64,000 nt of DNA from Bimuria novae-zelandiae CBS 107.79 (lineage: Eukaryota; Ascomycota; Dothideomycetes; Pleosporales; Didymosphaeriaceae): contig ML976664.1 of the NCBI GenBank assembly GCA_010015655.1, positions 798,675 to 862,674 of the forward strand, read 5' to 3'. The notes beneath the pieces are model-generated. The model searched no databases and was not told the DNA's origin. It saw only the letters and a list, made by a program, of their open reading frames with translations. Numbering within the stretch: the stretch's first letter is position 1; the number at the start of each line of letters is the position of its first letter. The translations under genes were made by a program, and so were the position numbers. Below are positions 1 to 64,000 of the stretch, one piece after another.

Positions 1-3000
1 ACATATTAGGAGGCCTACCTGGGACGCTACCTAAAGAATACTAGGGATAATAGGAGGAAGCCTTCTCTAAAGAAGCCGCGAGCATCCTTGCCGACCATAA
101 CCCCTACGAGATAAAGATCGATATTAAGGAAGGCAAGAAAGTGCCTTTTAGACTACTCTATAGTCTATTAGAGTTAGAGTTAGCAGTTCTGCGCGACTAT
201 ATCTAAAAGAACCTTAAATAGGGCTTTATTTAACTATCGCGATTAAGTGCTAGGGCACTAATCCTTTTCGCAAAGAAAAAGGATAGAGGCCTCCGCCTTT
301 ACGTTAACTATAGGGGACTAAATGCAGTTATAATAAAGAACTAATACTTACTTCCCTTAATATAGGAATCCCTTAACTAACTAGGGGATGCCTAGATCTA
401 CACTAAACTAGACCTAAGGGACGCCTACTACCGCGTCTAAATTAGGGCAGGAGATAAATGGAAGACGGCCTTCTAAACAAGGTATAAATAGTACAAATAT
501 ATAGTAATGCCTTTTAGCTTGATAAACGCGCCTGCGACCTTCTAAAGCCATATTAATAACACACTATTAGACCTTCTCGATATCTACTATATTATATACC
601 TCGACGATATCCTTATCTACTCTAAGATAAAGGAGGAATACATCCAGCACGTTTAGATAGTGCTAGAACGCCTTATTAAACGCTAACTATACGCCAAACT
701 ATCTAAATGCAAATTCCACACACGCAAGGTGGGATACCTAAGCTTTATAGTATCCCTAGATAGCGTAGAGATAGAGGAGGACCGCGTCGCCTCTATAAAA
801 AATTAGCCTAAACTAAACTTAGTCTAAGTAGTTAAGATCTTCCTTGGCTTTGCTAACTACTATTAAAGGTTTATAGAAGGATTCTCTCGAGTGGCGGCAC
901 CCCTTCACGCCCTAACGAGAAGGCTAGAGGGAGCTACTAAGAGTAGATAGTAATAAAAACTTAAGAAATTAGTTATAATAAGCCTACTAAAGCAGGCTAA
1001 GGCCTCTTTTTACTAGCTAAAAGAGAGCTTCATGCGAGGGCCCTTACTAGCCTACTTTAACCCTAAAAGACCCTTAAGAGTAGAAACTAACGCTTTAGGT
1101 TTCGCGATCTCGGGTATCTTAAGCTAACCGTAACTAGACAAACATAGAAAGCTATAATAGCACCTAGTTACTTTTTATTCGCGCAAGATAAACTAGGCAG
1201 GACGAAACTACGACACGCATAATAGCGAGTTACTAGTAATTATTAAAGCTTTTAAGTATTAGTAACACTACCTAGAGGGTGTTAATAAGAAGGTTAAGCT
1301 TTTAACTAACTATGCCAACCTGCAAGGGTTCATGTCTATAAAAGTCCTAACTAGATAATAGGCAAGGTAGGCTAAATAGCTCGCAACGTTTAATTTTAAA
1401 ATTAAACACTATCTAGAAAGGATAAATCCCGCTAACAGACTATCGCGGAGACCTAACTACAAGTTAAAGGAGGAAACAAGCTTAGGCGGGACAGGCAGTT
1501 CTTAGTAAAGACTCCTTAAGGCCCTATAGCACAAGTTATAGCTAAAAGGCAACGCTTTAAACGAAGCAGGCGTGGCAGGCAGCCTATAGCCACTAAAGTA
1601 GGCAGGAAGCCCTAGACTAGTGGCAGTAACAAGGGTTGCTAGACCTAGAACGTTAGTAACTAAGGAGGCGGCGGTAAACAATTTAGTAAGCGCTTACCTT
1701 ATAGTAGAGCTATTAAAGAGAAATAGCTAGGGGGACGAAACTATAGAACGAATCCTCTAGTACCTCTAAGGGCCAGAGATAGCAAAGCCAGAATGGCTAA
1801 AGCGCTAGATAATTGGACTAGCCAACCTATTATAGTACGAGAATAGGCTATACGTGCCACCTCTAGTAAGGGTACACGTCCTTTAATAATGCTACAATAA
1901 CCCTCTCGCGGGCTATTTTAGCTTTATTAGAACCTTAGAGCTAGTGCTGCAAGAGTTTTAGTGGCCTAGTATTTAATAATATATAAAAGACTACGTCTAG
2001 ACCTGTTAAGCGTGCTCTAGGGCGAAACCTGTCTAATACGCAACGTACGGCTAACTTAACAGCCTACTAGTCTTAAGGGGTATCTAGGAGGACATCGCTA
2101 TAGACATAGTAATAGATCTACTTAAGAGTAAATCTAGAGCCTATTATTATAATAGCATCCTAGTAGTTATTAACTAGTTTTCTAAGATAGCATACTACAT
2201 CCCTACGCGAAAGGACCTAAAGGTAGTAGAGCTAGCTAAGGTCTTTAGGAGAGAGGTTCTACGCCTACATAGCCCTCTAAAGTTAATAGTTACGGACAAA
2301 GGCAGCCTATTTATATTAGCTTATTAAAGCACCTTTACTTAATATTTAAGAACTAAGTAACTCCTCTCTACTACCTTCCACCCGCAGACAGATAGATAGA
2401 TAGAACGATAGAACTAAACGCTTAAATAGTACCTTTAAGTATTCTATAACTACGAATAATCTAATTAGGCGGACCTTCTATCTAAAGTAGAATATTCGTA
2501 TAATAATAGCATCTATAGCTCTATAAGAGTGTTGCCATTTATTATAGTGTACGGCCTAAATCTACTAATAATAAACCTACCCCGAGAAGTATAGCTGCGC
2601 GGGTCGGTACCTATAGTAAGGGCCAAAGCGGCAGTTCTAGCCCAGACTAGGGCCCAGATAACCTAAGCGATCCTTAGGGCACAGGCGTACTAAGCGACGT
2701 GGTACAACAGGAAGTATAAGGCCCAAACCTTTATAGTAGGGGACATGGTATACCTCGACGCCTATAACATATGGTTAACTAGGCCTAAGAAGAAACTTAA
2801 CTACAAGTCCTAGGGTCCCTATAGGGTAAAACGGCGCATTAGTTAACAGGCATATAAGCTAGAGCTGCTAAAGGACTTTAATATTCACCTAGTGTTCTAT
2901 ATATCTCTCCTAAACCAGGTAGCCCTAGAAGAACTACTATAACAGGAGTAAAGCCCGCCTAAGGTTATTATACTATAAGCAAGGGAGGATATATACCTAA

Positions 3001-3480
3001 TTAAAGAAATTAGATCTAGGGTACTCCAGGACGGAGAATGGCTGTATAAAGTTAAGTAGAAAGGATATAATAGCGATAAGAACTAGTGGTTGTCTACGGA
3101 GGAGATCTCTAAAGGGGCGATAAAGCAGTTCCTAAAGGGCTTAGACAAGGAAACTAAAGGTCGCCCTAGACAAGAGCCTAAGAGGCGGGGTCGCCCCCCT
3201 AGAGAAGGAGGAAGACAGCACTTAATAGTAATTAATAATAGATTACCCTAAAGAGTACACTTTATAGGCTGCGAAATACTAGAATAAACAGGGTAGAGGA
3301 TTCTTAAATAGACTAAAGACTAAAATAAGCTATCTAGGCCCATTCACGCCTCTTAGGGCCTAACAGAGGCTTATAAGCCTATTCGGACTATACCTAACGC
3401 AATTATAGCTAACTAAAACCTAACTAAAACTGCCTAAGGGTATAGAACGTAAATAAAATCTAGACACTATTAATAGGGGC
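1..3480 (+). mobile_element. Ty3/gypsy chromovirus relic, pol region, 5' end outside the window
   Basis: A degraded gypsy pol can be read through many stops. Reverse transcriptase covers about 120-640, with the YLDD active-site motif at 597-608. RNase H-like sequence follows at about 1,020-1,300. The integrase zinc-binding and core region lies at about 1,870-2,400, and a chromodomain at about 2,990-3,140, followed by a basic RGRPP-type tail. The order RT, RNase H, integrase, chromodomain is that of chromoviruses. Almost all in-frame stops are TAA or TAG where Gln or Trp is expected, so RIP is the likely cause. It cannot be autonomous. No 5' LTR or gag is in view. Confidence 0.85.
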
Positions 3481-3489
3481 AGGAATCCC

Positions 3490-4480
3490 TAGATCGTACT
3501 AGATAACCCTCTTAATTAGTTAGGCGCTTAGACTTATAGACTTACTAGAAAGTCTTCTAATTACCCTTACTTTTAATCTTCTTCTTTACTTCCTCCGCGA
3601 GGAAGTCCAGCGTGGCTAGGACACTAGCCTTAAACGCTAACTACCCTAAATTAGCATTAATAACCTAGGATTAGGGTTAAGAACCCTTACTAACTTAGGA
3701 GTAACCTTCTTGCGCCTAGGGGTAAGAGCACTAGCAGTAACTAGGGAAGTTAGACTACCCCCCTCTATAGTAAAAGCTTTCCTCTTCCGCTTCTCTTTAA
3801 CAAAGAGGCCCACTACCGGAATAATCTCCTTAGGAGGCCAGGTGTTATAACCTAAGTAGTAGGGGGTTAACGGGTTTTCACAGAATTTAGATCCGGTGGC
3901 CCTATGCGACTTAGCCTAGATAACCCTTAACTATACTAAATAACACTTATATAATAATATTATTCTATTCCGTCTCTAGTACCTGCGCGGTGGCCTTTAC
4001 TAATACCTTATCTAATTTAGAAAGATTAATCTTGTTATATGTGTACGCATTAATTCGGCTTAAGCGCGGTATAAGGATAATTAGGGCACTTAACACGTTC
4101 TCTAAGTTGTCTTTAGGTATCTGCTACTAATTAGCCTCAAAACCCCTATATAACCCTTAAAGCGCCAACTTACCTACTAATAATCCTTACTACTACCGTA
4201 GCAGGCATCGTAGCGGCAGATTAAATTATAGTCCTCTAAATTTATTAGGCTAAGATTAACATATACTGCCCTAGACTAGACACGACGCATCTTCTTAACC
4301 TAAAACTAATAAAGCTTTATCTTCTTATAATTAGACTACTTAAGGCTATCTAAGATAATAGGAAGGTAGATATAGCACGGGTTAATAGTACTAATCGCGC
4401 TCGCACGCGCCTTATTAACTAAGGCCTTAAAGATAGCGTTCGCGGTACTTATAGTGCTAAATAGCGTAGGTATATCTAGA
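3490..4480 (-). pseudogene. Antisense ORF relic downstream of gypsy pol, function unknown
   Basis: Reading the minus strand gives a broken but protein-like frame, with a Pro-rich stretch and a basic KEKRKRK cluster near 3,780-3,810. It lies between the chromodomain end of the plus-strand gypsy and the LTR-like segment, in antisense. A comparable antisense stretch follows the second gypsy relic at 7,150-7,620. It may be an accessory gene carried by this gypsy lineage, but I do not recognise a family. Stops and RIP make exact ends impossible to fix. Confidence 0.35.
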
Positions 4481-4489
4481 CAAAGTCTA

Positions 4490-5021
4490 AAGGTTGCTGA
4501 AGAGGGCGGTAGAGAAGTGACAAGTACGGGGACAACTTAATAGGCCTACACTAGGTTAGTCTACCTTCACGACCCCCAAATTTAGAGCGGCTGGGTACCA
4601 AAATAGGGGGCATCTGGGGTCAGGCACCCTAGACTGCCATAGATCGGCCAGGTCGTACTTACGGGTTAGGGAGCCTCCGGGATAAGGTAAGCCGCCGAGT
4701 GGAGAGTAAGAATAAGGGTTTTAGACCTTAGTGTAAGCCTAAGATTTAGCTTACGTTATTAGCTTACGTAATACGTAAGGCCTAATTAGGCTAGTCATTA
4801 CGTGCTTATTCTCGCGATCAAGACCCTTAAAGAAAAGAGCCTTTGTCACGAGTCGTAGGTCGAGGGTCCTCGACGGCCCTAGTCCGCTCTAGACCAGCGC
4901 TATCCGGGCCTTCCGCCTATCTACTTCCCTCGCCGCAGCCCTTCTCTTCCCTCTCTAAGGGATCGCCTTAGTACTGTGGATAGACTAAGTCGCCCGTAGT
5001 CAGGGCGCTTTTTACACCACA
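4490..5021 (+). repeat. LTR-like segment with CA/TG retained
   Basis: About 530 bp with much more CA/TG than the flanks separate the first gypsy unit from the coding start of the second. It ends in TTTACACCACA at about 5,021, and it lies where a 3' LTR is expected. I could not find its partner LTR in the window, so the identity as an LTR is inferred from position and composition. Confidence 0.4.
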
Positions 5022-7110
5022 ATACTAATAACGGAACTTACAAAAAAGAATAAATAGACAGGCTTTACGAAAGAAGCTAAAGAAGTTTTTAAGAAGTTAA
5101 AAACACTCTTCTTATAAACACTATTATTATAGATACACGATCTAAGAAGACTTATAAGAATAAAAATAAATATATTAGATTACGCACTAGGAGTAATACT
5201 TTTATAATAATAATAAAATAAGAAATAGAGACTAGTATTCTTTTATTTAAAAAAGTTCTTAGGAGCAGAACTTAATTACAACGTTTATAATAAGAAATTA
5301 CTTAGGATAGTAGACGCCTTTAAATAATAAAAAGCTTAACTTACTAAAGCATGCTTTAAAATAAAGGTATAAATAAACTACTAAAACCTTACTAGCTTTA
5401 TAATAACTAAGAAGCTTAACTAAAGATAAGTGTAATAGGCTAAATTCCTAATAAACTTTAACTTTATAGTATACTATTAACTAGGAACGCTTAATAGCGT
5501 AGCAAACGCCTTAAGTAAAAGATTAGACCTTACTAAGAATAAACTAAAACTATATAATATAGTATTACGGGGAAGGAATAATAGAACTATTAAGTATAAT
5601 TAACTAATAATTAAGGTCCGCACCGCTAGCCTGCATTACACTAGACTAGAGGTATACGACTTCTAGGACTATAGCTAACTCACTACGGAATAACGAGAGG
5701 AATACGACCTATTTTAGAAAAGAATTAATAAAACACGACGAGATTACAGAAACAGGCTTATCGTAAGACTAGGGTATAAAGAAACCCTAATGTAAAAACT
5801 ACACAAGCTTAGAGAATAGTAATACCTAAATATTAAAGAAATAATATGCTAGATCGCGAATAAATATACTATTCTTCAACTTAAGTAGGTAGTAACTAAG
5901 GTTATAAGTAACTATTTAGCATGCTATAAAAATAAACTAAAGAGATATAAGCCTTATAGACTATTATAATTACTAAAAGTAGCTAAACGACTGTAGTAAA
6001 GTATAATAATAGATTTTATAATAAAACTCCTAAATTTGCTATAGCTAGGAATAAAATAAATATATAATACTATTATAGTAATAGTAGACTACTTAACTAA
6101 GATAGCCAAGTTCAAGCCTATAAAGGAATCTATAATAGTAGAAGAACTAGCCTATAAAGTAAATAACGTAGTATTTATAGAACATAGACCTTTAAAAGAA
6201 TTTATTACTAATAGAAATAAGCTCTTTACTTTAAAATACTAAGATATATTTATAGTAGTCCTAGGCGTTAATAAGAAGCTCTTAACGAGTTTTTATCCTT
6301 AGACTAATAGGTAAATAGAACGTACGAATTAGACCTTAAAGCAGTACCTATAATTCTACGTTAATAAATAATAGGATAATTAAGTAGAACTACTACTAAA
6401 AGCCTAGCTAGTATATAATAGCGCGAGGTTAGGAACAATGCGGTATTCCCTATACTACGCTAACTATAGATATAAGCTAGTTACTTATTAAGATCCGCGA
6501 GGTATAAAAAGTATTTCTATAAAAGCCTAAGATAAGGCTTAAAAGATAAAGGAACTTTATAAAGTCCTAAAAAATAAATTACTTAGAAATCTGTTATAGT
6601 ATCTAGAAACGCAAATAAGCTAAGGATTAAAAGACTAACTTTTAAAAAGGGGGATAAAGTTTTTCTATTATAAAAAAATTTAAGAATAAAATAACCTAAT
6701 AGAAAACTAAATTACCTCTAAGTAGGCCCTTTTAAAGTATAAGAAACTAAGGGGCCTGTTATAACTAAACTACTTTTACTAATAAGTGTAAAAATATATC
6801 TAATATTTTATAAATTATTATTAGAACTAGCACTACTAAATACTCTAGTTAAAATCTAGTTAAATCTAGAAGATAATAAGTATAAGGTTAAAGAAATTAA
6901 AGACCTAAGGATAGTATAGGGTTAGTAAAAATACTTAGTAAAATAAAAAGGATAGCCTAAATAATACAACACCTAAGAACTAAAAGAAAACCTTATAAAC
7001 TATAAAGAAATATAAAGAGACTTTTATTATAAAATAAAGAAAGACTAGCTCTGCTAAGACTAAATAGTAAATTTAAGAAGGAAGAAATCTTAAAGGATAA
7101 AAAAAATAAA
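5022..7110 (+). mobile_element. Second Ty3/gypsy relic, 5'-truncated within pol
   Basis: The frame begins inside the RT/RNase H junction (about 5,060-5,400), continues through the integrase zinc region and core (about 5,850-6,350, with a recognisable VDYLTKIAKF-type stretch near 6,090) and ends in a chromodomain-like segment at about 6,930-7,050. It is heavily RIP-mutated, with stops every few codons and a composition of about 70 percent AT. It starts directly after the LTR-like segment, so it may be a nested or truncated copy rather than a complete element. Confidence 0.75.
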
Positions 7111-7149
7111 AATAAAGTAAAAAAGACTTAGCGTATAACTAGCTTAAGT

Positions 7150-7620
7150 AAGCCCCTAGAAGTGCGAGTCGCGATAGTTTATAATTAATAGTAGCTATAC
7201 CCATTAGATCCTCCTTCTACTTCTTTAAAGCCCTTATTATATTAGCAACACGCAGATTACGCTAAGCATAGTTATACTCTTTCTCCTCTACTTTAGCTAG
7301 CTCACGCTTAAGGCGAGTAGCTAACTCTTTCGCGCGAAGGAGCTCTAGACGCTTCTTACGCTTCTCCCTTTAAACACGCTCCTAATCTTTCTTAGGAACC
7401 TATAGGCTACACGGAGTGTAGACAGAAATATAACTAGCACACTCCCTAAAAGTAGCGTTTATAAAGTAGCGTAACTTTATTTTCTAATAGCACTCGCAAC
7501 TAGATATTATTTCTAGACTCTAAGATTCCACCTTCTCCGCACGGACACGACGAGTGGCAATAGACAAGCAAGGAGCTTTTAGCATAGTTAGTAAGGCGAG
7601 GAAAATTAAGAGGAGGCTAT
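7150..7620 (-). pseudogene. Antisense coiled-coil ORF relic after the second gypsy
   Basis: The minus strand encodes a charged, Glu/Arg/Leu-rich stretch of coiled-coil character at about 7,240-7,400, broken by stops. It sits in antisense directly 3' of a gypsy chromodomain, the same arrangement as at 3,490-4,480. I cannot assign a family. Confidence 0.3.
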
Positions 7621-7864
7621 AACCTGTCTTAGAATATAAGGATACGCACCTTTATATAAATTAATAATTATATACTAATAATATAATAAAATAAAATAAA
7701 TAAGGTTTTAGGATAATAAACTTAAAAGGAGGAATAGTATTGCGATTATAAACCTTATAAAAATAGGGAAACTAGATAATTACGCTAAGAAAGTAATTAT
7801 TAGTAAAATAACTAAGTTATAAGAATATATAAGAACGCGGGGTAGCTTAGGTTAGTAGTTATAT

Positions 7865-7985
7865 AATATAGTCCCGCCTAAGCGAGGAGTCTAAGGGACT
7901 ACGAAAGTCTAAAGGACTATAAGAGTCTAAGGGACTATAGAAGTCCTAGGGACTATAATAGCTTAGTAGGACTATAATAGTAATT
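7865..7985 (+). repeat. Degenerate short tandem repeat
   Basis: About six imperfect copies of a unit close to AGTCTAAGGGACTATA follow each other, with units of 16-22 bp. The array lies between the second gypsy relic and the copia 5' LTR, and may be the subterminal repeat of the gypsy. The GGGACT core survives because it contains no CA or TG. Confidence 0.6.
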
Positions 7986-8020
7986 TAGATAATAGCAAGA
8001 ACTAAGATAGATAGTATATA

Positions 8021-8203
8021 TGTAACGGTATTTAGATTATTTATTGTCGCCTATGTTAGGTTACTGCTGCCTACACTCATTTACTGCTGCCTACACTCAT
8101 TTACTGCTGCCTAGCCTGCCTAGCAGTATATATCTTAGCTACTACACACATACAATTAAATCAGTGTTTTCCCGACTTTCGCTTTGCAGCAACAACCGCT
8201 ACA
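8021..8203 (+). repeat. Copia 5' LTR
   Basis: 183 bp, TG to CA. It matches 13,119-13,283, and the last 75 bp are almost identical. It contains 2.6 tandem copies of a 20-bp unit starting TTACTGCTGC (8,061-8,112); the 3' LTR has one full unit fewer. The AT-rich first third is more RIP-changed in the 3' copy. Confidence 0.9.
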
Positions 8204-11200
8204 ATTATAAGCCCGGATTACGACGGGATCTCACTCACCTAACTTATTACCTACTCACACATAGAGTAGAGAGACCTGACCTACTAGCCTACTTATATAT
8301 AGAGTAGAGCAACCTGCGAGCACGATAACTACTAAAGCAGACCTAGTAGTTATAAAGGTAATAATTATACTTAGCTAATTAGAAGATTAGCATAAATAGT
8401 TATTTATTTATAAAGATATAGCGCAAAAGAATTAACTTTAGAAGTACGTTAACCTAGATATTATAATAGACTAGCTACCTTAGCTAGAGGAGCTAACAGA
8501 ACCTTAGCTAAGTAATTATAACTAGTAAGCTATATTATATACTAGCATAAATACTAAGTAGTAAGCTAACTATTATTAGGCGTATAAGTAATAGGAGAAA
8601 AAGGATCTAAAGTATAAGCGTTAGCTTAAGGCTTTAATAGACTTTAATTTTAAGATTAGTAAGACAATAGCAGCGCATTATATATACCTAATTAAAAATA
8701 AGGATACGCCGCACTAATAACTTATAACCCTTAAAAAATATCTTATACTATTAGATATAACGCGCTACTATAATTTAATAGTAAAATATAAAGATCTTTA
8801 GATACTGCCAAAAGGTAGAAAAGTTAAAAAGTAGCTTTAATATTAAATTAAGGTTACTAGCTAGTGTAAGGCTATTAAGCTTTTAAAAACTAAAGATACC
8901 TGTGCGCAGGAGGACTTCCTAGTTACTTATAAAATAATTAACCCTAAATACGAAACAGCAGGTCTATGAGACCTAATCTAAAAAGAAAAGCTTAGTATAA
9001 AAGTCTTATTAGTAGAGAACTCTGTTGCTAAGTTCTTAGCATACCTAAAGCGTATATATCTAATTAGTATAGGCTTTAGTGCACACGCGGCAGAGCTAGA
9101 AATAGTAAAGCTAATAATACTATAAAATAATAAACCTTCTTAAAGTGGTATATGCCTCTATAGTAAAAGATACTTATAGTCTAAGTGCTAAGTAATAAAC
9201 CCTAACGCTCCTAATTAACCCTAAGGATATAATAATAAGGAGGCTAATAAGAAAGTAGTAATAGCCTTTACTAAGAATCTAAGCTTAAAAGCAAGAATAA
9301 AAAAAGCTATATAAAACTAGAAGGTAACTTAGTTAAGCTCTAAGTTAGTAGTTACTATTAATAATAGCAAGCCTCCTTCTAATCTATTAACCTATACTAT
9401 ATAATATATAGTGTTTAATACTATTATAGTTAATAAGTACGACAAGCGCGATAAGCGCGATAAAGATCTAGTACTTAATAATAACGTTAAATCTATAGAA
9501 AAGCTAGTAGCTCTATTAACGCTTAATAATGTTAGTAGTTATAACTTATTAAGTAATTAATTTATACTCGATCCTAGCTTAAATACTTATATTATTAACA
9601 CGGAGTCCTAGCCTAAATAAATAAAAGTGTATAAGGCTAGTGCTAACGACTTCGTAGGAGTAGGAATAGGCTATATTAAAATAACTATATAGGGTAGCAT
9701 AAAGCTCACTATAAAAATACTAAAAGGACTATTACCTATTATCCTAATATATATTACCTTAGTTAAAGGCTTCTTAATAAGCCTTATAGGCTTAGCACGC
9801 TGTCGCTTAAGTTAGATTTACTTTAACTTAAGATAAGATTTACTATATAAAGTTAGTAAAAACACTATAGTTATATAGCTAGAGTATAATAATAGCTACT
9901 AGCTAGTTAACGCTAATACTAGCTATTGCCTAGATATACGCCTATTATTATTCTTTAGCATAACCTACTAACCTTTAAAGGACCCTTAACGTAACTTTAT
10001 AGTTAACTATAGGATAGCCTATAGCACCTAGGGTTATTTTAGTAAAAAGGCAATTAAGAAGCTAGCTAACTATAGAAAAGGCTTATAAGTAAAAGGACTT
10101 CGCACCTAAGAAGTTCTATCACATTGTTATAGACTTTATATAGCTACTACCTCGAGAGGCAGATTCTTGTCTTAATAGTAACTAAGTTATAGGTTATATA
10201 GTAAATTAGTATAGCAAGTAGCATAAAGTTAACTACTTTCTATAGCGTATAAAGGCATTCCTAAACTACTAGCTTATTTATAAAATTTACAGGATATAGC
10301 GTATCTTTAATAGTAATATTATTATAATTAAGACTAATAATAACTAAGGATACAGAGTTATACTAAACGTATTAGAGGAGCTCTACGCGGAGTTAGGGAT
10401 TTAATATAAGCTATAGGTAGAGTATATAGATAAGTAAAATAGCCTTACAAAGCAAGTAGGCAAGACTATTATTATTTAAGCTTAAGCTATAAGGCTTCAA
10501 GGAAACCTACTAAAGTTATTATTAAATAAGCTATTTAGAACAGCAGCATATATACTAAACCGTATACTAACTAAAGCGCTAAGATGGAAGACTCCGTATA
10601 AGATTATATAGGGATTAAAGCTAAAAGTAAACTACCTACGCCCTATAGGCTGTCGAGCATACGTTTAGAATCTATCTATTAAAAAAGGCAACAAGCTCGA
10701 GTCTAGAGCTCTAATTAGCTATCTAGTAGGCTATAATTTAACAAATATCTTTAGGATCTAGCTACTTATAAAGGATAAAGTAATTTAAGTAAAAAACGTT
10801 ATTTTTAAACTAACGCGATTTTACAAAGGACTAAAAAGCTATATAATAAAGTTAATTATTAAAGAAGTTATAAAGCTGCTTGCCTTTCTAGAAGAAGCTA
10901 AATCTAATAATATTACTATTAAAGAGCATATAACGCTTAGGCAGACACGCGATAAGACGCGTAATAAGACTTATAACGTACCTATAGCTATAGCTTACGC
11001 AAGCGAATAGTAGGTAGGGGGTAAGAGTAGAATTAACAAAATTAATAGAGTCGACGAGGACGTAGAGGATCTGTTTCTAGGAGGTGGGCTACCTACGCCT
11101 ACGTCACCTGCGCCTTACGTAAGCCGGCAACGGAACAACGATACTCTGGTCAAAGTTCTCCTAGTAGAACAAGATCTAGAAACAATACCACAAGAGCTCT

Positions 11201-13118
11201 CTGCAACCTAAATCCCTAGTTATATACTTAATTACTATAATAATAACGCGCTAAGACGCAGAAATCCTAAAATTAATAAGTTAAATATATTTATAAGCTT
11301 ACGCTGACGATAGTAGCGCACTAATAATTTTATTAGTATAACTAAATACTAAATACACGCGATTTCTTATAAAATAAGTATTAATAACTACCTACACGCG
11401 TTTATAATAGCGCTAAAGCTATAGCCTGTTATTAAAATCTATTAATTACAGGTTCCGCCACTACTAAGGACCTAGAGAGACCTAGAGACTTATCTATATA
11501 GAGCTAAGTTTTAACAAGCGGGTTAAAAAGAATACCGCAATATATAGAATAAAGGATACTTTACTAGAACTATAAAAATAGTAGTAATTATTAATACTAA
11601 GGTCCTACTACTTATATAAGTATTTACTTATAAATTTAATAAGGATAGCTTCCTCTCACGATTTAAAGCATAATTAGTAATTAAAGGTAATTTTTAGTAG
11701 CTATATAAAAATACTTATGCTACTACACTCGTAGCACGCACTTTTAAAGTAATTATTATTATTACTAATTACTTTAGGCTAGAACTTATTTAGTATAATA
11801 TACTAATAGCTTTTTTTAATATTTTACTTAACTAACTACTCTACGCGTAGACGCTAGATAGATTTTAAAAAAAAATAAAGAATTACTCTAAATACTCCGC
11901 GCTCTCTATAGATTAAAGGAGTTACTACTACTATAGTATAAGGAGCTCTGCAGGACGTTATAGTTACTAGGGATAAAGCCTGTGCCAGGCTTTCCATGTG
12001 TGTACACGAACAAGTGGCTTATACTATTCGTCTATGTTGACGATATCGTCATGGCCTTTCACTTACACAATACTGAGCTCCACCAGCAGTTCGAGCAGAA
12101 GCTTAGCGAATACTACTAACTAAAGCGACTTAGTCTACTTAAGTGGTTCTTAGGTATACGCGTCGTACGAGACATCACCGCCCGTAAACTTTGGCTACTC
12201 CAGGATGCCTACATCGACAAGATAGCCACAAAGTATGGCATAACGTCTACTGGCCGCCGTATAGAAGTACCTATGATGGTTAACTACCTTGAGACATTTA
12301 TAGAGGAACCCAACGCAGCACGTACGAAGCTCTACTAGGAGCTTGTTAGCCATCTCGCGTTCCTGACGTAGTTTACTTGACTAGATCTAGCACGCGCGTA
12401 TGTGATACACGCTTCGTATCTTGCCAACCCTGGACAAGCTTACGTAGACTCTATACGTAAAGTATAGCGTTACGTCCTAAAAATAAAATACTACGCGCTT
12501 AAAGCTTATAAAGCTAAATAATAAATTTAAAAATTCATAATTATAAAAAAAGATTATCGCGATCTTATCTTCTTTAGAGCATTTAATGCTACCTTTATAG
12601 ATAACTTAGAAACTCGCCGCAGCTCTTAAGGCTATATATTTTAGCTATTTAGAATAACTATTAATTAAAAATCTACCTTATAGCGTATAGTTACTAAATT
12701 AATTACTAAGGCAAAGCTACTTGCGCTCTTTCTTATAGGCTTAGAAATAAAGGAATAGCTATACCTATTTAATAGCCTTTTACTAACGCTCTATACTACT
12801 CTAACTATCTTATATAATAACTAGTAGACGGTTAGGATTATTATATAAAAAATAAGATAAACTAGTAACTAAGCTTAAGCATGTTAATATACACTAAAGC
12901 TAAATCTACTAAGAAGTAGAGTAAGGATAACTTTACGTATAATAATAATCTACTAATAGGATGCCTGCTAATAGTATAACTAAAATACTACTACATTAGA
13001 AGTATGCTAAATTTATAAGGTAGCTACACTTTATAAACCTATACTCTTAACTTCGAGGCATAGTAGATATATAAGAGAGATTATTCTTACGTCATTAATA
13101 GACTATAAAATAAGGGGG

Positions 13119-13283
13119 TGTATAATAGTATATAGATTATTTATTATTGCCTATATTAGGTTACTACTATCTATACTTATTTACTGCTGTCTAGCCTGCC
13201 TAGCAGTATATATCTTAGCTACTACACACATACAATCAAATTAGTGTTTTCCCGACTTTCGCTTTGCAGCAACAACCGCTACA
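13119..13283 (+). repeat. Copia 3' LTR
   Basis: 165 bp, the partner of 8,021-8,203. Differences from the 5' LTR are mostly C to T and G to A, plus the loss or gain of one 20-bp unit. It follows the polypurine tract at 13,107-13,118. Confidence 0.9.
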
Positions 13284-13285
13284 AT

Positions 13286-13535
13286 ATAGTTTAATAATTT
13301 CTTTATACTTCTCCTACTCCTTATAGTTAACTTAACACACTATAAGTATATCTCTTATAATAGATTAGTAAATCTCCTAGTTAGTTATTCTATAGTTTAT
13401 TATAGAATTAAATTATTTTTAAAACCTACCTTATAGCTATCTTTAGCTTTTAATTATTAAATATCTATAAGACACTTCTCCCTTAACCTATCCTCTCCTA
13501 ATCTAGACCAGGCTTAGGTACGTAGGATCCTTATA
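13286..13535 (+). repeat. Direct repeat copy 1 flanking the minus-strand gypsy
   Basis: About 245 bp clearly related to 18,694-18,935. Both contain the blocks TAGTTAACTTAA, TAGTTATTCTATAG and GGCTTAGGTACGTA in the same order. Copy 1 is more AT-shifted. They may be LTR remnants or two copies of another repeat; I cannot decide. Confidence 0.6.
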
Positions 13536-16500
13536 ACCTATAGCTCCTAGCGCGTAGTCTAATGCGTTAATATAGATATAATACTGCCGCTCTAGGTTAT
13601 ATATTTATAATAATAGCGCGGTTAAGAATAGGTACTTTAGTTTCTTAAAAGCTTTTATTTTGTCTTCCTATAGTAGTCGCTATTTACTATTCTTTATAAG
13701 TCCTGTTAATAAAGCAGTTATCTTAGAGTAGTTCCTAATAAATTTACGATAGAAGTTAGTAAAGCTAAGAAAAGACTAAATGTCTTTCACTAATTTTAGT
13801 AAGGGCTATTCTTTTATTATTATAATCTTTTTTAAATCTATCTTAATACCTTCCCGGTATATTATTAATCCTAGGTATTTTATTTCTATAACGTAGAACT
13901 TACACTTCTTAGGGTGTAGGAGTAATCTATACTCCTATAACTTCTTAAGTACCTTCTAAATATGCTCTTTATGTTCATTTAAGGAACTATTTAAATAAAT
14001 TAACATATTATCTAGATATGCTGTATAGAATACATCTAAGTATTTATATAAAACTTAGTTTATAAGTTCCTAAAAGGTTACTAGGGTGTTTGTTAATCCT
14101 ATTAGTATAACTATATACTTGAAAAGGCTATATCGCGTGCGAAAGGCGATTTTCTATTTATATCTTCTTATTATCTATATCTAATAGAATTCTAGATATT
14201 AAACTTCGTGAACTATTTAGCTCCTCTAAGTCGGTCTATAAGCTCTATAATTAAGGGTAATAAGTATTAATTTTTAACCGTTAGGGCGTTTAGCTATTTA
14301 TAATCTATATAAAGCTATAACCTGCTATCCTTTTTTAACATAAAGAGTATTAGGAAGGCTATAGGACTCTAACTAGGCTACTATTTCTTAAAATATAAAT
14401 TCTTTTTTAATAGTTCCTTTAACTTTCTTTTTTAGTTTTATGTAAGGGGTCGCAGGCGCTCTAGCCATAACTTAGTTTTTTTTACTAGTAGTATCTTATA
14501 ATTTTACTTTTAGTATTTAGGTAAGACTATCTTGTTATATTTCTTAAATAAGTCTATAAATTCCTTGTATTTTGCTAGCAGACTAGGGTTCTTGTTAACT
14601 ATTTTAGCTAATTATACCTATAAACAGTACACCTATTCTAGGTGTTACTATAGGATCTTATTTATCTTATAAACTAATATTTTTTATATTATAGATGTGT
14701 TGTTCTCCTTTCTTACCTAAGGCTCCTAGAGGCTTTCCTTCCACTGTGGCTCTATTGGAGCCGTCACGGGTGGTTTCCTAGGTAGGATTATTCTAGTAAG
14801 CTAATATATCTCTAGATTATGCTACTTAAGCTATTTATAACTAATAATAGCTTCTATGTCTCCTATTTCAGCGATAGTAAAGACATGCTAGCTTTTTAAG
14901 CCTTTAATATTAACTTATACTAGCGCTGTCTCTAGGCGTAGCTAACTATTATTATATCTTTATAATTAAGTCCTGTCTACGAGTCCTATTCATAATAGTA
15001 TTTCTTTATTATAATAGGGTATATTATACCTTTTAACTACTCCTAGGACTATTAGATATATATTTACCTTTAGGTTAATAAGTGCTCTAATACGATATCT
15101 ATATATTATAATATCCTTAATTAAGCGTTTCTTAATTTAACGAGTATCTACTTAATAAGCTATAATAATTATACTATTACTAGTGTGGCTTATTAATTAG
15201 TAATATTTTATTTTTTTAAGTCCTTAGGCTCGCTGTCTAGATCCGTAGCTTCCTAAATCTAGTCCTTAACCTAAGCTAGTTTTAAGATTTCTTTAATCTT
15301 ATACTCTTTATAGCGTTAGTAGTATATACTATAAGCTTTTTAGCTTTTATTAGATTCGTATACTCCTAGTAACCTATACTAGTAGTAGTTTAGAGTAAGG
15401 TATTTGTGCCTTATAAGCTTATAGTAGCTTAATTAATCTTTAGAAGAGGCTACTTTCTCTTGTAGGCTTAGGTGCGCTAAACACTATAGGTGACACTTAT
15501 ATTATTAGATAGATAAGTAGGTTTCGTGTCCTGTCTAGACCACTCTTATGACACCTTTTAGGTCGCGGGGGTCTATGTCGCGCGGGAACTATCTAGTTAC
15601 GTATTTCTATTAGGCATAGATTTCACAAGTATCCTTAAAGCACCTATACTATCCGTTCTACTTATAGTATTTTATCTAATAAAGTAGAAAGTATTTATAG
15701 TAGTTATTAAGTATCCTATACTAGTCTTTACTTACTTAATAATAGTTTAGGTTACTAGGGGTGCAAGCCGCCTTAGCCTGTCCTTTATAGTACTATTAAT
15801 ATTTTTTTTAGTATATTACTACTATTCTGCACGTGCGTGTTACTTAACTATTATAATCTAATATAGGTAGTGTACTAGTATCCCTTATATTTTTTTCTAC
15901 TAGCTAGTAGGCGTCCTAAGTATATAGTCCTTATACTATTATTTTCTAAGTATACTAAGATAGGTAATATAGCCTATTATTATATACCTAGCATGTTCCT
16001 TCTACTAGTTAGCTAAAAATATTATATTTTTATAGAACTATTCGTTCTTCTACTTATTTTATTAGATTAAGAATCTCCTATATAAGGTCCTTAATTTTAT
16101 TAGCTAAGGGAAGGGTAGCTATTACTACTATAAGGAGGTTAGTTACATTAACCTCCGTCTTTAGCTTTTTATAGTCTCTAGTAAAATGCCCTTATTCTCC
16201 GTAATAAAGGCATGCTTTATTCTTACATTATTATTATTTTTTTTAAAGAGATATAGAGTTATTGCCTTACCTAGATCTTTTAAACTTCTAGTTTTAGTTA
16301 GTCTGTTTCTTGTGCTAATAGGCTTTATTAGCTATAATAATATCTCCGTCCCTATCGCGGATTACAGACTACGCATAATTCTTTAATCTTATAAATATAT
16401 GTCCTTTACGTTACTTGTCTTTTTTCCACTTGTACAAGCGATTATTTACCTTTATAGCTTAGATAATAAGTTTCTCTAAATTATTAAGTTTTTTTAATAG

Positions 16501-16570
16501 ACTTACTTCTTTTTAATAGCTTCCTTAAACCTATTATAGTAGGTAATTATAAGTAGAGCGTTACCCTATC

Positions 16571-17040
16571 TGTTACGAGCTCAAGGATCCAGGACTGTGG
16601 CACAACAATATCCGATAATGGATGGGAGGAAGTAGGTGAGGTTGTGTTATAGCTAGCCCGCGAGGACTCGCGGGGCTGCTTAGGTCAGCCAGTGTCACGT
16701 GACCATGATCGGCCAAGAAACCCGCCAAGCAACATATCACAAGTAATCTGCTTGGAAAAGGTATTAGCGGCAGAGCACGACGAAGACAAGGAAGAAACAG
16801 ACTAGTATATAGTGTAACAATTCTCCTATGTTGTTTCTCTCCTCGTAGTCAACTGAAATATCTTCTGTGCGAGTACGTTCTCTTATACAGACTAATAGTT
16901 ATCTTATTTGTTATAAGATTAGATTATCTAGCCACGCACTAAGTGTCGCATCAACTCGTACCACTGAATAATCCGTGAAGTACCACTCTAGCCTTACCGC
17001 CCTAACCCGGATCGGACCAAGGTGTGAGCGCCTCATAACA
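16571..17040. repeat. Solo LTR with 5-bp target duplication
   Basis: 470 bp, beginning TGTTACGAG and ending CTCATAACA, so the termini are an imperfect inverted repeat. CTATC flanks it on both sides (16,566-16,570 and 17,041-17,045), a clear 5-bp target duplication. The base composition keeps far more CA/TG than the gypsy gag it interrupts. It therefore arrived later, or escaped RIP because a single short LTR is below the length needed. No internal retrotransposon domain remains, as expected after LTR-LTR recombination. Confidence 0.85.
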
Positions 17041-17859
17041 CTATCTAACTAATTTTACCCTAATTTATTTTGACTCTAGTATATAAAGTACTGCCAACTT
17101 TTCTTAGCGCAGACGTTAAAGGCAAATCTTAGCCTAGTATTCTTTATTAATTGTGCTAAACATGTCTTTTATAGCGTTACGAAAGGGTTCCTAATTCTTT
17201 ATAGCCTTCTTTATAGCGTTATTATAATCCTTAAGTTTATTATTCTTAAAGAAGTTATCTATTATTAGCCTAGCCTACTTTGCTACCTTGCCTTGGATAT
17301 TTATGCAGGTAATTAGGATTTTATCTTAATTAGTTTTAAACTTTCCTAGGTTATATTAAATAAACAACTCCATAGTTATTAGGAACGTTATTAGACAATT
17401 CTTACTATTATAGGGCTTAGGCTTAGGGACACTTAGCTATTACTTTGCGTCCTCTTAGGTGCTTATTTTTTTTATTTATCTAGTTAATAATTTCTTAAAG
17501 TTGTGTAATCTGTGCCGCTTGTTTGGCCATAACTTTTCTTAAAGTCCTGTCTAGGGATGGTACTAAAGCTAGGGTGCTAGCAGGTCCTGCTATATTATAC
17601 TTAGTAGGTAGTTAAAGTATTATAAGGCGCTTACACCTTTGTCTAATCTAGGTTAAGGGAGTAAGGCTAAAGTAGCACTTTATAAATTATTTAGTAGTAT
17701 AAATTAATACGACACTTAGCAGGTAGCTATACAATCTAATCTTATAATAACTAAAATAACTATTAGTCTATATAGGAGAACGTACTTATATAAAAGATAT
17801 GTAAGTTAACTATAAGGAGCGTATAAAGGAAATTATCCTATATATATATCCTCCTTATC

Positions 17860-18063
17860 CTATAGAGTCCCATGGTATCCCATATCCTAGTCCCGTGGGA
17901 TCCCATGGGGTATCCTGGGACGTTACGTGACTAGGGACACGTGGTCCTATAATGTCTTATGGTCTTGGCGTCTGAGACAGCCTGGGACGTTACGTAAGCC
18001 TAAGGTGGGGCCTAGTTATCGTTATAAGGCCCGTCGTCCCACCTTCGACTTCTGGACCGTAAC
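17860..18063 (-). repeat. LTR-like segment at the 5' side of the minus-strand gypsy
   Basis: A CA/TG-retaining stretch with two copies of CCTGGGACGTTACGT (about 17,912 and 17,980) and several CCCATGG-type words. It ends ACCGTAACA, so on the minus strand it begins TGTTACGG. Its position fits a 5' LTR of the minus-strand gypsy, but no partner was found. Confidence 0.35.
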
Positions 18064-18490
18064 AGTATTAAAAGTATATATAGTATAATTAAATTAACAT
18101 GAGAGCCTAAGTCGAATCTAAATAATAAATTAGTAAACAGGTTAAATAAGATAATAGAAGTCTATTATTGTGTTCCTATATATAGGTCTTGGACTACTCG
18201 CTGGCGAGCGCTCTTTGCAGAGCGCTCTCTGGAGAATAGTCACGTGACTTAGCGTTGTGCGGCGTAGTCGCGAATAACATAAGAGGTTAAGTACAAAACT
18301 GGCACAGCCTTCCTTAGATCTCAGATCCTAACAGACCTGCTTTCTAGCAGTAGATAAAGTAAAGCTTTATATTATTTACTATATAAAAGAAAGGCCGCGT
18401 TTAGTAAGGCGTTTAATATAATTTAAAAGCTTTACCTCTTATTAGTAGCTAAAATTATATTATTATTTAATCCTATCTAGACGCGTTTGC
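18064..18490. other. Unassigned relic DNA with a strong hairpin
   Basis: No coding frame is supported. A perfect 9-bp stem with a 4-nt loop lies at 18,206-18,227 (GAGCGCTCT / AGAGCGCTC). The surrounding 18,180-18,340 keeps CA/TG, so this is a short insertion or remnant of another repeat. Confidence 0.4.
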
Positions 18491-18504
18491 GTGATGCGTT
18501 AATG

Positions 18505-18708
18505 CTAGCGCGTTAACGTAGACACCATAACACTATACTCTTGCGCTATTTCTCTATACGAGAAAGATTTTCCTGGTTCCCGCGAGTCGATTGCTGTAAT
18601 TGCGGCCTCAATTGGATCTATATTGGTGGAGATGCGGCGTGTCAAAGTTGGTGTGTTGCATGAGTTAACGTGTTGTACGAGCTGCCAAGCTACGGTATAG
18701 TCTAACAA
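18505..18708 (-). pseudogene. N-terminal fragment of a pogo-type transposase
   Basis: The minus strand encodes a helix-turn-helix start (PIEAAITAIDSREPGKSFSYREIA) very similar to the start of the pogo relic at 23,341 on the plus strand. The nucleotide similarity includes the upstream stretch CGCATCTCCACCAATAT. The rest of the transposase is missing. CA/TG content is high here, as in the 5' end of the other copy. Confidence 0.75.
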
Positions 18709-18935
18709 TTTCTCTGTACCTTTCCAACTCCTCGTAGTTAACTTAATATACTACGAGTATATCTCTTAGTTAGTTATTCTATAGTTTATTATAGAATTAA
18801 ATTATTTATAGAACACCTTGCTATTGCTATTAAGCTCTTAACCACTAAATATATCCGCAAGACATATTACTCTTAACCTATCCTCCCCTAATCCGGATCA
18901 GGCTTAGGTACGTAAACCCCTTGTAATAATAGGAA
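18694..18935 (+). repeat. Direct repeat copy 2 flanking the minus-strand gypsy
   Basis: Partner of 13,286-13,535, less RIP-changed. It starts directly at the edge of the pogo fragment and ends GGCTTAGGTACGTA. Confidence 0.6.
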
Positions 18936-19149
18936 CACTAGAGATAGACTCTCTATCTTCGTATTTAACCTCGTTTATTAATTTAGTATTTAAATTATAC
19001 TTAATCATTTTTAATTTATTTATAACTATATATTATTTTTAATATTAATATTCTATTAATACGCGTAAGCTATTAATAACCCCTTTCTTACCTTACTATT
19101 ACTCCTGTCCGAGAACCAACCTTAGTCCCGAAGGGACCAGCTACCCCTA
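18936..19149. other. AT-rich spacer
   Basis: No feature is supported, apart from a short GC-richer stretch at about 19,105-19,155. Confidence 0.5.
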
Positions 19150-19585
19150 GGAACTTAACAAATATTTATAAAAATTTTACTTAAGACTACTTCTTACTAG
19201 GAATATCTAGCTAGGTTAGACGATATATTAAGAACTATAACGTTTATAGTAGAACTAAGCTATAGAGAGAAGCAAAGTAAGGCCTATTAAAGCCTTTACC
19301 TTTACCTAAGTAAGGATAGAAAGATATTATAATAGACTTTATTACTACTCTACCTAAGAGCAATAGCTGTATAAATATTATAAGAATTATAAATAGGCTT
19401 AGTAAGGACCTAAAGTCTATTAGTTTTCTAAACGTAGAAGTACCTGTAGTTATAATTACTTTTTTTTAATACTAGGTAGCGGATTATTTCCTCCCTTTAC
19501 CTATAACTCCGGATAGAGGAGGATAGTTTATTAGTAAATTCTAGACTACACTTTATAAGCTAACTAGTATTAACTAGACTGGTAA
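19150..19585 (+). mobile_element. Ty3/gypsy integrase fragment
   Basis: The plus strand reads as the end of the integrase zinc region and the catalytic core. A stretch like GLLKPLPLP leads to a DFITTLPKSN-type motif near 19,340-19,370 and an ITPDRGG-type motif near 19,510-19,530, matching gypsy integrases in order. Stops are TAG/TAA at Gln/Trp positions. The frame ends where telomere-like repeats begin at 19,588. Confidence 0.7.
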
Positions 19586-19587
19586 AT

Positions 19588-19800
19588 GGGTTAGGATTAG
19601 GTTAGGATTAGGTTATATTACATAAGAATCTAACCCTAACCTAATTCTAACTTAACTTTTTAGTACTAGTATAGGTATAAGTTAAGTTATAGTTATGTAA
19701 CCTTTAGGTTTGGGTTAGGTTATATTATATAAAAACCTAACTTTAACCTAATCCTAACCTTATCCTAACGTAATATATAAGTTAAGGTTAGGTTACTAAT
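19588..19800. repeat. Interstitial telomere-like repeats
   Basis: Several runs of GGTTAGGATTAGG type and their complements (CCTAATCCTAACC) alternate, forming three possible hairpins. The core resembles the fungal telomere unit TTAGGG with changes. The order is a plus-orientation run (19,588-19,616), a complement run (19,630-19,655), then a second plus/complement pair (about 19,708-19,770). Confidence 0.6.
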
Positions 19801-19991
19801 ATCTATATTAAAAAAATTAATTTTTATTAATCTTATATAAAAATTATTATAGCTAGTAATAATAACTAACGTTTTAAAAGTATTATAATTAAGCTATACT
19901 AGTCTTAAATTATTAATACCTCTAAAAAATCGTCTATATACTAAATATTAAGCCTAACCTAATAGAATTAGTATAACCTAATAAGGTTAGT

Positions 19992-20178
19992 TGTCACACC
20001 ATGGGTGTATGTGACTGACTGAGGGCCTGACTCAGCAGGATCAGGTGACTCTAGGTATATAGCTAACGCTATCCGAGCGGAGGCTTGGTAGCGATTCGCT
20101 TCTTCTTTTATATATCGAATACAACCCCTTTGGCCTCTATCTTGTCACTACACTACCTGCACTACCTGTCCTCTTACC
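19992..20178. mobile_element. Short insertion (187 bp) in telomere-like DNA, candidate solo LTR
   Basis: A CA/TG-rich, non-RIP-like 187-bp segment starts TGTCACACC and contains a TATA-like TTTTATATATCG. TTAGT flanks it on both sides (19,987-19,991 and 20,179-20,183), a possible 5-bp target duplication. It does not end in CA, so an LTR identity is uncertain. It could also be another short element. Confidence 0.4.
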
Positions 20179-20205
20179 TTAGTAAAATCTAATATAGTTA
20201 GTATA

Positions 20206-20275
20206 ACCTTAACCTAATCCTAACTTAACCCTGACCTAATGTTTGTGCGACCCTAACCTAACCTTAACCTAAGCT
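20206..20275. repeat. Telomere-like repeats, second cluster
   Basis: CCTTAACCTAATCC and CCCTAACCTAACC type runs, complementary to the first cluster and separated from it by the 187-bp insertion and AT-rich DNA. Confidence 0.55.
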
Positions 20276-20338
20276 TAGTAACCATTAACCTATTTACTAG
20301 CCTAGTCTTGGCTTATAGCCTGCTCACTCCCCAAGCCC

Positions 20339-20850
20339 TTAAATAGCATTTCTTAAATAATTATAGGTAAGAATCTTATCTAGCGACATAGTTCCGTTGT
20401 TAGTTAAAGCTCGCAATATAGGTTTAGTAAGCATTACAGGCTTAAAGCGGAATTTAAGAAACTTGTTGCTATCACATAGAACCCTTCTTAGTATGTCGTT
20501 TAAAGATAAGTCGTCCTTAAACGCGTCGTTAGCAGGTGCGAGTGCCAAAAAGAGTGTAATAAGGTATAGGCATTACTGGTCTGGTTCTTTGTAGAGAATT
20601 ATACTTTCTCTATATGGGTTAGCTACCTTAGCCAACACGGTCTTAAGTATACTAACGACTAGGCCTTAGTTAATCTTTGTCCTTTATGGTTCCTTAACTT
20701 CACATGGAGCACGAGCCCGATATAATCCGGAGTAATTTATTAATATAAAGAAAGATCCTTGTACAGGAGACTATTATTACTCCCCTTCCAGGCTTTAGAC
20801 TCCGTAATTTCTCCCAGTCTACTACCCAGAAAGACAAAGAGCATAAGCAT
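20339..20850 (-). pseudogene. DUF3435 family remnant (tyrosine-recombinase-like)
   Basis: The minus strand has three blocks of fungal DUF3435 proteins in the correct order. They are a HKG-type strand (VKLRNHKGQRL, about 20,680-20,720), the hydrophobic FLALAPANDAFK block near 20,540, and KFRFKPVMLTKPILR near 20,440. A frameshift lies between the first and second blocks, and Gln-to-stop changes are present. DUF3435 includes the tyrosine recombinases that move Starship elements as well as other copies. Catalytic residues cannot be checked in this fragment. CA/TG content is intermediate, so RIP was light. Confidence 0.65.
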
Positions 20851-21136
20851 GAAACAGAGTTACACTCTGGCTCGTAGGTGCGGAAAGTTAAACTTATTAC
20901 TTGTGCAGGTAAACTAGGTTAGATTACTAGCAACTTTAATAGTTGTGAGAGACTTCTCGCGCTGCTTTATTAAGAGGTGTTTAGTTAGGACAAGATCTTT
21001 GCGCATAAACTGCTCTCGTTAGCCACTTCCCTAGTTTTATAGTGCTCAACTTGCCTCCTTAAGTTTTGCAAGATCACCTAAAGAGTATTAATAGTTTGTA
21101 TAGAGCCTAACTGCGCGTTTCAGGGCTGAGAGCTAG

Positions 21137-21448
21137 TTATGTAGCGTAACGGCTGTCATATGCGTATCTAAGATGACGGTCTTGATTGAATTGCGAACCA
21201 GCCACCGGAGGAACAGCCTGATGTCGCCTACCGTTGGCGGTGATGAGAAGGGTTGATCTTGGTCCACGGCCTCGTCGTAGCATTGCAGTGAGAATTCTGT
21301 CTAGTCGCTTATAGCCTTGCGTATAGCTTGAAATTACTAGGTGTGAGTGTTTCTTAGCATCCTCTCGAGTAAAAGGTTGATCTTCTTCGCCGGCACGAGC
21401 TGCGCGGGCTGCAGCTCGAATATTAGATATATCAATTTCGCGTGGCAT
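21137..21448 (-). CDS. Hypothetical protein, 103 aa
   Basis: The frame stays open further upstream (to 21,592), but the Met at 21,448 starts a more protein-like sequence beginning MPREIDISNIRAAARAARAG. It is rich in Ala and Arg, with a helical, charged middle (TREDAKKHSH) and a basic stretch (MLRRGRGPR). I do not recognise a domain. The sequence is not RIP-mutated. It lies 290 bp upstream, on the same strand, of the DUF3435 remnant, so it could be a former neighbour or a piece of the same mobile region, or a small host gene. Without homologues the call rests on frame length and composition only. Confidence 0.4.
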   Translation of the reverse strand: MPREIDISNIRAAARAARAGEEDQPFTREDAKKHSHLVISSYTQGYKRLDRILTAMLRRGRGPRSTLLITANGRRHQAVPPVAGSQFNQDRHLRYAYDSRYAT

Positions 21449-21592
21449 GATGGCGGTAACGGGTGACGGTTGGATACTGGAGGAAGGGCAGCTCGCACGC
21501 TTGCGTGAGCGCGAGCGAAAGAGGCGCGGCGACAGGGTAGAAACAGTAAAACAGCATATTGTTGTCTGTCCTCGGAGCGGCGGTTGATCCAT

Positions 21593-22299
21593 ACTCCGTT
21601 GTCTAAAAATGATTTATTTAGCGGGGAGCGTGGTAGGTGATGAGAGAAAATTGGGCTTCCAGTCCGCTCAGCCTTACACAAGCAGCGTAGCGACGGATCA
21701 GTAGTTAGGTGGGTGACCATTAGCGAATCCCCGTTGTTGTATATTTTTGCCAGTTTTCCCACCAAGTAGGTCTCATCGGTTACGAAGCATAAGTACCCCA
21801 GGATGACCAGGTTCTTCTTTCCGTGTAATAACTCCACTGAATTCTTTTTGTTGCTAACATAGTTAGTCTTTTTGGATTTTTAATCGGCGCGAAGGACAAG
21901 AATCCAGCATCTAAGAGGTAGTGTGATGTCTCTAATGCACTCTACTCGTGCATCGAACATCTTGGCGTGACACACCATCACAACTACTCTAGTTTGTAAC
22001 TGGACTTACTATCTTTTTCTATATTGCTCCTTTGGAGATGATTCGGCTTTTTAATGTTTAATGCTGTGTAACTTGCGTGACCTGACCATCACCCAATGGA
22101 TATAGTGCCACTTCGATGCTAACAGGCAGTGGAGCACGCCAAAAACTCCACGGATCACTCGCAAGATAGAAGGACCAGTTACAAATCGAATTGAAGGCGT
22201 CTCATTCCAGGCCCAGGCTATCCTCCGGCCTATGATACTGATACATTCGGTTACAAGGTTTTAAGAAGCTTTCCATCACCCGTCCCTCGGTTCAGAGCT
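21593..22299. other. Intergenic region, no gene recognised
   Basis: Balanced composition without RIP. An overlapping minus-strand frame (21,337-21,837) has no recognisable domain and overlaps the hypothetical gene, so I leave it out. The 3' flank of the MICOS gene lies at its right edge. Confidence 0.5.
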
Positions 22300-23149
22300 T
22301 CACCTCCCTTTCTTGACCCAGTCCTCCATGCTCGACCGCGTCTCGGTAACCTTGTCCTGGATCATGCCAACGCCCATTTGCGAATGTGCCTTGCCGGTCT
22401 CCCAGAAGCTGGTCACGCGCTCCCTCGTCCTCAGGTGCGCGTCGGCCAGCACGGGGTACTTTTCCTCGTACTTCCACGCCAAGTCGCCCACGTTCTTCAT
22501 TGTGATGGGCAGCACGGCGTATGCGGCTCCGATGCCAATAGCGGCAGGAACGGTCGCGCGGAGTAGGATGTTGCGGTTCCGGGTTACGATGCTTCCGGCC
22601 ATGCTAGCGACCAAGACGTATAGCACACCGGGGAAGACCCTCTCACCAGACTCTTTCGGCGGGGCCAGGGAACGGATGGTGGAGGTGAAGGAGTGCTCCA
22701 AGCGGAGGGTTTCGGTGAGCGCATTGTTGACGCCATCTTCGACGCGGACGGCTTGTTGGTAGAGCGCAAGACGCGCTTTGCCTACCTGTACGGCGAGGCG
22801 GTCGGTAGGTGTAGGGCGGTAGCGGACATCGGACGAGGGTGTAGAGGGAGCGGCGGGCTGTGTGGGAGCTGGCGCGGTCGTGTCCAGAGGCGTGTCATCG
22901 TAGATGGGTTTCCGGTCCATCTGGGACATGTTAGATGAGCAATTGGGCGATTTCGGAGGGTATAGGCGCATACCGCAGCGTTTGTGAGCGACTCTTCGGC
23001 GGGCTGGTCGTTCACTTTCGAGAGTGTAATTGGCGCAGCTGCGAGCGTGGCACCGACCCAGACGGGAGCAAAGCGCTGGGAGGGATTAGCTGGTGAGGAG
23101 ATTGATGGATCGAGTAGCTCACCTGCCGTAGAAGCGGTCTGAAGGCCAT
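22300..23149 (-). CDS. MICOS complex subunit of the Mic26/Mic27 (apolipoprotein O) type
   Basis: Predicted structure: exons 23,149-23,123, 23,075-22,974 and 22,920-22,300, with introns of 47 and 53 nt (GTGAGC..CCAG and GTATGC..CCAG), giving 249 aa. The first exon codes only MAFRPLLRQ, and the second gives a hydrophobic N-terminal stretch (WVGATLAAAPITL), as expected for inner-membrane targeting. The third exon carries the ApoO-type body: a VEDGVNNAL helix, a membrane segment GVLYVLVASMAGSIV, a second one around AAIGIGAAYAVLPITM, then an amphipathic C-terminal helix with a DWVKKG end. The family helps shape cristae junctions in the mitochondrial inner membrane. Mic26 cannot be told from Mic27 by eye. 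The gene stands alone between RIP-mutated transposon blocks, yet its frame is intact. Confidence 0.85.
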
Positions 23150-23340
23150 GATCTAGGCAGAGCAGGCGCAATGGATGGGCGTCGTGATCTGGTGGTCGGT
23201 GTTGAGGAAAGCAAGCCAAGCTCTCTGCCGGGACCCCTGCCAAAAGATTACCCTGCCGAGACAGTCAGTGCGCCGCGACACTAACGCGCCACCCCAACAG
23301 ATGTAGCACCTCAACTTTGACGCGCCGCATCTCCACCAAT

Positions 23341-26300
23341 ATGGATCCGATTAAGGCTGCAATCATCGCTATCGACTCACGAGAACCTGGAGAAACTTTC
23401 TTATATAGAAAAATTGCAGAAGAATTTGGTGTTATGCGGTTAACATTAACGCGCTGGCATAGACGCGCCATGCAGGCGCGTACACAGCTACTATAAACTT
23501 ACTAAAATCTTAACTAATAATAAGAATCTAAGCTTCTATAGTATATATAGTATCTTACTTAGAAAGGTCTACCCCCTATGCGTTAGATAATTTAAAACTT
23601 TATATTAATTATTGCTAAAAAGGATGTCTTTATACGATAGGTTAATTACTTTATTAGGCGCTACCTTAACTCCCTAATCTCGCGATAGACGACTAGGCTA
23701 GATAGTAATTACTACAACGCTAATTTAGGCGTAAGATATAGGCTCTACTTTAAGCTTCTATATAAGAAAATTATAAAGTATGGCATAGAGCCTTAGCATA
23801 CCTATAATATAGACGAAAAAGGCTTCCTACTCGGCATCACCGGCAGGTCAAAAAGGATCTTCGACAGGCCTATATATAAGAGTCGCTAAGTGAGGCAATC
23901 TATCCAGGATAGTAGTCGTGAGTGGATCTCGCTTATCGCATGTATATGCGCCGATAAATCTACTATTAATCTATTACTAATCTATCGATCTAACGCTAAG
24001 ACTCTACAATTAAGCTAGGTTAAGGAAATTAACGTTAATTCTTATAGAGTCTTTATTACCTTATTAACCTCTGGATGGTTAAACAACGAGATAGGGCTTT
24101 AATAGCTAAAACAGGTGTTTAATCGCTGTACTAAGGAGAAGGCTCGACGATAGTAGCGACTCTTAGTCCTTAATAGGCATGGATCTCACGTTACTATAGA
24201 TTTTATTAACTACTGTAATCAGAAAAAGATCCTCCTTGCAATATTTCCCTCTTACGCCACTTATACGCTGTAGCCTCTAGATATCTATATGTTTAAGTCT
24301 CTTTCTACCGCCTACTCCGACGAGCTCTCCGCATACCTGTATAGGAGTTAGGGGCTATTAATAATCGCTAAAAGAGACTTCTTTACACTATTTTAAAAGA
24401 TTTAGACAATATTAGTTACGCTGTAATTAATTACTAAAGCTTTTAAGTATATATATATCTCGCCGCCAGATCCTACACTAATCCTTAGTTAATTTAATAG
24501 AAATAAGTCTCTAGAATAGAGATTGCGCAAAAGCTCTACTTTAGTACTTAGCGCGTCTAATTAGCGCAAAATTAATTGGCTTTTAAAGGTTGTTGTTAAT
24601 ATAGGGGGAGGTAATAAGGCCAAGAAGCTAAGTTGCACTATACACTTAATCTCTATATAGAAGTAGCTCCTAGCGCATGAGAATTAGGGGCTACGAGAAG
24701 CCCTTACAAACTAGAAATGGCGTTAAATAAAGGGCAGGACTCTACCTTTTAAGTAGCTAGATAAGTGGCATAAAGAATCTATTTTCTAGTTACCTGCCCG
24801 CGTATAGAGGGCGCGCGATTCTCTCAGCTAACAAAAGGCTAAAAAGCAACAACTACAACTCTAGAAAAGTAAGTAGAGAGAGATCTAGATAGTAAATAGG
24901 CAGCTTAAAACTTGTCTATTATAGGAGAAGCGTGTTACGCGTGTAGTAGCTAGAAATGCGCGCGCTAAGGAGAAAGCTAATTAGGCTACTACGTAGTAAA
25001 CGAAAAATCGCGCATACTAAACTAGATAAGTTAGCTTTTTGTCACCTATACATTTGCCCTATAAAGTCGAAATTCGAGCCATATTAAATCGATTTCGACG
25101 CTAAATCGCACCGTGAGGCTTGCTTTATATGTAGATCTGTATATACATGACTTTTGTTTAGTGTTGAGCTTAATAACATGTAATTTCTCCGCTAGAGTCG
25201 CAGCAGTCTCGTAGCCTTTACGGCATGCTATTAACGCGCTCGTTTATAAACTTTTAGCTAATTAATTACTAGCCTTTAATTACGAGGTCTCTTATTTTAA
25301 AAACGTCTTAATAGGAGAACTTTTTAAGATACTGCTTTAGAGGCTGCCAGCAATTTTCTATAGGTACTAAATTAGGTAAGTGTGTATAGTTAAAGTAGGA
25401 CTTTAAGCTATAGGTTTTCTTCTAATTACAAATAATATTATTAAAGAATTTACCTATTCTATAGCTAGAGTTGTTATCTTCTTTTAGCACGAAGTCGTCG
25501 CCGCGTAAAATCTATAGCTTAATAATACGCTTAAAAATCGCGTCGCGGTACACCTTAAGGCTTATCTTACTATTTTTATTACTTAGGACGTCGTAAAAGT
25601 ATAAGTCGCTCTTAAAATTAAAGCCTACGGTAGCCTATAAGTGCTAACGCTCTAGAGTCTTCTCGTCGTCGCGATTTAATGTGTGTTATATATAATCGCG
25701 ATAGTAGCGCTTTTTAGGTTTTCTAATAATCCTTATCTTGCCCTTAGGCCCTATACTCTAGTGTACCTTGTTAGAGAAGTGTACGCGGCGCTAGTCCTTC
25801 TTATTAAGATACTTTTTAAGTATAATAGTAGAGTACTTAACGCGGAGCTTTATAACGCGCTAGGAGACCTAGCCTTTATTATAAGTAACGCATTTTAAGT
25901 AATCTATAGTATAGAGATACTCCTTAAGGGTCTTGCCGCTAACGCCGAGATCTAATTTATATACTAGCTACTCCTATATAAGGACGCGGGCGTCCTATCC
26001 TAGGTCTTATAAATACTTATTAGCACGCTCTAGGTCCTTTAGAGATAGCTTTAAGGGTCTACCGCGCTTCTTCGCCGTTAATATACTATTATAATAGGTC
26101 CTATTAGCCTCTATATTGTCCTTAGCAAGTATCTCCCAGCCCTAGCGGCGTTTTACGCCGTAATAGCTAAAAACATCGTTGTGATGGTAGGGTATGCGGC
26201 GGAAATCTATAAACTTGTAGGCACCTTTAATCCGCGACTTTTTTAGCGTATTTAAATAGGGGTTATTAAGTAATTAGGCTATCTAATTAATTGCGTAGTA

Positions 26301-26665
26301 AAATATTATTATAAAGTAGTGTAGCGTGTGGAGTTTTATTTTTATGTAAAAAGGTGGCTGCAGAGTGTTACATGGCGGGGGTGGACTAGCGTTGTTTTGG
26401 TGTGCGCGATTTTTCGTTTACCGCGTGGCTACTAAGTAACGCCTCCGTTAATAGGCTCGTAAGGCTTAATAATAACTTTAAAAACGTCTTAAAATTGCTA
26501 AAAAGGGAAGCCAGAATGCTTTAAAAGCTACTTATATAATTACAAAGAGGAAGAAGCCTACGCCGGCATCTATACGCGTTAATATAGTAATATCTACGCT
26601 ATTAGCGCTAGTATCGCGCAGTAGCTAAACAATTAGAACACTAAGTAGATATTTATAATTTAACT
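23341..26665 (+). pseudogene. Pogo-type (DDE_1) transposase relic split by another transposon
   Basis: From ATG 23,341 the frame reads MDPIKAAIIAIDSREPGETF, a helix-turn-helix start that is clean to about 23,480 and then full of RIP stops. The catalytic landmarks survive: YNIDEKGF near 23,808, a HGSHVTIDFINYC stretch near 24,180 and a PLDIYMFKSLS block near 24,280. These are the order and spacing of fungal pogo/Fot1-like transposases. The C-terminal basic region is interrupted at 24,989-26,428 by a Tc1-like element and resumes at 26,429 to about 26,665. A CA/TG-rich patch at 23,830-23,950 is spared. A second 5' fragment of the same family lies at 18,505-18,708. Confidence 0.8.
24989..26428 (-). 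mobile_element. Tc1/mariner-like element nested in the pogo relic, with TIRs and TSD
   Basis: 1,440 bp. The left end (CTACGTAGTAAACG..) and the complement of the right end (CCACGCGGTAAACG..) match over about 33 bp, sharing GTAAACGAAAAATCGCGCA; the few differences are C/T and A/G, as RIP would make. CTA flanks both ends (24,986-24,988 and 26,429-26,431). The minus strand holds a RIP-broken DDE_3-type transposase, with a LKEDNNSS..G motif near 25,470 and LPNLVPIENCWQPLKQ near 25,345. Removing the element and one CTA rejoins the pogo frame. It is dead. Confidence 0.85.
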
Positions 26666-26821
26666 AGCTAGTAATCTTCTATAGCTCTATAAAATCTTAA
26701 CTCTAGAAAATTTCGCGATAAAAGCTTTTGTGTAAAACTCTACAGCCTTATGTTGCTGGCTGCGGTGCTGGTGTTGGGGTGGCGCGTTATTGTCGTTTCG
26801 TAAAATCCCGCTACACATGTA

Positions 26822-26917
26822 CTCGGCCCCTAGCGGTCGATATCGATTTTTCTCCGAAAAAGGCCGTGCGGAGCACGGCCCTACAAGCTCAATGGGCCAC
26901 ACATGCTCAATGGGCCA
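26822..26917 (+). repeat. Left TIR of the pogo-like transposon
   Basis: 96 bp. It contains an inner palindrome GGCCGTGC/GCACGGCC and two copies of CTCAATGGGCCA. Its inverted partner is 29,311-29,406, with one mismatch. Confidence 0.93.
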
Positions 26918-26973
26918 GCTGCACTTTGATACCCACCACCACATCAAAACACGCCCTATTTACATCAAATAAA

Positions 26974-29241
26974 ATGCCAAAGATCACGAAGAGCATGTCC
27001 ACTTACCGATCCGAATGTGAAATTATCGAAAAACACGTTGTGGTGTTAAAGACTTTGACGCGGCCAAACATACGCGCATACTATCGCGATCGCAACATTA
27101 AGTATCTACGCAAACGCCTACAACGCGCGTTCAACAGCCAAAACAATAGGTTAATAAGGCCGCCTACTAATAAAAAGCTCTCTGGTGAATAAGAGCTTGC
27201 TCTCGAACGTTTTTGCGATACAATAGACGATATTAGATTTGGCATAACAAAGGATTTGGTGCGTGGGCAAGCAGACGCTCTGTTGGCCGCAGTGCACGAA
27301 GGAGATGACCCACCGCCGCGTGTAGGCGTCCACTGGGCATCTAGATGGCTGGATTCTCATACAAAATACTACAAGGCAAAGGCAAAGCCAATTGACCTTG
27401 CACGGAAGCTTGCCCAATCGCCGGAAGGCCTTCAAGCCTGGTTTAATAAGCTGGCTGAGTACAAACAACGCAGGGCCATCACCGACGCAAACATGTACAA
27501 TATAGATGAAACAGGCGTGCGTATCGGTGTTGCAAAGTCGTCCTACGTATACACAAAACGCGGGCAAGATATATTAATACCCACTGCAACAAACAGGGAG
27601 CTTATTTCTCTTGTGGAGTGTTGCGCTGCGGATGGCCGTTCTATTACTCCTATGCTTATCATCAAGGCAAAGTCGATACTCGAGCACTGGGCCGTAGATC
27701 TGCCTAGCAATTACCTTATAAACGTTACAGATACAGGCTACAGCAACGATCATACAGCCATGGATTGGATACAGCACTTTGAAAAGATGACCTTAAGCAA
27801 TATACATGGGCAGTGGAGGCTCCTACTAATCGACGGCCATGGATCTCACCTGACGTACGAGTTTGCTGCTTTTTGTGAGAGTCACAAAATACAGCTGTTT
27901 ACTCTCCCTCCGCACACTACTCATCTCCTCCAGCCTCTTGACGTAGGCTGTTTTCAGCCTCTGAAGTGGTATCACAGCAGGACGCTTGATTGGGCCTCAC
28001 GTACAGGCTCAACAGAAATACGACGGGTAGATTTCTTAGCAATCCTCTCACAAATCCGCCAGCAAACGTTCACTGCTCGAACAATACGCAGCGGGTGGAG
28101 GCGTACAGGCCTATCTCTATTCTGCCCCAAGCAGGTACTAGGGCCTTTAAGGGCCCAAGAGGCTATTAATACTAATGAAAACGCTACTAGGGAGGGCGAT
28201 AACGGGGAGCGGCCTGTTACTCCTACTATTACGTCCTCTAACGAGGAGGGTAAGTTGCCTTTACTTAATAACCTAACGCCCTCCACACGCGGCTACTTCC
28301 TTAATTAACTACTTAACGCGATTAGTACACCTTAGTTTAAGAAGCTCTCTACACCTTTTTAAACGCCTTAGCCCCGTATAGCGCCTAGAGATATTAGTTA
28401 GAGTACACTAAAGACAGTCCGTATACTAAATTTATAAGAGAAAGCTATTGCCTTTATACTTAGGGAGTTACTGCCGCGCGAGGTAGCGGAGGACGTGATT
28501 TTAACACTTAAAGGCAGCTCTGCAATGGCCCGCAACGCAGCAGGCCTTGAGCAGGCCTTACACCGTACCCAGGCTGCCGAGCACGCTCGTAGTGAGCGTC
28601 GTAGGCGTAAAAACCGTACTGTCGACGTCGGCGGAGGTGCTGTTTACGCAGAAGATTGCCGTAAAATGGCTGCTCAGCGGGTGATCAACGAGGCCGCCAA
28701 ACAAGAAGCAGCAGTGGCCGCTCGTCACCTCCGGGCGCTCAGCAAGCGTATCAACACCTGGAAAAGGATACGTCCAAATATACGCAACTGGGGTAAGAAA
28801 GCAAGCAAGCGTTATGCTGAGGGTCTTACAATTACACAGAATAACAATAAGTGGACCTACACTGGCCCTACGATCAAGTATGAGCGCGAGGCCTGGGAGT
28901 ACAGAGTCGAGGACCCATCGCGCGCGGAGATCTTCCGAAGATTGTATGAGAACTCTATACAAAGGTTGGAAAGCAGAGGCAAGTTTCGGGCAGATCGATC
29001 GATCGCTGACGGCCCGTATGGCGCTGCTGAGCTTGGCCTGATGGCCCGCTGCTCCATGGATCCATATACAATATTGATACACCAAAAAGGACGCTCTGAG
29101 GTCAAGCAGGAGGCAATTGTTCAAGTCCCAGATAGTCAATTCACCATACAAGAGACCCAGGTCGTCAGCAGCGACGACGATAAAGGCTACTCAAGTCCAT
29201 TTGAAGCACTAAATGCAGCAGAAGCTGATTGGGGCTTCTAA
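26974..29241 (+). pseudogene. DDE_1 (pogo/Fot1-like) transposase, about 755 codons, seven in-frame stops
   Basis: The ATG at 26,974 (MPKITKSM) opens one reading frame that runs to the TAA at 29,239-29,241. The N-terminal part is a basic helix-turn-helix/CENP-B-like DNA-binding region. The catalytic triad is visible as YNIDETG (about 27,501), LLLIDGHGSH (about 27,820) and QPLDVGCF (about 27,940). The C-terminus is a long charged, coiled-coil-prone tail. Stops in this frame are a TAA at 27,190-27,192 and six (TAA, TAG, TAA, TAG, TAG, TAA) between 28,306 and 28,437; all are one C-to-T change from CAA or CAG. Open frames that seem to start at 27,256 and 28,495 begin at GTG codons and are not separate genes. 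Confidence 0.9.
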
Positions 29242-29310
29242 GCGACAATTTACATACGGGACGATGTATTTTACATACAAATTACTATACAAATCGCATT
29301 TCGTCACATT

Positions 29311-29406
29311 TGGCCCATTGAGTATGTGTGGCCCATTGAGCTTGTAGGGCCGTGCTCCGCACGGCCTTTTTCGGAGAAAAATCGATATCGACCGCTAGGG
29401 GCCGAG
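29311..29406 (-). repeat. Right TIR of the pogo-like transposon
   Basis: 96 bp, inverted partner of 26,822-26,917, followed by the TA duplication. Confidence 0.93.
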
Positions 29407-29639
29407 TAACCTGCCCCGCGCATTAGTAATCGATTCCTACGCGTTATTTAAAACACGGATTTACTAGCTAAATATTAACTTTTTAATATATTATAAGAAT
29501 CTAAAAGTCCTTAATAGGGACTTATAGTAAAGCTAAGTTACCGCTAACGGTGTTGCAGGCCATAATTAATTAATTAAATAATAACGTTAGCGACACCTAA
29601 ATCTAGAGAAATATAAAAGTAGCTAAGATAATAATTAGG

Positions 29640-30530
29640 AGGATTTAACTTAGTTTAGAGTACTAGAGGTAATCTTACCCGCCGAGCTGCGTACGGCAAG
29701 GTAGGCCACTATTATTATTATAGTACTATCGCGAGAAGCTTAAAGAGTTACTACTAGGCTAGCTAAATACTTACCTAGATAAGATGTAGAGTTTCTTGTA
29801 TAACGAGTACAACGTAAAAGCCTTATAGACGACTATATAGGAGACTCTTGCTAGTATAAGGTGGAGTTAAAAAGCGGTAACTAAAGTGGTAGCTAAGCGT
29901 AACGTAGTTCTCTATTAAGCGTTTAGAGCTCGCTGCCAGCTAGCGTATAAGGCGGAGATAGTAATAGTAGTTAATAAGAACGCTTGCAACAAGCGTACAG
30001 GCAATTAAAAATATACTTAGTTAGAGGTAAATATACTAGTTTAGGTATTATACTTAGCGTAAAGGTTAGAGAGGTAGAGTTTGTTACTAGCTATAGACGT
30101 TAATAGGTATCTTAATTATCTTATTTATTAGGGAGTAATTACGGCGGAGTTAATAAAGGAGTTCTTTACTAGTAAAGTGCTGCCGTATTGCACGCCGTAC
30201 CTAGGGCCACGCTTAGTAATTATAATAGATAACGTATCTATTTATTAATTAGTTAAAATTTAACAACTCTATATAGACGCTAGGGTAGTACTCGAGTACC
30301 TATCGCTGTACTCACCTGATATAAATCCAATTAAGCAGAGCTTTAAAGCGTTAAAGTCATGGATAAAAAAGAACTTCCAGAAAGCGCCTATCTTTCAGGA
30401 TTTCTCGTATTTCTTAGAGCTAGGTGTACAGGAGGGTTGCTATAACGACGAGCGGGCGAGAAAGTACTTTAGCTACTTAGGCTGGCAAGTGTGAGGTGTA
30501 TAAGAGATAGAGGACTTAAGTAATTAACGC
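29640..30530 (+). pseudogene. Tc1/mariner (DDE_3) transposase relic
   Basis: The plus strand shows, through many TAA/TAG stops, a transposase order: an AFRARCQLAYKAEI-type stretch near 29,925, a catalytic-core stretch near 30,075, the VIIIDNVSIY motif near 30,220, and LSLYSPDINPIKQSFKALKSWIKKNF near 30,300-30,380. The last motif matches the YSPDLNPIE signature of fungal Tc1-like transposases. The final 230 bp (30,310-30,540) are much less RIP-changed than the rest. I could not define TIRs with confidence. Confidence 0.75.
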
Positions 30531-30859
30531 GTTATTATTAAGTATAAATATTATTAAGCCTAACGATAGTGGCCCGTGCGGACTTATTATTTACTAGCGT
30601 TAATTTACTTACGTCGCAGTTCTACATAATTCTGTTAATAAGTTAATATAATATACGTATATTTAGGTAGCAAATTCCTTAAAATTAATTTTTATAGGCT
30701 AAAATTAGTAAAATAAAGAACGTAAATCCCCTAATAAAAGTACTTGCAACGCGCCCTGTCTAGGAGTAATTAATAATATAACTAGAGCGTAAAGTATAAG
30801 TAACTATAAAATTAACGTTAGTAACCTGGCTAAAAGCTTTAGTAACTTCTTATATTTAC

Positions 30860-32460
30860 TATATAAACAAGCTCTCCTTATTCTTATTCTCCTCTTGCTC
30901 CTCTTGCTCTACACGCTCTTTCTCCTTCTTTATATTCTTTAGGCACTAAGCTTTTTGCTTTAGAGTTAGTCTTTTAAATCCACGCTGCCATCGGACGGCA
31001 TATACTTAAAGTTTAAGTAGTAAAGGCAGCGGTAGCTCCTACACCTCTTGCTATAAGGTATATAGCATGCTAGCCTTCGAGGGATCTATAAGCATGTTAA
31101 TGTTAATTCTATTATCCTTAACTATAGTAAAGACTTTTCTTATATCTCTACGATCTTTGTGTGGACCCTTGTCAAGCCACTACTATAGGAAAAGTAGTGT
31201 TATATAGTGGAGCTCCTCTACGTTACTATAAGTTAATAGATCCCACGTCGAAACTAGCAGGTTGTCTAGTAGGCAATTAGGTTCTCGCTGCTAGGCAGGT
31301 AATCTTTAAGATAGCTAATATTATGCTAATTAACTTACTACAGACGCGATTAGCAATTTAAGCATATCTTTTATTATAGGCTTGCTATTAGAGTCGCTCC
31401 TCCTCTGCCGTCGCCTAGCCTGCCCACGAGATCTCGCTATTATTAACCGAACGTTGTCTAACGGCTCTGCAACTGTACACCTTTGCAGCGACACCTCGCG
31501 GGCCCATATGGCGACTATATTGCCCTTAACGGGCATATAATCGGAGAATCGCACCAGCAACGATTTAGTACGCTGAAAGTAGCACACATGGGCGTAGTTT
31601 GAGTACATGGTGTCCTGGCACCTTTACGCGTCCCGTATTTAGATGGCTGGCCCATTACCTATTTAGTTAATCGCCATGACGTCTAGCAGCTTAGCGAGTT
31701 GGCGATTAGTAGCGGTGAGTCGTACCTAAGAGTCTTGTGGGCCACCTACGCGTGACTAACTTAAAGCAGGCACCTAAGGTAACTCTAGTAGTAGCACTAA
31801 GTTAAAATCTATGCACGTAGTGGCCCCTAGGGGCGCTAATTATAGTAACTCTTCTACGCTGGTTTTTACATTAGTAAAATATAAGTAACTTTCCTTACGT
31901 TTAAGAGCGTTTGCCATGCAATCCTTTACTAAAATTTAACTTAAATATATAATAATAGTAAGGCTTTTAATAGAGACTTTCTCCTAGGTGTTTATCTCTA
32001 TAATAACGCTATTAGCCTATCTCTAAACCTTGCCTGCTATTAGACTACTAAGTAGTTGCTTATAATTGCTATCCTCTACGCCATTAACTATCTTATTATT
32101 ATAGTACGCTCTATAGCGACACCTTACGTAAGTTTTATTAATTATCTTAGTAAGCTCCTTATCTAATTATTATATAAAAAGACCTAGCTAGGCTAATAAT
32201 AGGCTATCCTCTAGGTATATCTCTTACTCTTTAATATCCTTATCCTTAAGTTATTCTATCTTAGCTACTTTAGTAGTAGTTATATAATTAGCTTTGTTTA
32301 TTATCTCTTGTAAAGGTGCCCTAGCCTTTGCTTTTTTAGGAGTTTTTTTACGAGGTAACTTTATTATACGCGACTTTTTGGCTGCCCGCGTCGCCTAGGG
32401 TAGATTCTTACCCCCCTTAAACACCTAAGTACTCTTACGTTTATAACTTTTAGCTAGCAT
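30860..32460 (-). pseudogene. Unidentified minus-strand coding relic
   Basis: On the minus strand, a start-like ML..KSYKRKS at about 32,458 leads into a basic region (AKKSRIIKLPRKKTPKKAKARAP) and then a long frame with Gln/Trp-type stops down to about 30,860. An open piece of 92 codons at 31,330-31,608 (from MYSNYAHVCYFQRTKSLLVRF) keeps CA/TG. A 5-600-residue protein is implied. I do not recognise the family; it is not RT, integrase or a DDE transposase by motif. It is probably a gene of a mobile element, since it is RIP-mutated and RIP acts on repeats. Confidence 0.4.
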
Positions 32461-32738
32461 TACGATAACCCTTAAGAATAATAGCAAGGTATTGTTTAGG
32501 GGAATGAATTCATGTACGGCATCCAATTGTACGGAAAAATAGGTGGGGTCAAATGACGCGCAGGAAGCGATTACCTAACAAGCGCCCAGATCACATGTGT
32601 AGCGGGATTTTACGAAACCACCGATAGTGTCGCGGCGCACTGACTGTCTCGGCAGGGTAGAGGCGCGAACCGAGAACAGCAAAGTGACGGCATCGCTGTG
32701 CTTTTCCGCCCTGCAGCACAACTCGCTCAGCATCGCCC
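32461..32738. other. Boundary between AT-rich and gene-rich DNA, OCT1 promoter
   Basis: The composition switches from RIP-like to balanced at about 32,490-32,570. The remaining 170 bp before the OCT1 ATG must hold its promoter. I see no TATA box. Confidence 0.5.
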
Positions 32739-35117
32739 ATGATGTTGAAGCGACTTGCGCGTCAATCCGCGACGTCATGGGTATGCCAGCGCTGTCTGCA
32801 ACAGTCCCAGAGACGAAGCAGGTGGAACTCAACCTTCGCCGCCACCGCCGCACGCGACCCTGTACCACTGCCAGCGTCGAAACTGTACGGACTTCCGACC
32901 GCCCGAGCGAAAGAAGACGACGAGACATTGCGCAAAATCTTCGACAGTCCCAAGTTTTGGGACGACTTCTCGCGCGCCTCCAAGAAGAACCTGCCGACCG
33001 GTATAGTGGGAAACCGCTACCTCTCGAACCCAGAGGGCTTTGTCGATTTTGTGTCTATCACACTACAACGATGCAACGCCATTGTGGAAAGAGTCGCGAG
33101 GGCAAACAGTATAGAAGAATACAAAGGCATAGTCAAAGAGCTGGATAGACTGAGTGATCTTCTTTGCAGGGTCATCGATCTTGCCGACTTTGTGAGGGGC
33201 ACGCATCCGGACAGGAAGACGCAGAATGCGGCGCATAGAGCTTATGCCATCATGTTTCAATACATGAATCAGCTCAATACCACGACCGTCCTGAACGACC
33301 AGATCAAGAAAGCGGCACAAACGCCCGAGGTGTGGGATAGCTGGACTGAGCAGGAGCGCGTTGTGGCCAACATCTTGATCGAGGACTTTGCAAGAAGTGC
33401 CATCAATCTGCCCGAGGATACGCGACAGCGCTTTGTTGACCTCAGCGGTGAAATCGCAGATGTGGGCACCGAGTTCACCGAGAGAATGGGTCCGGAAACA
33501 ACCCACCTGAAGTTCGACAGCAAGAGGATGAAGGGTCTGGAACCGAACATGGCGCGCGCCTTGACAAAGTGGGGAGAGACGAAGATCGGAACCTTGAACC
33601 ACGAAGCACAGATTGCACTGCGATACGTGGAAGACGCCGAGATACGAAGAGAAATATACATGGCCGTACGCACCGCGAACAAACCTAGTATTGCTAGGCT
33701 GGAGAACATGCTGAAGAGCAGGGCAGAGCTGGCCAAACTATCCGGCTACGAAACCTTTGCACACATGACCTTGGAAAATAAGATGGCCAAGTCTCCCGCA
33801 GCCGTAAACCAGTTTCTCGGCGCATTGAATGCAGACAACAAGCACAAAGTGAATGAAGAGCTCGAAGAATTGCTAGAACTGAAACGAGCCGATGCGCAGA
33901 TGGACAACTTCCCAGACCAGATCAATGCATGGGACAGGTACTACTACACCTCGAAGCTGCTCTCGAACATAGACACCAAGATCCGCACGCCTGACTTCCT
34001 GTCGGCATACTTTTCCATTGGCACAGTTATGCAAGGCCTTTCGAGACTATTTGATCGCTTGTATGGCATTCGTCTGGTTCCTCGCGAAACGCAACCGGGC
34101 GAGGTATGGGAGGATGGCGTGCGACGATTAGACGTCGTCTCTGATACAGACGGTCACATTGCTGTGTTATACTGCGACCTTTTCTCTCGCGAAGGCAAAA
34201 CTCCAAACCCCGCACACTTTACACTACGCTGCTCGCGCGAGATTCTACCTTCAGAGATTGAGGAGATGAGCCGACTCAACCACCCGTTCCCTTCGCCTGT
34301 GGAAGCTGCCACAGATGGCATGGCCGTTGGCTACAACAAGCAAACAAACTCTTACTTCCAGTTACCCACCATAGCACTGATCTGCGACTTTTCCCGCCAA
34401 CAGCACCGCCCAACCCTCCTCAATTTCAACGACGTCCGCACACTCTTCCACGAAATGGGCCACGCGCTCCACTCCTTCCTCGGCCGCACCTCGCTGCAGA
34501 ACGTCTCCGGCACCCGCTGCGCCACCGACTTTGCCGAACTACCCTCCGTCCTCATGGAACACTTTGCCTCCTGCCCCAGCGTCCTCGGTCTCTTCGCTCG
34601 CCACTGGGAGACCGACGCTCCACTCCCCATGGCGGCCCTCGAAAAGCGCTTGGCCATCGACATCAAGACCCAGCCCGCAGAGACGGAGGCGCAGATCCTG
34701 CTCGCCATGCTCGACCAAGCGTACCACTCCGCGATGCCACACTCCCCTGACTTCGACTCCACCAAAGTCTACCACGACATGTATAACACGCACGCGTCAA
34801 TCCCAGAACCTGCAGGTACAGCGTGGCAGGGCTTCTTTGGACATCTGTTTGGCTACGGCGCTACGTACTACAGCTACTTGTTCGACCGAGCCATCGCCGG
34901 CAAGATCTGGAGCGACGTGTTCCAGAAGGATGGGAAGGAGGGCAGTATAGAGAGGGCGAATGGCGAGAGGTATAAGAATGAGGTGCTGAGGTGGGGCGGT
35001 GGGAGAGATGGGTGGAGGTGCATTGCGGGGGTGCTTGGCGATGAGAGGCTGGCTGAGGGTGGGGAGGAGGCTATGAAGGAGGTGGGAAGATGGGGTGTAA
35101 GGGATCCGGGAACGTGA
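32739..35117 (+). CDS. OCT1: Mitochondrial intermediate peptidase (M3 family oligopeptidase)
   Basis: A single exon of 792 codons, within the usual family length. The first 45 residues are Arg/Ser/Gln-rich without acidic residues, as in a mitochondrial presequence. The zinc-binding motif HEMGH is at residues 571-575, with H571 and H575 as ligands and E572 as base. The third ligand is E600 in ATDFAELPS, and the family block around YYSYLFDRAIAGKIW is near the C-terminus. The enzyme removes an octapeptide from proteins already cut by the matrix processing peptidase. The ATG at 32,739 is followed directly by a second ATG; either gives a presequence. The gene is the first one right of the transposon block, and it is intact. 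Confidence 0.95.
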   Translation: MMLKRLARQSATSWVCQRCLQQSQRRSRWNSTFAATAARDPVPLPASKLYGLPTARAKEDDETLRKIFDSPKFWDDFSRASKKNLPTGIVGNRYLSNPEGFVDFVSITLQRCNAIVERVARANSIEEYKGIVKELDRLSDLLCRVIDLADFVRGTHPDRKTQNAAHRAYAIMFQYMNQLNTTTVLNDQIKKAAQTPEVWDSWTEQERVVANILIEDFARSAINLPEDTRQRFVDLSGEIADVGTEFTERMGPETTHLKFDSKRMKGLEPNMARALTKWGETKIGTLNHEAQIALRYVEDAEIRREIYMAVRTANKPSIARLENMLKSRAELAKLSGYETFAHMTLENKMAKSPAAVNQFLGALNADNKHKVNEELEELLELKRADAQMDNFPDQINAWDRYYYTSKLLSNIDTKIRTPDFLSAYFSIGTVMQGLSRLFDRLYGIRLVPRETQPGEVWEDGVRRLDVVSDTDGHIAVLYCDLFSREGKTPNPAHFTLRCSREILPSEIEEMSRLNHPFPSPVEAATDGMAVGYNKQTNSYFQLPTIALICDFSRQQHRPTLLNFNDVRTLFHEMGHALHSFLGRTSLQNVSGTRCATDFAELPSVLMEHFASCPSVLGLFARHWETDAPLPMAALEKRLAIDIKTQPAETEAQILLAMLDQAYHSAMPHSPDFDSTKVYHDMYNTHASIPEPAGTAWQGFFGHLFGYGATYYSYLFDRAIAGKIWSDVFQKDGKEGSIERANGERYKNEVLRWGGGRDGWRCIAGVLGDERLAEGGEEAMKEVGRWGVRDPGT

Positions 35118-35902
35118 AGGATGGATGATGTGATGTGTTTATGTATATTGGTGCCTTTTGGATGTACAGTGGCGTTGTATAGATGCGAGCTTGAAATGTG
35201 TGTATAGAGGGTTCGCGACTGTAAGATAGGGTTGATTGTAGCGCGTCGCAGCTTCTGGGAAGCAAGTGAATGAATGCTATTTCGCGATGAGCGTTAGTCA
35301 CAAGTTCACAGCAAAATACCCTATGAGAAGACAGCCACTACTAACAGGATTAGAAGTCGATTTGTCAGGTGGTTTGGGTTGCCCCAGGATCGCTTTTGCT
35401 GATCTACAGGAGCCGTGGTGTCAGGAGTCGAGCGAGCGAGCAGATACCAGCAGCATGCAGCACTACCTAATAATTGGCTAGTACTTTCATCCCAAACCTC
35501 AGATTGATAATCCTTGTGCCAAAGCAGCCACCACAATCAAATTTACATGCTGAGATTGTAATGAGATTCGCGTTACCCCAGGACCCCTTTTCAGTATTCC
35601 AAATAAGACCGAGGATAACCAGTCCAACAATAAAACGCACCTAGATTACCGTCCGGGAGGCCTGACGCAGAGAGGGTACTCGGTAAGATGTACACGATGA
35701 AAAATAGCAAGGATAACCGGTACCGCAGCGGTGTCTCGGGCCTGGTCGTTCGTAGTGCTCCAAATCCGGTTATCTATATGTGCCTTCGTGAAGAGCAGCG
35801 CAGCTTTTGTGCTCACGCTCACTTTCACCGCAAACCACAGTTTCGTCCCTCAACGTCCTCCCTGAACACCTTAACACTAACTTCTTATTAAACTAATTAT
35901 CC
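35118..35902. other. Intergenic region, contains one copy of a diverged duplication
   Basis: Short frames here have no recognisable domain. The right part (35,810-35,955) is related to 39,361-39,500. The left 150 bp are the OCT1 3' flank. Confidence 0.5.
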
Positions 35903-35955
35903 CTACCACACGTCTGCCCTGCGTACGTAATTTTTCGAAGGCAAGAAGGACAACA
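35810..35955 (+). repeat. Diverged duplication, copy 1
   Basis: It shares blocks with 39,361-39,500 in the same order: TTCACCGC.AACCAC, CGTCCCTCAAC, AACACCT.AACAC, CCACCACA-type and GAAG.C.AGAAG. It overlaps the 3' end of the minus-strand gene 35,903-37,353. The second copy keeps a similar C-terminal reading (KNYVRRADVW here, KKHVRKAAMWWG there). Confidence 0.55.
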
Positions 35956-37353
35956 TGCCTGCTTCGCGCCTTGAGAGCCTCTCTCTCCAATTAGACTTAC
36001 CAGACTTGCCAAGCATGCGGAACAAGTCAATGTACCCTTTCGTCATTGGCCAGCAGCAGGTCCCGTCTGGATTGTTCCTTAGCTCCTGCAATACTCTCTC
36101 TTTCAGCGAATTCGTCATGCGGAATTTGTAAGCAGGTGGGTGGTATGTGTGAAGGTAGTATATTGTGTGTGTAATTGTCTGAGTTGCTCTGTGTGTTGTT
36201 CTGTGTTGTGTTGTGTGTACATGGAGTGATCAGAGGCTCGTATATAGAGATAGAGCTGACTCATGAGACTAGTGTCGTCATGTGACATATCTCTGGGCTG
36301 CTTACAGAATTCTTTCAGCTCTCTTCTTTCCATATACTCCGCTATGGCATCTTCCAATTGGCACTGTATCTCTTTGTCTAGATTCAGTGAAGCGATGAAG
36401 GACACATGCGAGGCCAACGTATCGCCCAAGTCTTTAAACTGATCCGACGATCTCGGCAGAACTTTCCAATCTCGCCGCATCTGGTGCTCTGACAGTGTAA
36501 AATGCGTAATGGCGCGTTTCTCAAGCCGGTCTCGTCTGAACGTCCCCAGAATCTCTAGGGCGTAATCGGTTTGTATCCTCAGATCCTTCGCTGGCTTTAT
36601 AACAAGCTGCATGAGCAGGTCTTTGTACTGTCGGCGGACATGGAACCAGCGGTTAAGCCGTATTTGTTGTTCAAGGTACCGTACGAGTTTTGAAAAATCA
36701 ATCGATATCTCGAAGATATCACATGCGGTGTAGGAGTCCTCGCTCCAGGCATACAAGCTGCCAGTGTCTGTTTCGATTTTTTCGAGATCGGTGTGGAATG
36801 TGATGAACATGATGAATACCAGGACTGAGCGGAGAAGCTTTACCGCGTCAATGTTACTCTTGATCAGCTGAGTCAATCGCAATCCGTAGTCAGTGTCCAC
36901 GTGAACAAGAGGGCTCTCCTTCGACTTTTGGGGAGACTTGATAACGTTGCCTTCCTCTTTTGATATGAAATTTTCGGCAGACTTCGTAACGGAACCATCG
37001 TCGATTGCTGCGCCTGTATTCTTGTTGAACTTCTGAATAGAAGCCTCCACGTCTTCTGCGGTAGATTCGGTGTATGGTGGAGGTGGTATATCCGAGTCGC
37101 TCATCGGCTGAGCTGTTCCTGTAGCTTCGACGCCTCTTTCGGCGCCGACCCGTGTTCCTTGTACGATACTCTTCATCCGGTCTCGGATGTTATTACGTTT
37201 GGAGGCGTCGCCATCGTTGCAGCGCGTGCTGGATCTTTGGCGCTGACTCGGTGCAAGAGCAAGATTCGCCGAAAATTCCAAGATCTCGATCGGACGGTAC
37301 CTTTTGCGACTTTGTTCTGTCCTCGGAGTACGTTGTGTCCTTTTATGTTCCAC
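35903..37353 (-). pseudogene. Hypothetical protein gene interrupted by an antisense introner
   Basis: The frame runs from 37,353 to the element at 36,306. After removing the 180-bp element plus one 5-bp duplication it continues without a stop to 35,903, giving 421 aa. The N-terminal third is polar and disordered, with a PPPPYTES motif that could bind WW domains; the middle and end are helical and charged (YLEQQIRLNRWFHVRRQY; EDAIAEYMERRELKEF). No family is recognised. As it stands, the minus-strand frame reads into the element and stops three codons after leaving it. On the minus strand the element has a GTAAGC donor but no AG at its far end, because this target begins with A on that strand; the AGs just downstream do not restore the frame. 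The gene is therefore probably truncated in this strain, unless unusual splicing occurs. The start could also lie in an undetected upstream exon. Confidence 0.6.
36127..36306 (+). mobile_element. Introner (intron-making element), copy A
   Basis: 180 bp, the same base for base as 53,747-53,926. The ends are TGTAAGCAG and CTGCTTACA, a 9-bp inverted repeat extended imperfectly for about 20 bp. GAATT flanks it (36,122-36,126 and 36,307-36,311). On the plus strand GTAAGC (36,128) to ACAG (36,307) would make a GT-AG intron, but the host gene runs on the minus strand. Confidence 0.92.
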
Positions 37354-37867
37354 GCTCGCGATATTGGGATCCTAGACTGCCGTTGAACCACGGAACGTCA
37401 TCACACACTTGGGTCAACGCTAAGGCAACTAATCTAGCCACGCTTCTATACACAATCATACCATAGGTATGTGCACATTCCCTGGGGGAACACAATCCGC
37501 AAAACGCCCATAAGTCTTGGTACGTATAGGCGGCCCTGGATGAAGACAACCTACAATACGCCGGTACATCCTCACACTCAAACGTCGGCCTGAGTGAACA
37601 CAATATACAATACGGCCATAGTTATTCGCAGAAGTGCGCTATCCTGGTGAAAACACTCACGGCTGATACCGATCTCATAATCTCGAATTCACGCCTTTGC
37701 TGGACCCCATTCAAACCATTTTTATTCAAACACAGGAGCAATCCGAGACAAAGCTTCTCTTTTTTGCGAAGCTAGCCTATATAAGCACGGCTGTAGCCCT
37801 CAGTTCAATCAGCATTACCAAGCAAGCGTTCTTTGGACGATAACAGAAGCACCGCTAACAACTCACC
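37354..37867. other. Intergenic region with divergent promoters
   Basis: It lies between the divergent gene 35,903-37,353 (minus) and the BTB gene (plus). Two loosely similar stretches occur at about 37,480-37,550 and 37,545-37,615, each with AATACG and CACA words. No coding frame is supported. Confidence 0.4.
37787..37794 (+). promoter_or_regulatory. TATA box of the BTB gene
   Basis: CTATATAA lies about 75-80 bp upstream of ATG 37,868, in the sequence GCCTATATAAGCACGG. Confidence 0.5.
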
Positions 37868-38462
37868 ATGAGCGGTGTGAATTTAGGCGTGTTAAATGCG
37901 GCTCGCGCACTAGAGTAAGTTAGTTACAAAGAAACTGCTCAGACTTTTATTCAATCCTGAAGCCTGGGGTCATTTGATCCACGATACAACGCCAACCTCG
38001 AAGCGGGATTCATAAGCATCGCATAACGCGTGTACTGTATGTACTGACTACAATAGCTTCTCTAGGAACTGCAAAGTCACCGTAGGAAAGGATGAAAACC
38101 AAAAGTCATTCTACACACCGATGTCTCTGCTCTGGGACCGCTAGAAGTTTGCCGACAACGCTTTGAAGGGCCACTGGGTTGAAGGGCAGACTAGAGAGCT
38201 AACGCTCTCTGACGATGATCCGGAGATATTTGCGTCGTACCTTTATCTGCTATATGGTCGACCACTGCCGCTGAAGAGTGTGCAGCAAGGTAGAGACACG
38301 CTGGAGTTGAAAGACCGTTACCAACAATTTCACTTGGAGTGCGACCATCTTTGTCGTTTGCACGTTTTTGTCGAAAAGTTTCAAGACGTGCAAGCCAAAG
38401 ATAGCACCATCGGGATTTTGATCAACCGCATCGAACGCGACCACATGATCTACATGCCCAGA

Positions 38463-38582
38463 GTTGGCAACAATCAAGCGATAGGCAGATTGATTACCAG
38501 ATTAGAACTGGCACGGACGTGAGGGTGATCTTTCAACGCTTAATATAGTAATCAATCTGCCTATCGCTTGCTTGTTGCCAAC
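38463..38582. repeat. 35-bp inverted duplication (hairpin) in the BTB pseudogene
   Basis: Arms 38,463-38,497 and 38,548-38,582 are reverse complements with one mismatch over 35 bp, with a 50-nt spacer. One arm is coding in exon 2, and the other copies it in antisense. Confidence 0.85.
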
Positions 38583-38757
38583 ACTGTACATGCCGACCCC
38601 GAGTGCTGTCAAAATAATTTACGACGGCACTGTAAGAGACTCTCCCGCTCGTTGCCTTATGGTAGACGTATACCTCAACTTCAGCGAACAGAGCCACGGC
38701 CAGGTTTTTACCGAGAACCATGTTCATGATTTTCTTCAGGATCTATTGAGAACCTCG

Positions 38758-38926
38758 CTTGCAGGGTGTCTAACGTACCGTACTCTTGGCGTACGGTTAG
38801 TAGTTCCGTACCGTGCACGGTACACATAGTGGTCTTCAGGAAGAAAAAAGGACAGTGAATGGTCTGTGCACAGTACGGAACTGCTGGCCGTACGCCAAGA
38901 GTACGGTACGTTGGACACCCTGCAAG
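38758..38926. mobile_element. MITE with 61-bp TIRs
   Basis: 169 bp that start CTTGCAGGGTGTC and end with its complement. Arms 38,758-38,818 and 38,866-38,926 match with only a few differences (T/C). TCG flanks both sides (38,755-38,757; 38,927-38,929). The empty site keeps the BTB reading frame (..RTSLEWKNS..). It has no coding capacity; the TIR CTTGCAGGGTGTC may allow a parent element to be found elsewhere. Confidence 0.88.
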
Positions 38927-39103
38927 TCGCTTGAGTGGAAAAATAGCACACAAAGTGCGCAGATGGCACACCAAACTATCAAAGACAGGGCCAGCAAGTA
39001 CATGGAAGATAGAGAATACTCATGGAGGTACCGGACACTTGCTTGGTATTGGGTGACGCATTTAGCCCTTGAGATGATTCCTGAGTCGGATCAAGGTATC
39101 TAA

Positions 39104-40402
39104 CTTGTCACCCTCTGCGTGTAACTCTGTAAAAATTGCTTCTAAGCGGTAGTGGCGTAGCTAAATCAAAACAAGTACTAGTTATGACCTCTATCGTTCA
39201 CAAATCGGTCGCTTGTGTTGCAGGATACCCTTCAGTGGGCCACTACTTGGGTGCCATATCGTGTATTCCCATGTACCCCAAGCTATACAGTAGCACGATG
39301 CTGGAAAATTCGGAAAATTATCTTTGCCATCAGCTGTGTTGTTGTCGATGCATGCACCTCAGCGTGCTCACCTTCACCGCGAACCACGCTCCGTCCCTCA
39401 ACCCGTCCCTCAACACCTCAACACCGAATTCTCGTCAAATTGATCATCCCCACCACATGGCTGCCTTGCGCACGTGTTTTTTGAAGCCTAGAAGAGATGA
39501 TGCATGCACCGAGGTACAGTTCAAAGCAGTCGCTGGTTGCGATTTATCACTCATAGAATTGAGTGGATGCTCGTTACGGTCGTCTGTTAGGTATTGACTC
39601 ATGCAGATGCTCGGTACGGGTCGCAATGTTCGGTATCAAAGCAGTCGGCAGAATTGATTCCCTAAAGCCGTACATACAATATCCAGTGTTTAGTAGAAGA
39701 TCCCGTCTAGAATTGAACTATTGGGGTCAGGACTTGATTGGGTCGCGCGTTGCTTCTGTTTGTGGAAGGGCTCACTTAGGTGTTCACAGACTGGAGAGCG
39801 GATCCTTAGCCACAAGGACATTGGCATACACAATACTGGTGAAACGAGTATCAACCGAGCAACAGTGATAATGCGATTTATCTTCTGCAAAATATCAGTA
39901 GTTCATCGAGAGAATTGAATGGCGTAAGGCCATCTGGATGCGAGCACATGTACATGCTCCATATTTTCTTGAACTTTTCTCACATACTTTAAGAAATACA
40001 AGATTATTGTATGATAGAAACACGACTCTTAGATGGAGGGGCCCTAGGTGATATTCTGATAGACATGTGGTGGATGACTGGTCGGTGTTAGTGTTGGGGT
40101 TCCACTTCATGCCTGAGGCACCCAAGTCAGACAACCTTTCAATGGCCATTTGCCACGTTGACGTTCTACCCCACCTTTGGTGCTCGCTCGCTTACCCCGC
40201 CTGCCCACAAACTAGCGATTGGGTACTGATGAATGGCAGTACTGCGCGCTGTCAGCCGCGCAATACAATTTTTTGGACTATATATATTATTTATGGTGGC
40301 AAATCTCAATATTCAGCTCTGAAACGCGACGAGCGGTTAGTTCGTGGCCCCAGGCTACTATGGCCGGCAAGTTTACCTGATGAATACGCTGTTAATTCAC
40401 CT
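39104..40402. other. Intergenic region, no intact gene
   Basis: It contains the second copy of a diverged duplication (39,361-39,500). On the minus strand it keeps a remnant of the C-terminus of the gene at 35,903 (LLGFKKHVRKAAMWWG). Other frames, such as 40,067-40,477, show no domain. Confidence 0.5.
39361..39500 (+). repeat. Diverged duplication, copy 2
   Basis: Partner of 35,810-35,955, roughly three quarters identical by eye. It suggests an old tandem duplication of the 35,903 gene, of which only the tail remains here. Confidence 0.55.
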
Positions 40403-40498
40403 GCTAACATCCACTTAGAGTGGTCTAAGGCGGTAGATTTAAGTTCTCTTAAATCTCTACTGGGGAAACCCGCGTGAGTTCGAACCTCACTGGTAGCA
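40403..40498 (+). tRNA. tRNA-Leu with short intron
   Basis: Acceptor GCTAACA pairs with TGGTAGC with one mismatch, followed by discriminator A. A T arm GTGAG-TTCGAAC-CTCAC and a long variable arm (TGGGGAAACCC) mark a class II tRNA. The anticodon stem GTAGA/TCTAC encloses TTTAAG plus about 12 extra nt, an intron that pairs with the anticodon (AGATTTAAG / CTTAAATCT). Anticodon TAA is most likely, AAG the alternative. A T-rich run (TTTCTTTTT) follows as pol III terminator. The D arm is slightly atypical. Confidence 0.75.
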
Positions 40499-42336
40499 TT
40501 TACGTTTCTTTTTGCATATATGATATGACCTTTGTAAGGGTGTGTATGCGACCTGGAGTCATGGCAGTTTGGCTCTTTCAGCCATATATTTTTTGCGGCA
40601 TTTCTTACTTCCTTTGCACATCGAGTAGCTTTACGATAGCCTCTACGTCTGCTTCACTGTTGCGACATGATGTAATAATTTTTACAAGGGGTACGCAGCT
40701 CGTCGTCCTTCTTTGCCGCGCTCGCTAGAGCCACCCTTCTTCTCTACTCCTACACCAACACCTCATGGTCATCCCTCAGCCCATTTTCGGAACGAGTTAA
40801 TTGGCTACATCCCTCTACCAGAGTAGATATCCTGTTCTCTTCCCATCGAATCCCATGTTTTGCACTAGCACGTCAAAGCATGGTAACGAATCACACACCA
40901 AGTCCGGATGCATTTCCGCATGCTACAGCATTGCGCAAAGCGTAATATTACGATCTAGTTTATTCACTGTTGACTGCAAGAAGTTGTAGTGTACCGTCAA
41001 GGTAGGCTCTCAACCGCCACGTCTGAAGATAAGCGCATGTGTCCAAGTGCACTTTCGACGCACAGGACTGCGCCAGTGAAAATAATCGAACATTGATGGA
41101 GTCGTGCGGTTGGGAATAGGGAGCGATAGAGGCAGTAGGTCTGTTGAGATATCGATGCATAGCGAAATAGAAGGATCAGCATGGCCTACGCGGCGCTTGT
41201 TGCGGCTTTGAGGTAGGGGGATGATCGTACAACTCCGCTTCCACCTCCTTGTAAAGAGCTTCGTTTCAATGTCTGAATAATAGGTCGAAGGTGAACTCAG
41301 CTACTCTTAGAGCCCGTCCGGCTTAGATCCATCCTCTCTTTCGCCCGGTTGTGCAGACAACAAAATCAACCTCAAGCATATCTCTACTCGTCAGGTGTAC
41401 CGCTTTACCTTTTCTGAATCGATCGATCTCATCTATAGGGATCTTTATCCTCCCCTGGCTTGTCAGCTAAAACAAGTTTGTTAGATGATCCGTACATATG
41501 TAGTACTCTCAACGCACAGTGTTTGTCAAAAACCCAACACTGCATCAACACTCTCTTCGTCTTTATATCATAATCCAGCTTGTTGAGATGGATCACAACG
41601 CTATCTATATGACCCCAGGAAGTTGCCATGAGCTTCCTCCCCCATCACATCCCATGGAAAAGCTCGTGACTTAGAGGCGAAACGTGTCTGCGCCCAAGAC
41701 CTTGATATACTTGACATTATTCCAATTCTCCGGAACCTGTATTTCGGGAGGCGTTTAAGACAAGAAGCTACATCATCAGTGGACAAGCTTCTTCAAGAAG
41801 GCGCTGGCCTGTTCAATGTTGCGCTGTAGATTGAGTTGACCCGGGGTACACAATACGTTAGCCGCCATATAGTATCATCGAGAAATATTTTCAAAGAGAT
41901 GCGATAGAAATAGATGTTCATGGTTCCCTCTCTGGTTTGTAAAGAGCCTCTAAGTGTTGCACATGGGCGAGAATGGTCGCTTATCGTGTATCCTGGGGTA
42001 ACTCAACATATAACGCAACACTGGAGTTGCTTCACGTTAAATCGGCCTGCTTTAGCATTATATAAAAGCTAGTCGATCTCGAGGAATCGCGACAGGAGCG
42101 CCGTACCTATATGGTATGTAGGATGTTACCTAGGTAACAGTGGGCAGAGTCAGGTATAGGAAGATTGTTACTTCTTCGTTGCGAAGGAGGTCCTGCAAAC
42201 CTCTCACAACGATCTTTTCTGCGCAATGATATTATTCAAGCATGAGATGGTTCTCGTGATGGTCCGTGGTCGAAAGACGCGCATGTGAGGGTACATTGAT
42301 TACCTAATCTGGCTTGGCAAAAAGTTACACTTCAAG
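40499..42336. other. Long intergenic region, no gene supported
   Basis: Only frames of 60-85 codons without domains are present. Minus-strand frames at 41,429-41,786 look slightly protein-like (NKLDYDIKTKRVLMQCW) but are short and lie in two frames; they may be a gene remnant. CTGCTGC-type or RIP signals are absent. Confidence 0.45.
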
Positions 42337-43789
42337 ATGTCTTGCGTTCAAACTTCTGCCAAACCCAGCGATGTGATGAGCTTTCTAGCACGGGGCCTAG
42401 TCTCCGCGACGCACTCTTTTATACCGCGAACACCACGCATACCAATTCGAATTCCCACATGGCACCCTTCGCGGTCATTCCGCTCAACGGCGCCGATTCG
42501 CAAGAAGATTGAGTTCACGCAAAAGCAGGACGAGGAATTGGAGGCATCGGCGAAGGAAGAAAGCACTGCAGAGACTTCAAAAAAGGGGGCGAAGGGCAAG
42601 AAACATGCGGCCAAGACGTCGTCGTTGAGGCGGGTCGCCGTTGAGGCGCAACGGTCGAGGCAAGGTTTTGTAAAAGGCCGCGGAAGCAAGCGGTTCGTGG
42701 ATCCGCAGGTTGATACAAAGGTATGCTATACCTGTTTTTAAAGTCATAATTGGTAGCTAACAATACATGCAGACAGTCACAGCCTACTGTGCAGCAGAAA
42801 CATACAACATCTCCACTGCAGCCCGGCTCGTCAAAGCTCAAGGCTACGAGCTCGATCCCTTACAAACCGGCCTCTACCCACAAGTCATCCACGTCCAAAC
42901 CCGCGAACGGCCCTCCGAAGTCAAAGACTCGCAAGAAGGAGACATCTTCATCTTCCCATCCGGCACAATGGTCACCTGGAACGTCCGCGAACGAGAAGCC
43001 TTGCACCTGGTAAACCGCGTCCTACCCGCCGCAGCCGAAGGCTCGCACCTGGACCTGCTCGAAACAGAGGATCTCGAATACCTCGAAGACCCCACACGAG
43101 AATCAAGCGAGGTTGTAGGCGACACTATCGTGCTGGGCACGAAAGCAGAGCTGGACAATCAGGTTCCTCCCAAGGAAGCGGTAATGGAGGACACAGAGCA
43201 GCGCCACGAAATCGACACTGTCCTCGCCAAGATCGCCTTCTCCTCGGGCCTCGCGCGCTCCACTAAGCTTGCTATCCTGGAGACGCTGCTGAGCGCGTAC
43301 CAGCACTCTACCCGCGATATCCCTATCATGCTTGCTAAAGGCGACGACCGGACGCTGGGCCGCAAAAATGTTCCCTTCACGCGCTCCTTTCTGCTCAAGA
43401 AGACGGGCGAGCTGCTCACCATCCGCGCGCAGCTCAATCTCTACTCCGAGCTCACCGACTCCATGCCTGACATCTTCTGGGACAGCCGACACGAATTAGG
43501 TCTGGGAGAATATTATGACCAAGTGGGACGTGCGCTCGACGTAGGCGTGCGGATCAGAGTGCTGAACGAGAAGATTGGGTTCGCGCAGGAGATTGCCAGC
43601 GTGCTGAGGGAGAGCTTGAGCGAAAAGCATGGGCTGCGGCTCGAATGGGCCATCATCGCTCTGATCACTGTGGAAGTAGTGCTCGAGTTCTACCGCCACT
43701 GGACGGACGCGGAGGAGCGGAAGGATCCGCAGAGTACCGAGTCGCTGCTGCGGCAGTATCTCCTCAAGGCCGCTGGTGACCAGAAGTGA
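42337..43789 (+). CDS. Mitochondrial DUF155 protein, RMND1/Mrx10 type
   Basis: Exons 42,337-42,720 and 42,773-43,789 with a 52-nt intron (GTATGC..GCTAAC..TGCAG), giving 466 aa. A downstream Met at 42,376 (MSFLARGLVSATHSF) gives a better Arg/Ser-rich mitochondrial presequence and may be the true start. A Lys/Glu/Ala-rich linker follows. The DUF155 domain starts at TVTAYCAAETYNISTAARLVKAQGY and runs through GDIFIFPSGTMVTWNVRE to the helical C-terminal part. The segment RLEWAIIALITVEVVLEFYRHW near the C-terminus is the family's conserved membrane-anchoring helix. Members sit at the mitochondrial inner membrane and support mitochondrial translation. It is convergent with GAA1, with ends 141 bp apart. 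Confidence 0.88.
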
Positions 43790-43930
43790 TATGTTGTACA
43801 TAGTATATATACCCCACTCAGCCTTTTTTCCGACACTAAACTCCTGCTTATGCTCGTGGTATATACATGCTCTACTAAAACGCGCCGCTCTCAATCCTTC
43901 GCACTCAACTACTGTCCGGTAGATGCGGCC

Positions 43931-45959
43931 TCAGATCAACCCTGACGCCACGACCACACTCCCGCAAAACCACGCAGGCCACCAAACCAACCACATCACC
44001 ACCTGCGTCCACAGCCCCCAAATCTCCCACCCCTCTGCCGCCTTGACCAAAACATCAAGCATCGGAACCTTCGCCGCATACGCCGCAGCCTGCACGACCA
44101 TGACCGGATTCACCGCCGCCAACAGCGCGAATTGCGCCGCGCTCCCGAGACCGCCCTTGCCCCTCCGAACAAAACTCAGCGGCGCCGTCAACAGCCCGAC
44201 CATTAGGCTTTGACTGAAGTTCAGCGTCGCGAGCGCCGAGAGAAACATGCCGAGGAACAGAAGGCTGAAGCAGTGGATCAGCGTGGTTTCTTGAGGCGTC
44301 GGGCGATTGAATTGGGAGAGGAAGAAGGCGGCTCCGAGGGGGAGGAGGATAGTGATGTTGGCGGCTAGGAGGAAGGAGGGGTAGAGCTCTTCGACGGGGA
44401 GGGTGTTGAAGATGGCGAGGGGAATGAGGCCGAAGAGGTGGGCGGTTAGGACGAAGGCGGCTGGGAGGAAGAGGGGGCGTTCGGAGATGGGGAGGGCGGC
44501 TGTGGGGATGATGGCGGTGGCGCCGTCGTTGGAGACGAGGGTTGTGGGGGGTTCTGTGTCTTTCTGTTCGGGTGGTTCTTCTTGCTGAGTTGGTTCCTCA
44601 GCTTGCTTCTTTGGTTCTATGGAGGACTCTGAAGTTGCCGGTTTGGAGACGGGTTTCGTGGCTGCAGGATTTGGTATTGGTTCTTGCCAGCGTCCGCTTT
44701 GGACCCAGAGTGCGATTGCGGTAATGCTGAAGTTCGCCGCGATTAACATGGCAGACGGCAGGTAGGTGCCTATGCTGACGAAGCGCTTAGCCTCGAGCAG
44801 CAGATAGAAGAAGAAACTCTGGTGTAAGTGTTCGAGCAAGTTGTTCAAGCTTCTGAACAAGCTCTCAACGGTGCGGCCGAGTCCCATCTCATCATGCCAG
44901 CCATCACCAACCGTAACAAGCGTGATAGCGTCGATGTGGTAGGGGATAAAGGCGCTGTGAGGTCCGGTGGCGTGTCCGAGACCTTGAGAAAGCATGCCCC
45001 GCAACATGGTCTGCAGACGCTCCTGGTACGTGTCCCGATGATTCCACATGCGCTGAAGGGTACATCGTATGCCCATTTGACCGGAGGCGATATTAACGGC
45101 CGTGTTGAAAAGGTCAAGGTTGGGTAGCTGTCCGTTCGTGCCATCGTATACAACGTGTAATTTGTCGTACCTATGGCCCCACGGTCCCGCAGGATATTCG
45201 ACGCCTACGGCACCCTGGAGCGCGCCGCTCTTGATGGCGAGGCTCTCAACCTTGGACGGATCATGAGCGTCATGGTATGCGTCTACCCAGGCCTGTGGAC
45301 CGCTCGTGCTGTCGCCGGATACTAAGAAAATAATATCCTTGCTCCATAAGCTCCACCTCTTGAAGTAGCGTGCAAGTGCGAGAACGAGTGCAACACCGGA
45401 GTAGTTGTGTTCGTCATCCATGGTCTTGAGCGACGCCATTAGCACAATGGCTTCGGTGGCATCAGCGCGAGGCCCCTGCAACACGGCATACACATTCTCG
45501 TTGGAGATGTTGCGCCCGGACGGTGTGTAGGCGTATTTCTGCGTCGCGACCTTGAGATTGGTGGCTCTGAATAGCTCACTCAGCTTCTCGGTCCGCCTGT
45601 CCTCTGATTAGCTTCCGTATCTATACGGTCCACGTGGGTGTACGTACTGCTGCACCGGCATGTCCACCAAGCCCGCAACCTCATGTCGATAAGCCCTGAA
45701 GATGTTGTGCTCGCTGCCCGTGAAGTACGTGTGCACCTGCCCGGGAAGTAGAGCGTTCTCGGAGACATATGTCGCGCGTGAGTATTCGTTCAAAGGGAGG
45801 ACGAGCAGCCATCCAAGGCCAACGAGGATGAGGAAGGCCGACAGGTACGGCGGGATCTTGAGAATGCGGGCGTCCTTGCGGAGCGCCAGCAACGTAGCTG
45901 TACAATATTAATATGATTTCTCTCGAAATTGCACATTGATTCTCACCTAACAGGGCCAT
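43931..45959 (-). CDS. GAA1: GPI transamidase component Gaa1
   Basis: Exons 45,959-45,947, 45,897-45,644 and 45,601-43,931 give 645 aa, the usual family length. Introns are 49 nt (GTGAGA..TACAG) and 42 nt (GTACAC..CAGAG; this second boundary is my choice because it keeps the frame). After a short N-terminus comes a membrane helix (LSAFLILVGLGWLLVLPL), then the lumenal M28-peptidase-like domain with TSGP..YHD, the DDEHNYSGVALVLALARYF block and a WGHRYDKLH stretch. A lumenal loop rich in Gln/Glu/Pro and several C-terminal membrane helices complete the topology. The protein works in the ER membrane with the other GPI transamidase subunits to attach GPI anchors to proteins. It shares a 180-bp divergent promoter with RBD2. 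Confidence 0.93.
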
Positions 45960-46139
45960 TCTGGCCACGCCTCACTTAGCTAGTGCGTGATGTGTCGACG
46001 CTCGAATGCGCGGTCGCCAAATGCTTGACCGTCGGCGTTCACAGACCTCCGATCGACTTTGCAACGCGCCATCCCGAGTCGCGTTGACACCCTGTCTTAC
46101 GTTTCTTCTCCTCCTCTTCTCGCGTTTCCGCCACTCGTA
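45960..46139. promoter_or_regulatory. Bidirectional promoter GAA1/RBD2
   Basis: The two start codons are 180 bp apart on opposite strands. The RBD2 side is pyrimidine-rich (TTCTTCTCCTCCTCTTCTC at 46,103-46,121), typical of fungal 5' leaders. No TATA box is seen. Confidence 0.55.
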
Positions 46140-47270
46140 ATGCCTACTCTCCCACAGTTCAACCCCCTGCGGCTCCGCTCGTACATCTTCCGGCTACCGC
46201 TTGCGACACGTTTACTAGTAACAGCGATTATTGGGTTATGGATAGCCGCAATACCCTTTCCCTGGCTGAGGGATCTGGGGTCGCTGAGTCCTGACAAGTT
46301 CGATTTGACGCAAAGTAGGTGCTCTTCCCTCTGGAAATGCGCCGGTGGTCCGGCGTGGCAGCAAGGCGCGCATCTGTCAACCAAAGCTACAAGACAGCTT
46401 GCAAGAGTTAGTTAAGGGGAGGCAACGAGCGCATATGGTCCTCTCGACTTGCAAGTGGGAATTAAGAGCTAATGCGTTCTCCTCCAGTGCATCGACTCAA
46501 CTTGTTCCCTCTCACCCATCTCGGCTTCTTCCACATGTTCTTCGACGTACTTGCGATCACACCTCTCTTCGAGCGCTTCGAAGCCGAATTCGGGACCATC
46601 GTCACGCTGTCGCTTTTTACCGGACGTAAGAATAGGCACACATGAGCTCGGGAGATCCAGAGTTGACATTGTGGTAGCTTTCGGTCTATTACCAGGCGGT
46701 CTATACCTGCTATTGGAGAAGTACATTATGAGGGGCAACACTTCAGTCATGGGGTCGAGGTACGCTGCGCGAAATGTCCAGCTGAGGGAATGAATGCTGA
46801 TCCACCATGCTACAGTGTATGGGTATTCCTGCTCCTCGCATCCGAGGCTATGAAGACGCACAAGGCCAACCCGAACTTCAGGTATTATCACTCCACCCGA
46901 ACACGCTGAATCACGCTTTCGCTAACACTCTCGTAGTATCGGCCCGTACAAAATCCCGACGTGGTCTACTCCCTTAATACTCGTCCTCATGACCTCCTTC
47001 CTCATCCCAAACGTCTCTCTCCTCGGCCACCTCTGTGGCGCCGCAGTCGGATACGTCTGGGCAACCGGCTACATCAAGTTCCTGGTCCCGCACGAAAAGA
47101 TCTTGCGATGGGTAGAAACCAAGCTGAACCTCCTCGGGAGACTGCCCCATTACGTCAGCGTTGACCAGAAGACGTACGGACGGTATGGAGTTCTTCCTAC
47201 AGCGGTGCCGCTAGGCACAGTGGCAAGAGAACCGAGGAGTCCGGATGTCGGACAGAGGTTAGGTCCGTAG
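46140..47270 (+). CDS. RBD2: Rhomboid family protein Rbd2
   Basis: Five exons: 46,140-46,314, 46,488-46,625, 46,678-46,759, 46,816-46,881 and 46,937-47,270, giving 264 aa. Introns are 173, 52, 56 and 55 nt; the first is unusually long. The sequence follows fungal Rbd2: N-terminal SYIFRLPLATRLL helix, MHRLNLFPLTHLGFFHMFFD, ERFEAEFGT, then the catalytic serine in VMGSSVW (S132) and the catalytic histidine in LLGHLCG (H185). The Arg-rich conserved tail KLNLLGRLPHYVSVDQKTYGRYGVLP is present. Rbd2 is a multi-pass Golgi/endosomal intramembrane serine protease. In some fungi the family processes membrane-bound SREBP; whether it does so here is unknown. Confidence 0.93.
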
Positions 47271-47872
47271 TGGGATGTGCTGCAGGGCATTTGCCGGAGG
47301 TTTTAATGGCTTTAAGCGGCATTCCGGGGTTGGTATTGCTTTGTGACATTGGTGACGTTGCTATGGCATGGCGTTTCCGGGATATTCGGATCATAAAGGG
47401 CCGGGTCAAAAGCGGCTCTTTTGACGGGCTGTATAGGCATGTGTATAATTGTGTAATGGATAACGCTCAGTCGTCTCGACGACGACGTGCTTCTACCTTT
47501 GTAGAAGCGATCGTTTTTAAGCAATCCGACTGAAGAGGTAGAGCTATGCGAAAGGAATTCAGATACAGTGTCGCCGGCCTCCGAATATGCAATACAATAG
47601 CCGACTATATGTGTTTTCGAAGCAGCATGTGTACTATCGGGACCATGAAGGTCTGGTCGCATTCGACCCACCAAGCCCCTCGCCCCTAGCCCAATCACAA
47701 TTCCTCAGCCCCTCCACCCCACCTTAATGCCCACGAAGATTTCCATCATCGTGCCCCACTAACTTCAGATCGTCTCTACTTCCGCCTCTTATGGGATTGC
47801 GTTGCATCATATATATAGGTTATACAGTTTGTACTATCCCCATCGATCAGTGAAAAAACTCACTTGGATTCC
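47271..47872. other. Intergenic region, RBD2 3' flank
   Basis: Nothing recognised. A short inverted element TCGTCTCGACGACGACG-type occurs near 47,470-47,490. Confidence 0.4.
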
Positions 47873-47977
47873 GTCTCGTTGGTGTAGTTGGTTATCACGT
47901 GGGTCTCATAGTTTATCCTGTGACTGCTCAAAGTAGTAGATATCCCAAGGCCGCCAGTTCGAGTCTGGCACGGGACA
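47873..47977 (+). tRNA. tRNA-Met (CAT) with intron
   Basis: Acceptor GTCTCGT pairs with ACGGGAC (one G-T pair), followed by discriminator A. D arm GTGT..TCAC, T arm GCCAG-TTCGAGT-CTGGC. The anticodon stem TGGGT/TCCCA places CAT at positions 34-36 after C32 T33. About 32-33 nt of intron follow base 37. TTTTT at about 47,983-47,987 is the pol III terminator. The 31-39 pair is a T-T mismatch. Confidence 0.85.
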
Positions 47978-48593
47978 ATTACCTTTTTGCCTTCATTTCA
48001 CACCCAGCACACGCAGGTAGCCGTACCAGTTAATCTGTGGTCTTTTTTTTGGCGGTGAAGGGCACTAGCGATACTGCTGCACGGTACAAGTTTGTGTTTG
48101 TGCCACAAATTTGCTTGTTGTCTGCACGAGAGAGAGTGCATGTGATTGTATGTGTCTAGAGGGCCGGGTACCAAGTACACATGGATGCAGTCAGCCATTG
48201 TATGGCTTGTCCTAGGGTAATGCACAGGACCAGGATAAGTTTGAACAGGACTGTCTTACCTGACCTTGAATATACATGATTAAGGTTATGACACGGCGAC
48301 GCGGATGAGACGAGCAAATCATTTTTGATTTCATCAAGGTCGTGATATGCAGTGACTTTTGCATTGAGTCTGAATGCTAGACCTATTCAAACTGTCTGGC
48401 ACGTTTGGGACTTCATGATTTCATTGTCGCGCCGCTGGTGTAGCCGGCATGCACGAATCTATGATACGTCTATTAGGGAGTACTTGCAGCATGCATTACT
48501 CATGCTGTGCATGCGACTCTCGCCCTCAAGCACAGGTCGTGGAGACTCCGTGCCGATTGATATTGATTCCGATCACAGCTTCGCCAGCCGCGC
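47978..48593. other. Intergenic region with a dispersed repeat
   Basis: It holds the repeat at about 48,150-48,260. There is no other supported feature. Confidence 0.45.
48150..48260 (-). repeat. Dispersed repeat, copy 1
   Basis: On the minus strand, CTGGTCCTGTGCATTACC, CCATACAATGGCTGACTGCA and TGGTACCCGGCC match 55,960-56,070 in order. The peptide readings agree too (YPRTSHTMADC versus YPRTTHTVADC). Confidence 0.65.
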
Positions 48594-49843
48594 TCACGCC
48601 GCCCACACATCCTTGCCAACCCCCTCAATCCAGTTGCCGAGGTGGTTGACGCTCGCATCCCACTCCTTCAACCGCCCCCTCATATTCTCGATCTGCTTCA
48701 TGTCGAGCACCTTCGGCTGCACCCAGTTGATCCTCGCAATCTCCGCCACCTGGTCAATCGTCCCCTTGAGCAGTCCCAAGCTCAGCGCCTTCATGATCAG
48801 GTGCTCAATCTCATTCGGCTGCACTTTTGTCTCCTCCGAGATGGTCTGGAAAGTCATTGCGCGGTCGTGAGGTGGTCTCCGGAACACGGTCTCCGTCAGC
48901 GCAGATAGCGATATCTTCTGGTAGAGGAAAGTCTGGTGCTCTTTAAGCAAAGGGACCTTTGCAATGTTGCCTGCGAGGACGTCGTATGCCGTCAGGTCGC
49001 CGCGGTTGAAGGCGAAGAGCAGGTCGCGGAGCCATGAGTGTGGGGTGTTGACGAGGGAGTCGAGGATGGGGTGGAGAAGCAGCTCGCCGAAATTGTAGAT
49101 GGAATCGGAGACGAGAGCGGCGATGCTGAGGTCGTAGGCACGCGACTGGCGCTCGCGAAGCTCGAGATCGGCGAGGTCGATACACGCGAGATACAGGAGC
49201 GCATTCTTGTAGTACGCAGCGAATTCGTGTTTGGCCTGAGAAGATCAGCAAAGTGCGGAATATGATATGGTCAGACATTGTACCTTGTAGTATTCTGCGC
49301 TGGTCTTGTAGAACGAAGCATGCACGGCTGTCTCCACAGAATCGAAGCCTTCTATTATCTGCTCGCATTCATCCAACTTCTTCCGCGCACCCTCGTCGTC
49401 ACCTGTCCGCAGCTGGATGCTCGCAGCGTTTACTGTGGCGTAGACGTAGGCGTCTTGTGAGGCGGGTTTGTTGACTTGCTTAGCGAGATCGGAGACGAAC
49501 TGGAGGCGTTCCGTGTCGTCTGCAAGAGTCAGTGACTGTCCAAGATACTTCCCACGAGAATTTCGCTACCCTTGTGTTGTGTTGCCGCACTCAGACCGAG
49601 CTGCACGAGCTTGAGCTGGTTGATCTTCTTCGCGAAGCTCTTGATGAAGGTCTCGAAGAGTGGTATCCGCTGCTTTGCGCTTTCTGACTGCTCAAAGTAC
49701 TCGACCAGCTTGTCTGTCAGCTCGTGCCACAGCTTCCGCTCCCAGTAGTCCTCGAAGGCGATGAAGTATTCCTGCAGCTCATCGGGCGCCTGGTCGCGCA
49801 AGTCGCCGAGAAGGTTCGGGATTGTGTCTGTGTCCATCGCCAT
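48594..49843 (-). CDS. RPN9: 26S proteasome regulatory (lid) subunit Rpn9
   Basis: Exons 49,843-49,570, 49,519-49,284 and 49,235-48,594 give 383 aa, close to the yeast length. Introns are 50 and 48 nt, phase 1 and phase 0. The start MAMDTDTIPNLLGDLRDQAPDELQEYFIAFEDYWERKLWHELTDKL type is that of PSMD13/Rpn9. The C-terminal half holds the PCI domain, ending in the winged-helix part (ISEETKVQPNEIEHLIMKALSLGLLKGTID) and the family's NWVQPKVLDM stretch. It is a structural lid subunit. It is divergent from nuo40, with 235 bp between the start codons. Confidence 0.95.
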
Positions 49844-50078
49844 GGTGGCTGATTTGGTGGCTGTTATTGCTTTGCGAATACAGTGTTATTCGAAGGACGG
49901 AAACGCAGAGAGTTGTATGGCGGGGTGGTCGGGCGAGGTTGCGTGCGGTTGTGCGGTTTACTATGTTGCCGCGGCGGGATGTTACTGCCCGCCAAGAAAA
50001 AGGTCCGAGCGGAGCGGCTCCAACCTCACGTCGTTGAGCTTGAGCTGCCCGCTCCGACAGCCATTGAACGTCGCAACA
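49844..50078. promoter_or_regulatory. Bidirectional promoter RPN9/nuo40
   Basis: 235 bp between divergent start codons. It contains a GC-rich stretch (CGGGGTGGTCGGGCG) near 49,922, but no TATA box. I see no clear proteasome-associated control element. Confidence 0.5.
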
Positions 50079-51561
50079 ATGGCCTCGCCCCTCCGCTGTG
50101 CGCGCTCCGGAGCCGCATTCGCGGCCCATATACCCTCGAATACGCGCACCGCGAACCTGCCTACAATCTGCCGCCGATACCTCAATTCAGATGTCAGAAT
50201 CACCCGTACCGGCAAGCCTATCCTGACTGTGTCAGGCGGAAGGTGCATTCGCTGCACTCCAGAATCGCCGTCTTGAGCTAATTCAAGCTACAGGTCCTCT
50301 CTTGGAGGTAGATAAGAGCTCCGAACGGAGGCCGAATCCCCCGCTCACCCTTGACCAGGTTATACCGCGACCGTTTTTGGAGCTACCGGCTTCCTGGGAA
50401 GATATATTGTGAACCGACTCGGTACGTGGACTTCTATGAATTAGCGCAAAAGGCGATGCTGATACTGGCTGAAACAGCTCGCTCGGGATGTACCGTCATT
50501 GTGCCTTTCCGCGAGGAAATGGCCAAGAGACATCTCAAGGTCGCCGGTGATTTGGGCAGAGTCATATTCATCGTACGCCTATACCTCTGAGAAGCTTATG
50601 GGAGAAATCTCACTGTATTAGGAAATGGACTTGCGCAACACGCAATCCATAGAGGAGTCCGTTCGACACTCCGACATTGTCTACAACCTGATTGGTCGCG
50701 ACTACCATACCAAGTAAGTAATATCCCTATGAACCTGTATTTGTGATCCTGTCGCTAATCTTGACTAGGAACTTTGACTTGGAAGATGTCCATGTCGAGG
50801 GTACAGAGCGCATTGTGGAAGCCGTGGCCAAGTATGACATCGATCGCTTTGTGCACGTTTCGTCGCATAGCGCCAGTCTCGACTCGCCTTCTGAATTCTA
50901 CCGCACCAAGGCCAAGGGTGAACAAGTTGCACGAAACATCTATCCCGAAACCACCATCGTCCGCCCCGCACCCATGTTCGGCTTCGAGGACCGCCTACTC
51001 AACAAACTTGCCGGACCTACCAACGTCATCACTTCGAACTGGATGCAGCAGTACCTCTACCCTGTTCACGCCATTGATGTCGGCATGGCTCTGGAGAAAA
51101 TGCTCCATGACGACACAACGGCCGCCGAGACTTTCGAGCTTTATGGCCCCAAGGGCTACACCATGGCCGAAATCAACGATCTTGTTGGCAACGAAATTAT
51201 CAAGACCAGGCGACACATCAACGTTCCCAGAGGGCTACTGAAACCTATCGCCGCTGCCCTTAACAGGTTCATCTGGTGGCCCACCATGTCCGCCGACGAG
51301 GTCGAACGGGAGTTCATCGATCAGGTGATCGACCCCAAGGCAAAGACTTTCAAGGATCTCGAGATTGAGCCCGTAGACATCAAGAGTGTCTTGTACGAGT
51401 ACCTGGTATGTGTTACATTGGGCATCAAAGGCATGCACAACGATAACTAACTTGCAATTCAGAAAGGATACCGTAGCCCCTCGTACTACGACCTGCCTCC
51501 AATGACCGAGCGGGAAAAGCGGGAGGAGAAGAAATACCTCCACGTTATTGACGACCAATAG
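50079..51561 (+). CDS. nuo40: Complex I 40-kDa subunit (NDUFA9 homologue)
   Basis: Seven exons: 50,079-50,242, 50,294-50,307, 50,359-50,421, 50,478-50,572, 50,622-50,713, 50,769-51,405 and 51,463-51,561, giving 387 aa. All introns are 49-57 nt. Exon 2 is only 14 nt; it codes SSLG plus parts of two residues and is required to join SGGR to GYTATVFGATGFLGRYIVNRL, the NAD(P)H-binding glycine-rich motif. The rest follows the family: EEMAKRHLKVAGDLGRVIFIEMDLRNTQSI, VHVEGTERI, ETTIVRPAPMFGFEDRLLNKLA and WWPTMSADEVEREFID. It is an accessory subunit of mitochondrial NADH:ubiquinone oxidoreductase, an SDR-fold protein that binds NADPH. The N-terminus is an Arg/Ala-rich presequence. Confidence 0.94.
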
Positions 51562-52356
51562 AGGTGGAGACAGAAAGCTGTGTATATATTTGAATCAGTG
51601 TATCTCGGCCAGGTTAGGTCTGTAGAATCATCAACATTTTCGTTTGTTTGACATTCGCAACGTGCCCAATGGCGCCGTGACGCAGGTTGATCGATGATAG
51701 AGGTGTCCCCGGTAGGATAGCATGTTCGACGACCACATTGCAATCCTATGGAGCGCTCACAATCATGGTCTATCAGCATACAACCATGGGACTAGCCTTT
51801 TCGGACCTTTGCAGTACTATCGGCCTCCTGTTCTCGTCGACAGCATGTCTTCCTTTCTTTATTCTCCATGTACGCGTTCCTTCCGCATGTGCTAGACTTT
51901 GCAGCTATCGTGACTCGTAGCTATCGTTGATGACATCGTCATACCTTAAAAATGATTATCATTCCTTGTTCAACAACCTCAGCCGTCTTTGGTTCGACTA
52001 TTTAATGTCGCACGTCTTTGACGTCACAACTGTACGCGAAATACTGTGTTTCGTGGATACATGGCCTTAACTTATGTGCACGCCCGTTCCTGTTCTATCG
52101 GAGCATACCTATTGTCGACAGTTTCTCGGAAGACCAAATCAAACTTGGCGATTGATTATGCGGAGGAATAGAGCAAATGTAGGTTTTTGCTACTTGTGAG
52201 TGAGCATAGAGTACTCATCTCGTGTTCAGGTCTGTGGACAAACATTGGGGCGCAAATCCAGTATGGATTTAGGTATATAAGATGCACTGTATCCATGATA
52301 AGCGAATTCAGCGTCACTCTTTTCCGAAGACTCATCTCTGGTCGCTAAATCGAGCT
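51562..52356. other. Intergenic region
   Basis: It contains the nuo40 3' flank and the promoter of the next gene. A TATATAAG lies at about 52,274-52,281, 76-83 bp before ATG 52,357. No other frame is convincing. Confidence 0.45.
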
Positions 52357-52819
52357 ATGGTATCCACTAGTGGTCAAAAATCTACATCTAGTCGTAGCAG
52401 TGCGGATCATTCTAGAAGTGCTTCACCCAAACATGAATCATCCGCCTACTACAGGGGACAAATCATCGGTAAGGAGCCACTCAATTTATTCTGACATCAC
52501 GCTTATACTCACACCAGCAAATTCAAAACTCCACTTCGGTCCCGAAGAACACTACGACATCATCACCCATGACAATAGCAGGGAGCATGACAAAGAAGGC
52601 GGCAAGGGAGTTAAAGCTTACTTGATCTTCTACATGGGACCGTCTAGCACAACAAACTGGCATCCAAAATTTCCCACTTATTCGAGAGCTCAGATTGAGG
52701 ACGAGAATTTCCACAAGTTAATGTGTACGGAGGACTTTGAGTACGACCGAAGCGCGGCACTAGCGGGCTCGCTTCGACTCACAGAGCAGTCCTTATCGAG
52801 GTCGACTGCCTTTGGATGA
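52357..52819 (+). CDS. Small orphan protein, 137 aa
   Basis: Exons 52,357-52,468 and 52,518-52,819 joined by a 49-nt intron (GTAAGG..ACACCAG), phase 1. The N-terminus is Ser-rich and polar (STSGQKSTSSRSSADHSRSA). The rest (LHFGPEEHYDIITHDNSREH, AYLIFYMGPSSTTNWHPKF) looks folded. It has no signal peptide or membrane segment and no recognised family. A TATA box, a consensus intron and an open frame across the splice support a real gene. Confidence 0.6.
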
Positions 52820-53463
52820 GAAGCAAGGAGATTAGCTCCGTAAGGATTCTTGTAGTAAGTTGCACATGGGGCGCAATTGGAGAGTCTCCATGTTGATACA
52901 ACCACCTTTAGCATTGTCAATCGACCCAGCAGATCAACATCAATCCAACCAAACTCTAGAATGCACAGTTCTATCCATAATTACAGAATCCCCTTATTCA
53001 TCCAGATATGTCCCTGTGTAAACAAACCATAGAACCTGTTAGATGTTCGTAGTTGATCCCACTTTGCTACTCTGTGCTGAAAAACCAGCTGGCTCAATAT
53101 TCTCTAAACAATGTGTTTTCGAACCGTTTGGTCGTGTGTTTTGCAACCTTGTGATGCTCAAATTTGGAAGGCGCGCCAAAAAGTGTAGGCCGCTCGCGAC
53201 GCGACGTCGATAAGGTCAACCTATGACGACGTATCCTGGGCAACGCGTTCGCCAGAACCAGTGAGCGAGCTCATGTGTTTTCACCGCACCTAGAAAAAGT
53301 TCGCGTTATTCACTTTTCCTCTGCTCGGAACCTTCGAGCTTCTCGACAATAACATAACACTGCTACACTGACGACAAATAGACTCACCCCGCCGCACAAG
53401 TCTACCACCCAAGCTAGACCTCACACGCAGGCCATCAACCGCCGCTAGGCGACCGCGAGCTGG
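52820..53463. other. Intergenic region, promoter of the exonuclease gene
   Basis: No frame supported. The last 100 bp are C-rich and A-rich, as in 5' leaders. Confidence 0.45.
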
Positions 53464-54674
53464 ATGAGACGCTCAATGCACAGCTACATAAACCCGCAGC
53501 GGCGCTTCAACGTTCCAGCACGCGGACAGGTTCACAAGGCACCACCACTCGCCATGACAATCACCAAATTCATCTCGACCACCCCAGAGCTTGCTCAAGT
53601 GCTCGGAGGTCTCAATCTCAGCACGACCGTGCCGCCACACCTCTATGTCGATCTCGAGGGCGTCAATCTTTCCCGCAACGGCTCGATTTCCATTCTCACG
53701 CTCTACGACCTCTCTTCAAAGACGGTCTTCTTCATCGATGTGTTCATGTAAGCAGGTGGGTGGTATGTGTGAAGGTAGTATATTGTGTGTGTAATTGTCT
53801 GAGTTGCTCTGTGTGTTGTTCTGTGTTGTGTTGTGTGTACATGGAGTGATCAGAGGCTCGTATATAGAGATAGAGCTGACTCATGAGACTAGTGTCGTCA
53901 TGTGACATATCTCTGGGCTGCTTACAGTTCACCTTGGGCGACCTCGGCATGCGCCAACTATGCGGAGTCCGAATCTGACGAAGAGGACCTCAACGCCTTG
54001 GGAGCCGAGGAGTTTGTGGACCGCATGAGCAGCTTCGGCACCAAGCCGCACTTCATCACGCTCAAGAAGATTCTAGAGTCGACGGAGATCCCGAAGGTCT
54101 TCTTCGACGCTCGCAACGACTCCGACGCGCTGTTTGCTCACTTCGGCATCAAGCTGCAGGGCGTGCAGGACCTCCAGGTCATGGAGCTAGCTAGTAAGTC
54201 CACAACTTCCTTCTTTCTATAATAAAGCGGGCGTGAGAGTGAAAGTGATACTGACCCGTCCCAGCACGCAGCGGCCGCAACCGTGAGCGCGTCAACGGCC
54301 TCGCAAAGTGCATCCAATTCGGCCTCATGAACATCCTCTCGCCCATCCAGCGCAGCCAGATCCAGACGGTGAAGGACCGCGGCTCGAAGCTGTTCGCACC
54401 CGAGAAGGGCGGCTCGTTCCACGTGTTCAACATGCGCCCGCTCGACAACATCCTCCTGCACTACTGCATCCAAGACGTCGTGCACATGCCCGCGCTCTGG
54501 CACCGCTACAATTTGAAGCTTCGGATCCGTTTCTGGAAGTTCGTCGTCGAGATGGAGACGAACAAGCGTCTCGAGGAGAGTCGTAGTGCGGGTTATGTGC
54601 CGCAGGGCTCGCACAAGAGCTTGGGCTGGACGTGGGAGTATCTGCGCCACTTGGAGCGCAAGTGGAATGGTTAA
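53464..54674 (+). CDS. 3'-5' exonuclease-domain protein containing an introner intron
   Basis: Exons 53,464-53,747, 53,928-54,193 and 54,265-54,674 give 319 aa. The first intron is the 180-nt introner, the second a normal 71-nt intron (GTAAGT..CTGAC..CCCAG). An internal Met at 53,554 (MTITKFISTTPELAQVL) is an alternative start. The family's first acidic motif is HLYVDLEGVNL, followed by ISILTLYD and FFIDVF. After a loop rich in Asp/Glu come TLKKILESTEIPKVFFDARNDSDALFAHFGI and LQGVQDLQVMELA, with the second conserved acidic residue in FFDARND. The third exon begins TRSGRNRERVNGLAKCI. Such DEDD-fold proteins cut DNA or RNA from the 3' end; the substrate here is unknown. The 35 residues after FFIDVF are not family-like. 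Reading through an empty site would shift the frame and stop 17 codons on, so the history of this junction is unclear. Confidence 0.8.
53747..53926 (+). mobile_element. Introner (intron-making element), copy B
   Basis: 180 bp, the same as 36,127-36,306. It is flanked by GTTCA (53,742-53,746; 53,927-53,931). The intron removed would be 53,748-53,927: GTAAGC comes from the left end, and the acceptor is ACA of the right end plus G of the duplication. Branch-like CTGAC and GTGAC sequences lie 56 and 26 nt or so before the acceptor. It is in the sense orientation of its gene. Confidence 0.93.
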
Positions 54675-55185
54675 GCAAGCGATGCTCAGCTTGGGTCTTC
54701 ACGAACGGTAAGTCGCACATGTGGGAGTTCACGGTTTTCCGATTTGTTGAATGATTTGGCCCCTTTTGAGCTCAATTTGCTTTTGCGATTCACGATTCAC
54801 GTTTGTTATGATATGAAGCTTCTGTTTGGATAACAGAACGACGGATGGAGACCAAGGTGGATAATGAACCGCAAACACCGGATCATATGTGATCTGGTGA
54901 TAATTCCCGATTTCAAACGTGTCGTTCTAGAATCTTGCCTTAGTATTCGGCCCGCTCCGTTGCCGGCCCACTTTGACGTCAAGTACCCATGTGCAATGAT
55001 TTGTGATTTCCGAATACTATCTCGGGTCGCGTGTCTTCCGGCCCCGATTGAAGTTTATATATCCCATACTCTTACACCCACGAAAAAGTCGCAGATAGCG
55101 CACTAACTATCTCCTCCCAGAACTAACTAAAGTACGTTAAGTAGAACTAGCCGAATTACGTCAAGTCGCCCCAAGCTACCGCCAA
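54675..55185. other. Intergenic region
   Basis: 3' flank of the exonuclease gene and 5' flank of the GST pseudogene. No frame is supported. Confidence 0.45.
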
Positions 55186-55854
55186 AATGGTTCCCACAGT
55201 CCACCACATGGGCAGCTTGCAAAGCGAGCGTATCGTCTTTCTCTGCGAAGAGCTCGGCATCGACTACACCCTCGTGCGCCACACGCGCGATCCCCTCCTC
55301 GCGCCCGAGTCCCTAGCGGCGCCATATGCGAGTGCATCCTATCCAGATAAGACGACCGGAAGTTATCCAAGCGGTACGGCGACAAGGGCTACGCCGACTA
55401 CCTCTACTAGTTCCACTACGCCAACGCGAGTTTCCTCCCAGCCTTCATAGACGTCATGTTTCTCACCCTCGCCGGCCTCCCGGTGGAAAACCCGGCGATG
55501 GCGATGGCGACGAATCGCCTGCACGCGTCCATTGCGCACGCCGACGAGCACTTGAAGAACAACAAGTGGCTCGCAGGCGAGGACTTCGCCGCCGCAGACG
55601 TGATTAATGTGTATGGGTTGACGACGCAGCGGTACTGGTGGCCGAATGTGAGCTTGGCGGAGTATCCGAATGTGCTGCGGTGGCTGAGGGATGTGGGTGC
55701 GAGGCCGGGGTATCGGAGGGCGATGGAGAAGGGTGATCCGGAGATGGAGCCGTTGCTGGGCGCGGAGGCGCTCACGATGACGTTGATGCAGAATGAGGGA
55801 TTGGGTCGGGGATCTGGAAGAGGAAGGGGTTGTAGAAGGGTTGTATTTGTTTGA
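55186..55854 (+). pseudogene. Glutathione S-transferase pseudogene
   Basis: It starts like a GST thioredoxin domain: MVPTVHHMGSLQSERIVFLCEELGIDYTLVRHTRDPLLAPESL. The middle of that domain (the PFFED..LSESGAI part) is missing. The text resumes in another frame at CECILSR, with a TAA and then a TAG (Trp expected in YLYxFHYANASF), then reads FLPAFIDVMFLTLAGLPVENP and the C-terminal helical domain (LKNNKWLAGEDFAAADVINVYGL, RPGYRRAMEKGDPE) to 55,854. One deletion, one frameshift and two stops make a functional enzyme unlikely. The C-terminal half alone stays open from 55,456. Confidence 0.75.
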
Positions 55855-55914
55855 TGGAGGCCTGAGATGCAGTTGAAAAATTGATGCAAAGACAGACCAG
55901 TCGTGTAGGTACAG

Positions 55915-56070
55915 GGTTAGGTAAGACAATTCAATTTAGCATTGTCTTAGTCCTGTGTGTTACCTCAGGATAAGTAATACAGTGTCAGTTTAGACTTGTC
56001 TTGGTCCTTTGTGTTACCCCAGGACGACTCATACAGTGGCTGACTGCAACTACTTTGTACCCGGCCGTCA
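55915..56070 (+). repeat. Dispersed repeat, copy 2, with an internal tandem duplication
   Basis: The block GTCTTGGTCCTTTGTGTTACC..CATACAGTGGCTGACTGCA..GTACCCGGCC matches 48,150-48,260 in opposite orientation. Within it a 54-bp unit (GTCTTAGTCCTGTGTGTTACC..ACAGTGTC) is duplicated in tandem with changes. Confidence 0.65.
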
Positions 56071-56258
56071 GAATCTTTGTCATTGCTCATGCTCCTCTGG
56101 TAGAGTAAAAGAAACTAAAAGGTATAGAAAGAACAAATTAACGGACGACAATGTCCGTAAAAAAAAAGTGAAGTTAAAGAAGAAGTTGCAGCTGGGGTGT
56201 TTGCATCCTTGAGCCGTGTCAGCTTAACAAGAAAGGAAGTGAATACAAGACATGACCC
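56071..56258. other. Short spacer with an A-rich stretch
   Basis: It contains an A-rich run (about 56,140-56,190). No gene is supported; the plus frame 56,009-56,212 overlaps the repeat. Confidence 0.4.
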
Positions 56259-57600
56259 CTACAACCCCATCCGGCGTATCATCTCCCGAGACTCGTTCTC
56301 CGGAAGCTCGTTACCGTCAACCGTGATGCGTCCCTCCTCGACCTGGACAAGATCAGGCTTGACCGAACCATCGTGCAGGTACTTCAAGAACGATATCAGG
56401 CTGTTTTCGAAGTCGACGTACGAATGGCGTTCTTGGGCGCGCTCCATTGCTTGAACAAAAGAGGCTGCATTGGATGAAGGTAGAAGCTGAGATAATTAGC
56501 TGGTGCCGTTAGTCGCTAATAAGGCAAAATATTCACCTCGTCAACATATCGCTGCTTGACTTCGGTCCAGCCAGCTAGTTGCTCGTGAGGGCGGCCTTCG
56601 CTGCAGAAAAGACTACGCATCGCCTCCACATCGCTGCCGTCATCTGGTCGGCGCGAGGTTCCGGGACAGCCGAATGCGAATATGGTATTGAAAGTGTCTT
56701 CTCCATACGCCCCGTTTAGTAGGTACTCTTCGATGACAGCGTGGACTAGATGTTTTCCCGGTAAGCGATGTTTCAGAATGCGTGCGATGTGGAATAGCTC
56801 ACACATGAATTGTCCAACAAGATCCATCCATCCATGGCTTGGCATCCAATCTCCAAATAGTGTTCTCGCCGCGGTGAGCTCCACAAAAAGTGATAGAAGG
56901 TCATGTAGGGTTGGGGTTCCTTCCAAATCGGTCACCCAACGCCTCTTCTCCTGGCGTTGGTCGATTGAGCAGGCAAGGTTGTGTCTGTTCTCGGCAAGTG
57001 CGCCGTCGGCAAGAGGAAATTCGCTAGAAGTGTCAAACGGTCGGCGAAGAGCCGGAGCATGTCCCGTGGATTGCCAGTATAGGCCGCGTTTTCGGTTCTG
57101 TGTCCTCAGCTCGTTGAGTGACTCGATGGTAGTCCAGGTCTGCTCATGATTCAGGCGATGGGTAAAAAGCAAAGAGAACTGGAGAAGGCGCGAACGAAAT
57201 GCAGCCTGGTTGTTCAGGCGACGGCCGCTGTGTTTGTGCTTCAAAAAGGTCCTCCATTCTTTGATCTAGGGTCAGCCACCGTAGAAAGATAAGCTTATGT
57301 CCGTGACTCACCCGAAGTCATTGTTACGAGCGCTGAGGGAAGGTCTGACTGGTGAGGGTTGGAGCTTGCTCGCCCTTCAAAGACGAGATCGGTAGCCTTG
57401 TAAGCCAGAAAGTCCATAATTGTAAGATCGACGTCGAATTGATTTTCCTCTTCGCCTTCCATGCGCCTTGTCAACGTGAGAAGACCGGCGAGGGGTTCAC
57501 CCTGGCTGTCGCGGTGGGCTTCGAGAACCTCAGCTAGCTCTTTCTCATGGTCAACCATGTCGACATCATCCGAGCGGTCCATGGCTATCGTGGTATACAA
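56259..57600 (-). CDS. Hypothetical protein, about 412 aa
   Basis: Three exons on the minus strand: 57,600-57,312, 57,258-56,537 and 56,486-56,259. Introns are 53 nt (GTGAGT..CAAAG) and 50 nt (GTGAAT..CTAAC..CTCAG); these choices keep one frame. The N-terminus is acidic (MDRSDDVDMVDHEKELAEVLEAH). The middle includes LLSLFVELTAARTLFGDWMPSHGWMDLVGQFMCEL and EEYLLNGAYGEDTFNTIFAFGCPG. The end is VQVEEGRITVDGNELPENESREMIRRMGL. There is no signal peptide or clear membrane helix. I recall similar hypothetical fungal proteins but no named domain. The first acceptor (CAAAG) is non-ideal, so that boundary is the weakest part. Confidence 0.7.
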
Positions 57601-58201
57601 TAGAAGGAAGCATCCAAGCAGAGGCCGGGCAAGGTGTAAGATGGGGTGAGCAGGCTAGGAGCAGCTGACTGGCACGACGGAAAGTCTTATAGCTTGCTCA
57701 ACCTTATCGAAGCCACCACACCTACCCGTTTGCCAGACGCTCCAGGCAAGTGCTAGCGCACAGAGCATGGTTTCCTCCAGGATCAGTAAGTGGGACTTTT
57801 TATTGAAAGCATGCGGAAGCGAGACAGATGCCCCTGGATGGCAGATCAAACTCACAGTGAACGAGAACAGCTGCTCGCATAGCAAGCCCCCCACTAGAGC
57901 GGCAGGGCCGCGCCCGCCCAACCGGAAATCAGCGCGAGCTAAACAAGAGATGGGCTTGTGTTGGCTATGGAGGCTGCTCGACAAGCTGTTGCACACGAAA
58001 GTCTATACCAGGCACCCACTTTGGGCGTGTCGTTCGTCGATGATCTAGCATGCACACGGTTAGCGGCCTGGAGGTGGAGCGGTTGTCATGCATGCACTCT
58101 CCCACCAACTTTCCCACCTCGCCGGCCCTCAGTGCCACCACTTCGCCGTCGCGTCGCGTGCCGGGCAACATGTGCTGCGGCCGCCTTCACATTGCGTGAT
58201 A
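57601..58201. promoter_or_regulatory. Divergent intergenic region before the J-domain gene
   Basis: 600 bp between the start codons of the 56,259-57,600 gene and the likely J-protein start at 58,202. An open frame extends the J-protein upstream to 58,088, but that part is His/Cys-rich and unlike a protein start. No TATA box is seen. Confidence 0.45.
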
Positions 58202-59104
58202 ATGCCCTCGCGAAAGCCTGCCTTAGTCTTCAGCTCCTATAGCGCCTTCCCTACCTTTAATCACCGCCCCACACCCGCGGGTTGCACGTCATGCCGGCCG
58301 ACCCTCTCATTCAACGCGCACCCACACGCGCGCTCCTACGCCCAGCATGTTCCGCCCAGGCACGCGCAGGGCCACGAGCCCGATTTGAGCTGGCCTGAGG
58401 CCGTGCATCCCCACAGGTCTCCGACACCTTACCAGATCCTCGACTGCAAACGCGGCCAGGCATACACGAAACACCGCTTCTACTCCCTCGTCAAGCTCTA
58501 CCACCCCGATCGCGCCGATGCCGCGTCTCCAGTAGCCCATCTGCCGCGTGCCATCCGCTTAGAGCGCTATCGGCTTCTCGTGGCCGCGCACACCATCCTC
58601 TCAGACGATGCGAAGCGGAGAAATTACGACGCCTTCGGACTGGGCTGGGCGGGCCACCACCAGACACCTAGCCATAGCCCACAGCACACATGGGCCTACG
58701 AGCAGCGGCAATGGAAGTACGATCCGCGCCACAATGCTACTTGGGAGGACTGGGAGCAATGGCACCAGCGGGAGAGCGGTGCCGAGCCTGCCCCGCGAGA
58801 CGTCTACATATCCAACTTCGCCTTCGTGTCTTTGATCTTCGCCATTGTCACATTAGGCGGCGTCATGCAAGGCACGCGAGCCAACATGTTTGGCTCTTCA
58901 GTCATGGAGCAGCGCGAGAGAATACACAAAGAAGCGTCACTGGAGCTCGCTCGCTCCAAGCGTGCCACTATGTCGGGCGACCGTAATGAACGTATAAGAA
59001 CTTTTCTTGAACACAGAGACGCCACCCTTGCCGGTGAGGAAGCTTACCAGCGGCTGCTGCCACCTACAGAAACCTGCACGCCTGACGCGGTCCGAAAACA
59101 TTGA
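58202..59104 (+). CDS. Membrane J-domain (DnaJ-like) protein
   Basis: I choose the Met at 58,202 (MPSRKPALVFSSYSAF), giving 300 aa; the frame is open from 58,088. The J domain starts at TPYQILDCKRGQAYTKHRFYSLVKLYHPDRAD, with HPD at residues 101-103, and ends at ILSDDAKRRNYDAFGLGW. A WxxW-rich stretch (WKYDPRHNATWEDWEQWHQ) and a membrane helix (ISNFAFVSLIFAIVTLGGVM) follow, then a basic helical tail. The first 60 residues are poor in acidic residues, so mitochondrial import is possible. J proteins stimulate Hsp70 ATPase. No intron is needed. Confidence 0.85.
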   Translation: MPSRKPALVFSSYSAFPTFNHRPTPAGCTSCRPTLSFNAHPHARSYAQHVPPRHAQGHEPDLSWPEAVHPHRSPTPYQILDCKRGQAYTKHRFYSLVKLYHPDRADAASPVAHLPRAIRLERYRLLVAAHTILSDDAKRRNYDAFGLGWAGHHQTPSHSPQHTWAYEQRQWKYDPRHNATWEDWEQWHQRESGAEPAPRDVYISNFAFVSLIFAIVTLGGVMQGTRANMFGSSVMEQRERIHKEASLELARSKRATMSGDRNERIRTFLEHRDATLAGEEAYQRLLPPTETCTPDAVRKH

Positions 59105-60317
59105 CAGCAACAGGTCTTGGTTCACGTGTGTGCACGCCGCATCATCTTTTAGGATGATCTTCTTACTGCATTGAAGCTTTGACCACATTCGGCGTTATTG
59201 GATTCGTTATCGGCAGTTCCTGTGTAAACTATAGCGGCAGGGTTTGCACATAGGGCATGGCTTTGACGGCGACATCCTGGCTTTCAATGCGCTCGGATAC
59301 CACATTACTTCAACGACAATGAATGACTTCACCATTGCGGAAACCTCTTCGTTTACGTTTCCACCTTTTCTGATGCATTCCTCCTGAAACACATCGAGGC
59401 TGGCCGTACAGGGCAAGTCTACGGCCGCATCTTCGCTACCAGCGCGAACACAGGCCGAACAGAAACCGCTGCCTGACACGCAGGCTCATGCAGGTCCACT
59501 CGGCAAGACATGACGAATCGCGATACATGGCATATCGCAGCGTGCAGCTTGCCTGCATACCCGATCCGCAGTCCACTGTCCGGCTCAGATCTGGGGCGTT
59601 CTTTCTCAATTGAATTCGGACAGCGCGTCCGTCGAACGTGAGTCAAACTCAAAACCAGCTGCAGAACCGACAGAATATTCGCAGGCTCAGGATAATAGCT
59701 CATCGACCTGCATCCATCACGCTGTCACATTCTGTACAACACAGGAAACCAAAGCATGGATCGCATGCTGTCCGATTGCTGATCCCTTACAAGCCAGCAA
59801 CACTCATTTCGTATGGTTCCGATGGGTAAAAGTTCCGTCCCTATACGTGCAGTCGATCGCTTCAAGAGTTGTAACACTTTTTGCAGCAGCAACTGTAAGC
59901 GAGACTTATATGCAAGGATCTTTACCAACTCCAGCACCACGAAACTATATCAAACATTCTATCCTTCACCATGGACTGTCACAATCCCACTCCTGAATCG
60001 AATTCCCGCTTCGGGTGTCTACCTGCATCAACGTCCCGCGGCCATCATTACCAACGGGGTTCGAAACTCAGAGCCGGGGTGTGGTGTGCAGACGGCAGAC
60101 ATGGAATTCTCGAAGAGGACTTCAATTACTCGGGCATCCTGCCCGCAAATTGTCGTACTGCGAATCCGGGTACGCGAGCCAATTAGCTCTATGTTCAAGT
60201 CTGCCGTTGGAGGGGCCTCCGAGTTCTGCGACGACCTGGGTGGGAGGTTAACTCTTGCAAAGCGGTGGCGCGTTTGCGTGCGTGGCACGGAAACGGGCCG
60301 TGACGGGAAGTTCTCCG
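59105..60317. other. Intergenic region, no gene supported
   Basis: Several overlapping frames of 60-205 codons occur on both strands, but none has a recognisable domain. The longest (59,813-60,430 plus) runs over the chitinase 3' end. I leave them out. Confidence 0.45.
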
Positions 60318-61110
60318 TCATTTTCTCTCACGCTGAAAAAAAAAGGCTTTCATGTGTGGAGTGCTGGCATGCAGGGGGCGCCACTTACATTGCTGACGAT
60401 ACTACCGGCGTCTTGCCTATCCCCGGATAGCTCCCACCACATCGCTCCGCCGAGGCCCTTCTGCTTGATCCACTGCGCCTTTTTCCTCGCCATGGCTAGC
60501 GTGTCGTAGCTCACCATCGTCCGCGTGTTGTTGTCGTAGGAGTAGCTGGCGCCCGCTTCCTCATCGACGTACTCTTGCGCGCCGGGGTGGGGCAGTGCTT
60601 TGTAGTCCCAGACGCCGTTCTCCCACGAACCTGGACCAGTACCGCTATACGATTTCCCAATACCATCCGTATTGGCGAAGGAGCGGCCATAGAGTGACAT
60701 TCCAAGGACGATCTTGTTCGCAGGAACGCCTTGTGCGACGTATACGTCGATGACGGATTGAGAGTTGAAAGGGGTGCAGGAGGGGCAGGAATGCGAGGGG
60801 AACAGGTTGGCTTGATGGCCAGAGGATGGATCCCAGCTCCCACTGTAGTCGTACGCCTTCCCACACATCAGTATCAGACATAAAAATGCGAATGAAAGGT
60901 CGTACCATCAAATTGATAAAATCAAGCGTCTGCGCCAGCGCCCTAAGCGGCATATTCTTATAATTCGCCTCCCCCGCAGGCGCCGCAATCGTCAGCACAA
61001 AATGCGGGCGCGTCCCCGTCTCGCCCTCGAGCTTGGTTGCGTACGCATCCATGGCCGCGCGGATCTCCTGCAGTAGCCATAACAGCTGCTGGCCCTGCTC
61101 GGGGTTCTGC

Positions 61111-61143
<33 letters not shown>

Positions 61144-62134
61144 CCGAGGTCCTTGATCAGCTTGACGCACGTGTCGGCGAACTTTTTGCGGCCTTGAGGT
61201 GTCGCGGCTGGCGCATCGAAGTGCTTCTGCTCGTGGGCGTAGGTCCAGCCGCCGATGGAGAGGAGCACTTTTAGGTTGCGGTTGGCTTTTTTGAGGAGGT
61301 AGAGTTGCTTGAGGTTGCCGTAGAGGTTGTTGCCGACGTCATTCCAGGAGTCGCCTTCGTAGTGTATTTGGATGTCTGGGGGAGGGGAGGTTAGTTGGAA
61401 TGCGGGGCTGGGGATGGTTGGCAGATGAAATCGGAGGCTTACCGGACCATTGGTCTGTGAGGACGACTTCGCCGTCAGGGCGATTGTCGCCGAAGGAGTA
61501 GAGGACGTGGGTTAGTTTGTCGGCGGGGATGTTTTGGGGGAAGTATTTGCGACCGTAGATGCCCTTGATTTAGTTAGAATGTAAGAGTTTACTGAGGCGT
61601 AGGGAGATATACCCAGTTGACGAAGTAGGCTACCGACCGATAGCCTTCGCCGCCGCCCATCATTGGTGATTGTAGGGGGGCTTTGGGGACAGTTGAAGAT
61701 ATTTTGGGAAGAGCGAATGCAACCTTTGAATTGGTTGCGAAAGCTTTGGATGTGGAAGTTTTGGTCGTTGAAGCTTTAGTCGTGGAGGCTTTAGTCGTAG
61801 AAGCTTTGGTTGTGGAAAGTTTGGCGAATGTGGTAGACGGAAGAGATCTTTTGGTGGATGTCTGCAGGCCTTGTTACTTATTGGAGAACGAAAACACATT
61901 CAAAGGTTCGCATTCATGTGATTATTAGCAAACAATGTGAGACTTCCAACTTACACTAGGATTACCAAAGGTTTTTGTCACACGAGGCGTCAATACAGCA
62001 GTAGTGACTTTCGTCGGACTACTCTTCGGAACGGCGATAGTAAAAGGGTCCTCTGCGAAATGCGAGACCTCGAATATAGTCAGTACGTAGCACAAGCTGA
62101 ACAGCAGGAAGTTATAATAGCGCATAGAGAGCAT
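60318..62134 (-). CDS. Secreted GH18 chitinase with Ser/Thr repeat linker
   Basis: Exons 62,134-61,955, 61,861-61,613, 61,563-61,443, 61,375-60,906, 60,856-60,389 and 60,332-60,318 give 500 aa. Introns are 93, 49, 67, 49 and 56 nt, all GT-AG. The N-terminus MLSMRYYNFLLFSLCYVLTIF is a signal peptide or anchor. A Ser/Thr/Lys linker with tandem ASTTK units follows (about 61,820-61,740). The catalytic domain starts at YRSVAYFVNWGIYGRKYFPQ and has the SIGGW strand and the DGIDIDWEYP motif, whose final Glu is the catalytic acid. It then passes through NLMAYDYSGSWD, the GMSLYGRSF stretch and GGAMWWELSGD. It hydrolyses chitin, likely in the wall or outside the cell. The last exon codes only RERK and is less certain; without it the frame stops a little later in intron sequence at 60,350. 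Confidence 0.9.
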
Positions 62135-62295
62135 CGACGTCGCGTGGTTTGCAAGCAAGGTCGTGGCGTAGCATTCAGCCACGCTACGTCACCGGCTATA
62201 TCGAGCAACAGCAGCACATCTCCACGAGAGATGCGGCGTATTGAGTGGATCGCCTCGTATCGTGCGCTCGGTGCAAATTGCCGCCCACTTGGCCT

Positions 62296-62560
62296 TCAAT
62301 GTTGAAATCCTAAACCACCAATCGCGAAGAGCGTTGTGGTACGTCGCTGCGGCTCTTTGACACGTAGAACAAATGGAAGCGATCTTCGTACCACCCAAGC
62401 ACGCAGCTGAGCGACCTGCTGCTGCAGCGTCGCCACCTGTCCGCCTATACTCTGACACCACAGACATGATTCGGGGTACGGCACTTGTACGTAGACGGCG
62501 GGTGTGAGGAGGAACAGGACGGTTGCAAGGAGGGCGCCGACGGCACGTGCACTCTAGAAA
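62296..62560 (-). CDS. Possible small secreted or anchored protein (partial model)
   Basis: The minus strand reads SARAVGALLATVLFLLTPAVYVQVP, a good hydrophobic signal-like segment, then YPESCLWCQSIGGQVATLQQQVAQLRAW and a basic tail ending GGLGFQH. A TTTCTAG acceptor with a CTGAC branch-like site lies just upstream at about 62,560, so a short first exon may exist further right (for example ending at a GTAAGT near 62,700). I could not join a start codon in frame, so treat it as tentative. Confidence 0.3.
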
Positions 62561-63131
62561 GAGCTCGAGTCAGTTGCTGGTCGTGCTTTCCATCTCGTGC
62601 TTTCCAGCTCAACGACAGTCGATCCATTGACTTCCCAACATCGCCACGCTCGAACTCACACGCGGCGCGTCTGTCCTTGAAATTGCGACATGCAGAGCAC
62701 TTACTGCTATTTGTCGAACCTACTCTGTACATTCCGCGAGTCCTTGCTCCCTTTAGTCCATCTTCTCGATCTATAGAGCGGTCAAAGTCGAATCGCCTCG
62801 CATGCGGTGCGCTCCTCTGAAGCAATCTCGCCACAGGGCGAAACGTGTAGAGTCGTGCAGGCGAGGAATGCCAGCAAAACCTCTATTCCGATTCCTTCTC
62901 ATCAGAATTGGCGTTGTCTCATCATGTTGTACCAGGATGGATAATACAGAGCATAAACTGACGAAATGAATGGTGCTGAATTCTACCCAGCTATTACGAC
63001 CGAAAAGCGCCTATTCGTCTGCCTTGCAGGGCTTGTCAGTTGCGGCAAGTTGCCCTGCGCAGTATCGAATGTCTCATTATAACGTTCAGCCCGATCGCAA
63101 ATCTCTGCAACCTGAGTCTCTCTCAAAAGCC
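62561..63131. other. Intergenic region, promoter of the STAND gene
   Basis: Frames on both strands at 62,445-62,834 overlap each other and lack domains. The last 300 bp before ATG 63,132 hold no clear TATA box. Confidence 0.4.
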
Positions 63132-64000
63132 ATGGAGCCTTTGGGCGCGGTTGCAAGCGTTATCACCTTACTTCAATTGATCCACAAAGTCACAATTCTA
63201 TGCTTGGATGCTCGCTCCCGTTTCAAAAATGCCACACCGGATCTTGTCCAACTCATTAACGGAGTCAAAGCTTTGCGCGGAATCCTGGAAGGGTTGCTGG
63301 ATCTAAACGTGCAAGACCAAACTCACTTGCGCCAATTGAAGGCTCTTGCGAGCTCCCATGGTCTACTGACAACGTATTCCACCGAGTTGGGGGATCTAGA
63401 GCGCTGGCTCCAGAAAGCCCTTCTGTCCAACGGCTCGACATTCGGGGCCTTGAAATGGACCCTGCAAGAGAAGGAAATCAATCGTCGACTACACCCGATC
63501 TCTCGACTCAAGAGCACGCTGCAGCTGGGCCTTTCTATCGACAATACTCAGCTTCAACTAGGCACTCACCTCGCGACCCTGTCATTGGCCCGGTCCGTTG
63601 AACAGAGGCATGAAGACCAACACCGCCGCACAATTCTCGACTGGCTCACTGCCCAATCACCACGCATCGGGACCAACGACCCACCAAATCCTGGAGATGG
63701 CTCAACTGGTAGCTGGTTTTTAAACGGAGCCACTTTTAAAGAGTGGACCTCTTCTCTGCAGTCGATTCTGTGGCTACATGGCATCCCCGGATCAGGCAAA
63801 TCTGTTCTGTGTGCTTCGATCGTGGAAACTCTCCTTCGACCAGGCTCTAGTGAGCGCTTACCGCTTGTCCTCCAGTTTTTCTTCGACTTCAATAATAGCG
63901 ACCGACAAGATGTTACAGCTCTCCTATGCTCGCTGATAGCACAGGTTCAAAATAAAAACGCTACAGCTTTACCGCCGCTTGGTTTGCTTCATGCGTCCTA
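63132..64000 (+). CDS. NACHT-type STAND (NLR-like) protein, N-terminal part
   Basis: From ATG 63,132 the frame is open to the end of the window (289 codons), so the gene is cut off. The start MEPLGAVASVITLLQLIHKV followed by an all-helical domain is the fungal STAND N-terminal (HeLo-like/PF17111-like) type. Then comes the family linker WFLNGATFKEWTSS and the P-loop WLHGIPGSGKSVLC, with the Walker A GIPGSGKS at residues 217-224. The LPLVLQFFFDFNNSDRQD block follows the P-loop, as in NACHT proteins. Such proteins act in self/non-self recognition and programmed cell death in fungi. The repeat domain at the C-terminus is outside the window. Confidence 0.85.
   Translation, partial: MEPLGAVASVITLLQLIHKVTILCLDARSRFKNATPDLVQLINGVKALRGILEGLLDLNVQDQTHLRQLKALASSHGLLTTYSTELGDLERWLQKALLSNGSTFGALKWTLQEKEINRRLHPISRLKSTLQLGLSIDNTQLQLGTHLATLSLARSVEQRHEDQHRRTILDWLTAQSPRIGTNDPPNPGDGSTGSWFLNGATFKEWTSSLQSILWLHGIPGSGKSVLCASIVETLLRPGSSERLPLVLQFFFDFNNSDRQDVTALLCSLIAQVQNKNATALPPLGLLHAS

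Follow-up and report, generated by a model that had tools for sequence, protein, structure and literature searches.

The window, by which we mean the whole 64,000-nt stretch of Bimuria novae-zelandiae DNA analysed, contains a 180-nt insert in a 3'-5' exonuclease gene. Read directly from the window sequence, the insert occupies positions 53,747-53,926, has inverted ends TGTAAGCAG and CTGCTTACA and is bordered by a 5-bp duplication (TSD), GTTCA. These properties were correctly described in the first-pass annotation, in which the insert was interpreted as a transposon-like introner forming an intron. The identical second copy reported there is also present, at 36,127-36,306, with a duplication of its own, GAATT. 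The features of the two loci, with the basis of each, are as follows.

36,115-37,371, minus strand: conserved protein of unknown function, frame open from stop to stop (homologues)
36,122-36,126, no strand: left copy of the TSD GAATT (window sequence)
36,127-36,306, minus strand: second solo LTR, identical to the first, inside a minus-strand coding frame, which is the retroelement sense strand
36,307-36,311, no strand: right copy of the TSD GAATT (window sequence)
53,554-53,747, plus strand: exonuclease exon 1 from MTITK, if the LTR is read as an intron (PF01612 in homologues)
53,740-54,009, plus strand: 270-nt intron GTGTTC..CCGAG of the deposited NCBI model (P0001, BU23DRAFT_453458)
53,742-53,746, no strand: 5' copy of the TSD GTTCA, 5 bp (window sequence)
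53,747-53,926, minus strand: solo LTR of 180 nt, opposite in sense to the exonuclease (strand assigned from PBS and PPT)
53,748-53,927, plus strand: candidate LTR-derived intron GTAAGC..TTACAG, 180 nt, in frame, with consensus-like sites and leaving 5 nt more than the empty site
53,927-53,931, no strand: 3' copy of the TSD GTTCA, its first G being the potential last base of the acceptor ACAG
53,928-54,193, plus strand: exonuclease exon 2, if the LTR is read as an intron (homologue alignment and frame)
54,265-54,674, plus strand: exonuclease exon 3, ending at the stop codon (window sequence and frame)

The two window copies match at all of 181 nt, the last of these being a G common to both duplications. 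At the second copy, the minus-strand frame remains open across the LTR and ends shortly after it, with loss of the conserved C-terminal part of the protein. The corresponding empty-site frame has 427 codons and would encode that part. Pfam returned no match for this empty-site frame, homologues being found nonetheless, and 7 of the 7 that were aligned (8 were found, P0129 lying outside the alignment) are continuous across the insertion point. The second copy therefore hit an exon. On the strand first read by the annotation the LTR is antisense in this exon and no acceptor is present at its end; this copy sits in its gene's coding frame in antisense orientation, which is not an intron-like setting. 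The two copies are thus on opposite strands relative to their genes. Segmental duplication, a possibility raised in the first-pass annotation, is ruled out as the source of the two window copies, the flanks being different and the duplications separate (GTTCA and GAATT).

Other repeats are present in the window. An element of ∼2.6 kb at 26,820-29,408 has 98-nt inverted ends that are 99% complementary, and contains an ORF (27,256-28,308) which, by eye, we take to resemble a pogo/Fot-type DDE transposase. Two neighbouring long hairpins are located at 38,453-38,592 and 38,758-38,926, with 52-nt arms 88% and 61-nt arms 92% complementary, respectively. Dispersed direct repeats, 78-93% alike, are observed at 13,367-13,536 and 18,756-18,926 and at 8,061-8,205 and 13,141-13,285.

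The genome-wide copy search that had been proposed was run with a 23-nt probe from the 5' end of the LTR. Allowing up to 3 mismatches, it detected 167 matches, far more than two copies, and the reversed control gave 0; many of these end matches form same-strand pairs. Within the pairs the inner flanks are constant: GGCCGGGCTCATAAC precedes one copy, and the other is followed by CACCCCCTTCAGGTT or by a TTTAGG variant. Other copies are flanked by the 5-bp duplication only. LTR/interior junctions of the two types, numbering 43 and 41 at up to 3 mismatches, combine into 29 same-strand pairs 4.0-8.7 kb apart, with 15 of the 29 at 5.23-5.29 kb. Among the matches listed, 123 of the 167 could be placed, 29 with one LTR type, 23 with the other and 71 with neither. 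Full elements with two direct LTRs around one interior are represented by, for example, L041, L042, L044, L046 and L047.

In the three elements inspected, the opposite strand shows GTTATGAGCCCGGCC immediately after the LTR. The first 14 bases of this sequence, GTTATGAGCCCGGC, constitute a PBS directly after the LTR in 3 of 3 elements inspected and are perfectly complementary to GCCGGGCTCATAAC in the organism's own tRNA-Met(CAT) genes, a tRNA identity given by 3 of the 5 pattern loci examined, which were called tRNA-Met. A longer tRNA pattern, GGCCGGGCTCATAACCC, had 0 matches in the genome while the shorter pattern matched tRNA-Met. The PPT, GAAGGGGGTG, is positioned directly before the other LTR, that is before TGTAAG, in 2 of 2 elements inspected. 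A half-tRNA-iMet PBS is the type of Drosophila copia, and TG..CA ends, a 5-bp TSD and a PPT are general features of Ty1/Copia LTR elements. The positions of PBS and PPT identify the retroelement sense strand as the minus strand, and the LTR is therefore antisense in the exonuclease gene. The inverted ends, originally read as transposon TIRs, are instead the extended TG..CA termini of the LTR. A TIR DNA transposon or MITE, considered as a candidate, is ruled out by the LTR pairs, PBS and PPT.

Assignment to the superfamily is supported by a 104-bit match to RVT_2 (PF07727), C26:53105-53752, located between paired junctions and on the expected strand, the overlap being judged by eye. Such a match was listed inside only 1 of the 29 pairs, 150 of 1053 candidates having been scored. 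Protein evidence for Copia from the decayed interiors is weak: stop-free pieces gave 0 Pfam matches in 7 at a cut-off of 0.01, and a lax cut-off produced weak matches to SH3_retrovirus (0.085) and rve (0.17) for 1 of 4 interior pieces. Some interior pieces resemble integrase, Copia RT and RNase H, as judged by eye, and the order of the pieces was judged in the same way. The decay itself is RIP-like: in the 15 pairwise comparisons among the interiors of six 180-nt-type copies, transitions number 220-361 and transversions 1-9, with 56-69 transversions additionally separating the two LTR subfamilies. Combined, these results indicate, with a probability of about 95%, that the 180-nt element is a solo LTR of a RIP-mutated Ty1/Copia-type retrotransposon.

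Two further aspects of sequence change were observed. RIP-like change declines toward the element edges: the proportion of variable columns is 0.10-0.20 inside and falls to 0.04 in the first bin and 0.02 in the last (interiors of L041, L042, L044, L046, L047 and L048; LTRs of these and of L045). When ten LTRs were compared with the window LTR, 10 of 1800 nt differed, all of them G>A or C>T, though the LTR is rich in CpA/TpG.

Solo copies are abundant. The 87 distinct left ends comprise 50 solos with a perfect 5-bp TSD, 14 (11 + 3) in full elements, 16 lacking a recognised right end and 7 lacking a TSD, a count in which deduplication by left flank merges 3'-type LTRs. A smaller locus set, from which 32 partial rows were excluded, holds 56 distinct full-length LTR copies, comprising 35 solos with a perfect TSD, 15 copies in full elements and 6 without a TSD. 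Solo length (n = 50) is 180 nt in 37, 149 nt in 9 and other values in 4. The target duplications are of varied sequence, with a first base of A in 22, G in 15, T in 7 and C in 6 of the 50 solos. A target beginning with G, which would complete an acceptor at the end of the LTR, is present at only 15 of 50 solos on the strand first read and 18 of 50 on the other, so the targets do not as a rule supply a ready acceptor. A preference for G-first targets that would favour acceptors was accordingly rejected, such targets being fewer than the 22 A-first ones and evidently not required.

The claim that the family consists of introners, a TIR/TSD family spreading by making introns, has several observations in its favour, the TSD, the inverted ends, many identical copies and one in-frame case. 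What survives of this claim is a mobile-element sequence with a TSD and many near-identical copies; an introner family is not supported, the LTR pairs, PBS and PPT identifying the sequence as a Copia-type LTR. Flank composition, orientation and target sites also argue against introners: in 6 of 35 solos neither flank exceeds 32% G+C, the window copies are oppositely oriented relative to their genes, and the G-first target is confined to the minority of solos given above.

The frame arithmetic points in the same direction. If TGTAAG provides the donor and the intron runs k bases beyond the LTR to its acceptor, the message is 6-k bases longer than that of the empty site; a G-first target gives k = 1 and 5 extra bases, which shift the frame. 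End-to-end splicing thus leaves +5, and therefore the family is not built as a neutral intron. Open-frame length served as a proxy for coding: in 10 of the 50 solos, the exonuclease included, the empty site is open for 150 codons or more (6 on the strand first read, 4 on the opposite); 19 loci had flanks of only ∼300 nt, in which long frames may be missed. In the 15 nt beyond the LTR, the first AG was frame-neutral in 0 of these 10 long-frame copies, and 5 of the 10 had no AG in that interval. GT-AG pairs were also listed for ten copies, namely L002 and the nine long-frame copies other than the exonuclease. A consensus-like pair that restores frame was found in 5 of the 10, always with an acceptor in host sequence 25-60 nt beyond the LTR. 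In 3 of those 5 the donor is the LTR's own GTAAGC, and the acceptor it pairs with is located 36-60 nt inside the host sequence, a frame-keeping arrangement that lends the introner claim some support. Both LTR ends served as a frame-restoring pair in 0 of the 10 listed copies. Contrary to the expectation of copies at intron positions in many genes, only the exonuclease copy can be read in frame from end to end among the copies tested by frame. The 6-k arithmetic and the pair listing argue against a family-wide intron role, which was rejected, and we regard an introner family as very improbable. To judge from these frames, rescue of other copies with host acceptors may be possible locally, and the LTR appears to bring no frame-neutral intron of its own.

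Empty-site frames gave Pfam matches in 3 of 7 cases, to P450, methyltransferase and DDE_1. L055, at the same site as L005, breaks the P450-like frame (8.7e-11). The methyltransferase match of the L009 frame is near the cut-offs, and DDE_1 is matched by the empty-site frame of L035, an LTR without a TSD. As a separate observation, L083/L103 (G000:C148) is a diverged 149-nt solo LTR within a frame starting MPSFKRRPRSLRSS, and its LTR ends do not restore the frame.

We propose that a full element inserted antisense into an exon of the exonuclease gene, duplicating 5 bp of target, and that recombination between its LTRs would then have deleted the interior, leaving one 180-bp LTR. The resemblance to an intron would arise from the inverted LTR ends, with a donor-like GTAAG within TGTAAG at one end and, at the other, TTACA becoming TTACAG before a G-first target.

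The consequences for the gene depend on its frame. Removal of 53,748-53,927 yields DVFISPWATSACA followed by the conserved downstream exonuclease frame. When the next intron is also removed, the frame is open for 289 codons from MTITK (53,554), or for 319 codons, 30 more, if the upstream ATG at 53,464 is counted, and the 319-codon frame previously reported for removal of GTAAGC..ACAG is thus reproduced and consistent with homologues. In the alignment, homologues start at or near the MTITK position, the long P0008 excepted. An LGFAAFTT-like stretch (LGxxAFTT and variants) follows the IDV block in 9 of 9 aligned exonuclease homologues from other species; exon 2 in the window is without this stretch, ∼14-20 nt being missing by a length estimated from the protein alignment. 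The empty site, with the LTR and one TSD copy taken out, reads DVFTLGDLGMRQLCGVRI and then a stop, and is already out of frame.

These data are compatible with the LTR being a candidate one-off intron, of chance or selected origin. In this scenario the LTR would be spliced as GTAAGC..ACAG, the downstream deletion of ∼14-20 nt would compensate the gain of 5 nt, and protein would still be made. We consider real splicing quite possible, at somewhat less than an even chance. In its favour, the empty site runs into a stop, whereas removal of the LTR brings back the conserved frame downstream. From 542 GT-AG pairs examined in the gene, an open registered frame is kept by 21 and consensus-like sites are present in 2 of these 21, GTAAGC/TTACAG being one; both use the GTAAGC donor of the LTR. 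The LTR also carries CTGAC, a branch-like motif, at 53,876-53,880, and the gene retains the three exonuclease motifs. Set against this, a frame fits at random 1 time in 3, the deposited NCBI model, which has a weak-looking donor (GTGTTC), does not use these sites, and downstream of the branch-like motif, before the acceptor is reached, a CTAG was noted by eye at 53,889-53,892. In addition, the LTR is identical to its sisters, which would leave little time for a compensating deletion.

Alternatively, the exonuclease may be a pseudogene in which a frameshifting deletion and the LTR insertion both occurred and neither was rescued, a reading to which we assign nearly an even chance. Two disabling-looking changes fall within ∼15 nt of exon, the unspliced frame reaches a stop at codon 66, and other solos break coding frames, as established by homology for the second window copy and the P450-like frame. 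The remaining frame is nevertheless open, with 63-67% identity to the three nearest other species in the alignment, and reading the LTR as an intron brings an otherwise shifted frame back into register. The probability left by these two readings falls to some other splicing of the exonuclease transcript. More generally, the 9-bp inverted LTR ends could supply donor and, at a G-first target, acceptor in either orientation, and in the exonuclease gene the small deletion nearby could have compensated the +5. Intron birth from a solo LTR by this route is, judged from the sequence, conceivable but unlikely.

An insertion of 412 in Drosophila vermilion is reportedly a precedent. The family resembles the Ty1/Copia elements of Pezizomycotina in its LTRs, its RVT_2-type RT match and its RIP decay (PMC5445492). 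There, the fungal Copia element GalEa is reported without a PBS and FunCo1 as a tRNA-Lys type, whereas the PBS found here matches the inside of tRNA-iMet (half-tRNA type). In Arabidopsis, new exon insertions of ONSEN (ATCOPIA78) can be removed as an intron, and the LTRs are suggested to hold splice sites (PMC12112155). This reported splicing of a Copia element out of an exon lends support to the candidate intron in the exonuclease gene, which is likewise a Copia sequence in an exon; ONSEN, however, is full-length and its removal was seen in cDNA (PMC12112155), while the candidate here is a solo LTR. Introners are described as introns in many genes, some with TSD and TIRs (PMC9860276, PMC4457414). 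Like these, the present LTR is a short repeat that could in principle be excised as an intron, and it shares a TSD and inverted ends with some of them; in contrast, the present family consists of LTRs, leaves +5 nt and suits an intron position at the one site found. Most introner families are neutral for mRNA length and one adds 12 bp, and the term 'LTR' is absent from the main text of PMC9860276.

A literature search, of papers outside subscription, found no description of this Copia-type family or of fungal solo-LTR introns. As a Copia-type family, the elements are ordinary. They do provide a caution, in that LTR termini with a TSD can imitate a TIR/TSD introner when a single window is read. 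Splicing of the exonuclease LTR, if real, would represent a young, single-site intron gain from a fungal LTR retrotransposon in which both the cost to the frame and its repair are visible.
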